Assembly (NCBI GenBank): GCA_037074765.1
Contig: JBAMDO010000047.1
Coordinates: forward strand, 1-64,000
From: Mansonella perstans
Taxonomy: Eukaryota > Nematoda > Chromadorea > Rhabditida > Onchocercidae
Direction of reading: 5' to 3'
Length of the DNA: 64,000 nucleotides
The notes below the pieces were generated by a model. That model had not been told where the DNA came from, ran no database searches, and was given only the letters and a program-made list of their open reading frames with translations. The position numbers were made by a program, and so were the translations under genes. Shown piece by piece: positions 1-64,000 of this stretch. Position 1 is the stretch's first letter. Each line of letters opens with the position of its first letter.

Positions 1-2091
1 AAGAGGTTGACAAGTTCCGCATTACTTCGCTTCCACATTGTTTCTAATTCGTTATCATCATACTAAATGAATAACGCGGTTAACGGAATTTCCATAAATT
101 CAAATTTTTCGTTGAAGAAAAAATACTTACAAAAAACTAAAATTTTAAGTAAAAATATTTATATTAATACAGTGGCATAAAATTTTTCTTACCTAATAAT
201 AACAATACGATAAAATGCAAAATCAAATAATGTTACAAGAAGAAACAAACAAAAACGAATTTCACAAATTGCGACACTTTTTTCAAGTAATTAAACAACA
301 GCTTCTATTCCTACCCACCGATAAGTTTTTATTTTTAATTTTTTGATAAAATTTTCAATTCATGAAATATTCTAAACAAAAGCAAACTTTCCTTTTTTTT
401 AAACTTTCAAATTAATTTTGAAAAACATTAAATAAAATATTTCTTCAATAATTTTTCACATTTGAATTCTTGGTCATTTTTCCTTTCAGTGCTAACAGAT
501 AACAAAATGCTACAGCTATGAAAGTACTTTTCATTTTATGATTTTGACAGCAACACCAAACAACATTTGCCATATCATTAAGTATCAAATCACATTTCAA
601 CACAAATTATTTGTAACTTTAAATGCTCATTGATATTATTATTTTAAATACTAATTGGCATCATAATAATACAGTGATTTCAATGTTTACGTCAAAGTAT
701 GATTTCACAATTATTACAAAAAACGTCGCGAATTTTATTTTTCTCCCTGCATTAATTACATTGTCATGTGCATATATATATATTTGCTTATACCATAAAA
801 CATTACCGTGATTTTTTTCTGTTTTAAAATGAAGAAATTATTGTAGAAGTAAAAGGAGAGAAAATAAAGAATTATGAAATATTTCACTTCGAAAAATTTT
901 GCAAATAAGATGGCAGTAACTTTTTGAAGTTAAATTTGAAAATTGAAAAATAGCTTGCATGTGTTAACTTTTCGTAATGTATTTGATTTGAGTGTGAGAA
1001 AAATATTTGCAAAAAAAGGTGGCAAAATTGAGTTGACAGAAAATCAAACAGACACAGTTTCTCATTAATTTTCTTTCTATATGCTTGCTGATATGACTGC
1101 AGAAAAAAACAAGCTTAGAAATAATACAAATATTAAAAATTTTTTCTTTTCGATTCAATGATAGATTAGTAATTTTACAATTAAAAATAAATCTTTCGAA
1201 AATTTTGCATTGATAATTTTCATTTCAGAAAAATCAAAAGTAATACTGCAACTGAGCGATTAGCATATTTGGAAAAGAAAATATTGCGGTGAAGCAATAA
1301 ATTTTTAATGAATAGAACTAAAGTTTGATCAAATCAAATGATATCACATTGCATCACTCAAAGAATCATTCGTTCTATTCCCTTAAAATTAAATAAAAGT
1401 TTGTTTTCCGCGATTTTTCCTTCACTCTTTTTTTGCTTTTCAAATTGAGATAAATTACCCATTGAAATTAGATAATGAAATATCGCCGTGAACTATGAAT
1501 CAAAAGAGGTTAAAGCAATTTATTTAATGCTTGCTTGTTTCTCAAATCATATTCTTAAAATAACTCAAGTGACGGATTTTCAGCATATCTTTATTTAATT
1601 TTTTAATTAAATTTAAAGGCTTATTGTAATTTTATTTGCAAAATTTTTTTAAGTAAAATATCTTTTTTTCATTTCCTCTTTTTCAACTTCTGCCATAACT
1701 TCGACATTTTAAAACAGAAAAGAAAATTATTTTATAATATCAGCAAATGTAATATACACATGGCAATGTAATCAGTAATAATGAATTATCAATAAAAAAG
1801 TGGTCAAATTCTACCTGCTACTTCAAATTACTAAAAAATAAACATCAAGAATAAGTGCGAACGTGAGAACCAGCATAAATTTTCATAAAAATTTCATGGA
1901 CATAACAAAATTCTTCACTTTTAAAATTTCATTTCTTCATATTCGCTTTTCTATTCTTCTTTCCTTCATTTAAAAAATTTTTAACCTCACAATTGTTCCT
2001 TGGTTTTTAAGCCAAGTTTGATTCAACCAAAAAATTATTTTTATTTTCGGATAATAACCATTCACTTACCTTACAGAGTGAACTCAAATAA

Positions 2092-2124
<33 letters not shown>

Positions 2125-2934
2125 GACAAATGAAAGGAACAGATTTGAAAAACTTGAATGAAGCTTAATTCATTTCGGCCATTTTAACTGGGATTCGCCG
2201 GTATATTTGGAAGAATTCCGACTGAACAAAATGATTTTCGTATTACTTACTCTAGCGTTATCACTGACATATTTGAAAAGAATTTCAACTTGTCATAACA
2301 TTTGTCATTTAAAAATGTAATCGAATATAACTTTGGAAGAATCTTAACTAACTGATGATAATTTCCGCACTTTTTACACCAAAATTTAGAAATAAATGAC
2401 TAAATTATATATCGATATTTAATGATGAAATTCATATATGACTTTTGCTTAGTTAAATTAATAGCAACGAATTTTATTTCAGCTATAAAATTTTTGCCAG
2501 AAAAATGATTCAATTGATGCATCCAGTGAACCAATATCTTAAATCTCACAGTTTGTTTGAGAGAAAATAATCAAAAGTACTGCATGTAAATTAATTTTTT
2601 TCATCAGATGATCCATTTCATTTCTGATTATTTTCGCTTCTTTTAGTAACAATTGAAACAATTTACTGTTTACAGCAGCATTTTTTTAAGGACAAGGACT
2701 CCAACTATGTGACCCAATTTTCACTCTTCATTAAATCAATCAAAATGATTTTCTGTTTGCATATACTACATGATCAATCATCAATATGAATAGGTGTCAT
2801 CATTGTTTCAATCAGATGCTCTTCTAGCATGACTGATATCAAACTATCGCTATCATTATAATAAAATAATTAAGTTGTAATAAATATAATAAAAGCCTAA
2901 AAAATAATTGATTTTGTAATGTGAATATACTCAC
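1..2934. other. Non-coding AT-rich stretch
   Basis: I see no convincing exon chain on either strand. The open frames here are short, low-complexity and lack splice-consistent neighbours. A poly-A run of about 30 bases lies at 2092-2122. The region is downstream of the tentative small secreted-protein gene (minus strand) and may hold its 3' exons or UTR. Confidence 0.5.
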
Positions 2935-3408
2935 ACCCAGGATTACTATACAAAGATTGAAACAAACATTTTGAGCATTTCGAGTTTCATGATTCTCATT
3001 TGTATCATTATAATTGCTAGTATAGTCTTTCTTAAGCAATAAATTTTACCTAATGCAACATAAACAAACAATTTAGACATTAAACAGCCGATAAGCAACA
3101 AAAGAAACAAATTATCTCTTAAATACTAAATAGCAAAAATTTATGCGATGAGAAATATTTCGTTCATCGGGTAAAAATATGCTAGAACAATATGATGGTA
3201 AGATTGACAAATTTATAAATGAAAATATTTTAATAATTACTATTCATTACCATTTTTTTTTTTAAATTATCGTTTTAAATTGTGATAAATTATAATAGCT
3301 TACCACTGGCTCATCAACAGCAGAAGCTGATGCAAGTGTAACAGTTATAATGAGAAGTGAGAAAGTAGGAAGAGTATTTTTGCTGATGTTACTTACCACA
3401 GTCATCAT
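2935..3408 (-). CDS. Tentative small secreted or single-pass protein, partial
   Basis: I do not recognise this gene. Exon 3304-3408 (minus) encodes 35 residues. They start Met-Met-Thr, continue with a hydrophobic stretch ending in an ASASA-type site like a signal peptidase motif, then VDEPV, and end at a GTAAGC donor in phase 0. A second possible exon, 2935-3030, keeps phase 0 and encodes 32 Asn-rich residues ending in a short hydrophobic run (VCFNLCIVILG) before a GTGAGT donor. A possible terminal exon near 2160-2210 is too weak to fix. An alternative longer 5' frame also starts upstream of the signal-like segment. Because both signals are short, this could be a chance open frame. The signal-peptide shape plus two consistent donors are the only support. 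Confidence 0.33.
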
Positions 3409-4397
3409 CGAAATGATTACTATTAAAATGCATGGATTTGCGATAAGAAAGGCTGATACGCCCCTCGTAATTTACAATGTTTACGGATACTGCCCAACTC
3501 CGCCTTCGAAATTTCATGTATCCGAATGAGAAGGCACAACTAATATTTAATTAGATATGATAATGTTGTGATTATTTGAAAAGCTCCAAAATCGGAATAG
3601 CATAATCGCTGATTTTTTAAATGAGAATTATACTTACAACCAAGGCTACTTTGGAATCGTACACTAATGCGGTTTAAAACCATAATAATAAAAAATTTGA
3701 TAATATTATTTGTTTGCTTTCCAAAATGAAAACTTTTAGTCTAAAGTAATATCGAATATAACTGATAGAAGTATAACACAAATATTACAAATTTCTATCA
3801 AATTATCAACATAATTATTTTTTTTGAACAACAATCACAGCAGTGAAATAGTAACTGTTCAGCCTACTTATTTGCACTAGAAAAAAACAGTTGAAGAATC
3901 CAGAAAAACAAGAAGTTCGTAGTCATCAAGAAGTTCATTCCTCAAGATGTCAATTCGATAATGAAAGTACTGTCGAAAATTTAAATACTAACATAACTAT
4001 AACAAAATAATTACGACGGCACCTATAAGGCCTGTAAGTAACTGATCATAATAAGAAAGTTCCGTAATGCCAAATAACGGAGAAATCAGTAATGTTACAA
4101 TATTTATAATTATTATATGACAGAAATAACTGTGTCATATAAGTTCATATCATAACAGAACAATTATTAACATAGCTTTGGTGAACATAATACTGAAGAA
4201 TAAAATAAATTTAAACCATTCCCTTGCTACTTTTATTAATGAAGGAACAATTGATAATAAGCGTGAATGAAATCAAAACATTAGCACCAGATTATGGATT
4301 ATCAACTATCTAAGCACACGGAAAATCCAAAAATGAAAAAAGAAACCAGCACTGATGGAGAAAGAGAAGATGAGAGAAAAATTTTCCCGTTTCTCAA

Positions 4398-7300
4398 TCA
4401 TACAGGTCTTCGGGAGCCTGATAAACGTAATTTTTCAATTCTATTCTGCAAGTGACGATTTGTCTCTTTGGCTTCGTCCAGAGCATTATCCTTATCACGA
4501 AGCTGCAATAAATTTCGAGAATATAATCATCCATCATTATGGACCAACCATATATTCATAATTAAATTAATTCAATATGTGTAAGTTAATCAGTTTACAT
4601 TTCCCTACTATGAATGTAACAAAAGTAAATTAAGCACAAATATGAATAATCACTATCCAAACAAAAGAAGCAAACAAAACAAAATGTAGGTTGGAAATCT
4701 TTTCTGATTTAAGGTCTTTCCACCGTCACATTATTTGGTGCTACAATTCAAAAAGCTTTCTAACAAAAACTGGAAAAAGTGAAGCCGTGAAAAAAAAATT
4801 ATTCTTTCTTCTTCCCCACTTTCTTAGAAGTTATATTCAACATTCTTTGCTAAATGAATAGTTGGACACATAACAAAAAATGAAAAAATAAAGCTTATAC
4901 ATTTTTTTTTATTTTGATGAATGCAACTTTGTACATTGGACAAAGAATTCGATAGAACTACTTTATAGCAGTAAGTCATAACCTAAGATTATTTATGTAG
5001 TTTTATTAATTTCAAAATGTGCCCATTAATCTCTTTTATCAAACAATATTTCGTTTTGACATTCTAATCATTACATAAGAATAATTTTATTAAGTTCCTT
5101 CATTTACCCGAAAAAAATCATAGTCAATATTTATTTGTATAATCTTTGATTTCTGTTTATCTTCAAATTTGTATCATCTACAACACTCATTAATTTGAAC
5201 CAGTTCCTAAACTCACAGATATTTCTGTCGCTTTGTCAAAAATTTTGAAAATATTTTCATATGCATTTCCATTTTACGGCTAAATTACCGTGTGAAATAC
5301 AATATTTGACCCTTGCTCCATCAGAAGAATGTGATAATAGTATTGTTAAGTTTAAAGAAGCAGCACAGAAACATCGATATTTCAAGGTATCAATAACAGC
5401 TTTCGGTCTTCCAAACAAAGAAAACAGCCTACCTCCTTTTTCAGCTGTCGATTTTGAGATTTTAATTCAGCAAGCTCTTTTTCCGCTTGTTCAGCAGTTG
5501 CTTTATACCTTTTCAACTGCCCATCTACACGTATCAGCTATAAAAAAAACATCGGTCATACTCCATTTATGATGTACGTTCACAGAAAGAAAAAAGGGCA
5601 AAAGCAGTCTAACTTCTCATCGGATTCTTTACAAATGCAAATTTCTTTAAATTCAGTTCATAATAAATCAAATTTTTTAAGGACTACGATATAAAAACTT
5701 TCTGATTCAATGAAAAATAAATTATTCAAACAAAAAATTAATTTTTAAATCAAATGATATTAAGGACCAACATTGCCCTGATAATTCGTATTTTCACGTT
5801 CTGCTTCTTGCAATTTAAACTTGATTTCTGCTAGCTGTTTTGCTGCATCTCCTGAAATGATTTCGAAATTAATAGCTTATGTGAAAATGTCAATAATTTA
5901 ATCTATACGGATTCTATTATCTGCCGGATACTTCGTTGATTAATGTACCAGATGATGGTATATTTCCAATATTCCCGAATACATAATATGCTGCAGTTGA
6001 AATGAAGAATAGCAATATTCAGGCATTACTATAGCAAGAATAGCATTCATAATGCATAACAGTCCATTAACACTAACATCCAATGAAAATTATTATGCAA
6101 ATTCGCCTACTGTCTAAATGAGATGCTAAAGATTAACACTGGAACTATGCTATCTCAAAAATAATTTCACAAGAAAAAAACGAGGAAAAAGCCTAATGCA
6201 TACTTTGTAATTCATCACCGAATAAACCATTCTGGGCGTTGTTCATAAGATCAGCACGGGCTGTTCTTCTTATATATAATGACTGCTCCGCTTCTTCCAC
6301 TTGTTGTCGCATTTTTTTGTTCTAGAAAAATTTTTGGATGAAAATTACTGTAATGTACTGCGAAATAAATTGGAAAAAAAGACGAACATTGCATGGGATA
6401 TCTCAATAAGCCAGTAGATAATCATTGCCATTTTTGAAAAATTAATATTGTTCTAGTGTTAATGTACTAAAATTGTTCGAAAACTTACCACATCAACTAA
6501 TCTTCTCACTTTTTCATCTATTGAAGAGGAACCAGGAACTGCTTTTTCAACAAGTGCTAAAGTTGTTTGAGAAAATATCAGTGGAGTTATTTGGCTGAAA
6601 TATAACAGCTTTGTAATCAAATTTAATCAAAATCAATAATGATAATTACAAAATCCTTTGCAATTATTTAATAAGTATATCATTCGTGAGTATATCATTA
6701 ACAAATAAAACATTAAAAAGTCAACAAAACATTCCGTAACAGATCCCCTGAATTATCTATTCTGGCTTTGAACTGAGGTAATAACGAATTCAAAAAAAAC
6801 TTCGATATGAAGCTCCAAATTTTGCATACAACCATAACATTAAAAAAAACACTATAGACGAACTGATAACGATTCGAAATGTAAACTGTATAATTAAAGA
6901 TCAAAATCAAATAATGCAAGATTTTCCAAATGAATTTCAATATACGTGATACATGAAATTTCAGCTAGTTTTTTTTTCATAACCTTTCATTTTTATATTG
7001 GAATTTCATAATCAATATAGATAAAATTTCATAATTAGTGGAAAATAAAAATTAGCAACGACTCTCAACCATTCAATGCATATTTAAATTGTAATTTATT
7101 TAGAAATCTGTCCATTTATCTCTTGAAATTTTCTCATCATTTAGTCTCACTTGGAATTTCATGCTGTTAGTGTTTGCTTGTTGATGCTTTTCGCTCTACT
7201 AAAGCCCTAATATTAAGAAGAAAGATCTCGGAGATTTCAATTCAAAAAAGAAGTATGTTTAACTGGTTTCAAATTCTCATATAATTTAAAATACCTATGT

Positions 7301-10300
7301 TTACTTATAATCTGCATTCAAAAGAAACCAGTATTAAATTACCTATGTTTACTTATAATCTGCACTCAAAAGAAACTAGTATCTTCCGAATTTATCACGC
7401 ATTGAAGCATAGATAAACACATAACCAAATCACGCAAGAAGTTTTTTTCCCATGTTTTTCCCCTCTACAAAGACTCAAGTTCAATGATCATTATCTTAAG
7501 GAAAGTAAATCTTTAAAATTGTGATCAGGAAAGTTCGAACTGGCATTGAACCTGTCATGGAAAGTCTTTCGATGTACGTGGTTCCTAAATTATCTGGATT
7601 TCCCAAGTATATTTTCAGCTGATCATTTCAGATCCTTCTGAAATTCCCGTTTTCTAAATGTCACGCAAAACTCTCCTGTTTCAATAATGGATGATTAATT
7701 CCGTTGTAAAAAATGATTAATTCCGTTGTAAAAACAAGCAGTGAAAAATTACAACCGTTTATAACGAAGTGCTGTGCTTTGGAACATTCCAACATAACAA
7801 AAAAAAGGTGTCAATGAATACACACTAAAAGTACACACGACTAGAGTGACTAGCGTGTGCGGTGAACTCATGAATGATACCAGTAAAGGCAAAAAAACAT
7901 TTTAACATTGAAGCTGAATAAATTCGGGAACGATGAAATTAGTGATTCATGAATCAATGATCTGACTGTTATATTTGAAGACTACGGTTAATTTTTCTTC
8001 TATTATATCGTAAAAAGGTGATGAATTACATCTCCAAAAATTATTTCATTATTAATGAAATAATTTTTCACTGAATTAGGCTCGAACGAAATTTATGAAA
8101 GGCAATGTACCTCCGAGCTTGAAATATAGTAACAAATTTCACGAAAAAGACTTACACATTAATTGTGCCATTCGTCAATGTATCGTCAGACTGTTCTTGC
8201 TCTGCCAAAATTAACCCGTTTTCCTACAAAAAAAATTAATTCTAATCTGTTTTCGAAGCCCAGTACAGAAAATCCAGGAAAAACGAAAACATCTTCGAAA
8301 ATTATGCCTAACTTATTCATCAGAAATCGATTAATGAACAATTTATATTCAAGTTACTCTTTTGAATTGCTGCATTTTTTTTTTGGTTTTTAAAAAACAA
8401 ATGAATAAATAGGAAATTCAAGTATATTTCAGCAGCAATTGTATTAAACACAACTATTAAAACATAGTCATCTATAATTATAAAGCTACCCGTATAATTT
8501 GATCGCGCTGCGCTATTTCGGATCGTAATGCTGTATGTTGAGCATTTAGACTATCAACTGTACGTTTCAGCATTTTCACTTCCTGAATTATTTGATAACA
8601 GTTTATGTAGATTATAATCTTAAAATGAATGAATTTTATGTTCCCAGTCTTTGGAACAAATTTTACTTGCTGAAATTAATATCCATTTTACTTTTAGTAA
8701 CGAATATTTAAAATTTTCGTAAGTACGAGAACAAACATTTAATATTTTCATATCCAACCGCACTATGTAATACTTCTACCATAAGTAGATCTGCAAACAT
8801 TCTAAAAAATCATGAGGTTAGCAGAAGTTTATTGTTCCAATCTCAAGCTTCACCAATCGAGTACTGGGTTTATCCTTTAACTTTGATGGAAAATGGTTAT
8901 TAAATAAAAAAATTAACAATATTAAAGCCAGGTACAGCAAAAGTAACTAACAGTAGTTAGATCTCGAGATTCCCGAATGGCTTGTGATAATAGTTGCTCT
9001 TTCTCCTCCATATCATCTTTCAATAGATCAATTTCATACAATAAAGCCGACTTCTCGTTATCTAACTGGGAATACATGAACATAGCTCGTTGAAATTTGT
9101 TTTGTAAATCGCTTACTTCCTCCTTAAAATATTCAGCTACAAAAAAATTCTGCAAAACAAACCACTTCATTTTTATTTTCAATTGAAACCAATCAAAAAT
9201 CTCCAAAAAAAAACGAACATTGCCCAGTAATCAATTTTCGTAAATCGCAAACCAAAGCTTTTACGTATGCAAGGGTGCAAAATTAAAACAAAAACCTTCA
9301 GCGCTGCCCGCTCCAATGATTTGATATCTCTGGACGGCGTACCGCCTCGAGATGTTGATGTCGTAGGAATGTTGTCTTTCTGAACCACGCCAAACACATG
9401 CATTAGTAATAATCAAAAAAATTGAAAAAGTGACCATAAAAAATTGATTAACAGTTATTAAAAGTTTAACAGGTTGTCAAAATACAAGTAGTTTTTCAGC
9501 AATACGATAACAAAACTTTCAGTAGAATTATTCCGCTCAACTTCTGTAAAATAAGTAGAAGCAAAAATAATTTTAAAAAAGAGCTTAGCATGCAGTTGCA
9601 ACTATCAAAAAACGAAATAAGTTATAATTAATTAAAAAGATTGAAACTTTCTGAATTAGTAGTTTTGTTCCTACATATGACAGCTTGTAAATTTTATAAG
9701 AGTATTATTAGACATATAATCGATATGGTACCAGTTTTAATAAGACAGGAATCAAGCTTTTAATTGCAAACGTTAATGAGAGAACAATCAGTGAAGAATA
9801 TCAAAAGATATCTCTCAACGCAAAGTGAAATGAATCGCAAGGCGCTTAAATTAAAGCGAGTAAAAGTAAAAGCACGAAGACAAATACTGAAAAAAGACTT
9901 ACAATGTCCTCATCATCGCCTTTGCAACCATCTGTTTCAGCCTGTAAAATAATATCAAAAGTGAGAACAAAGTATCAGATAGATCGAAATTTTTGCAATC
10001 ATTATTGTCTCCTTTCATCTCAACAACTGTTTAAAAGCTTGACTTTATTTCGGCATTTGCTATTAAGAAAAATATCTCTTGCAAAGCTTAAAATTCATCT
10101 AAGAAACTTCGAATAAATAAAGCTTAATTGAATTAACAGAATATTTGAAACAATTAGGTGTGGCAGAATGAATTTTTCGAGTAATACATGGTTATCAATG
10201 AAGTTATGGAGTTTCAAGTTTTAAAAATCTATATGACTTAAGTCTCCTCGATAGCAAGTGTATCAAGGGATGGAATGTACGATTATCAAACTGAATGGAA

Positions 10301-11839
10301 GCAATGGTAAATTTACCAAAATAAATTTAGTAAAAAAGATTCAGTGAAAAAAAAATTTAGTAGTGGTAAATTTACCTGTTACAATACTATCAATTTTGCA
10401 TTTTCCTCATGTTTTCGATTCTGTTACATTTATTTAAGAAGGTATCTTTTATTAAATTAACATGTTTTGGGAAGTCGGAGAAAGCAACGACAACATGCAC
10501 TACTGCGGTAAAAAAAACGACACTAATAAAGCTACCATTTCTGCGCCCATAACGAAGTACTAAAAAACCAGTTCCGGGAAAATAATTGTTATGGAGAAAA
10601 AAAGTTTAACAGAATAAAAACTTGTTATCATTACGGTTTTATTTTCCTTACATAAAATGCATCCCAATTCAAAACTATAACGAAGAAAAATTAACTGTTC
10701 CTTTCTTTTCTCTTTCTACTTCTACTGTTAAGATGTGGTAGAACTAAAAGATTACTTCGGAGTAAAGCAGCTTTGATTAAAAGATTTGTGGAAAATATAA
10801 TCCCTTCACTCAGTTTTGATCATTTTTCAGAATTTTTCATTCTTAAATCATTCGCTTCATTGCATTTTTATGAAATCGGTCAATAAGAACGCATACAATT
10901 TTTATTTTCTTTTGTCGTCGCCTATTTTAATGAATGTATCTGCTCAAGGCAATTATTATTATTTATATTTATGTATACAATACCAAATGACTATTTCTTT
11001 CAGTATTTTTAAGAAATTCGGCTCATTTCGTACAAATACTACTTTATTGTTCAGCAAGCTTCACCTTAGTTTTACTAAGGCAGAAAAAAAAGCTTTTCTG
11101 AGGTTTTTTTTTAATTTTTTTTTTTTTTTTTTTTTTAATAATAACAGTAATGACGATGGTGTTGATGGAATGATAACGACAGTGATAATAATAATCATAA
11201 AAGTTACAGCAATATTTATAGTTGTAATGATAATCAAATGAAATATGATGTTACCTCCCGATATTGCTTTTCTAGCTGCTCTAAACGTATCTGACGCGCT
11301 TCTTCACGAGCCTGTCTTTTACGAGTCAATCGTTCTTCTGCCTGGAGGAATCCATAATTTTAATTAAATTTAAGCATAACAATATAGAGTACTACAATGT
11401 CCCTTTTCTTAACTTGTAGATTGAAATTTAAACAGATTAAAGTAAAACTGGATGATGCCATAAAATAAACCAAATAAAGAAAATTTTAAAAAAGTCATTT
11501 TACAAATAATAACTATATCCGATAATATGGAAAATGAATGAAAGATAACCGGTTTTAAGTTTTGACATTTGGTCTTTAGATAAATCTAAAGTTTCCAGAA
11601 AAAATTTTTCGGAGACCTGCAATTTACATATAAATATTGGCTAAAACAAATTTAAATCTTTCATTTTAAATTAATTCCTTCCTTCTTTGTCATCATTTTC
11701 TATACAATGGTACTACAATTATGGTCGAGTATATTGCTCAAGGGTCGCTTACATTTCGAGAAATTCGGTCGAGTACTTGTTCTTCTGCCGTTTGTCGACT
11801 CATTACACGTCTTCTACCTCCACTGTAGTTAACACTCAT
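4398..11839 (-). CDS. flap-1: LRRFIP-type coiled-coil protein (Flightless-I-associated), complete
   Basis: Twelve phase-consistent exons (minus, 5' to 3'): 11753-11839, 11255-11341, 9903-9941, 9296-9379, 8952-9149, 8490-8582, 8156-8223, 6489-6594, 6204-6321, 5772-5851, 5433-5537, 4398-4502. Together they give 389 residues. The N-terminus carries the family block [20 protein letters not shown] (exon 2). A Ser/Thr linker (about 59-99) follows, then an almost continuous coiled coil. It includes the LRRFIP hallmarks [20 protein letters not shown] (exon 5), QRDQIIR (exon 6), ELQRDA (exon 9/10 junction) and [15 protein letters not shown] (exon 11). In vertebrates LRRFIP1/2 bind the leucine-rich repeats of Flightless-I and act in actin, Wnt and nucleic-acid-sensing contexts; C. 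elegans has one member. The start is the first Met before the conserved block. The intron before the last exon and exons 10-11 use weak donors (GTTGGT, GTAGGC). Introns of 1-2 kb make it much longer than its coding length. Confidence 0.9.
7293..7388. repeat. Two-copy 48-bp tandem duplication in a flap-1 intron
   Basis: Two adjacent near-identical 48-bp units begin with ACCTATGTTTACTTATAATC at 7293 and 7341. They lie in the long intron between flap-1 exons 7 and 8. A shorter 23-bp duplication (TGATTAATTCCGTTGTAAAA) sits nearby at about 7690-7735. Confidence 0.8.
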
Positions 11840-14800
11840 TCTATAAATGAAAAATATCACATGCAATTTAAATTATATCAAAATTAAAAATATCACAAAA
11901 AATAACAATTTCAATAAATTATATTAAATTAAACTTTTTCTGATATGCATTCATAATATTTGTTATATTATTACACACAGTAATACAATCGGGCTTTAAT
12001 ATTATGCAATTGTATGTTAAGAAATAACTGATAAGCTATCTATCATTATCAATAGTTAGTATATTTCGATTTAACTACATAGAATAAAGAAATATAAAAA
12101 TTTTAAGATTGCATTGCATATTTTTGTAATTTAAATTATACGCTACTTATGCTAATCAGTAAAATCTATGTAAACATTAGTAGCTTCATTTAAACTAATT
12201 AATAATTAGGAGTAAGTTGAAAAATTACGACGATATTTAATTGCCAATGATTATTACGTAGCGCAATGATAAAATCAGGCCCGGGCTAAGTTCTATACAA
12301 ACACGTTTCTCTTCACGTGTAAATCTCTTTTATGTTGCTATGACTTTAAGGCCTAAAATTATTGATATTAAAGAAAATTTTTGATACCGTAAAAATGAAT
12401 TATCAGTGATGAAATAACATCACATACACATCTATGATACTATTTTTACTACATAGTCCGAGCTGTGCGTATGACAAAGCAAGACCCGACCCGTCAAACT
12501 ATATGAGTCAGTGAGATAATGCAATTCGTGTATGGAGACGTATGTAGGAGGATAAAAGCTTTACGTAGATGGTCACGTAATGTTTTGGTCTTTGAAGACT
12601 TATCTGAAATAAATGCATTAGGATTTATAATGGTTTAAAATCATTTATGGTTTATTTTAATCTCAATTGATACTACATTTAGAAGCAATTGAAAACTTTT
12701 TACTTTATAGTTTAGCCAGAAACGTCGCTTTTTCACGTATAAGTTTTCATTATCTTTTTATTTTCCATGTATTTTCCTTAATTCAAACTTTTTCTCAGCT
12801 TGAATTTTCATTCACTTATAATATTTTTGTAATAAATTAATTAGGAGCTATAATTTTTTGACAGAAATCTTTCTGATTCTAAAAATTTTATTTGTCCTCT
12901 TTTAATTATCGTTTTATTAGTATGCTTATATGAAGAGTAAGTTTTTATGTTAATTTGAAAGCTTTTAGATAAATTTATCATTTCTTTTGCTGACCTCTTG
13001 TTGACCTCTTGTTTGACTTCTTACTGTTTGTAAATTCATTCTCCTTAGATTATTGTTGCTTCATTGTATAATTTTATTTTAAAATTTTTAAATTCCTTAA
13101 AATATTAACATTGTATGATGATTGATCAGTCTATCACACACAAATATTTTTGTTGCTTATATTAAACTTCCTAAAACAGGTTTCTTATCTGTAATTATTT
13201 TAATAGCAATCTCAAAAATGCTTCTACAATAGTTTCTTTTTCTCAAAATGGCTAATCTAAAGAGAGAGAGAGAGAGAGAGAGAAAGAAAGAAAGAGAGAG
13301 AGAGAGGGACTTTAAGAGTGGTGCTTATTGTCAATTCTATCGTATTATTGTATTGCTATTTCAATGGGTTAAATTTAAATTGCAATTTGGTAATTTAATT
13401 TATTTGTTAATTTATAAAATATAATTCAAAATATAACAATGAAAGATTGCTGAAAATGTAAACTTTAATTCTTATTTATCAGAATTTTGTTTTCTTTTTT
13501 TGCTTTTTTTGTTTTTTACTTTGAAGTTTTCAAAAAAGAATTTAAAAACATTCAAATTGTTTGTGTAAGCGAACAAACATACTCTCATCTACTAGAATTT
13601 TCATATAAAATTGAAAAAAATGAATGCTATAAATTAATTGATGAAATTTTTTATTTCATAAATCAATTTGTATATAGAAGATACTGCAATCTTTTTCTTT
13701 TGCTTGCATACATTTTGTTAATTTTTCAATTTTTGTGAAATTAATTGAAGAGATAGAAATGGGACAATTTACAGGAGTCAAAGTTCAATAAAGTAGCACA
13801 AAGTGAGTGCATTGAATTTAATTTAAACTGTCCTTTGTTTCTTAACTTTGTGATCAACTAAATTTTCTTTTCTTAGCGAATCTTTTAAAGACAATTATTT
13901 TCAGAGGAATAAGATAACCATGAAAAAATTTGTTGTAGCTTTAGAAATGCTTTGAAAAAATAAATTCAAGTTGAAAAATTTTTTAAAAATTATATCGTTA
14001 GAGATATTCTTCTATCGCACTGAAATTTCGTTGCTCAGTCTACGATTGATTTCTTGCTGATTCTTCTAGTTAAGTTCATGTTTGTTAAATTATGTATAAG
14101 TGAAATTAATTTGTTTTTTCTTATGTTTGTTAGATGAATCAGAAGGACAAAATGGCCAATCACTAAATTGTACATTTTTATGTTTTCTCTTATCAATTCT
14201 TACTTATCAGTTGATATCAGACTTGAATGTAAGTGCAGTACCGTTTAATATGTATCTGTTTTAAAAAGAAAACAATGAACATTGATTGTTTTTTTTATTT
14301 GCACGTTTGTTTTTTCTTTTCTCATCTTTAAAGCTAAATTCATTCAAGATTGTTGTACTGACAGCTATGTATGGCTTTCATTAAATTTATTCTTTAATTA
14401 TATGTTTTTAATTATTTACTATAAATATGATTATGTTGGAATAATAATCAATTACGTCAAAGGCATTGCAAACGTTAAAAGTAATTAGAAATGTTGTTGA
14501 TTCTGTCATTGATGCTTGCTTTACTTTTATATCGATGCCCAAATTGTTAGTTTATTCAAATCCAGAAAATATATAATTTACTTCTTATAATCTACAGAAA
14601 AAAAAGGCGTGTGGAATAAGCTTGTCCGCTATCAGGAATGAATATTTTATAGCTGATAACTGATCATAATCACTAATTATAATGGTTATCATTAATCATA
14701 ATCATCATTAATCAAAATCACTAAGATCATAATCACCCATCATAACTGATAAGTTGAGATGATAAATAACGGTAATAAGAGAATTTCATTATTGCTATCT

Positions 14801-15120
14801 TTGTTGAAGCATTCATTGATCAAGCATATTTCTATTTGGACTTTTTTTTAACATCATTTTGAAGAACTTTCATCAGTTTGTTTGTTTAGCTGATGCTTAT
14901 TGTACTTTTTTTTTTTGAACTATTTCATCGGTATTGATTTTTTGTTTCTTGATTTGATATTCTATTTCACTCTTTCTTTTTTAATCTTTGTAAAATAGTG
15001 AATTACTTAGCATATAATTAAATAATACTTGTCTTAGTTAATTAAGCAGCATTTTATATATGCTACTTTATTGTTTTAATTTTATTTATGCGATGAAATT
15101 AAGAATTTATATTTACTTCC
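11840..15120. other. Intergenic region between divergent flap-1 and kinase genes
   Basis: No supported gene. The two flanking genes diverge from here, so it should contain both promoters, but no specific element can be named. It holds a purine microsatellite (13259-13309) and AT-rich TCATAATCA-like direct repeats at about 14660-14750. A patch of higher GC at about 12275-12560 has no open frame I can assign. Confidence 0.6.
13259..13309. repeat. GA microsatellite
   Basis: About 50 bp of (GA)n with a central (GAAA)n interruption, visible directly, in the intergenic region upstream of the kinase gene. Confidence 0.95.
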
Positions 15121-15136
15121 TTTTTTTTTTTTGCAG
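15121..15136 (+). promoter_or_regulatory. Probable spliced-leader acceptor of the kinase gene
   Basis: A T-run followed by TTGCAG ends at 15136, 26 nt before the first Met codon of the kinase. No donor-bearing coding exon is seen upstream. A polypyrimidine-AG this close to a start codon is the usual form of a nematode trans-splice site. A cis-spliced 5' UTR exon is the alternative. Confidence 0.5.
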
Positions 15137-15162
15137 ACAAATTAGCAAATGCTTATTTTATC

Positions 15163-18100
15163 ATGCCGATCATGAATCGGCTGAAAAAGTTCATCCTTGG
15201 CTCAAATTTCAATAGTGATGGCCAGAAATCAGGTTTTGCTATTGGAAATAAGACTATTCCTGATATTGTTCGAATTGAAACAGATGTTTGCGAATACTGG
15301 ATATTGGATGAAGTGATCGGTGATGGTGCATTCGGTAGCGTTTATAAGGCGCGGTCAAAATTGGAGTCAGGAAGGTTGGCCGCTGCAAAGGTTATTTTAT
15401 TACGTATGTACGTTTTTTCTTTTTATCTCCTTTCACGTGTTTTATCTTGTGTAATTGATCAAATCCATTGTTGCAGGCAATGGAATTGGAAGAGGATGAA
15501 AGCCAAGATGTAATGGTTGAAGTATCAATTCTTACTCAGTGTAAACATCCAAATATTGTTGAACTTTATGATGCGTTCATCAAGGGTAATCGTATTACGG
15601 TAATCGTATTTATTCATTATAGTATTGAAAGAGCAGTTAATATAAGTGAAACTTGACATTTGTTTGAACTACAACATAATATATGTCGAAATAGTTTTAC
15701 TTTACGAGATTATAAAAGGCCCTACGCAATTTTCATATTGTAATAAACTATCAACGCAGATGCAAATGTTTGAGATAAAACTGTGTTAACATAGTCTTGT
15801 AATAATTTTTCCAATAAAGAATTTCAGAAAGTTAATGTTTTTTTTAATACAGCTTTTGTTGGAATATTGTGGTGGTGGTGCAGTGGACAGTATAATGATG
15901 GAGCTATCACGAAATCTTAGTGAGCAACAAATTCATTACATAATGAAAGAGATTCTGAAGGCGTTGGATTTTCTACATAGCAAAAATGTAATTCATCGAG
16001 ATTTAAAGGCTGGCAACGTGCTATTAACAAGCGATGCAAGAGTAAAATTGGGTCAGTTGTCTTCTCATCTTTTTTCAGATCTCATCAAAAGCAATCAGTT
16101 TTTTAATAGCTACATTTCGATGCTGGTAGTAGGAAGATACTTCACATGATTTACTCATTTTTGGTTAACCAGAAAGGTCTTGATTTCCTACAAAAGTAAT
16201 CGTTAATATTAAAGTCAATGAATTTTATATTTGCCAGTGATCTTAATTGCTTTTGATGTAATTTTTGGACGAAGCTGACAAGAAGTTAGTCTACTGCTTT
16301 ACTAAATTTAATTCCAGCTGATTTCGGTGTGTCAGCGCTATGCAAAGATGCTCGAGAGGTACGGTCGACATTCATAGGAACACCATATTGGTAAGTTGTA
16401 TTGTTGCTGTTTATGTTCCTATTCAACCTTCATGTGCTACATTGTAAAAGTGGTTCATTATTGTTCTTTCTAAATTGCTATATGAGAAATCAGATTTGGG
16501 TTGGGCAATAAAAGGTAGGACAATTGATGAACCAACTTTTTAAGACTTTTGAACAGTAAATAAGACCATTGGAACACTTTGTTGGTAAATTATGTTGTTG
16601 CTGTTTATATTCTATCCAAAAATGAAACATTAGGGCTTAATTAACAGTTCATTCTAACGAATTTGTGCTAATCTTTTTTGGGGCGGAACATTTTTTGAAA
16701 TTCTTTTAAAAATCGATATGTAACACACATTAATTTCTTCACTGAAACTTAGGTCTGGTATTTAGTAGTTTAAAAAAATCGATAATTAAATATTACATTA
16801 ATAGTTTCCACTTTCAAATCAATCCATTCTGGTTTTTTTATATTGACATTTGACGTTTAAAAGTAGTTTTCTTCATCGTGTTATTGTAATTGGAACAAGC
16901 TTTGTTGATTTTTCTTCAAAATGACTGAAATTTATCAGTTATAAATTCCCTTCTTGTGTATACAGGATGGCTCCGGAAGTAATGTTATGTGAAACGTTTC
17001 CGGAAAAGCATTATAATAAATTGGCTGATATTTGGAGTTTCGGGATAACTCTAATTGAAATGGCAGAAGGAAAACCACCTTATGCTGAAATGAATCCTGC
17101 AAAAGTCATTTTTAAAGTGGGTATAATTCTTTGTTTTCTTTGCATAAATGCGAAGCTTATAATCAGTTTGCTCATGATCAAAAAACAAAAGCAAAGATGA
17201 GGAGGAGAAAAGACGGAAAAAATTAGTGTTTGATGAACAGAATTTATAAAAGCTGTTTTTTTGATTGCAGTGATCAGACGGCATGATCTTTTCTTACAGC
17301 ATTCATTTTTGCTTTTAGGTCATAAAGGCAGATCCTCCTACACTGGAACATCCCAACCTCTGGTCTTCTAATTTTCGAGCTGTGGTTACCAAGTGTTTAA
17401 CAAAGGATCCCGGAAATAGACCAAGTGCCACTGATGTATTAACGGTTAGTAGGGTTTTTTCTACTTTGGAAATATTTCAAAAATTTCTCAAGTACTTTTG
17501 TCTAAAAGAATTTCTCTCGGTAGCAGTAAAGTGAAGATGGAAAATCTCAAATGAATCCTTAATTCATTTTTCTATCCTGTAAGAAGTACTGCTCTCTTGC
17601 TAGGTTTTTTTATGAATTATTTCCATTGAGATTTCTGCTCATTGTTTTATTTGTAACATGTATCACAAGAATAAAATAAGATTTAACATGAATAATTATG
17701 CCAGTTTTATTGTTCGTTAGTTAGTGTATTTTATGATAAGAAATGTAAAGAGATGAGCAAATTTTTGAAATCACATTTGGGATTTTGATTAATAGATGGT
17801 TTTCTAATTATTATAATTTTGTCTCTTTGTTATTTTGTCAAACTTTATTTCTACACAGAACTAAATTTTATTTAGCACCCATTTTTTGCACAACCGGGAT
17901 CAGTTCAATGTATACGTTCGCTGATTAGCGAAATGAATGCCGAACAAATAACAACAGAAGTGGTAATTGGCAGTGATTATGAAGCATTGTATGATGATGA
18001 CGATGATGATACAACTACAGTGAGTAGTATGGCAACAAACAGTGAAGTACGATTAAACAGTTTTTGTGATTGCTTTGTTTTCAAGAATCGTGAAGACTTG

Positions 18101-21100
18101 TCGCAGATTAGGCGTGTAGCATTTAAAGCTGTTTCCTTTCCGCAGTTATTGCTTTTTTGAAGATTCTTAATGGGGATTACTTTTCCGTGTTTTCCGTGGA
18201 TATCCTTTGCCCTTTTTAGGCTCAGCAGATCAACGATGCGAGCAGTGTGAGCGGTAAACAACGGCAGTCAGTTCTCTCTGTCACTGAACAGAAGATAGCA
18301 CCTCAAGTGGCAAAGTCCATTTCAAAATCAACAGTAACAAACGCTGGATCAACGACGGTTGTTGAGCTGGTACCATCGGAATGTATCGAAACAAATAATA
18401 TTACTAATTCTAATTTATCATCGCCTTTATTATCAGCAAAGAAACAACGTGCACCAAGTTTACCAGCAAAGGATGAAAATAATTCGGAAAAAGAGAAAAA
18501 CACGGTATGTTATTTGGCAGTGCGCGTGTTTTTCACGAATTTTATTTTAATTAATTTAGTTTCTGTTTCAACTGTAATTCTTCTCGTTTGAAGAAACACA
18601 TTCATTTTTTATATTTAAAGTATGTTTTAGGTTGCAATAGTTGAAATAAATGCTGACGGCCAAGATAAACCAAGGTTTCTCAAAAGGTCGAGTAGTGCGG
18701 GAAGTTGCAAAAGTTCGGGGTATGGACATCATCGTGCAGCTGTCATAGCTCTCAGTGATCTCGATAAAGCGTTGAATCTGGAAGAGGAACTATTTTGCCA
18801 AAATAATGGCGACGGTATGTTGGGATATTGTTTTTTTTCTATAATCGTTGATTTATTAGTTTAGTAGATACTTGGTTGACTGGTATATATTGATCACCAT
18901 GAAGCATTGATAACATTAGAGAAGGAATTGAAGATTTTAGCTTTAGTTAAGTTCAGTCATGATTGAAATCACATCTGGAATGGAAAGGAGCAATAATTTG
19001 GAAAAATATTGTACCGAAGGCTCCTTGGCAAGGAGGAATCTATGAGAGACTAATTGGGTTAACGAAAAATGCATTAAAAAAAGCCATTGGCAGAAAATTC
19101 CTAGCAGAAATAGAATTAGTGTTAATTCATTTCTGCATCATCAGTTCTTTAATATTTGAAATTCTTGAACTGATGTGAATTTCTGTTTTTCTTTCTATGT
19201 CTCTCTATAAAATAAATAGTATAATCCATCTGTGTCGTAAGATAATAAGTGTTACAGCTATCAAACTGTGGATTTCTTGCAAGTTTTGGAAATTCTTTAA
19301 TTTTTGTTCTAGGTGACGTATCTCCAATACCAGCTCTATCATCAAGTCCTGATTTTTTGTTATCTGAGTGTTCCGATTCAGTTTTGCCCATACCATCTGT
19401 CTCAGGAGCTGCAACTTCTGTCAGCAATAAAATCGAGAATACTTCAAATCAGAGTTTGATTGCTTATCCTGAGTCCGACGTAAAAGATGATGCAGTCGGT
19501 TAATACTTTACTCCTTTTCATGAAGTTGTTGGGAGATAAACTTAGAAAAAATGCATTTTAAGTTATATTGTTATGAGATAGCTTAGAAACAATGCATTTT
19601 AAGTTGTAAGTTGCTTTAATTCATTGAAGTGTCAAATTCAAGCGGTGTTCAAGGATGTTTTTTTATGTAAATTTAGCACTGAAATCGGATGGTTCGAAGC
19701 CAGTTCATCGAATTCCTGATATTATTTCTGAAGAGCAACTTCACGGCCAGTTACTGGGGCGACCCACCACGGTATGGTATTTCTTTGTTCATTATGGCTG
19801 CAATATTCAGTGTTAGGAAATGGAATTAAAGAATAATTTGAAATTTAGGTTGAAATCACCGAAACAGGGGCTGTTGTGACAACATCGAATGCTCCGCTCA
19901 ATAAGAAATTGATTGAAACCAATGCTCAAGTCACATTGGAACGGCCAAATGCTACGCAGGAAGCTGATTTCGTGCATTCATTGAAAGTTGAGGATAGCCA
20001 ACAGTTGAAAGTGAAGGTAAAAATTTAATCTATTATGCATTCCATCCTTATATTTTTTACTGAATTTTTCAAATTCAAATTCAATGTTCTAATTTTTAGA
20101 ATCTTTTCTTTTCTTTGTTTTGTTTCTTCGGCTGAAGTAATCCTGATGATGATTCCTAAGTTAACTTAAACTCGGTTTCGTTGGAGGGAATTTTGGCGCT
20201 TCATAATATCATTAGAATATTTCACTGCTTTGTTATGTTCTTAAGATCACCTTTTGCAAAAAATGTTTCAAGTAAGAAACCAATTTTTAGCGAAATTATC
20301 CTCTTTATGAGTTTTTTGCTAGCCTCTTAATAACAATACTATAAGTGAATTCTTTCTAAATACCATTTTAATGATTGCAATTTATAAGCTTTTTAGGATT
20401 CTTCATTGGTTTCTTCGAGTCATGTCTTTTGATATAAGTTGTAAAATACTTTTTTTTGGTTGATGTTTATTCTGCTTCATTGTTATACGTCTAATCTTGT
20501 TAATTATCTCCAGTTTTCCTTTAGGTTTCCGAAAAAGAAGTCGCTGTTCCAGAATCGATTCTTGAGGAAAAAATCCGATCATTTAAACAACAGAATGATG
20601 TTAGTCACAGTGATTTATTTGCTGTTTTAAGCAATTAATGGCTCTTTTTACTACTTGCTTGATTTATCAATTACTATAGCTTACAACTTATGTTAAATTG
20701 GTTATTGTATAATGGTAACTGGGATGAATATATAAATCTCGTAAGTTAAGTTACTTTATCAATTCAGTCATCCTTTTTCTCTCGTATTTGCCTCTACTTT
20801 CTTTAGAATTTTTATTGGCAACTGGTCATAAGGAATAATTTTTGCAGTATATCAAGCAGCAACCAAACATTCCGAAAATAGAAAAGAAAAAAGATTCATA
20901 TAAATCTTTCGATTCTCTTTTGAAGGTTACGTTATATTAATTTGAAATTTAACTGTTTTTGGCAAATATCCTAATGACTTTCCAAGATTCTGAAAAAATT
21001 TTTATGCTCATCTCATATAGGTGAAACAGTATGCAAAAACTAAGAAATTTGAAAGGAATAACAAACTTAGTTCATGAATTTGGGATTTTAAGATTTAGCA

Positions 21101-24100
21101 TTAATCGTTTCGTTGTGGTTTGATCCTTAATTTTGATGAATCAAATTATTCAAATGTCTAATTTTAATCTTGTCGAAAATTTTAGATTGAGAATGACGAA
21201 TCTGCGAGTTCTACTGCCTCATCGCGGTGTCTGTCACAGTCACAGGTTATTTCTCCAGTAAAGTAACACTTGAAGAGATCCATTTTTTTATTTCATTAAG
21301 TTTAAGCGAAACATGAACGACAGTATCTTCCTAAAAAGAGTACATTATCTTTGTTGTACATTTAATGTTAGTCTCTTTTAGCTTATCGATGTGGTAGCTA
21401 TTAATCACAATTTATCTGCCTGTTCTGATAAAAATTTGAATAATGAGAATTACTCTCTTCCTTGATTTTTATCCTGATTTTCACTTTTTAAGGTAATTAA
21501 TGTAACGGATGGCTCTGAATTTCAGGCACGTTCACGTCATTTAATACAGGTTGGTCTTAATTCTGCAGTAGGCGCAAATTATCCCGCAGGTAAATTACCT
21601 CTGGGTGTTTCGCTGTCAACAGATCATTTAAATATTCCTGCAATACGAACAGTCCATAAGCACATTTCTAATTCTGTTTTGCAGGTATTTTATTATGTTT
21701 ATATTTGTATATATAAGAATAAAAATTGTATTTGCTAATTTATAGGCGAATTTTTCATATTTCTATTATAATTTGCTTTTGTTATAATTTTGAATATTAT
21801 TTATTTTGACAGAATGACATCGCAAAATTGGTAGAAACTGACAATCTGATTAATCAAAATTACTATTATGGAAAATCAACATCGGAAAAGGTTAAGTTCT
21901 GTTGTAGTTTAAGATTCGTTTTATTCATTTTTTGAACTAGTTTATAATAAGGTAAAGTCTCGGGGTTGACTCATGTACTCCTATTTTGAGAGGAATTCAT
22001 GATTTTAATTCTCCAGCTAATGTAATGATAAAGTTCCAGAATTTTTGTTTCTACTTCGTTTTTAATTTTTTGTCAGAAAATTTTGATCTGTTCTGTTAGA
22101 TGAAGAATAATACTTCTACAATAAGTAAAACAGAAGAAATTTCGAATTTTAAAAAATCTTATTTTTGCAGAGTTCTCCTCTTATGGAGAATAAGCAACTG
22201 CTGAAACAACATTTTATTCAACCTGGATTCAAGGTCCCTTTCTCTAACGCTCCGATGAAAATAGTGACTAGTACTACACAACTTTCTGATATACCGTCTA
22301 AGACTTGTGCAGTATCAACTAATGACAAAGGAGCGGAAAAGACTATCATTGAGATCCGTCGGCCGTTATCATATCCGGAAAGCAGTAATAAACAAGTGAC
22401 TGCTCGAAAAGTAAGTATTGTAACTTTTAAACGAAAACGAAGCTTGACGCATCAAATCCGGGGAATGTTCCCTACAGTAAACAAAATTGCATTAAACATA
22501 TTTTCCATGGTGGACTATCTAATCCGCTTTTTATGCTTCTATAGAGTTTTGTCTGTTTGTTCTACTTGAATGAAAAATTTAAGGTTGTTTCTGTTTCTGA
22601 ATCCCGTGGCGGTTCATCCTCATCTCAGGCAGCACAATTGTTCGCACGACATAGTGCTGTTGTTACTACAAAAGCTAATGACTATGCCCGATGGCAAGAA
22701 CAAAATCGGAATGTACTTAGGGATCAGGTAAACCAAATTGCACAGTAGTTTCATTATATTTAATTAAATTTAAAAATATAATGTTAATAATTACAGAATC
22801 AAAATTGTAATCGGTTAATTGTGGATCGGACTCAAGAACAAAATAAAGTGAATCTGAAGAACATAATTGAACAGAAAAAGAATAATCCAGGAAATCAAAA
22901 TGGTGTTCTTCCAGGTCATCACCAACTTACGCCCACAACAAGTAACAAGAGAAAGGAAATGCAACTGGTAAAAAACCTAATTTTATTTCTTCTTAGTTGA
23001 TCATATTGATTAAAATTTCAATGGATTTTGGAGAGTTAAATTTTCCTACCAGTCATTGTCTTCATAAGATCCTCCTTGAATATAATTATTAATGCTGAAA
23101 AAAAGGTAACCTGTAAGATCGGAATGCTGTTGGACATGTTCAAAGATTTTAAGCAAGCTTACAGATTAATTCATTTTTTTCTTATCAGCAGCTGATGATT
23201 TTGAAATGAGCAAGAGAGAGGTCGTCTTTTGATCATCTTCTGATGACTTCATTGGATACTTTGGAACATACACTTGATGATAAAGTGATGATACAACAAA
23301 ATAGCTCATTTTAGGAACACGAATATGATTATTTTGGAACAGCATCATCAAGTTCGTCAAATTCCAGTAAACATTTTCAGCGACCCAATTATGAGGGCAA
23401 ATTCGGTGAGGTAAATAATTTCATTTTGTTCATTTTTTGTTTGTAAATATCTGGTGAGAATTTTGCAGCAATATTAAAAATGGAATATTGATGAGTCTGT
23501 CAACCAACTTCACATTTAATACTTTTGTTTTTTGTTTTTTATAGTTACTTTTGCATAATTTTGAGTGCTAATGTTTTGTTAGTTCAAAAAGTAGGAAAAG
23601 TCATGAAATAACTTTTACTCTTATCTTTAATAATTTCCATAGTTGCTAAAAATAACTGCTTGGTTTTCAATGAAAGTGACTGCCTCTGTTAATTTGAAAG
23701 CTAAATTCACTATTACTGGATTTTTTCTTTTTGCAGCGTGATAGTTCTAGTTTCCTGGCAGTTACTGCTGCTAGTGGTGGTGTAACATCGACTAATGCGG
23801 TGGTAGTATCTGAATCGGTGATACCTGTATCGCGGGCCGTACTAACTATTCCACCTCCAGAACCGCCAGTAGATTATTATGAAAATAATAAAAATGGCAT
23901 TAATTCTGGCAGGAAATCATCAAGCTCACAACAGAAAGTTTCAGCTATCAAAAAGCCAATGGGAAATGGAGAAGGAGTAAGTTAATTTTGTTAATTGACT
24001 TTTTTTTTGTTACTTCTAATCCTTTTGAGATTAAATGCGAATCACAACTATGAAACGTGATTAAAAAGTTAAAGCGAAATGAGCTGAATCACTATTATTC

Positions 24101-27100
24101 ATAATAAAAAGTGTTTAGAATAAGCAGTCACTTGGTGTGGTGAATTGGTCTCTTACTTCGCAATTATTTTTCATTATAAATAACTATGATTTAGTAATAT
24201 TCATTTCGGTTTAGTTCCATGATCACCTACAACATTTATGGTTTTTTAGTGATCTCAAAAAAAAGCTAATAATATCGAATTTGTTACCATCATCCTTTAA
24301 ATCACTTGCAATAATCATTTGGTTAGATCTCACTTTCTGATAAGGGAATAATGAATTGGAATCAGCATTTTTTAGAATCAAATATTCATTTCCAAAAAAA
24401 AAAATGAAAGTTTCCAGATTTCAAACACTGGTGGATCAATCGTTGGAGCACGACACTCACCGCATCGTCAAACTGTAACCAAGAAAACTCGAGTGTACGT
24501 TGTCGACGGTGTTCAGATGACATCAACGTCGCATCAAGTATTTGGAGTAAAACAAGATTATGAGTTGAGGTTGGATTTAGAATATTTAAAAATTTAGAAA
24601 AAAGAATTTTGGAATCCAAGTTCCTGTTTTTTAAGTCTTCATCACGAATTTCACCACGACTGCTGTAAGAATTTCAAATCTTTACAGACTTAAACAAGTT
24701 TTTGCATCATCTTGATAAATGAGCGATTAAAATTTGATTTCTATACAGGAGACTGTAGTACAGTGCAAGAAATTTTAAGTGTTAAATATGTTTGCTGCTT
24801 CACTTCTGTTTTCAGAAAGATAAGGATGCATTTTCTTAAATGCATTAAAAAATAAATTAGAGATCTATTTCCAGTTTCTATTCTTAATATTCGCATTTTT
24901 TTATTGGACATCAAATTTGCTAATTTTTGAAGTTTTTTATAGTCTTATACCACGTTATTATATATCAGTCTATGGTGATTGGTCAGTCTTTCAGTTAATT
25001 TTACGTTGTTGTCAAATTTTCCTTCATATTTTAATATTTGTTGCTAAAAGTTGTTCCGCTCGCCGTATGTTCGTTTCTCTGCATGTTTGTGATTGTGTGT
25101 TAAGCCCGTATGTTTGTGTATTTCGTCATTTTGTCTATAGCTCTAAAATGATCTTGAAATGGATAGCACTGAAATTTGCTTACATCTGAGTCGATATACC
25201 GAAGGATTTTTAGTGATTCGATTTCTGTTGTTAAATGTTTTATATTGTGAAATTGTGATGTGTTTGTTCTAGATATTGATTTATTCAATTATATTCTCAT
25301 CTTCACTTTCTTTGTTTTCAGGAAGCATCAATTACATGAGTTACGTCGTCTACAGCGTGAGGAAGCACGTCAACAGCGTGACTTGAATGCAAAGGCCGAA
25401 GCATTGCGCAGCGAACAAATAAAACGTTTTGCTATAGATAAAGAAGTAACATTTCATTTATAATTTTGGAAGTTTTTCTCCTCTGACTTGTTAATGCAGA
25501 AGAGCATGTAATTTATTTGATTTATAGATATGAAAATAAGATAGAATAAGTGATTATAATCTACTGCAAAAATTATTTGGTTAGATTTTAGTAGATAATC
25601 TTAGTTGCTTTAGAATATCTACAAAAAAACGGACATTGAGTTGCAAATATTGGCTCGAACGCAGAAAAGACAGTTAAAAGAGTGCGAAGAAATACATAAT
25701 GAAGATATGAAGCAGTCATTGAAGAGGATGCAGATTGACCAGGTCGGTGTCAGCTTTCTTTATTCTTATTGTTACCCTTAGTTGCTTACAATCGAGCATT
25801 GGGAATATTTTGATTAAGTATCCTGACTTCTTTTTAATACAGTACCACTTCTATATAGATGTCTTTATCGAATGAAATTCAGCAGAATTTCAACTTTTCA
25901 ATTGCTTCCAAGAACTTATTGATTATTCAGTGCAATACAGTAGTAAGTAATCTAGATAGAACTGGGTTTTCGAAAAAACCATTGACAGTTACCTTATTAG
26001 TTGCTTAAACTTCAACGTTTTATTCTTGCATTTTAGGAACGTGATTTACGTATATTTCGCGAGCAACTGAGACAGGAACAACGTGATCTGAAAATGGAGA
26101 TGGAAGCTGTCCCGAAAAGTCAACGTAAAGATTGTTACCGTATGCGGAAGGAACAGCTGGATAGTGACCAACAAAAGAGAGTAGGCATTAATTCAAGCTG
26201 TTATATGAATACTTATCACATAAATTACTTTGTAAAAAGTGTTTTATTCCCGCACCATCTAAATCAATATTATTTTTAAGGAAATGAACTTCATCACTGA
26301 ACAGCAATCCGAACAAGCAGCACGCTTGACACGTGTCCAACTGGATCATAAAATGAAGATTTTGCAAATTGAAAAAAATTTTCAGCAACAAAAGCATGCC
26401 ATTTTAAGGTTTTTTTTTTCTCAGCTATTATTGAATTATGATTGAATGTGAACAAGTGTAATTTCTGACTTGAGTTGAAAATTTCTGACTTTTTTTCATT
26501 TAGTTTTTTTGTGCAGATATTTGGAAATTAAAAGTTCATCGCGTTATTAGGATTTTGAAAGGAACCCGCTCATTTTTATTTATACTTTATTTTACATTTG
26601 CTAAACATTCATTATCAAATAATAGTTGGCATCCTTTTAGAATTCTTTTATTACTTTGTTTCAGATCACGTGAAGCTTCAGAATGGGATCTAGAAGAGAA
26701 GCAACTGGCTGAACGTCATCATCTCAATAAACAGGAGCTGAAAGATCGTTTTTATCTACAAAGAACTCAAATGCTTGCTCGGCATCAAAGAGTGAGTCAG
26801 TACACAAACATGTAATAGTAAACTTTTATATGGTTCATTCATTTTCCTCAATAATTACTATTTCGCATTACTACAGGAGTTGGATCATATGCGCCGTGTA
26901 AATGAAATGGGCGAAGAGGAGCAAATACGTTTGTATGCCAATTTTAAAAAACGTTTGCCCAAAGATTTTCGTACCGAATCCAAAACTCGGATTGCCATGT
27001 TCAAAGAAAGTCTGCGTATTTCTTGTCAGGTAGCAAAAATTCAAGTGTAACTTACGTAAAAACGAATATCATTTATTTAATTTCCTCATCTATATACAAA

Positions 27101-28105
27101 TCTTGCCTTCTTTAGAAAGATGATCCTGCAACGCTCAATGAAAAGATACGAGCGTTCGAAGAGAAAGAAAAACAGCGTGTACGAAATGCACTGGAAGAAC
27201 ATGAAACTAAATATACTAAAAAACTGAAGGAATTGAAGGAGAAAAATGCAACAGCTATACGGGAATTAGAAGAGATTCATGTCAGTTCAGTTTCTTTTCA
27301 AATGAATTTTTTTCTCATAACTGCTGTTTCATACCTGAATTTCTTAAATGTCGTTGTATTTAATTTTCCTCTTAATATACAAGTGTCAAAAAAAATATAA
27401 CAGCATGCAAAAACGATTTGTGTTTGAATCAAATTATGTAAATCAAAGTGAGGTAAATATATCACTGTTTAAATCTATTATTTGTGCAGAGTGAGAAGCG
27501 TAAAGTGCTATTGGAAGCAGAGGAAAACAAAATGGAAATGTACGAGAAAGAATATGAACAAGTGATAGCTGATTGGAAAGCTGGCTTGCCTATCAGAAAA
27601 CAGGTATATTTTTTTTGCGATTCTTCAATAGGTATTTGGGTCTGTCTCGAGAGCAGAATAAATGAAATTTAACATCGTGAAATATGAAGTCTTTTGGCCG
27701 ACAAAATGCAGACGATTTTGTAGAAGCATTTCGAACATTTACTAGTTTTTCGGAAATGTTGCTTGTTTTGCTTGAAATGTTGCGTTGGATTACGACTTAG
27801 CACAACCGAATATTGCAGGTACTGGAAGCAGAATTTGCTCGTGAGCTCGATGAAATAGAAGTGTTCTACAGGAAAGAGAATGCGCAGTCACAGCAGTTGC
27901 CTGCAACAGTTACTCCAACTAGTTCCATGTCAAGTACGACACTTTTACAATTTTATTATTGAAGTTTCTTTTAGATTGCAATTCGTACAACCGATTTAAA
28001 TGATTTTTTTATGTTCTCTATAGTCTCTTGGACTTGGATAATATGAACAGATCATTTTTTCTAGGTAGACAAGAAATAATTGTTGGACCACCGACGCAGC
28101 AGTGA
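15163..28105 (+). CDS. gck-4: Ste20-family SLK/STK10 (LOK)-type serine/threonine kinase, complete
   Basis: 33 exons, phase-consistent throughout, 1584 residues. Exons: 15163-15390, 15477-15599, 15853-16051, 16318-16390, 16966-17116, 17319-17444, 17876-18046, 18220-18504, 18631-18814, 19313-19498, 19677-19771, 19849-20016, 20525-20599, 20848-20925, 21186-21245, 21493-21684, 21813-21890, 22171-22410, 22584-22727, 22797-22967, 23315-23410, 23737-23976, 24418-24569, 25322-25445, 25614-25742, 26037-26180, 26281-26408, 26665-26791, 26877-27029, 27116-27280, 27490-27603, 27819-27933, 28065-28105. Kinase domain (about 47-303): glycine loop GDGAFGSV (53-60), Lys76 in AAAK, Glu91, HRDLKAGN (165-172), DFG (185-187), GTPYWMAPE (204-212), HPFF at its end. 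An acidic, Ser/Thr-rich linker follows. From about 1122 comes the PKK-type coiled coil, opened by KKTRVYVVDGVQ, the signature of SLK/LOK tails. In other animals these kinases phosphorylate ERM proteins at the cell cortex. The domain lacks two residues after AAAK relative to the mammalian pattern, because the only in-phase donor follows AAAK. Exon 10 uses a weak GTTAAT donor. Confidence 0.93.
16379..16625. repeat. Partial duplication of a kinase exon-4 donor region inside its intron
   Basis: The exon-4/intron junction (GGAACACCATATTGGTAAGT and the following GTTGCTGTTTAT, from 16379) recurs in degraded form at about 16572 (GGAACACTTTGTTGGTAAAT, then GTTGCTGTTTAT). This looks like an old internal duplication of about 50 bp carrying a decayed copy of the exon end. 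Confidence 0.6.
18963..19115 (+). mobile_element. Fragment of BEL/Pao-type retrotransposon integrase
   Basis: Within the intron between kinase exons 9 and 10, a sense-strand frame of about 50 residues contains PKAPWQGGIYERLIGLTKNA followed by LKKAIGRK. This is the pattern of the C-terminal part of the integrase region in BEL/Pao LTR elements. No flanking LTR, protease or reverse transcriptase is visible, and similarity stops after about 50 residues, so it is a fossil fragment. Confidence 0.75.
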
Positions 28106-28320
28106 TTGACAACAGGTCGGTCTCTTGAAGAGGATAACTTGTAGCACAAGAAGCTATGTGATATTACTGATATATTCTGGAAATTTGTTGCATATTATTT
28201 ATATTATGATTATTGAACAGTGCCTAATTCATATAGTGGTATTTATTGGTATTTTGTAATAATTGATTTGTACATGAGCTTAACTTCAGTTCACTTGTCT
28301 CGGGAAAATTGTCAGGTGAG

Positions 28321-28387
28321 AATAAATGAATTGCTGACGACCTAAATTGATCTCAGTATATATTGGCTGCCTTTTCCCTCAAATAAA
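28321..28387 (+). terminator. Kinase gene poly(A) signals
   Basis: AATAAA hexamers at 28321-28326 and 28382-28387 lie 216 and 277 nt after the kinase stop codon, a typical distance for a nematode 3' UTR. No other strand-matched gene ends nearby. Confidence 0.5.
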
Positions 28388-28389
28388 AT

Positions 28390-29200
28390 ACAGGATCATA
28401 TAAAATAATGTTATTATGCTTGTTTATTTTTCTTTTAAATCATATTCTTGCTTCTCTTTCCGTTCGCTTATGGTCAACTTGCATTCCTGTTTATAACAAA
28501 TTATTTTTACAGTGTTAAGCTCATGTTCAATTGTTAAGCCTTTAAGTTCAGTTGTTGATCCTTCACTTCAAGCTCAAGAGAAATGAAAGCATTTGTTGCA
28601 TTAGGTAATGAATTTTAATTAGAAGGATTTCTGCAAAAAAGTAAGGTAAAAGGGCAGCTTACTATTTATAAAATAAAATATTCTTGTTCATTTGGTTGAA
28701 CCTCGACTATATTAGGCAATTTCGTTGTAAATTTAATTTCTGAGAAAAAGAATGGTGAGATATTTCCGGGATTATATAGCATCAAATTGTTCTGCATATT
28801 ATATTTTGGGAAATTTGTGGAAATATTTTGTTACAGATGTTGGAGAAAGCATTGAGATAACATTTCCCTTTTTTTTTTCAATATGCTTTATCAAAAATGA
28901 TAGCTATTTCACCGGGATTTCATTGGTGAACGTGAAATATGTTGAGCTTAAATAAATGCTCCTCTTTCTTATGTTTCGCAAAAGTTAGCAATCAATCAAC
29001 AATTTATTTTGATTAATATATTCCCGAAACCATGATATCTTTAATGACCTTCGTTGAGGTCAAGTAAATTGAAATTATAGTGAATAAAAACATGAAAACA
29101 AAGTGAGAAAGCAGCCACAACGATCACAGTGTAAAAATTAAAGCATGAATAGATGACCTGAAGCAATAAGTAAACCTAAAAATACCTTATGACAGATAAA
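28390..29200. other. Intergenic stretch between convergent genes
   Basis: Lies between the kinase 3' end (+) and the region downstream of the INPP4-type gene (-). One 67-codon frame at 28752 has no splice context or recognisable composition. I see no gene. Confidence 0.55.
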
Positions 29201-29201
29201 T

Positions 29202-29417
29202 TTAGCTCAGATCTGCTAATTCATATGGCAGGATGGGTAACGATTTGAACAGAGGGTTGTGAGATCGGTAAAACCGTTCATGAACTACTGCGACGATTTT
29301 GAAAGCACAAAATAAACGGTTAGATGCTAGATAAAATACTGAATAAAAGATGCTCAGTAAAACCAATGTTATTATCACAATCCCTGAAGAAACAAGTATT
29401 GACACACAAGACTCCAA
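29202..29417 (-). other. Possible membrane-anchor exon downstream of the INPP4-type gene
   Basis: A minus-strand frame encodes GIVIITLVLLSIFYSVFYLA, a clear transmembrane segment. A basic, aromatic-rich tail and a stop at 29202 follow. A TTTCTTCAG acceptor inside the frame (about 29379) would start an exon with two bases completing a codon. Some mammalian INPP4A/B splice forms end in a hydrophobic C-terminal tail, so this may be an alternative last exon of the neighbouring phosphatase. It could equally be part of a separate small gene or a chance frame. No fixed donor connects it. Confidence 0.3.
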
Positions 29418-29533
29418 ATATGCTCCAGTTCAAAAAGTTCAAAAACCAATAAGAAACATTGGGGATCCTAAACTGCTTGAAATTTGCAAAGAAAATGTCC
29501 CGTTTTGCTTCGAACTAGCCAATATATGATACT

Positions 29534-29580
29534 TTTCCAATGTTTTTACGGCAGTTTTCGCGTCGTATACCCTCTCCTCA
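29534..29580 (-). repeat. Degraded partial copy of the INPP4-type last exon
   Basis: About 45 bp (CCAATGTTTTTACGGCAGTT and flanks) match 29888-29932 inside the phosphatase's last exon with about two mismatches. On the minus strand this re-creates RRENCRKNIGK. Its surroundings are unrelated, so it is a short exon-fragment duplication about 350 bp downstream of the parent. Confidence 0.8.
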
Positions 29581-29793
29581 TCTCCTTGTACAGTCGAATT
29601 AGTTATAAAATAGAAGCCAAAAGTTCAAACATATATATCGCAAACAAAAAAAGAATGATCATATAACTACAGCTGTCAGTTTGCTACCGAACTTAAAATC
29701 TGCCTCCCAGAGAGTATATTATATTCAAAGTGGTAATAATGATGTGATAAAGGAATGTATAAATGAATATAACAAAATAAAATATGATATGGT

Positions 29794-32700
29794 TCAGCTG
29801 GCAATTCCCTGCGCAAAAGTACCTGAAGGAGGCCGAAACTCTTTGGGAATGAAATTCATTTGGAAAGGCGAAAACGAATACAATGCTTTTCCAATGTTTT
29901 TACGGCAATTTTCGCGTCGTACACCCTCTCGACGCAGACAAACGATCATTTCTCCCATCTGAAATAGAAAAACAATATTCATTTTCACATGTATGAAATA
30001 TGATGTTAATCAAATTGATAGAAAGAAGGTTTTATAGCAATGGACTTACAAAATAGGAATAGAATAAAATTTGCACCAGTTTCCTTAAAAAAGGATGACA
30101 ATGAATACAATACCTGATCAGCAGTGACTCCACAGTTCTCACGTATAAGACGCCCCTCTTCATAAGTAATGGCCATCGAGGTACGATCTTTTCCACTCTT
30201 GCAACAGATTATTGGGATCCCATGAAGCGCAGCGTTCGCGGACATCACTAATCGGAACATTGATACGTTCTTGTTGGTCGGATTTGCCTCTACCTATAAT
30301 TGATATATCCTCAAAAAAAGGTCGGAGCTGCGAAAAAAGATTAATAATACAACCGGAGGTGCACACAAAATAGGAAACAAAATGGAAGAAATTTTACAGT
30401 GGCGATAAGTTCGGCAACAAGCTCCTCAGCAGTGTTCGATTTATCCTTCAAAGCCGAAGAATAGGAAGCTAATTCTTTAGCAGCAACCAGATTTATGGAT
30501 TGCTCTAACGAGCTATCACCAGCTATTGATTGAGAGAGTGTGGCTTCATGATTGATGCCCAGATTCCAGAACACTGCACTTACGCTGAATGTACAGCCTG
30601 ATCGAAGACGTTCCGATAAACCCTGAACGATTATTATTTAAACGAGTGATAGAAAAAAGGTTTTTTGAAAACTTGATTCATCTGAATTTCATATAAAGAA
30701 AAGACCTCATGCACACTATGCGGCAAAGGTATTTGGACAACAATTTTTGAGCGATCGCCGCTAACTGTTGGCACACAGACAGATGCAACGGATGAAGTAG
30801 CACGGAAAAATTTAAACAAAACTCGATCGTGTAATGATGCCCAACACTCCCTTGCATCTTCCATCATGCCTCGCTCGTCTCCATAGCAAGAGAGAAAGGA
30901 GAATACCTGTAAAGTACAAAAAAAATTGTCATTTAGCAGAGTTTGTGTTCCAATATATGAGAAATAACAGTTAAAATATTCACGGTGACAAGTGGCGAAA
31001 TACTAGACCAATCCCATAGCTCTTCTGATTTCTGTTCCAAAAAGGCTAGTAATCCAGTTGTCACTATCGTAATTGCTTGAGATAACACCAAATCACTTCG
31101 TAACTGGATATGAAAGTAGAGTTGGCAGTCACTGGATTTTTTTAGTGCCAAAACCAACCCTGTAAACACAAATATTTCACCAAATCAATTTAACACATTT
31201 GAAATACATGTATATTAAACAGCAATTTCATAATTAAACAACAATCTAAAATGATCACCTAAAAGTTGAGCATCAAGAAGACTTTCCGTTAACTGCAGCA
31301 TCGCGTCAAGAACAGAATTAAAAGTCTGTCTTGCATTCGTTATATACACTTCCCTTGAATCCTGAAAACTATTTTAATCTAGTTGTTTTAAACTGCAACT
31401 AAATCACTCGTGATATATTTTTTGCAGAAAGTACCAAAAAGACTGGTAATAACTGCCCCAAAATTTTCAGAAAAGCATTTACTCTTAACCACGATTAAAA
31501 AATATTACTTCATTATTGGGCACAGAATCGATAACTGCCATTTTCGTATTCAGACTGATTAGAAAAGCTTCTATTGTATCGAGCTGGCTATCCAAACCAT
31601 CGGTTACAACATGTCTTCCCTGCAAGAGTACTTCGCCGCTTATGAAATTATTGCTAAATATAAATTTAAGCGCAGTACAACGCAAAAATAGAAGATTTTT
31701 TGTGCAAAAAATTTCAGTAGCTAGCAATATAGAAATCAACAATACTGAGCTCGCACTGTACTAACTTCTACTAGGTGCATTTTTTTGGAAATTGATGAAA
31801 TCATCTTCTGTTTGAATTACTCGTAGCGGTGGGTTCAAACGAGAGTTTTTTAATTATCTTAAAAGTTTAGAAGCTTAAAAACTTAGACAGTAATGAATAT
31901 AAAATAAAGCTGTGTATTTCTTAAGATTCTTTACCATGCGCAACTGATACTATTAATAACCCTATACATGTTTTAGGCACAAACAAAACCTTTTCAAGAG
32001 ATAATCGTGTAGTGGAATTCTGAGTTTGAGACCACTGGGAAAGATAATCGATTAGTGTAGACACAACTGGGAAGGAGCCAATTAAATCAATCAGATTTTC
32101 ATGGAGCTGAAAGACAATAATACTCTATCCAAATTTATGAAAAATTACTTCTTAAAAACATGAATATTATTATGCAACTTTTTTAAAGTATAATATTATA
32201 TTAAAAACAACAGGACTATAGAAATGATAAATCAGCCTAGCATATTTTCCGTTTTGCATCAAAAATACGCACCTGTTTTATATCAGCCATTAACTGTATC
32301 CCAGTTTTATCTACTTTACCAAAATCTGCAATATGCCACTCGGTTTCGATCTTCCTTGACAAATCACCGATCTTGCACTTCGCAGCTTGCAAAACTCGCC
32401 GTCTACGATAAAATCGACAATCAAGAATATGATCGACTTGTTTTGGATTGTTCACTGAACTACAGAGCGCGACGCGTTGCTTTGTTAAGCCACCATGCTA
32501 AAATACACTAGTGCAAACGCATTAATGATTTCAATGTGCTCTTATAATGTTGGTAATTCTTACCGCAAAACGAAGAGGAATGGCACTAGCAGTGCCAACG
32601 GTGAGGTAACTATAGGAATGTCCCTCAATGAAAAACTGTTGCAGATGCAAATTAGTAGGCACAGATGCGAAGGCAACACGGAACTTCTCCATGGAGGAAC

Positions 32701-34413
32701 GAAAAGAGGGGCCTGCATAGGATTCAAGGAATTCCAAAGAATCCATAAAAATCTCTTGATTGGTGGATAAATGCCTATAAAAATATAAAAAATCTGCAAC
32801 ATGCAACAAGAAATGTAAGCGTAAATCAAATAGAACGAATAAGATATGAACTAGATATAGAGACCAATCTAAAGTAGGAATTAGTTGAAATTTACCTAAG
32901 ACAATCGTGAACTGAATCCAGATACTCGTTAGGTACACACCACAAGCGGCTTTTCAGTTGTTCACTCATTTCATTACACCACTTTAGGTATAATTTAACT
33001 AGCTGTATAGGTAACGTTGTGCATAGTTTACTCTCCCACATCACTTCTTCGCATACAATTTTTCGAGAGTGTAGACTAACATTCTAAACAGTTTCTATTA
33101 CTCTGCTAACTATTCCATAAGTGAAAATGAAATCAAATTGGACAGTAAAAAAACTACCAAGAAAAAATGACCAAATTGATCATTCGATGTGATGTGCCAG
33201 CGGATAATAGCAGCACCTCAGAAATAAATATTTCAAGACAAAAGAATAATTAGTGAAATGGAAATATCATACCTGAGTTATAGAGAATTTGTAAGTCTTC
33301 TTAACAGGATTTGTCAAGTAAAAAGAGTTCATCGAGTTGGATGCAGAAGGAGTAAAAGCACTGGCAGTGCAAGCATTAAAAAAATTATCGGCTATTTCGT
33401 CAAGCTCCGCCTGAGCCAATCTGTGCGAACAAGTTGACATCTAAAATAATTTATTCCATTTCCTTTAGCAAGAATAGCAGTAATTTATTTTAATAGGAAA
33501 TAAATTACTAACTGATAATTATTGTCAGTGATAAAATATTATCTATTGTCAATTATTGAAACAACTATTATCAATGATAAAACCTTAAATCATCAAGAAA
33601 GTTCTTATCAGTTACCTATCTGACTAGTCTACATTTTCTTATTTATTCGATTTTCATCAAAAATAAAGTGTTTGTCTTTGAAATTAGAGAGAAAAATTTC
33701 TCTTACCTTTACCATCCATTCCTCTCGTTGCCTGTTGCTTTTTGCAAAGAATGTCATTGATCCAACGTCGAGATTTAATATGAACGGAAATTTAGCATCT
33801 TTTTCGGGAAGTGTTTCCAAATGTACTTTCTCTAACACAATAATCATTGGTTCAATAGGCTCATCATTGCAATAGCGTACACCTAACACATTACTGCGAA
33901 TCTTCAGCTACAAATGATCCAATTATGACAAAAAAAAAAGACTAAATAAACTGAGAATCCTTCTTACATAAAATCATAGCAGGAGATTCGTGTTAATGAA
34001 CCATTGACAAAGGACCAATTATATAAATATTATAACAGGTTTAAAATCAAAAAGAAACCTGAAAAGTGCGGAATTAAAATGCAAAATATTAAATTATTCA
34101 TCCAAAAGAGGAAGGAAGGAAGGAAGGAACATAAAAGGATATTCTTTAAGAAGGATTTTTCTTTCACAATATTTTCATTTTCGAGAAATATTGAAATTTC
34201 AAAAACCACTTGCCGAAAAACTACAAAATATTCTCTCTCATCCTATTCTCTCTCTGTTACATATACCGTAAGGGTTATAATAAGATTAAAACTAACCTCA
34301 ACATTCTTCAACGTTCCGTTGCATTCCATTTCCATTTGATCATGAAAATTATCTTCATTATCAGTAGTAGAGAACAACCATTTGTAGATATCAACAGCAT
34401 TATCATCTTCCAT
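29794..34413 (-). CDS. INPP4: INPP4-type phosphatidylinositol 3,4-bisphosphate 4-phosphatase, complete
   Basis: Fifteen exons (minus, 5' to 3'): 34297-34413, 33707-33907, 33273-33440, 32896-33083, 32564-32774, 32273-32497, 31961-32106, 31509-31653, 31259-31361, 30969-31159, 30706-30906, 30398-30622, 30294-30327, 30114-30247, 29794-29958. They give 817 residues; mammalian family members are about 920-980. Exon 2 is PH-like (MTFFAKSNRQREEWMVK near its end). Exon 5 has VPTNLHLQ, a family landmark. Exon 11 has SCYGDERGMMED and exon 12 has FWNLGINHE. Catalytic Cys734 and Arg740 lie in CKSGKDRTSM (CX5R); the mammalian motif has Ala where this has Gly. The C-terminus FIPKEFRPPSGT is characteristic. 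The family removes the 4-phosphate of PI(3,4)P2 and damps class I PI3K signalling. Exon 10 may end 15 nt earlier (30984), also in phase. Exon 7 uses an atypical GTTATT donor. The intron between exons 13 and 14 is only 46 nt. The start Met follows an acceptor directly. Confidence 0.9.
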
Positions 34414-34424
34414 CTAAATTAAAT
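34414..34424 (-). promoter_or_regulatory. Probable spliced-leader acceptor of the INPP4-type gene
   Basis: On the minus strand TTTAATTTAG ends immediately before the first Met codon. No upstream coding exon is seen, so trans-splicing directly onto the ATG is the simplest reading. A 5' cis-spliced exon further right cannot be excluded. Confidence 0.45.
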
Positions 34425-37400
34425 TTAGTAGAAAAAAAAAGTATTTACTTCATCTTATTGCACGTTCATCATTTCAGTTATTACTAAACCGTTTCATTAT
34501 TTTTTTCATTAATTTAAAAGTTTAAATAAAATTTAAAAAAAAGTTTAATTTGGAATTATTCGATTATTTTTCTTAGCATTAATATATTTTTCAAAAATTT
34601 ATACAATCAATTAAAAATTTCCCGCAATGACAATAACAATCATCGCTCAGTAATAATGTTTATATGTATACGTGTATGTATGTATTGTATTACGTGTATG
34701 TGTTGTGTATGTGCGTATGTGTGTGTAATTGTATATACGTGCGTGTATAGATGTATTAAAGGTTTATGAAAGGACATAGCAGGGATTCTGATGTTAGGGA
34801 AAGTAATCACGTTAGAGTTATGCCAACGTGCATACTATTTACTAGTAACTAATTAGTAGCGATAACAATAAGCGTATAATGAATGCTAAATGGGACAGAT
34901 AGCAATTAAATCAATACAACAATTGTGGATAAATTTTGATTAAATTCATATATTGAATTATGTGTTGTTTATCCGAAAGATATCCGCAAAGTATCCGCAC
35001 ACCTGTCGGATAAATTAACGAAAATACCGCATGCAGTCTAAATCATCACTTATAAAACAGACTGTTGCAGCGTTGTAGCAAGATTTTTCGACGTATAGTA
35101 TTGAGATCCGTTCCTATTGTGAAATCCTTACGTGCATTTATCGTTACGTACGTAAACGCTTCATGCTGGGAAATAATTTTGCCATACATGAATATCGTAA
35201 AGCGAAGTATGTATTGTGCAGTATTATATTCCATTATTTGCAGTTAATAAATACAAAATACAAAGTGCACGTATGTTATGTAATTAGAGTTTGAACTTGG
35301 TTAATTAACGGAATAACTTAATTGGCAGAGGATCGAAAAGTAAATGAAGCAGAGTTATGGTACCAGTAAGTAAAGATACAATTAATTCTTACTGTAAAAT
35401 AAGCAATTTTAGCAAAAAAACATGTTTTCAAGATTTTTGAAAACTTTTTTGATTTCTTATATGCAAAAAAATTTGTTGACTCAAAGAATCACAAATTTAT
35501 CAATATTTATAGATAGAAGAAATTAGATAATTTATAATTCATTGACCTTTTTTTTTTGTGATTTACTTATTTAACTTATTTGATCGTTGATTTGCGCAAA
35601 GTAAAACATACTTCATTTTGGAATGAATTGCATTTTTAAAATGGCTATTGAAAATTGAGCATAAATGAAGTGAAGTATGATAACCTTTTGACCTTTGTGA
35701 TTTCAATAAATGATGAGATTCTTCCTAAGTGAGACAAAATTTAATCTGGGAAATTTCTTAGTGCTAAAGAATCTTACAGACGCATTTTTGACATTTGCTA
35801 CATTTTGTTGAAATTGTATTAGGTTGTAAATTATTTCGCTAATAAGTTGTCATCATATTTTACTGTATTATTCAAATATCGATTATTTCAATTGTAAATT
35901 TCATTTTTATTATTTCTCATTTCATATTTCTATGATATTATTGAAAAGAAAAAAAAAGATGATAATGGCAATCTTTCGCTAACTTCTTTTTTTTTTTTAT
36001 TTAGCCTTGTTGTCAACTTTTTAGTTTTCTTGCAGGATTCAAAGATTCTGATGACAAAATCATTGTCGAATTTTTTATTAACAATTTCATTATTTATTCC
36101 GGAAGACAAAGAGAAATTTGATAATCTAGAATCTTGCAAGGACTGAAGAGGATTCTATAATATTGTTGCATCAATCTACACGTCGAATTTGTATTTATAT
36201 CGTTGCAATTGCTTTCCTCACTATGTGCAACGATTATTTCAGATGAATTCAAATGAAGTTACAGTAAGACATATACTGAGGATTACAGTAATGTTAAAAT
36301 GCCATTGCAAACATATATATATATATACATTCAGTATGCTTAGAACAGTTAATGAAAAATAATTAGCTGTGACATTGTTGAGATTATCACGATATAAATA
36401 TCAGTATTATGTGCAAGACATTTGCTTGTACTATGTTGATACTATTTGTCGTTATCTTTTTGAGGCCTACAAATTTGAATCAGTTCACTCAACTGATTGA
36501 TTCTTAAATTTTTGAAGAGACAAAATTTTGGGCATCAATTCATCTTCATAATTTGATAGAATATGAGTGCCAGAATGCAGCAAATTGTTAATTTTCAATC
36601 CTGTATATGTTAGTCTTTTGTTATTAGAAGTTTGCTTTCGACTAAAGTAAAAAGTTTTTTTATATTTACAAATATTTTCTTTAGTAAATGATTTAAAATT
36701 TGGTTTCAAACTGATGTTTCTTTTTTAGAAAAAAACAAAAAAAAAACAAAACGTTAAATGATTAATGAAAAATGCAGGAAATAATGCTTTATGTCGGATG
36801 TTCAGCAAGCTGACATAAAGTTTGCTGAGGAATTAGTAATCTTACAACAAATCGATCAGTGATATTTAAAGATGATTAGTTGACATGAAGCAAAATATCT
36901 ATAAATTATACTGAAATTTGTATATTTCAATATTATGGAAAAATTTTTTCTGTCATTATTTACGTAATTTTATTGATATTATTCGAACCGATTAAACACA
37001 GATGCAAAGTATTTTGAAAGGTTATGAAAAACTTTAAGAGTTATTTGAGATAATTAACAATAGTACTTTCTTTATCAGACAAATTTCATACATTTTGTAG
37101 AAAAATTGAGGAATGGTGCAATATTAATTAATAAATTTACAATCAAATTATTACATACTTTCGAGATTACTTATATTTGAAGCTGTAGCTGATTTTGATA
37201 TGATAATATGCTCATTTAGATATGAAATTGAAAGAGTCTTTTAATTAGTATTGCATCATATATCAATATATATTTATAATTCATCCACAATATGCTAGTT
37301 CAGAATCATATTTACATGTGTATGTACAGTTCATTATTACACTTAACATTCTTTTACAAAGATTCTCATTTTCAGAACTAAGTTATCACTAGCTTCATAA

Positions 37401-37676
37401 TATAAATAATGAGACAAATAAACAAGAGCCCTTTTTCTTACTTTTTTCCTACCTTTACTGTTGTCATACATCTCTTATAAAAGCGTATCAAATATCTTAT
37501 AACATATTTGTCTAGTAATCATTGTTTTGAATTTTTGAATTAATAATTGTAACTAATTTTAATAATCATTACAATATACTTCTATATGGTGATAGTGTTA
37601 AGCTTTTTACACTGAAAGTTTAATCGACCATGATCTATTTGTTTTGGCTAAGTTAGCATCTTTATGGTAAATTAAT
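34425..37676. other. Long intergenic region between divergent genes
   Basis: About 3.2 kb with no supported coding exon. It contains a TG/TA-rich microsatellite-like block (34660-34750) and a short (AT)n at 36318-36330. It should hold the promoters of the phosphatase (-) and the chitinase-like gene (+), but no motif is distinct enough to name. Confidence 0.6.
34660..34750. repeat. TATG/TG-rich simple repeat
   Basis: Irregular repeats of GTATGT, GTGTATGTG and ATACGTG, visible over about 90 bp in the intergenic region. Confidence 0.8.
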
Positions 37677-37687
37677 TTGAATTTCAG
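37677..37687 (+). promoter_or_regulatory. Probable spliced-leader acceptor of the GH18 gene
   Basis: TGAATTTCAG is followed directly by the ATG that opens the signal peptide. No coding exon is seen upstream. Confidence 0.45.
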
Positions 37688-40600
37688 ATGATTCTATCAG
37701 TAATTATCTATATCGTGCACATATTTACGGTCCTGGAATCACAGCCAATTATAAGCTGCTACTTTCAGTAATTTTTCTCTCATAATTTTATAATATATGA
37801 AGCTTAATATAATTATAAAAAAATTTTATTAGTTTACAATCTATCTGATCAGTTAACTTTGCATTTTTAGATAGTATCTATGTATCGTAATTTCACTCAA
37901 AGATTCTTTCTTTAAATACGATTAATATATCACTTAAGGAAAGGAAATCCATCTATAAGTTATTTCGAAGAGGATTTATGCACTCATTATAATCTAATCG
38001 GTTCCTGTACAATCGACGAACATTATCATATTATCCTGCCTAATAGTACCGCAATATCTATTGTGAGAGAATGGTTAAGTGGTCAACATTCACCTTTTAA
38101 GCTGTTGATTACTCTTACACCTGTTAATAGCCGTATGTCACACCTCGTAAGTGAATTCTCTCATTATTTCCGTCGTCTTACTTTATCTTTTAAATAGTAT
38201 CAAACATAATGTTTTGACTGCATCATCTGCTTGAGGCCTTAGTTAGGCACTTTTTTCCGGTGTCTTTTTATTTGAAATTCTCCTATTCTTTTCTTCTTCC
38301 AGTTTTTCCTCATTTTTTTTCCGAATATCTTCTGTTTTGGCACTATCCAATTGTTTTAGCTGTTTTTTATATGATGCCATAGAGCATTTTGAGCTTGAAC
38401 TGTAATTCCTTTTCAATTCTTGAAAATTCAATCAGTCACTTTACTTTTCTAAAATTCCCAAAATGTCTTTTTCCAAAAAATATCTTGATACCTTGCGGTA
38501 GTTCCATTTCAAGTCTTAAATGTAAATGAAATAAAAGAGAAGTAATTTTCTTGTTTTTAGATTAAAAGTAATGAACTAAGAAAAAAACTGGTAGAAGATG
38601 TAACACAGTTCTTGGTGACGAACGAGCTGAATGGTTTCGACATCGACTGGGAATTCCCGGTATGGAGTTGGGATGCACAGCCTACGGATAGACAATACCT
38701 ATCTGTTCTTATCAAAGTAGGCTCTTTGCTCATGATCCTAACAATATCATTGTAATCCACTATTTTTTTTTGAAAAGATATCTTTTTTGAGAAGTTGAAT
38801 CAGTCAAAACAGTTAATGTTTTCCAATCATTTTAGGAACTACGAGAAAGTTTCGATCAAAGCAATCATAATCTATTGCTTAGTGCAGCAGTGGCTGCACC
38901 CGCTACAATAGTTGATAAGGCCTATGATGTTAATTCATTTAACAAGTTATTCTTCTATACTTAATTCTGCTTTTGGATGTTAAACTTAGCTTTCCTATCC
39001 TAAAATTTGTTTCCTATAAAAAAAGTGAACTAGAAATCGTGCCAATAAATTGAATGACTTGTTCAATTTAATTACAAATACAAATATAATATGAGCAATT
39101 ATCAAACAAAACATAGTCGCAGATATACTTCTATAAGCTAGCTTTAAAGCAGCTAATCGTGATGATATATAGCGATTAAATTTAGGAATTGTAAAATTTG
39201 CGAAAAATTCTAAACAAATTTAAGGATAATGTTCTTTTAGATATTTGGACTACGTCCAGATTATGAACTACGATTTCCACATGTACTCTAAGCTGGAACC
39301 TTTCACAGGCTTTAACGCACCATTGTTTCGTAAATTTTACGAAATTGGAATGCTCGGCAAAATGAATTCGGTTAATTTGCAATTGAGCTCGTCATGGAGG
39401 AGTTGTGATATGGAACTTTAAAATGAAATAATCATTGTTGCAGGATTATTCGACGCAACACTGGCTTAAAAAGGGTCTCTGGGCTAACAAGACTATATTC
39501 GGCATACCCACTTATGGACGTGGTTATACACTTCTCAGCAAACATCTTCACTTCCTCTATGCTCCAGCTGTTGGGCATGCAAATATCGGTGCTAGTTATT
39601 CATTCGTTCAGGTATTTTTCATATAAAATGCTAATCAATCACTCTCATACAAAATTATTGTCACATTCTTATCACAATATGAAATGGGTACTGTTGAATG
39701 GCATAGAGCTCATTTATAAAAGTATGGAACAAACTACGAAGTGTTATTTCGCACAATTAAAATCAATTATTCAAATGACAATAGCTTCAGGACTAACAGG
39801 GATGAATTGAATTGAAAATCAGGTGGTTCCTAGAATCATTAGCACAGATGGAAAAAAAAAGCTGTATTGTTCTAGTAAAGAAAGGATAGTATGGAAGGAT
39901 AAATCTAAAAAAAGTCAATGGTTCTTGTTGGTTGGTTTACCTCTTTCTGGGTCAAATGGTCACACAGCTGTCATTTGCTCATTCTAAGCTTGATTTCAAC
40001 AAAAACTTCATTCTCTTTGCCTTGTTTTTTTTTTTTTTTTCTTTTTGTAATTCTTTAAGTATTTCAAAAAATTTCTTTTTGAGGTATGTAATCTAACAAA
40101 AAATTTCTTTTTGAGGTATGTAATCTAACAGAAAAATTTCTTTTTGAGGTATGTAATCTAACAGAAAAATTTCTTTTTGAGGTATGTAATCTAACAGAAA
40201 AATTTCTTTTTGAGGTATGTAATCTAACAGAAAAATTTCTTTTTGAGGTATGTAATCTAACAGAAAAATTTCTTTTTGAGGTATGTAATCTAACAGAAAA
40301 ATTTCTTTTTGAGGTATGTAATCTAACAGAAAAATTTCTTTTTGAGGTATGTAATCTAACAGAAAAATTTCTTTTTGAGGTATGTAATCTAACAGAAAAA
40401 TTTCTTTTTGAGGTATGTAATCTAACATAAAAATTTCTTTTTGAGGTATGTAATCTAACATAAAAATTTCTTTTTGAGGTATGTAATCTAACAGAAAAAT
40501 TTCTTTTTGAGGTATGTAATCTAACAGAAACAAAAAATTATAAATATGTATTTGATGCGAAGACACGATCAGCATATATTTATGGTGATGATCGACAATG

Positions 40601-40955
40601 GTTAGGAGTAGAAAATCCAATAACGATGTATTCGAAAGCGATTTATATGAAAGTATACAACCTTGCTGGTATTATGATATATGATCTGGCATCTGATGAT
40701 TACAAGGTATTATTATTTATTACAAAAATTTTGTAAAATTTAAATTAAGTTTATTTCGTACTTTTTTATTCATTAATTCAGCAGCACATTTAATTTTTTC
40801 AGGGATTATGCAACCAGGGAACATATCCATTGATAAAAGCTGCTAAATTAGCAGCAACACGTAGTGCGAGACAAAAGCAGAAAAAAAACGAATCAATAAA
40901 ATTAAGTATACAATTATTGGAAAAAAATAGTGAAGGAATTATGAAAGAAGTATAA
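37688..40955 (+). CDS. Secreted glycoside hydrolase family 18 (chitinase-like) protein, complete
   Basis: Eight exons: 37688-37767, 37939-38146, 38561-38716, 38836-38945, 39241-39370, 39444-39611, 40512-40706, 40803-40955. They give 399 residues. A hydrophobic signal peptide (1-19) is followed by the GH18 beta-1 motif ISCYF. The catalytic strand is LNGFDIDWEFP, with Asp123, Asp125 and the proton-donor Glu127; the first Asp of the usual DxxDxDxE is Asn120, which family patterns tolerate. VQIMNYDFHMYS (about 190-201) is the MxYD motif. KTIFGIPTYGRGY and GIMIYDLASDDYKGLC complete the barrel. There is no chitin-binding domain; the C-terminus is a basic tail. Likely substrates are chitin-type N-acetylglucosamine polymers, as in the nematode eggshell, pharyngeal cuticle or microfilarial sheath. 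Activity is inferred, not shown. Exon 7 begins at the last copy of a 33-bp array; using the previous copy (40479) would add 11 residues in frame. Confidence 0.88.
40064..40528 (+). repeat. 33-bp tandem array containing repeated 3' splice sites
   Basis: GAGGTATGTAATCTAAC occurs 14 times, at 40081, 40113 and then every 33 bp to 40509. The unit is AAAAATTTCTTTTTGAG plus GTATGTAATCTAACAG. The copies are nearly perfect; the first spacing is 32 bp, and two copies carry TAA (40428-40430, 40461-40463) where the others read GAA. The array fills the end of the intron before exon 7 of the GH18 gene. Its last copy provides the acceptor and the first residues (VCNLTE) of that exon. On the reverse strand it gives an unbroken repetitive frame because 33 is a multiple of 3. 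Confidence 0.95.
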
Positions 40956-42569
40956 ATTAGATAAAAAAGGGACATTTGTAAATGATCAAATTATTTTGAA
41001 GTATACAATTTGCTTCTATAAAAATAACAATTTCAGTAATTCTTTCACCATCACAAATTTTGTTAATCAAAAATTGTATTATTTTAAAATTAACACATTG
41101 ATTATTTTTTATCATTATAGCTTTAATATCGTTATAAAACAAACATACGTGTATGTATACAGACTGAGGTCAACGATTACAATGAATTTTATTACTAATG
41201 CTAAAAGAATGGGATGAAAAGAATTTAATACAAACTTATGTTGCAATTCTTGCGACCGATTAAATCAAATTATAAAGTTCAAGGCTTTCAGTGCAACAAG
41301 AATTCCAATGTAATTAGAAATTTTTCCTTTAAGCTTTTCCGACTTCCACACCTGATCAGTTGGCCTGCTTAACTAAAATAGTATATATACCAAATACTCT
41401 TTAAGATTTTCATGTTATACTAAATGATAAATTTAAGATTGAACCTATAAAATTACTAATCACCTAAATTTATACGAGAAAGATCGATATAAAAGCAAGC
41501 TAGTCCTCTGTATGTCAGTCTGTTTATATGTCTGTCGATACGTATAAGTGTTGAAAAATCTGAAAATGTATCTTATAGATGTATCGTCCGTCGTCGTCGT
41601 CGTTTAAGGAGGCAAAGCAGAGAATTTGCTATTCAACGCCACTCAATTTGTTGATATCTTATATTTTTAGCAATTTAAGTTCATTTATGTTTTCTAGACT
41701 ACCTATATACTTGTTACATTTCCCTTGCAATATTGTATTTCTTTTTTGAATTTCCTCGTACCTTAAAATTTTTTCAAAGTTTTTCAATTTGCATGAAATG
41801 TATGCATGCATTAAATTGATGTGATTTTAAATTCATTAGTTACAAAAATAAGAATTAAGGCAGTAAAAGTTTAATTCTTTTGCAATAAAAAAAAAAAGAA
41901 AGAAAAAAAAAACTACGTTAATTTTTCATTTATTATTGATTAAAAACTATTATTATCTTGAATGATTTTTATCAGTGATAATAATTGCTTTTTTTTTTTT
42001 TTTCAATAACTATCAAAATATTTTTGAAGGAAAAAGAATTTCCAAAAAAAAATTGTTGGTATTCCATTTGTAAATAGACACATGTATTTGATTATATGAT
42101 TAGAAAATGTGTTGACAATTCATACTAATAAATGTCATTTGAATGAATAATTTCATACATATATATTTTCAAAAAAAAAAAAAAAAAGAATAAATATTGT
42201 CATTTATGTTAAAATAAATAACAATGTTTGCTAACAAAAAAAAAAAAAAAAAAAAACCATTTTAGACAAAAAAAAATTTATGAAAGAGAGAATAATTAAA
42301 AAAAAAAGTGTCGTAAAAATTGAACATCAAATATGATTCAACAAGATGTGATTATCATCATTAATGTAATTCAATAATTCAATTTAAATCAATTTGATTC
42401 ACTTTCATGATTTGTCATCTTTTAACATTTAAATAGATAGTAATCAATCAATGCAATATTTATTCTCTTCCATTTTCAACAACGTCATTACCAATTAATT
42501 GGTTTCTATCATCATTCTCTTCCTTCATTTCAATCTGTCAATTTATCGATGTCGCTAATTTTCTTCTAA

Positions 42570-42601
<32 letters not shown>

Positions 42602-43526
42602 AATTAACAAATTAAATGTGTTATTTTAAATAGATTTTCTTTTATGCTTACAAATTTTTTATTTAAGAGTTTTCTATTGAGAGAGAGAGAGAAACTTAAA
42701 GTTTTATTTTATTCAAAATTTAGAACAAATAATAAATTTGCTGTTTTGATTGCCAGGAAAATTTATATAATTAATAGTATTTGAGAATTAATTTGATAGA
42801 ATACATGTTGTTTACAAAATGATGAATAGAATTTGATTGAACATTCAGATTTGATTGAACATTCGCTTATTATGATAAACTTGAATGAGATGGGAAGAGT
42901 GGATTTGTGAATAAATTAAACAAATATCTTTACAACAATTAACTAATTAAAGTAATTAGAGAAGGCGTAAAAACGGAAATGGCGTAACATATAGTTCACT
43001 AATTATTTAATTCAGATACTAGTTTCTCACAACTTCATTTTATGTCATATTCAAATAATTTTGGATCAGAAATGAAATACAAATTGATCGATGATAATTC
43101 TTATAACTATTAAAATTTAATCAAAAATTTAACCAAATTTTAGTATCTGCGGGAAAAGTCGCACATTTGAACATTCATTTGCCCCGCAGGACATAGCAAA
43201 ATTACAACAAATTTCTCTCAATCAGCACTTTGCTGGGTCAGCGCTTTTCTTATCAGGTCAATGCTCGAATTGCAAAAGTAGTCTGAAATGATAGATGATG
43301 ATAAGCTGATTAAATGGTGGAGAAATGTTTTAGTATGTATGTTATGATATATTAAGAAGGAAGATTGTGAAACAAGATTATAAATCAGATCATCATTTCA
43401 TTAAAAAATGGGAAATGATAGATCATACGTAAATGGATCATAGGTCATGAGTCATTTCAAATTGTTTAAATATATCGTAAAAATTTGCTTGTTAACAAAA
43501 AATTGCAAAGAAATATTTAAGGGGGA
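40956..43526. other. Intergenic region with many homopolymer runs
   Basis: Several A or T runs (about 41883-41910, 41990-42003, 42170-42188, 42235-42256, 42570-42597) and a short GA repeat (42678-42692), with no supported exon. It separates the GH18 gene from the metal transporter on the same strand. Confidence 0.6.
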
Positions 43527-46500
43527 ATGGCCGGTGATGGTTCGGGCAAGGAACCAACATTACGGGTAACTACAATGAGCGGTGCTACAGTGCTAAATAA
43601 TTCGAAAAAGATGATGAACATACCGGTGAACTTTAAATTTCCTCATTTTAACAATGAAGAAGAAGAAACAGAAGCAGATGAAAGCGACGAAATTGCGTAA
43701 GTTAGCTATCCTTAAATTAGCTATCATTAAATAGTTAGCTATCACTAAATAGCTATCATTAAATACATTAGTATTTTGAATCGTTATCAGTTATTATCAA
43801 ATGTATCGTTATCAATTATCAATTTCTATATCAATTAATCATTCGAAATACTAATATTTAGAAAATGCTAAATTGCTTTTTACAAATGTAAAAATTTTTC
43901 CCATTCATTGCATTTCTTCCAACAATATTTAGTAAATGCTATTCATTTATTTTCTAAGGAATTTTCATATAAGACATGAAAGATTAATATGAGATTAAAG
44001 GATTTTAAGATTAATATGAGGTTAAAAGATTTTAAAATTAATATGAGGTCAAAGGATTTTAAGATTTAAGACGTTAGTTTTTTGTATTTCATGAAAGAAA
44101 ATGAAATTTGTACATTATTGAAATATGTACAATATAGGTTGTAAATTTTCATCCTTTTATGTGTAAATTGATTGTATATAACGATAATTTTGATTTCACG
44201 AATTTCTTTTTTTAAATTCGTTTTACTATTTAGTGAAAAAGTGATAAAAGAGAAGTGAAATGATCGTAAAATGAACTATAAACTAACAATTTTACAAAAA
44301 TTGTATTTGCATATTATTAGTTTAGATGTATTAGCATGGGAAATTTGAAAAATAAAATAACAAAGGAATTTTTTAACAGTATCAGATACTATTTATTTTG
44401 TTTAAGGATTTTCATCTGCACATATTAATTGTTAACTAAACTGGATCTTAGTCTGTTCTTATCAGAAATGTAGCAAATTTATCTTTTTTTTTCAAGTTAT
44501 CATTATTATGAGATTAATGAAGAGCTATAAGGAGCATTATAATATGTAAGCAACGTGGAAATGACTTGTTTACGCATTTGTTTTTTTGAAAGTTCACTTT
44601 GTTTGATTCTGTATCACTATAACGAAAATTAGATAATATGCAAAGAATATGTAATAGTAATGATAGTAATGAAATTTGAATGTACTTTCAGTGGTAAATT
44701 TTTGAAGTTTAAAATTTTGCAGCAACTATTTCAGATTTAGATTTTAAAACACTTTCCAGTAAATCATAGAGAACCTACCTCCATATATTCAATGGTTATA
44801 TATATTCCAGATTTTGTCCTAGTACGGGTCATGTAACAAAGGAACAGTTATTAGATAAAAATACAATGCTTTCACATAACGATAACAGTACGTCATCCAC
44901 TGGAATCATACTTTCTCATCAATCGTTTTTACCGAATAGAAATCCGAAACGAGTGAGCAAATTTTATCGGAAGCAGCTGAATCTTGTGGAAAATTTCAAG
45001 AAAGATAGCACTGCCATTGAAGTTCGTTTCTTGATTCTCAGTAACTTTTCCAGCGTTCGTATTTGGGATATTTATTGCCAGTAAGTCGCTGTATAACAAT
45101 CAGAACTTTTGTCTTTGATAATGCAATTTATTTTTTGTATTTCAATTGCCTTAACAAAGCATTCGACATATTCTCATATGCAATAAGGATTAGCAGAATT
45201 ATCAATTGCTTTGTCTTTTTGTGCTTATTAAAAAATCGTTTTATTTCTCAGGAACACCGAAGACGGAGGCAAAAAATGCAGAGTTCAGGAGATAATGTTG
45301 AAGATAATAACGAGTCCAAAATGATGTTGCTCGAGGAAGATTCCAATGCAGAAAAAGTAGCTCTGGAAAGCGATTCAACAAACGATAAACATAAAGCGCC
45401 TGCAGTGAGAGTCAAAAAAAAAAGGTATATTGATAAAATTATTTAAAAAATTTTTTCCACTTTTTCATTTTCATTAAAATCTCTTTTTCCTTGGTTAAGG
45501 TTTTTTAGAGTACAATCTCCAACAAATATGTCGGCGGACAAAGCTGCGCGATGGTTGACTATATTTACTCTTATTGTTAACATTTCTTTAGCCATCGCTA
45601 AGGTATTATTTGATTCACAATATTATCGCTTATTAAAAATTTTATGGGTTCTTATGGCGCTTTCCTATACATCTCCAAGTATCTAGTTTGTCCACTCTGA
45701 TTGAAAAATCATTATTCAGTAGTAATTAGTTGCAGACTGCAGCAGCATATCTTTCCGGTTCGTTGTCAATAATCTCCTCGTTAGTTGATTCAGCTGTTGA
45801 TATAACTTCGGGTTTGGTGATTTGGTTAACGGCTCGTGCTATCAGAAAACGAGATCCATACATGTATCCCAGAGGAAGGACACGTTTGGAACCTATTGCC
45901 CTGGTTAGTTCCATACACTATTATCTTGGAAAAAATGTTCCTTAACTCATTAGCGTTTTTCAGTGCTTTAATTCAGAGCAGGATCATTGATTGTCGTTAG
46001 CTGGATGGTTTGACGATTTCTAACTCATTTCTGCTGTACATTTGAAGGTTCCATTAAAAGTTATTTATAGATAATTGTAAGTGTTGTAATGGGAGTGGCG
46101 TCAATTCAAATGGTGGTGCAGTCTCTAGAGTCAGTTATCAATAATACGGTTAATCCAAGAGTTGATATCGTTTCATTATTTATTATGGTTGCTATTATAA
46201 TTATCAAATTCATTCTGATGCTTCTATGTAAAAAGTTAGTGCACTTTTTTGAAGTTTCACATTTATGATGTCATGTCTGGCGATGATTCTACTCAGTAAA
46301 CACTTATGTTGCTGTATAATATTCATTGTACTCAACGATTGCTTAATGCTGTTAATTGTTTCACGAATAGTAAAATGTTGTGAAAAACATGGCTTATGTG
46401 ACTTTTTTTTAGATTTAATTATAATTCTTCAGTGGCAGTGTTGGCGCAAGATCACTGGAATGATTGTATATCCAATACAGTTTCCATAGTGAGTTTTTAG

Positions 46501-47276
46501 CAGTTAGTTTGTCCAGACTTCATGTTCTTTTTTTTTTAAAAAAATCTTCAGGTTAGATGGTTGCTATCTTCATCTTCTGTTGACGAAAACTTTTTCCAGC
46601 ATTCCAGATATCACATACAATTTATTGTAGGTATGTGCTTGGATCGCATCAAATTACTGGCTGTATTTTGATCCAATTGGCGCCATTGCTGTGTCTATAT
46701 ATATTGCTACCACATGGTTTTTCACAGGAAAGGAACACTTGGCGATGCTTTCTGGCAAGTCGGCTGAACCAGAGTTCATTAATCGTATTGTGAAGGTTGT
46801 TTATTTTTTCATTTTAATCAGTTCAGTATATTACAATATATAGCAATGATTTGCTGCCAATGACCATTCTATATGGTATTCATTATTTACATGACCTATT
46901 ACAATTATGAATGTGGATAAATTAATGACATGATAGAAACTGCTAAAACCTGTCGCGACTCAAATCATTCTAATCAGTCAGTCTGTTAAGCTATCATTTG
47001 TGCTAGCAATGAAAATGTAATTTGAATTTGCAGGTATGTGTGGAGCACGACAAGCGAATAGATTACATTGATACTGTTTATGTATATCACTTCGGTACAC
47101 GCTTTCTAGTGGAAGTTCACATTGTGATGGATCCAAACATGACACTTCGTGAGTCACATGACATTAGCGAAGCGCTGCAAACCAGTATCGAAAGTTTAGC
47201 AGAAGTAGAAAGAGCTTTCGTCCATTGTGATTACGAATACGATCATCTGCCAACTGATGAACATAAAATTGTATAG
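43527..47276 (+). CDS. Cation diffusion facilitator, Mn-type DxxxD subgroup, complete
   Basis: Nine exons: 43527-43696, 44811-45021, 45252-45424, 45509-45602, 45736-45903, 46071-46234, 46413-46488, 46631-46795, 47034-47276. They give 487 residues. A long hydrophilic, acidic/basic N-terminus (1-190) precedes six predicted TM segments. TM2 carries SLVDSAVD (Asp234, Asp238), and TM5 carries AQDHWND (Asp340, Asp344). Two DxxxD sites are typical of Mn-type CDFs; Zn-type proteins have HxxxD in at least one site. RGRTRLEPIA is the conserved loop after TM2. The C-terminal cytosolic domain has the ferredoxin-like CDF fold, with VYHFGTRFLVEVHIVMDP and a final FVHCDYEYDHLPTDEH. Role inferred: export or compartment loading of Mn2+ (possibly Fe2+ or Zn2+) by H+ exchange. 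The start Met follows the purine run AAGGGGGA with no acceptor next to it, so a 5' UTR is expected. Confidence 0.93.
43981..44067. repeat. Three-copy 27-29-bp tandem repeat in CDF intron 1
   Basis: Three adjacent units of the form ATTAATATGAGRTTAAAGGA plus TTTTAAG. A separate TTAGCTATCATTAAATA-type repeat lies at 43698-43770 in the same intron. Confidence 0.8.
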
Positions 47277-48459
47277 GTTATTGTTTCCTACGCTTCTACT
47301 TAACCTATGTAATATCTACGACTTAAAATTTTTCCAAGTCATTTCAACCGAGTGCATATATATTTTAACCAATGAATTTTCCCTGCTTATATTCGTTATC
47401 TTATATCTTTTCATTCAGTTCTCATTTGCATAATAATTAGCCAAGTTTTCTATTTTCTTTAAATTTCTTTTAAGTTAAAGTTGAAAGTTTCACTTGTGTT
47501 AAGACTATTTCAGTCTTAATTATTATCCCAGTGCGAAATATCCATACGTGTTACTGATATCTAGAATGTCGCTATTTGAGATTTTAGACTTTTGATATCA
47601 TTTATCTAACGGTTTTGTCATATGAACAGTTGTGTATATAATTACTTTTTTTTATCATTCTGATAGATTTGCTGTGCCTTTAGGATAGTCTTTCACTGTT
47701 GCACATTTGTAGAAAATTCGTTAACTATACATGGATTTACGCCATTATATTTTTACATTCATTTATGTTTCTCAATTTTATTGTTATGATTTACTCCAAA
47801 AAATCTCTATTAGATGCATACAATATACATAACACTTAATGTAAAAGGTATTACGAAAGTTAATCTTTCCCTTTCCAATTATAGGTGTATCATTTTTCTA
47901 TTCATTTTCTGCATAAATATAATCACAACATTGACATTAATCGGATTATTTCTAGATGTAAAATCCAAGAAAAGTTTCATATTGTTGATATTTTGTGACA
48001 GATGTGATTATTTTCACGGTGCCATTAAATTATCCAAATAGAATATCAGATGCCATCGTTTGATTAATCTGACACCGATATAGAACTTTTGTCAGCTACT
48101 GCAACATTTATTGCAGTTCAGCTAGAAAAATCTAACAGAGAGAAATATCGCGTCATAAAATGATTATTTTAGCATTCTTCACTGGATGCTAATAAAAGTT
48201 TTGCCATAGTAACTTGACGTCGAGTGAAATTACTTTGACATTTATGAGTGAAAAGTGATTTGCTGGATTGAATCATTTAATAACATTATCTAATTTTTCG
48301 CTAAAGTACAGAATATGATAACTACCATTCACATAGCATTTACGTGAATATAATTTTTGTATTTTTAAAACAAAGTCGAATCTTAAGGCTTTTCAATAGC
48401 CCAACATTTTAATGAAATAATTATGAAAATCAATCAGATTAATATATATTATATGAAGG
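47277..48459. other. 3' flank of the CDF gene
   Basis: No supported exon. The stretch holds the CDF 3' UTR and AT-rich spacer up to the left end of the inverted-repeat block. Short frames at 47227 and 47814 lack gene-like composition. Confidence 0.55.
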
Positions 48460-48692
48460 TGTCAGAGAAATTGTTTGTTCAACAAGAAAAGAATGAGCCA
48501 AGTTAAAAATAAATCAAAAAAAAATTTCATAAAGAAATTTTCGTTCGATGTGTTTCATACTATATTGGAGAAATTTCCTAATCGATCTTCTTATCTTTAT
48601 ACAGTGATTGAAATAGAGGAGAACAGTAATATATCATAACTTTCTACTCTGACAGTATTGTCAATCATTGATATATTCTATCTCTGTACGAA

Positions 48693-50120
48693 TTATTTCT
48701 CCGCCAATTCAACCATTACATGTATCAAAACGAAAAATTCTAAACAAGTACGTAGCACTGTTATTGCCCAGATTTGCAGTGGTATTTGAGTGATAAAGCA
48801 TAGTATCAGTAATATATTGGCGAAATTGCAAGCTTCAGAATTTGGTGAGAATATGGCTGGAAGGAATAGTACCAATGCAATTATGTTGAATACTAATGCA
48901 AAGTAGTCAAAGTATAAATGCATTCGGATAATTCGGCAATTGAAAGTTAACAGCGCACGTAAAAGACCAGTGGCCATCACCATGATTACCTGCGAATGAC
49001 CATTTACTTGTAGATTACAATAGCATTTGAAAAAAATGTGAAGGAGTCAATCAGTCAGTGTGTCATTCGACCAAATGGCTTGTTGTCGAAAAAATTCAAA
49101 TTTTTTCTTTTGTTTAATTTGTTGTTCTGGCATTTCGCGTGAATTCCACGCAGCCCCGTGAATTCCACGCAGCTCTACAGCTATCAAGTATTACGACTGC
49201 ATTTCTTTGGAAGTATTAATTCACAATACTTACCACATCGTAGGCTGACAAGACAAACAGCAATATGGTGTGTGTTATAACTGAATTGTAGGACATTTTG
49301 AGTGGTGGCCATAGTCTGTAACATTTTTTTGCAAAATTCAGCGATATCGACATGCGTCAGGTGGGAATCGACCGCCATCGATTGCTTGGAAGGCAACCAT
49401 GCTGACCATTAACCATGACGCATCAAAAATTTGAAAAATTAAGTTGAAATTATAATTGACTTACTGCCAGACTCCCCCATTGTATAAACGTAGTATAATT
49501 GCAATGATCATAAAAAAAACGTAAATGTATTCAAAGACAGCAACAGTTGTACAACCACCACGAATAAGACAGGAAGACAAGCAACACAATGGCTCCAACT
49601 GCAAGTGACGCTCGCGAATCCTGAAGGTATTCAGAATATTCCGGAATAGGATCGAATACCGGTAAATGAAGTAATTTTAGATATGTAAGTTTTAACTTGC
49701 AATCTGAATTGATGTATCTTATTGTGTTAAGAATGTATGTAGTCAGCAAAAAAATATAAGAATAGATGTAAAATACTTACTTGGAGTTAAATGGTATAAC
49801 TTTATTACTTTTCTTCTGCCGACGATTCCGGACTGAGATTGCCGATATTCCCCATACTGTATTCTGTGGCGATACTGCAGCAAAACAGTGCAATTTCCAA
49901 TTACTTGAAGTAATTTTGTGAAGTAATATTAGGTATAAAAGAAGATTATATGGGAAAAAAATTGAAGGCAGTAGAGTAGGCAAATTCGTTCATCGGCTCT
50001 AAATGACTGAATTCGATCAGCACGGAATTCCCGTGAATTGAGTGATCTTTGAGATCTAGTTGATCTCATGGATTTTGTTTCTGTACTAATAGGCAACCAT
50101 AATTTTTTGGAATGAATCAT
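48693..50120 (-). CDS. Four-TM-type membrane protein, copy A (best-preserved copy; 5' end uncertain)
   Basis: Unrecognised nematode-type multi-TM protein. Exons (minus): a first exon beginning at ATG 50118-50120 behind a CTTAG acceptor, ending at 50087 or 50024 (both phase 1); 49781-49874; 49465-49620; 49234-49315; 48693-48989. All later phases agree. The third exon has CCLSSCLIRGGCTTVAVFEY followed by a TM segment, similar in layout to LAPTM4-like four-TM proteins. Exon 4 gives a second TM. The 98-residue last exon gives two more TM segments and ends VMVELAEK. The overlapping single-frame translation through 49531-49749 is an intron-reading shadow. Further 5' coding (GDLWFQAGHGCEISPV, about 50155-50205) may belong to it, so the true start is open. 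The intron between exons 3 and 4 contains a tRNA-Gly pseudogene. Confidence 0.62.
49353..49421 (-). pseudogene. tRNA-Gly(UCC) pseudogene
   Basis: 69 nt, clearly homologous to the intact tRNA at 52011-52082 and in the equivalent intron. It keeps the anticodon loop CTTCCAA. It has lost bases in the D arm, has a broken T stem (GGCGG against CCACC), and has a mismatch at the end of the acceptor stem (GCGTCAT/CTGACGC). Confidence 0.85.
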
Positions 50121-50586
50121 CTAAGGTACAGGAAACAAATATCTTACCAGAATGACTGCAATGACGGGCGAAATTTCGCAGCCGTGACCAGCCTGGAACC
50201 ACAGATCGCCGCTCTGTACGTTCTTCGGACGTCTCGATGGTTTTTATGTTCCCACCTGTCACTTTTATGCTACTTGCTAATGCCCATTAGTCTTTCTACT
50301 ATCTTCGTTATTTTCCTTTTTCTTAATTGTCATTTTGGAAGTACTCACACTGATTAAGTACTTCAATGATAAGCATTAAAACTGACCTTAAAATGATCTT
50401 ATCAGACATAACCGAAACAGTTACCACACCACATTACCAGGTAATACTGAGCATTTAAGTTACGACAGATGGATGAATGAAAATATGCAAAGAGCACTTA
50501 CTTGTTGGTTGATTGGTCGTATGGGTCTTTGCCATCCGTCACCGATTTTCCTTTTTCCTTCACCCAAAACATATGGCACTTAAAAT

Positions 50587-50904
50587 AATTGTCAACCATA
50601 TATTATTACGATAAATGGCAAGATCCTCAGGCAGTAGGTAATTGTCAACCATATATTATTACGATAAATGGCAAGATCCTCAGGCCGTAGGTAATTGTCA
50701 ACCATATATTATTACGATAAATGGCAAGATCCTCAGGCCGTAGGTAATTGTCAACCATATATTATTACGATAAATGGCAAGATCCTCAGGCCGTAGGTAA
50801 TTGTCAACCATATATTATTACGATAAATGGCAAGATCCTCAGGCCGTAGGTAATTGTCAACCATATATTATTACGATAAATGGCAAGATCCTCAGGCCGT
50901 AGGT
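50587..50904. repeat. Six-copy 53-bp tandem array at the palindrome centre
   Basis: Six head-to-tail copies of a 53-bp unit starting AATTGTCAACCATATATTAT, at 50587, 50640, 50693, 50746, 50799 and 50852. The first differs from the others by one base (GGCAGTAGGT against GGCCGTAGGT). The array begins exactly at the inner end of arm A. Confidence 0.97.
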
Positions 50905-51441
50905 TTTGGCTGGGATGTCCTTCCTTTAGATGGATAGGCTTGTAGGATGAATCGAGTGTTATTTGCCCATCTGTCTGGATTTGGAGTAAGAACTGTTCTT
51001 CTCCTAGGATGGTTGCTCAAAGGCTAACGGCCCATGGATACATTCGTTTGGTGCCAAATTGAGTTAAATCACATAATACTATATATTCCAAAAACAAAAT
51101 ATTTTCGCTTAAAGGATTAGCCAAGCATGCCTTACGGCTGCCAAGCAATAGCTTTTAATAATCCATTTCATTTCGGAAATGTCTTTTTTAAGTCACCAAA
51201 ACTTCTACTTTAGCCCAACGACCACATTTCCGCTCCACCTGGCACTACCGAGTGCATGTAAGCAAGGCATAAGGGTGGCATCAATTTCCGATAAGCGTGG
51301 AAGCCGTAAAGATCACTGAAATTTTTTTTTTAAATGAAAGATATGAGAATGATTTACGAATTGTAATGATGATCGTTATATGAGTGATGGTAAAGATTAT
51401 TTTGCATTGTTTATTACCGTATATAAACATTAGTTGACATT
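50905..51441. other. Spacer of the palindrome
   Basis: Single-copy sequence between the 53-bp array and arm B, less AT-rich than its surroundings. It has no long open frame and no recognisable mobile-element domain. It may be the remains of an insertion; nothing is identified. Confidence 0.5.
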
Positions 51442-51833
51442 TATTTTAAGTGCCATATGAGCAATCAACCAACAATCTTTTTCCACATTTTCATTATCCA
51501 TCTGTCGTCAGCTAAATGCTCATTATCTGGAATATGGTCTAGTAATTGTTTTGGTTATGTCTCATAAAATCAATTTAAGGTCAATTTTAATGCTTATCAG
51601 AGTATTTAATCAGTGTAAGTATTTCCTAAAAATTGTACCATTTAACTTCAAGTAAGTATTTTACATCTATTCTTATACTTTTTTGCTGACTACATACATT
51701 TTTAACACAATAAGATACATCAATTCAGATTGCAAGTTAAAACTTACATATCTAAAATTACTTCATTTACCGGTATTCGATCCTATTCCGGAATATTCTG
51801 AATACCTTCAGGATTCGCGAGCGTCACTTGCAG

Positions 51834-52731
51834 TTGGAGCCATTGTGTTGCTTGTCTTCCTGTCTTATTCGTGGTGGTTGTACAACTGTTGCTATCTTTG
51901 AATACACTTACGTTTTTTTTATGATCATTGCAATTATACTACGTTTATACAATGAGGAAATCTGGCAGTAAGTCAATTATAATTTTAATTTAATTTTTCA
52001 AATATTTGATGCGTCAGTGGTGTAATGGTCAGCATGGTTGCCTTCCAAGCAATCGACGGGGGTTCGATTCCCCCCTGACGCATGTCGATATCGATGAATT
52101 TTGCAAAAAAATGTTACAGACTATGGCCACCACTCAAAATGTCCTACAATTCAGTTATAACACACACCATATTGCTATTTGTCTTGTTAGCCTACGATGT
52201 GGTAAGTATTGTGAATTAATACTTCCAAAGAAATGCAGTTGTAATACTTGATAGCTGTAGCACTTGCAGAACTGCGTGGAATTTACGCGAAATGCCACAA
52301 CAACAAATTAAACAAAAGAAAAAATTTGAATTTTTTCGACAACAAGCCATTTGGTCGAATGACACACTGACTGATTGACTCCTTCACATTTTTTCAAATG
52401 CTATTGTAATCTACAAGTAAATGGTCATTCGCAGGTAATCATGGTGATGGCCACTGGTCTTTTACGTGCGCTGTTAACTTTCAATTGCCGAATTATCCGA
52501 ATGCATTTATACTTTGACTACTTTGCATTAGTATTCAACATAATTGCATTGGTACTATTCCTTCCAGCCATATTCTCACCAAATTCTGAAGCTTGCAATT
52601 TCGCCAATATATTACTGATACTATGCTTTATCACTCAAATACCACTGCAAATCTGGGCAATAACAGTGCTACGTACTTGTTTAGAATTTTTCGTTTTGAT
52701 ACATGTAATGGTTGAATTGGCGGAGAAATAA
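51834..52731 (+). pseudogene. Four-TM-type membrane protein, copy B, 5'-truncated
   Basis: Exons equivalent to A's last three: about 51812-51967 (or from the internal acceptor, 51834-51967), 52120-52201 and 52435-52731. All three retain open frames and splice sites, and the last exon encodes the same 98 residues as copy A. The first exon and all but the last 16 or so bases of the second (51638-51653) are missing, so a normal product cannot be made from this copy. It is either a recent pseudogene or has acquired a different 5' end. The frame ending WWLYNCCYL at 51901 is a shadow through the intron. Confidence 0.6.
52011..52082 (+). tRNA. tRNA-Gly(UCC)
   Basis: 72 nt with a full cloverleaf: acceptor stem GCGTCAG/CTGACGC, discriminator A, D arm with AATGGTCAGC, anticodon arm GTTGC-CTTCCAA-GCAAT (anticodon TCC), and T arm GGGGG-TTCGATT-CCCCC. 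There is no intron. Box A (TGGTGTAATGG) and box B (GGTTCGATTCC) are intact. It lies sense-oriented inside an intron of four-TM copy B. Confidence 0.96.
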
Positions 52732-53700
52732 TTCGTACAGAGATAGAATATATCAATGATTGACAATACTGTCAGAGTAGAAAGTTATGATATATTACTG
52801 TTCTCCTCTATTTCAATCACTGTATAAAGATAAGAAGATCGATTAGGAAATTTCTCCAATATAGTATGAAACACATCGAACGAAAATTCCTTTATGAAAT
52901 TTTTTTTTGATTTATTTTAACTTGGCTCATTCTCTTCTGACAAACTATTTCCATGCTTGAACAAAACAACATGATCTTCTGTCTAAACTGCTGATTAAAT
53001 TTTCATCGCCGTAGCTTGTCCAACAAAGCAGCAGAGTGATAACACCTATGATTATGATATCTTCTCACTGCTGTTATATCCCATCTTCTAACTATAACTT
53101 TAGTTTAAACAAGTGGCTTTGAAGCATGTTGAAATACATTAATTTGTGCTTCCTTAAAACTAATCGTCACGGTTTGCGCGATGTGTCAGTTGTATGGTAG
53201 CTATTACATTGTGCATGAATGTTTGACATAATTTCACAAACAAAATATGTCATTATCCACAAAGTTTTTTACAAATAAACAAAGTCAAAAACATAAACAA
53301 TGGCCGGTTATTGAATGAATGAAATGGCTGTCACTTTTTAAAATTTTCCCTTTTATCACTTGAATAAAATGATCATTTTACTATAAAGAATAAAGCATTC
53401 TTGAAGTACTAATTACTCTGCACTGTATGAAAAAAAACACTATCTATTGTTTTTTAAAGTACATTTTACGAACGGTTTCGAAAATTTTAAATTGTATTTC
53501 AAACTAGATTAACTGATGTCGAAATTATTCTTAGCTTTGATTCCTATAGATTATATCCTCTTACATATGTACCCATCACTTATTTTGCCACTAATAAAAG
53601 CATTTACTCATCTCGCTACAATGCAGATCGTATCTGACCTCTTAACAACATATTGGTGTGACATACTTATAAATCACTCATCACGAAATTAAACGTGAAT
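52690..53700 (+). repeat. Left arm of a second inverted repeat (B-tail)
   Basis: Begins in the last codons of four-TM copy B and runs about 1 kb through its 3' flank. It matches the reverse complement of 57130-58136 with few mismatches (for example CTATTTCCATGCTTGAACAA at 52947 and CATCTCGCTACAATGCAGAT at 53610, both mirrored there). Copy A shares only the first 250 bp. Confidence 0.85.
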
Positions 53701-55170
53701 CCAAGCACATCAATCGTTGAGTAAATCACATTTCAATTTGACAAGTATTCTTCCTCCATTTTGTAGGAATATATGCAACAACTAAATTTTAGCTTTTGAT
53801 CATTTTGATGGATAAAAAAGTTTTTTTAAATTAATTTCAATCATTCTAATCGCTAAATTAATTGGGTTGTTTCACGATTTTACTGCAGAAGTTTTCCTTT
53901 AATTTTTTTTGATAATTACGACACTGCTTTAATGATGTACTTAATTTTCTTTTCGCAAATTAAATTAATCAGATACTAGTTATAGAATAGTCAGAATAGT
54001 ACAACATTCAATTTCGTTAATCATTCTGTTCAAATGGCCTATGTAAGAAGACATAAGATTATTCACTTATAACTTTGTGAATCTCGATGATCCTTCTTGT
54101 TCAATTTCTTGAGTAAGGCCTTATTACACTGCTAGTAGGAAATGCTCTGCTACTCTTATTTAATCTTATTCTAACAGAAACTGATAATATTGGAGACTTA
54201 TAAATGATAATTCTTTAGCAATTCCTTTACTTTTCTTTTCTTCTTTTCAAAGGTTAAAGTTCAGCTAAGAAACTTCATGTGAAATTTCAGTTTGGTCAAA
54301 TGTTTGCTATTTTCAATTATCTATTCACATAAGGATAGTATTTGTTTTACTTTTAATTTTACGTCAAATGCGCCATTAATAAGTGACATTCTCAAAGTGA
54401 CTGGCCCCTTTGAAGTAATTTGACAATACAGAAAGTATGGTAACTGTAACTTTTCATTAGGCCCAATAAAAGTTTGCCAAACTAAAATATCATCAGATAT
54501 TTCTCATTTTTTTTTGAATTGTTCGAGCTAAATTTCAATGAAAATTACAATCGCTGAGAACAAAAGATTCTCAATTAAGGCCTTGTAGAACATTGTAAAA
54601 GTAATTGTATGGGCAATTAATTATTCGTCTTATTTTGGATTTTCATTGATTGGAAGAAGTGTGAAGGTAAAGAAATAATTCTTCAAACGTCAAATATATC
54701 GAAAGTTAGCCAGTAGAATAGTCTTACGTACGTCATACGTTAACGTTAGTAAGCAAATATATGATTGCTATATTGAGTGTGTGTGTGTATAGTTGGATCT
54801 TATGATTTCTGCTAGATGATGAGATAATTGGGATGACTTGGCTAAGCTAAGTAAGGCCAAGTAAGATAATTCGACTTGGCTAAGTTTGGGATGACTTGGC
54901 TAAGTAAAGCTAATGAAGACGTGCACTTTTTTAAGAGCCAAGTATATGATTCTTCTACTCAAATTATTCAATGGCAAATTCTGGAAAGGAATTGTTTGAT
55001 AGAAAGGAACAAAACAATCAGTGTGAATATAGATAAGAGAAAGAGAAAGAGAGGAAGAGAGAGGGAGAGGGAGGGAGAGAGAAGGAGAGAGAAAGGGAGA
55101 GGGAGGGAAGAGAAAGAGAGTAATTTTGATAAAATGAGGGATACATTTGAAAAAAATATCCTACGATACT
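53701..55170. other. Non-coding stretch upstream of the coiled-coil gene
   Basis: No supported exon. Contains GACTTGGCTAAG direct repeats (54834-54905) and a purine-rich microsatellite (55034-55125). A frame reading through the purine repeat (54876-55187) is low-complexity and rejected as a gene. Confidence 0.55.
55034..55125. repeat. GA-rich microsatellite
   Basis: About 90 bp of (GA/GGGA)n, ending 55 bp before the first codon of the coiled-coil gene. Confidence 0.9.
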
Positions 55171-55179
55171 TTTACAGGA

Positions 55180-57050
55180 ATGGATGAACGAAGTGATAAA
55201 TTAATCAATGAATTAAGAAAAGCTTTATCAGTTAAGAAATCAGGTTATCAATTACTTATATTCATTTAATTCAGAACACTTTTTTTTTTTAAATTTAAAA
55301 ACATTGGAATGGTTTTTTTTAAATTAATCAATAGACTATAAATCGTATAGTATATTCCATTAATCATTTTAGTAACTGAACAGTGCAAATTTATTGTTAT
55401 TTTGTAGATTTAACTCATTTGAAGGAAGAATTTAACAATTCTAAAAAATATTTGGCGCAATTGACATCAGAGATTGCTGAAGGTTAGTTTTAAAACTTCT
55501 TTAAATTTTAATAAATTTTAATTTTTATTGGCAATTTTTGCATATTACTTCTCTTTTCAATGCTAAATATAACAACTTCGAATTAACTTAGATTTAACAT
55601 ATGTGTTATTTCTGATTATCAAGCAATTTTTTAATAGAATTCATATTTTGAACTGATAAACTGATATTAGAAATCATTGCGAAGTTTTATATTTTGATAC
55701 TTTTGGCATAGATAGCACTAATTATTTGATAGATTGACTTGATATTGATGTACTTTAAACAAACAATTTAAAATTTAGTTTTTTTTTTAACAGTTTAAAA
55801 TTTAAAAACAATTTAAAATTTTTTGTTTAAAATTTCATTGCTTGCAGGAAGAGCAAAGGCAGCTTTGAACAGAATAAAAATTGCCAGTTTGGATGCTGAC
55901 AAATTTGCTTGCATTCAATTGGAAAAATTAAACACTGAATTGAATGATAAGTAAATTTTCAATTGATACTGTTTGTTTGCTTGCAAGTTTGCAGCTTAAT
56001 GTTTTTCTTTTTTTTTTTCCTTGAATTCCTATTGGAATCTTTAAATCATTAATTGTTAATTCATATGTTAGTTCAAAAATTACCTGTACCTATGCAGCAG
56101 TTCTTTTTGTTTATTTATTGCTTTTCATTGTTTCCTTTTTTGAAATTTCGAGCAATTTTCATTAATTGTTTAGATTTGATGTTATGTATAAAGATGCATG
56201 CACAATAAACGAAGAAGCAGAAAAAGTAATTACTGATTTACAATTGGAAATAGAAGTAGCAAAAGATACCAAAAGTATTATCAGCGCCTATAAAGAAACA
56301 TTAGGAATGTTACGTAGTATGGTAAGTTTTTTGCTATTTTTCCATACTGATCATTTATTAAGTTCATATTAATGACTCAATTTAATCTTATTATGTATAG
56401 TTAAAATACGGGAAAATGTTTTGTTTTGTAGGTTAGAAAAGGTCATTTCAGAGCCTAAACTATTTAATGATTGTATAATATAGCATGAAATTCTCATATC
56501 ATTTCACTACTACTAATGAATTATTTCAGAGACATTTTTGAAATATTTTAAGAAATAATTTTTGTGTCAAAGTTGCTAATAAAATTATTTTAGAGATTTG
56601 ATGATACTGATGAAATGAATGATACGAATCGAGATATTGAAAATGCACAGAACGAATGTGGGCTATTCATTTTATTTGAGATATTTCTTATTATTTATTT
56701 AGCCTTTTTAAATTAGACAGTTAATTCCATTTTCAGTGCGGATGCTACTAAATGAGATTCAAGCTCTTGAAGTGAATGATAAGACAATGAGTGAAAAACT
56801 AAGCACCATTGCATATGCTGACATTCCATTAGCAATTAAACATCAAATACAGTAAGTTTTGTTTCTCACTTACGACATTTTAATTAATTGTACAAAATTA
56901 GTTGAATCATCATTGTAACAAGTTAATGAGATTCGATGACATTCAATATAGCATCTGGCCAATAGAATAATGAGAAAGTTTACAATGTGCAGTGGGCAGG
57001 AAGTTCTTCAGAACAGCTATGATTTGAAGAAGAGCAAAGTTTACAGTTGA
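55180..57050 (+). CDS. Small coiled-coil protein of unknown function
   Basis: I do not recognise the family. Seven exons: 55180-55243, 55408-55482, 55848-55950, 56174-56321, 56594-56657, 56737-56851, 56993-57050. All phases agree and give 208 residues. The first ATG is 2 nt after a TTTACAG acceptor, suggesting trans-splicing. The product is hydrophilic, rich in Glu, Lys, Leu and Ile, with heptad-like stretches (LKEEFNNSKKYLAQLTSEIA, VITDLQLEIEVAKDTKSI). There is no signal peptide or TM segment. The last exon (HGQEVLQNSYDLKKSKVYS) ends 80 bp before the inverted repeat at 57130 and is the least certain part; the true 3' end may have been displaced by the rearrangement. Size and composition resemble subunits of kinetochore, spindle or trafficking complexes, but nothing specific supports that. 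Confidence 0.62.
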
Positions 57051-57129
57051 TTTACAGTCGCGATTTGAAGAAAAACAAAGAAGAGTTGGTTCGTAAGCTT
57101 ATGCATGCACGATTGAGTCGAAGCCGTCT

Positions 57130-58136
57130 GATTCACGATTTGTGATGTGTGATTTATAAGTATGCTACACCAATACGTTGTTAAAGAGATCAGATACGAT
57201 CTGCATTGCAGCGAGATGAGTAAATGCTTTTGTTAGTGGCAAAATAAGTGATGGGTACATATGTAAGAGGACATAATCTATAAGAATTAAAGCTAAGAAT
57301 AATTTCGACATCAGTTAATCTAGTTTGAAATACAATTTAAAATTTCAAAATCGTTCGTAAAATGTACTTCAAGAAACAATAGATAATGTTTTTTTTCATA
57401 CAGTGCAGAGTAATCAGTACTTCAAGAATGCTTTATTCTTTATAGTAAAATGATCATTTTATTCAAGTGATAAAAGGGAAAATTTTAAAAAGTGACAGCC
57501 ATTTCATTCATTCAATAACCGGCCATTGTTTATGTTTTTGACTTTGTTTATTTGTAAAAAACTTTGTGGATAATGACATATTTTGTTTGTGAAATTATGT
57601 CAAACATTCATGCACAATGTAATAGCTACCATACAACTGACACATCGCGCAAACCGTGACGATTAGTTTTAAGGAACACAAATTAATGTATTTCAACATG
57701 CTTCAAAGCCACTTGTTTAAACTAAAGTTATAGTTAGAAGTGGGATATAACAGCAGTGAGAAGATATCATAATCATAGGTGTTATCACTCTGCTGCTTTG
57801 TTGGACAAGCTACGGCGATGAAAATTTAATCAGCAGTTTAGACAGAAGATCATGTTGTTTTGTTCAAGCATGGAAATAGTTTGTCAGAAGAGAATGAGCC
57901 AAATTAAAAATAAATCAAAAAAAAAATTTCATAAAGGAATTTTCGTTCGATGTGTTTCATATTATATTGGAGAAATTTCCTAATCGATCTTCTTATCTTT
58001 ATACAGTGATTGAAATAGAGGAGAATAGTAATATATCATAACTTTCTACTCTGACAGTATTGTCAATCACTGATATATTTTATCTCTGCGAATTATCTCT
58101 CCGCCAATTCAACCATTACATGTATCAAAACAAAAA
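57130..58136 (-). repeat. Right arm of the second inverted repeat (copy C fragment of the four-TM locus)
   Basis: Reverse complement of 52690-53700. At its right end it contains the last 14 or so codons of the four-TM gene's final exon (FVLIHVMVELAE and a stop), then its 3' flank. Homology stops abruptly at about 58136, inside what was a sperm-protein exon. Confidence 0.85.
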
Positions 58137-58728
58137 TCTCAAGCTTACTAACAAATCCATATGCCCGCATAACACGATAATGATCATTATTTGTTGATTT
58201 TACCTGTATTTTTTTTACGAATTTTAAATGTGAACTTTTCTTTCGTTTGACTTCGTCAAAAAAAACAATCACTTCAAAAATGAATAAAAGCTTAAATTGG
58301 AAATAAAAAATTAATAAAAAAATTAAAAATTTACTACCAACAATTATTACAACTTATTTCCAATCCAACTTGTTCAACCTTAATCAATCTTAGATTTAAT
58401 CGTTGCTCGAATTTTCCCACATGATAATCATCTTAGAACTTCTTGTTTTAATAATTGTTCTGTTTCTATAACTGAAATCAATTCCCTAACACTTACTTAC
58501 TTTGAAATTTATTTTTTGTAAATTTATGCATATGAATACGAAATGAAATATTTTGAGTATATTTTGGCAAAATCTTTTTTTGAAGCATGAGTTAGCAGAG
58601 ACATTCACTTTAAAATCTGAACGCTTTTCCGTCTCATTGATAATGTTAACAGTTGCAGAACTATCAACAGCAGAAAAAGTAAATTCAGATGGATCAATAT
58701 TAGGTGCCATTATGTCTGTCCTTTCCAT
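58093..58728 (-). pseudogene. Truncated MSP-domain (SSP-like) sperm protein fused to four-TM tail
   Basis: Exon 1 (58609-58728) begins MERTDIMAPN; the second Met may be the true start. It continues with the MSP-fold start DPSEFTFSAVDSSATVNIIN and ends RSDFK. Exon 2 (58093-58203) begins VKSTNNDHYRVMRAYGFV, the next strand set of small sperm-specific MSP-domain proteins. After SKLE the sequence becomes IFVLIHVMVELAER and a stop, which is the end of the four-TM gene's last exon. The second half of the roughly 107-residue MSP domain is therefore missing and replaced by about 14 foreign residues. Splice phase is 0 and the frame is intact (77 residues). MSP-domain proteins are dimeric beta-sandwich proteins of amoeboid sperm. 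A half domain is unlikely to fold, so I class it as a pseudogene, but a chimeric transcript is possible. Confidence 0.65.
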
Positions 58729-59485
58729 TTTTGTTCACAAAAATCAAAAAGTGCCTTTTAAGTAACCACAATTAAACCTTGCAATTGAAAAAATTCATTG
58801 GAAAACTGAAGTTGTCATTTGTCACAGTTTGTTAAAATGAGATAATGCGAGCATTCATATATATATGACACATTTCAACACAACCACTTATTGTATCACT
58901 TTTAATTTTTATTAACAGGTGAGACAGTGCATTTTAATTAATTTTCTCCCATAACAAAAATGAAAGAAATATTTTTTTTCTAGATTTGATCCATTTTTTA
59001 ATGTTTTCAAAATTGCAAATGATTCATAACATCTTTTTTCAAATCTTTTAGTTTCACATTTCACAAAAAAAAAGAAAAATTTGTCTTTTCTAATGCGGCA
59101 TTTTTATTCATTGTAGAAGACATTAGAAAATAGAAATGACAATCTAAATTTTTCAAAGCTGATCCATTTCAATGTCACCAAATCTTTGACAACAATTTTC
59201 GCATTTAATTTTTATCTTTTCTTTCGCTTTCGTTAATTGCTGTGACTTTAATCATTTGAAAATAATGTTGTGAAGAATTGAAATTTCCATCAATAATTGA
59301 AAGGATTATTTCATCGTAACTCATTTAAAAAAAACTCACCCAGCAATTTTCACTTTTTTCTTTTAAATTATAATTTCGTTGTTCAGCTTTATAGTTATTC
59401 CATTCAATTATGTCTCATCGATCTAAAATATGCTTCTTTTCGATAAAGGTTAGCGCAAAACTTCATATATCTTGGCCATATTGTA
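58729..59485. other. Intergenic region
   Basis: Between the divergent truncated sperm gene (-) and the multi-TM gene (+). AT-rich with no supported exon, except a possible first exon of the latter (ATG 59410, MSHRSKICFFSIK) whose phase does not match the next exon. Confidence 0.5.
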
Positions 59486-60619
59486 GTGGTCATTGGAACA
59501 TGTAATGACCATCTACATTTTTCCGACACTTCGGTGAGCATATTAGGGAAGAAAGAAACAGCCATTGGTCTGAAGGGAAAAAATCAGCAAAGTATTGGAG
59601 GTTCTTTGACAATACCGGATCAAGTTGTCCAGAAATGTGTCTTTGATCATAATTTTCACGTATTATTCAAGAATTATTTGTTGTATTTGCAGTTGTGCAT
59701 GTATCTTATGGCGGGAGTGAATATTTTCTTGGCTTTTTCCTTATTGTTACTTTCCATAAGGCAGAAACGTATAGGTATACATGGTCTTCTGGACTACTTT
59801 TGTTTCATCATATTCATTCTTATTGCCATTCTGGCCATTATTTCTGTGATGAAGGACAATTTTATTGGGCTCTTATTTGGAACAACGGTAATTGTATCTG
59901 TTTGAATATTAATTCTTCAACATTTCATCTTCTAACCAAAATTCTCTATTAGATTGCTTTCTCCGCTTGAATCCAATTTCTGCTCCAATTTCCTACCAAC
60001 AACTCAATATGATAATAATGATTTCATTATTAGATCAATATTATTGCATATCAAAGTTTCAGATAGCCATTTTAATCTTACTACTATCTGCACTCATATA
60101 TCATCTTCTTTATTGTTACAGAAATCGAGTTGATAGTAAGCCTTTAATCTTATTTCTGTGATATGATAATACATGCGACAAATGACAGAAAAAACGACTA
60201 GAACTAATAATTTAAAATAAATCAATTTTGAGCGCTCACACTACATGTAACATAAATTTCAAGGTAGGATAAGAACCGCAACACTGCGCAAAGCTAGGCT
60301 CTATTTGACGATATTCAGTGGATAGACGAAAAATAGAGATAGAAATAGTACGACAGCTGTGAGACATTCTACCTCCGTATTAAAAATAATTTTGTCCGTT
60401 TCCGCCCGATATATATCAAAAAGATGACGATAATTTTTAGTATTCGAAGTTGCTGGTTCGGCGATAATTTATTTGGGCATTTTTACCATTGCGGGATTTT
60501 GTACTTTTATTGCTATGCGCTGGCGAATATTTGTTAATCTTAAAATAAAAGTGAAAAAACAACGAGAAGCATTAAAGAAAGACGAGGCTTTACCAAAAGA
60601 AAATACGAATGAAAAATAA
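59486..60619 (+). CDS. Small multi-TM protein, 5' end unresolved
   Basis: I do not recognise the family. Three 3' exons are well supported: 59693-59887, 60063-60135 and 60441-60619, phase-consistent (0, 1). They encode four TM segments: YLMAGVNIFLAFSLLLLSI, DYFCFIIFILIAILAIISV, IAILILLLSALIYHLLYCY, and GSAIIYLGIFTIAGFCTFIA. A basic cytosolic tail rich in Lys and Glu follows (NLKIKVKKQREALKKDE). The 59486-59692 part contains one or two candidate exons (for example ending FSDTS before a GTGAGC donor at 59535) but no upstream exon joins in phase. The layout resembles the small four-TM proteins common in nematodes and the neighbouring duplicated gene, without obvious sequence identity to it. Confidence 0.6.
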
Positions 60620-61739
60620 TGGCAAAAAGAAAAGATGCCGCCCAATATGCATCACCATTATTTACAATCGTATTTAAAATGCAAAACAATCAAAAATGAA
60701 TTCGTAAATGACTTCAAATTAATCAAAATTACAAAATGTAATATTTTAATATTTGGATATCTATTGACAATTTAAATTATTCTTATCCTCTTTTGACAAT
60801 CTGAGTAAGTAGTAAAACGCAGAAGTTTTTCAATTTCTCTTTAGTTCAAATTGCACTATGATATATCGTATTTTTTGCCTGAACAAATAAAAATCGGAAA
60901 ACCTACCATGTAAAACCCGAATTTACAAAAATTAAACTGAAACTGTGGAGCTTTCAGGAGGCCGTAATTTTCGTAATGATATGAAACTATTTGTTGTTTG
61001 AGGGACTACTATTTTAATGGAATTAATTCATCTCGAAATTCAATCCTTACTTATGATTACATTAGCATTATATTCAACTCTGTCAAAATTTGACTAACTT
61101 ATTGTAGTTTTTACTAATGTGATAATTGAAGTATTATTTACGTATTGCAAATTTTAACCATGCTGAGAAAAAATTTAAAGCTTCGTAGCACCACAACATA
61201 TATACCTACACATTAAGGTTGTTACTGATGTAAAATATATGGGAAGGAAACGTGGAATGAAACACCAATAACAGAAAGTTTTCAGTGATATTTTAAACAC
61301 TTTGCGTTATTTGTTTACTCAAACCATTTTCCTTCCTCATCTTTATAATCTAGATGTGTTTTAAAGTTAAAGCCTAGACCTTAATATAAATCGAGCCTTT
61401 TTATATGAGGGCTGAGCTTTGAACTATTAATTAATGAAAGAAGTAAACTGATAAACTCGACTAATACAAGCTTTTATGAGTGTATATTTCAAATATTTGT
61501 TGTGAATATTACTATCTCTCCAATATTATCAGTTGATAAGATATGCAATAAAAAAATTGTTTACATTGGAGATTTCAACGAAGTTAAAAGCGGAAAGAAA
61601 TTAATGCAATACAGTTGCCCACTTCCTAATTAACGGATATTTCCCAATGATGCTATTCTAATCACTTTGTATTCTAATCACTGCCTGAATTTAAAAGTAA
61701 ATTAAATCCGCTAAGACAACATTAAACGCCAATATGGAT
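60620..61739. other. Intergenic region between convergent genes
   Basis: No supported exon. It should contain the 3' UTRs of the multi-TM gene (+) and the astacin gene (-). Confidence 0.6.
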
Positions 61740-64000
61740 TTACTGGAACCGTTGTCTGATGTATCGGAGAGTGAATCGTGCTACCTTTCCATTTGGATGG
61801 TAAATAATGAAGATTTGATTACCCTCTGACACCGAATCTTCTTTCGGTCGATAGCAACAACTGCAATTATTTGATAATTAAGGCGAAAAGTAATTAGGAA
61901 AGATACAAATACACTCAGACATTTGTTAACTGTGAAAATCATTAGACAAATGAAACTTGTAGTTAAAACTTAGAATACATTGAAGTAACTTTCATTTCTT
62001 GTTACGATCTAATTTAAGATGAATAAATTTGAAAGAATAAAAGGAAATTGGAAGTACCACCTTCGAAAACCTGTCAACCGAACGTCGAGTTTATGTTTAA
62101 TTTCTACATATGATTGACACCCGTATGAACATGGAAATTCCCCGTCGCTAAGACGAAAACGTACTCGACTCCCAGTAGGAACCTGAAATAATCTTATCCA
62201 TTTTACAGGTAACAAATGAAAAGTATGTCTAGAAATATTAGTGTAATAAATATGGGATAAAGAAAAAAAGTGATTGCCAATTGTATTTTTTATGGGAAGA
62301 TAAACAGGGAATGATACAGCAAGTGATTAAATCATGATAACGAGTGAAGTAAATTTTCAAGTTTATCAATAAGTGATTAAATCATGATAACGAATGAAGT
62401 AAGTTTTCAAGTTTATCGATACTATCAGTATTGCGGATGCAGCTATCCGTAATACTGATAGTATCGATAACATAACTGATCAAGAATTCATATCAACTTA
62501 CCGATATCCTCCAGTAGCAATCGACATTTCCACCTCTTGGACTAATTAAGGTTTGCCATTGATCTGTTGCATATAATTCAGTGCCACATGCTGGAATAAA
62601 TTTTCCCTCACTAAATTTGTTATCTTTATTTAGAGAACTAAAAATGCTTTCTTTAAATTTTATAACATTCTTGGCTTATTTAAATTTTACTTGTCCGCGG
62701 ACTTTATCAAAAGGTCAAAGGTTAACTGTTCTTTTAGCTTTCTCATCTATTTCCTTTTTCTCTTTCAATTTTTACACTTTCATCTCTTATTCTCTATGTT
62801 CTCCCAAATCTAAGCACTCAGAATCAGTGCAGAACATAAGTTTACTTTAATTAGATAAAATACTCTTCAAAATTTCTTGGATTTCATCTAAACAAAGCTT
62901 TTTCTTCCCGCTTTTCCCCATATTATACATATACTCCTAAATGCGCCTAATCAATATCCATAGTTATAAACATCATTTGTGGGTCATTTGCAATCAGCAT
63001 TAATTTCGAGTGAAATTTAGGTCTGTGAATGGTAAATCCTTTCTCTCTTCCCGGCCTCTCCTTTTCCTCATTTTCAAATCTCAAAACCAGTTTCGATAAA
63101 AAACGAGGGGAAAGGTGAAACACTTGAAAATTATTCTTATCACTTTGCTTATCAGTACTGATATCTCATATTGCATACAAATTATCTTATTAACAATTTT
63201 TTTTTCAAAAAAAATTAGAATTTTAATTATCCAAACTCAAAGCATATACTTCCATAACAAGTAAAAATATATATATGTGTGTGTATGTGTATGTATGTGT
63301 ATGTATGTGTGTACGTATGTATGTGTACACGTGCATGTGTGTGTGTGTAATATCAAACGTCACGTGACATTTTACCAAAGCATGCGTGAGTTTATTCTGT
63401 TATCTGTGCATTCTTAAACATTTGTAGAATACTTTCAGATTTTGCTTATAATTTGAATAATTGAACAAGGAAAATCGGATGTGAAACTGTTTTTTAAACA
63501 TTCCTTACACGATGGCTGCAATATACTGCAATCATAACCACCAAGACCTTCTGGACATCGACATTGATTGCAGTTATTCGGATCCGGATAACCACCTGCT
63601 AAACAACTTCGTGGGCCTTGATTTGCACAGGCATCTGTAAAAAGGTCGATATGATACATTCTGAATCTAGTAAAAGTTATAATTGCTTTTCTTGTTAAAT
63701 TTTCACTTCAGTTTTTAAATTTTAATCTTAAAAAGGCGCAATTCAAAGCATGTATAAATAATGATAATTGTTTGTATACATGATCAAGTAAAAATTACTT
63801 ACTTAAGCAATAAATATCATTGATCACTTTGGCATCTAAAAATGCCATTCTTTCGGTACCCATCGTTGTTACATATTTCAGTTCCTTGGGAACAATAGTG
63901 AAATCAGATACACGAACTGCATGAGCCACAGCATGATAATGCATCAATGACCCGTAATCATAAGGCACACGTCGAGGTGATATCTGAAAGATAGTGAAAA
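61740..64000 (-). CDS. nas: Astacin metalloprotease with EGF and CUB domains (nas-type), 3' part only
   Basis: Five exons seen (minus, 5' to 3'): 63803-63983, 63509-63634, 62502-62590, 62061-62182, 61740-61860, all phase-consistent. The gene continues past the right edge, where the propeptide and zinc-binding HExxH exon must lie. Exon 63803-63983 carries the astacin Met-turn YDYGSLMHYHA and ends in the conserved INDIYC Cys. The next exon is an EGF-like domain (SCLAGGYPDPNNCNQCRCPE, then GLGGYDC). The following three form a CUB domain, from CGTELYATDQWQTL through VPTGSRVRFRLSDGEFPCSY and SCCYRPKEDS to FTLRYIRQRFQ and the stop. This order matches the nematode EGF/CUB astacins, secreted zinc endopeptidases used in cuticle, moulting and tissue-invasion contexts. 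Which member cannot be told from this part. The stop lies directly after the CUB domain, so there is no thrombospondin repeat. Confidence 0.9.
62321..62420. repeat. Two-copy 50-bp tandem duplication in an astacin intron
   Basis: Units starting AAGTGATTAAATCATGATAA at 62321 and 62371, with three to four differences. The second copy runs into the hairpin at 62413. Confidence 0.9.
62413..62470. repeat. Long perfect-type hairpin (26-bp arms, 6-nt loop)
   Basis: TTATCGATACTATCAGTATT plus GCGGAT is followed by GCAGCT and then by its reverse complement with a single mismatch, ending TAGTATCGATAA. It lies inside an astacin intron, 32 bp before the donor side of exon 62502-62590. Confidence 0.93.
63271..63346. 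repeat. TATG/TG microsatellite in an astacin intron
   Basis: (TATA)n then (TGTATG)n and (TG)n over about 75 bp, seen directly. Confidence 0.9.

Follow-up and report, generated by a model that had tools for sequence, protein, structure and literature searches.

A tandem 33-bp array at an intron–exon boundary of a filarial GH18 gene, best filed as a boundary minisatellite

A 33-bp unit bearing splice signals is repeated in tandem at the start of exon 7 in a GH18 (chitinase-like) gene of the filarial nematode Mansonella perstans. We hold with moderate confidence that this array is a local minisatellite lying across an intron–exon boundary, that it is probably neutral, and that mature mRNA is made mostly from the last of its junctions, at 40512. 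It is best filed with the boundary minisatellites, a kind formerly described in amphioxus and now seen in a filarial nematode. Positions refer to the window, meaning the whole 64-kb stretch of DNA that was analysed, and a slash within a motif marks the splice junction. The gene and the array comprise the following features.

37688–40955, + strand: GH18 (chitinase-like) gene model, eight coding exons, 399 aa
37688–37767, 37939–38146, 38561–38716 and 38836–38945, + strand: exons 1–4, from in-phase spliced translation
39241–39370, 39444–39611 and 40803–40955, + strand: exons 5, 6 and 8, from in-phase spliced translation
39612–40511, + strand: intron 6, 900 nt when acceptor 14 is used
40512–40706, + strand: exon 7 (VCNLTETKNYKYVFDAK...), beginning at the last array junction
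40067–40530, + strand: minisatellite array, period 33, 14.1 copies, 99% matches, score 907 (Tandem Repeats Finder)
40084, 40116, 40149, 40182, 40215, 40248 and 40281, + strand: AG/GTATGT junctions 1–7, read junction by junction
40314, 40347, 40380, 40413, 40446, 40479 and 40512, + strand: AG/GTATGT junctions 8–14, read junction by junction
40413–40478, + strand: array units 11 and 12, with G→T at unit position 16, turning GAA into an in-frame TAA
40065–40073, + strand: CAAAAAATT, the left one of two 9-bp direct repeats on either side of the array; the right one is at 40531–40539

The spliced translation of the gene model is free of internal stops, which suggests that enough correct splicing takes place; the model is least secure at the ends of exons 1 and 2. 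The encoded protein matched Pfam PF00704 (E = 4e-51), and its best solved relative was chitotriosidase-1 (E = 2.8e-44). A database search returned 58 proteins, with filarial ones as the best matches: relatives P0001–P0007 showed 69–80% identity over 88–94% of the query, and identity amounted to 80% for Acanthocheilonema viteae, 78% for Wuchereria bancrofti, 77% for Litomosoides and 76% for Elaeophora. Elsewhere in the assembly, eleven GH18 exon matches were found on one contig (G000:C35:231524-262693), probably a cluster of paralogues, and the window gene lies apart from them.

Exon 6 ends in ...TTCAG and exon 7 opens with GTATGT, while AAACAAAAAATT lies beyond the array units. The start of exon 7 was examined in an alignment of the window protein with 14 relatives picked from the 58 database matches (15 rows). 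Cys286, two residues into exon 7, was invariant in all 15 proteins, V285, N287 and L288 were kept in 90% or more of them, and none of the 14 aligned relatives carried an 11-residue insertion before Cys286. The invariant cysteine and the uninterrupted relatives thus point to the last junction, 40512, as most likely the ancestral start of exon 7. In the raw genome sequence, the match to the Pfam profile begins at 40509, so that protein comparison and profile search agree on an exon start at 40512. Two other readings of the boundary were rejected. With CTAACAG at 40528 as the acceptor, exon 7 would lose its phase (17 nt) as well as the invariant cysteine; an interpretation of the array as a coding repeat is contradicted by the TAA that read-through would meet in units 11 and 12 and by the finding that 0/14 aligned relatives have an 11-residue repeat at this point. 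As a separate observation, the Toxocara canis relative (P0009) contains a 65-residue stretch matching exon 7 twice in tandem at the same point as the array, which may represent an exon duplication, a merge of isoforms or an assembly error.

The array measures 464 bp in total, and AG/GTATGT is present at 14/14 junctions, in line with the fourteen near-identical 33-bp units that had been predicted in front of the GH18 exon. The predicted composition of the unit was likewise borne out: each repeats a 3′ splice site, the first bases of exon 7 and a donor-like GAG/GTATGT, with CTAAC some 20 nt before the next AG. The first junction interval is 32 bp and the remaining 12 are 33 bp, giving 428 nt between the first and the last junction. 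Ten of the 13 inter-junction units (2–10 and 13) are identical, hence we consider the array to be recent. Every variant between 40084 and 40511 falls at unit position 16, the G of CTAACAG, and amounts to about two events only: this G is absent from unit 1, which is therefore 32 bp long, and is replaced by T in units 11 and 12, confirming the GAA-to-TAA change reported for two copies. The motif GAGGTATGT...ATCTAAC had 14 matches in the 75.7-Mb assembly, all within the array (reversed control, 0), and TTTTTGAGGTATGT had 15, of which 14 were in the array and a single one elsewhere. Since the unit motif is absent outside the array and TTTTTGAGGTATGT recurs only once, the array most likely arose locally. 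The flanking direct repeat CAAAAAATT, which is present also at 40097 at the junction of units 1 and 2, might possibly have triggered the first duplication, an argument weakened by its seven occurrences on the + strand of the window. The sole match of an Rfam scan of the window at gathering thresholds was a tRNA.

These features describe a tandem minisatellite whose unit spans an exon–intron boundary, as located by protein conservation, and carries AG/GT signals; with its duplicated AGGT-bearing segment the array also has one of the features of intron gain by tandem duplication. In NAGNAG-type tandem acceptors the alternative sites are a few nucleotides apart, and the spacing of 32–33 nt places the array outside that class.

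We infer from the sequence how the array was duplicated, how it is spliced and that it is neutral. The minisatellite would have expanded in situ, through tandem duplication of a piece that spans the 3′ boundary of intron 6 and comprises its pyrimidine tract, the GAG and the opening 16–19 bases of exon 7, and the extra copies would now belong to intron 6. In most mature mRNA, exon 6 would be joined to 40512, either directly or via re-splicing. Junction 13 would give rise to a minor form longer by 11 residues (VCNLTEKFLFE), and the remaining junctions to truncated products, which the cell would probably degrade. We regard the array as most likely tolerated, not built for a purpose.

The computed products of single-step splicing fit the claim that only the last two acceptors give full-length protein: acceptor 14 (40512) yields 399 residues and acceptor 13 (40479) yields 410, the +11 residues being the predicted VCNLTEKFLFE, while the other 12/14 (acceptors 1–12) give truncated products. 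The original prediction that each further copy adds 11 residues in frame holds for the 33-bp spacing, but acceptor 1, with 428 nt extra, is out of frame. In the structure modelled for the A. viteae relative (22 sequences; mean pLDDT 89.5), the insertion point falls between residues 285 and 286, inside helix 283–289 and beside the conserved cysteine, and for this reason the 11 added residues look disruptive.

The signals around the junctions offer little to set one acceptor apart from another. In acceptors 3–14 the junction follows the branch-like A of CTAAC at a distance of 21 nt, and in acceptor 2 at 20 nt. For C. elegans, branch points are believed to sit near −20, and TTTTCAG is the consensus of the acceptor (PMC12709185; PMC4889670). 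The array acceptor reads TTTTGAG against this consensus. GAG is a weak acceptor, and as it is common to all 14 copies, no sequence mark singles out the last acceptor as the winner.

Such a row of equivalent sites could also be explained by self-correction, which we judge possible but rather unlikely. An upstream junction would often be taken first, CAG/GTATGT would be recreated, and further splicing, in a single step or several, would take out the remaining units, with many routes leading to the same mRNA by recursive splicing through zero-length exons. A recursive splice site consists of a pyrimidine tract directly followed by AG/GT, and use of its acceptor recreates a donor. The array shares this arrangement, and its combined acceptor–donor TTTCTTTTTGAG/GTATGT matches CAG/GTAAGT at 7/9 positions in place; it differs from recursive splice sites in its short intron, its many tandem sites and in being known as sequence alone. 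Joining exon 6 to any array junction would produce CAG/GTATGT, a donor matching 8/9 positions of CAG/GTAAGT, whereas the seven real donors in the GH18 model match at 5–7 of 9, and this difference favours re-splicing. The + strand of the window has 3025 9-mers with GT in the donor position, of which three score 8 and none scores 9. Enumeration with an assumed minimum intron of 40 nt, under which neighbouring junctions (33 nt) fail and those 66 nt or more apart pass, returned all of acceptors 1–12 (12/12) as re-spliceable to the canonical 399-aa product. The upstream acceptors, for which truncated products had been predicted, thus give such products in a single step but need not be dead ends, as each recreates a donor and is potentially re-spliceable. 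Folding is consistent with self-correction as well: the array RNA was less stable than all 100 shuffles (z +3.2), with no stable hairpins seen within the array in that comparison, so its splice sites are probably exposed. However, recursive splicing is known from very long introns, and intron 6 has just 900 nt. Many of the re-splicing routes are moreover unproductive, an open full-length frame being found for 113/364 of the one-step routes enumerated, some of which carry extra units, and among the matches listed from open-licence PMC no title or abstract opening presented recursive splicing or a boundary array in a nematode. That the array forms a ladder of 14 near-identical acceptor–donor sites in a 900-nt intron, in which splicing to one of the first 12 could still be corrected afterwards, has in our estimation a low probability.

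A regulatory role, in which the array would act as a splice-site slippage device and alternative junction use would set the balance between full-length (13, 14) and truncated (1–12) transcripts, appears improbable. The division of the single-step products into 2/14 full-length and 12/14 truncated ones would suit such a device, and in C. elegans the choice between acceptors a few nucleotides apart shifts with stage and tissue (PMC12709185). Nevertheless, nothing in the analysis shows conservation or selection, the stops go back to one substitution common to two adjacent units, and the residues added at the start of exon 7 would, judging from the structure model, rather disturb the protein. That the array is an assembly artefact or has a wrong copy number is very improbable, because units 1, 11 and 12 carry position-specific variants and the flanking sequence does not resemble the units, even though 464 bp exceeds typical short reads and one amphioxus array of this kind appears wrongly assembled in the draft genome (PMC3087553).

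The preferred reading as a tolerated boundary minisatellite has its closest counterpart in amphioxus, where boundary-spanning tandem repeats in globin and Adh3 genes, called 'mirages', contain many AG/GT signals and are unstable in length, and where RT-PCR, like earlier work on Adh3, suggested that they leave regular splicing undisturbed (PMC3087553). Both systems have near-identical units across a real 3′ (or 5′) boundary and potential cryptic AG/GT sites. The unit is 33 bp long in the GH18 array, compared with 10–72 bp in amphioxus Adh3 and about 150–160 bp in the globins, and the GH18 array is set apart by its occurrence in a nematode, its 14 mostly identical copies and a spacing that mostly keeps the frame. 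It is from amphioxus that variable length and undisturbed splicing are reported, whereas the GH18 array is known from one assembly. In the potato RdRp gene, one boundary duplication became a new intron whose donor came from the exonic part, with RNA-seq support (PMC4974935). The two cases are alike in that a duplication crosses an intron–exon boundary with its tract and AG and the copied stretch supplies a GT donor; potato RdRp represents one duplication, while the GH18 array has 13 extra junctions and its inter-unit introns are only potential.

The assembly was surveyed for three splice-like 8-mers, each sought as a run of three tandem copies; the counts are lower bounds, and the matches fell at 10 loci. 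Tandem triples of AGGTATGT gave at least 14 matches at three loci (reversed control, at least 2) and those of TTTTCAGG at least 10 matches at five loci (reversed control, 0), whereas AGGTAAGT gave at least 4 matches at two loci against at least 33 for its reversed control; two words were thus above their controls and one was far below. Four of the 10 loci could be placed at coding boundaries, namely the window array and the following three.

G000:C24:122384-122441 (L017 1500-1557): three AAG/GTATGT junctions 25 bp apart, after an exon
G000:C293 (L069 1500-1667), − strand: array of 43 bp × 4 that runs up to the start-exon acceptor TTTTTTCAG/GTAAAGATG
G000:C129 (L030 1466-1571): four tandem donors after an exon, the exon being supported by an open frame only

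The C24 gene had two database matches, in W. bancrofti and Onchocerca flexuosa; both relatives join the exons at the first donor, with the flanking residues connected without insertion. The W. bancrofti match carries a precomputed Pfam PF10475 assignment, which we take to be the Vps54 domain, and neither a direct Pfam scan nor a PDB search with the C24 fragment gave a match. The start exon at C293 belongs to the Ras family (Pfam E = 1.8e-32), presumably a CDC42-like gene, and its acceptor could be a cis or a spliced-leader acceptor. For the C129 exon, no match was obtained in Pfam or in a further database search. C97 looks like a degenerate repeat, and so does C127, judged from the repeat table alone. 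C72, C42 and C164, whose sequences were read, are survey loci outside the four placed at coding boundaries, and C377 is a further one, judged from its matched letters alone. With three further short boundary arrays in the genome, the GH18 array is not a one-off.

Array density was assessed in 114 kb, consisting of the 64-kb window, which had been chosen for one array, and five 10-kb stretches. Two arrays in the 114 kb combined a period of at least 20 with six or more copies and 99% matches, and both lie in the window; all arrays in the 50 kb outside it were less regular. The lack of such arrays outside the window, together with the excess of two of the three splice-like words over control, makes neutrality less well supported, and the neutral reading of the GH18 array leans on the absence of functional signs more than on a measured background. 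The second long array of the window (50586–50904; 53 bp × 6, 99% matches) has no recognised exon boundary in it. Around it, near-identical open frames on opposite strands (49461–49776 and 51656–51971) constitute an inverted repeat about 2 kb apart, which may be a mobile element. Independently, a COX1 profile search of the assembly returned 20 partial matches (on C25, C85, C98 and others), many with stops under the standard code, and no full-length gene; the partial COX1-like matches are perhaps nuclear or bacterial-derived fragments.

The array extends boundary minisatellites from amphioxus to a filarial nematode and holds raw material for intron gain. If upstream choices were indeed corrected by further splicing, the genome's tolerance of boundary minisatellites would rest on AG/GT self-correction. 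Ten of the 14 acceptors (3–11 and 14) are preceded by an identical 33-base unit, and acceptors 2, 12 and 13 differ by one base. Owing to this near-identical context, the value of the array lies in a natural test of acceptor choice and of re-splicing, that is, of whether a nematode spliceosome prefers the first or the last of such sites or accepts any of them, and whether it re-splices wrong choices.
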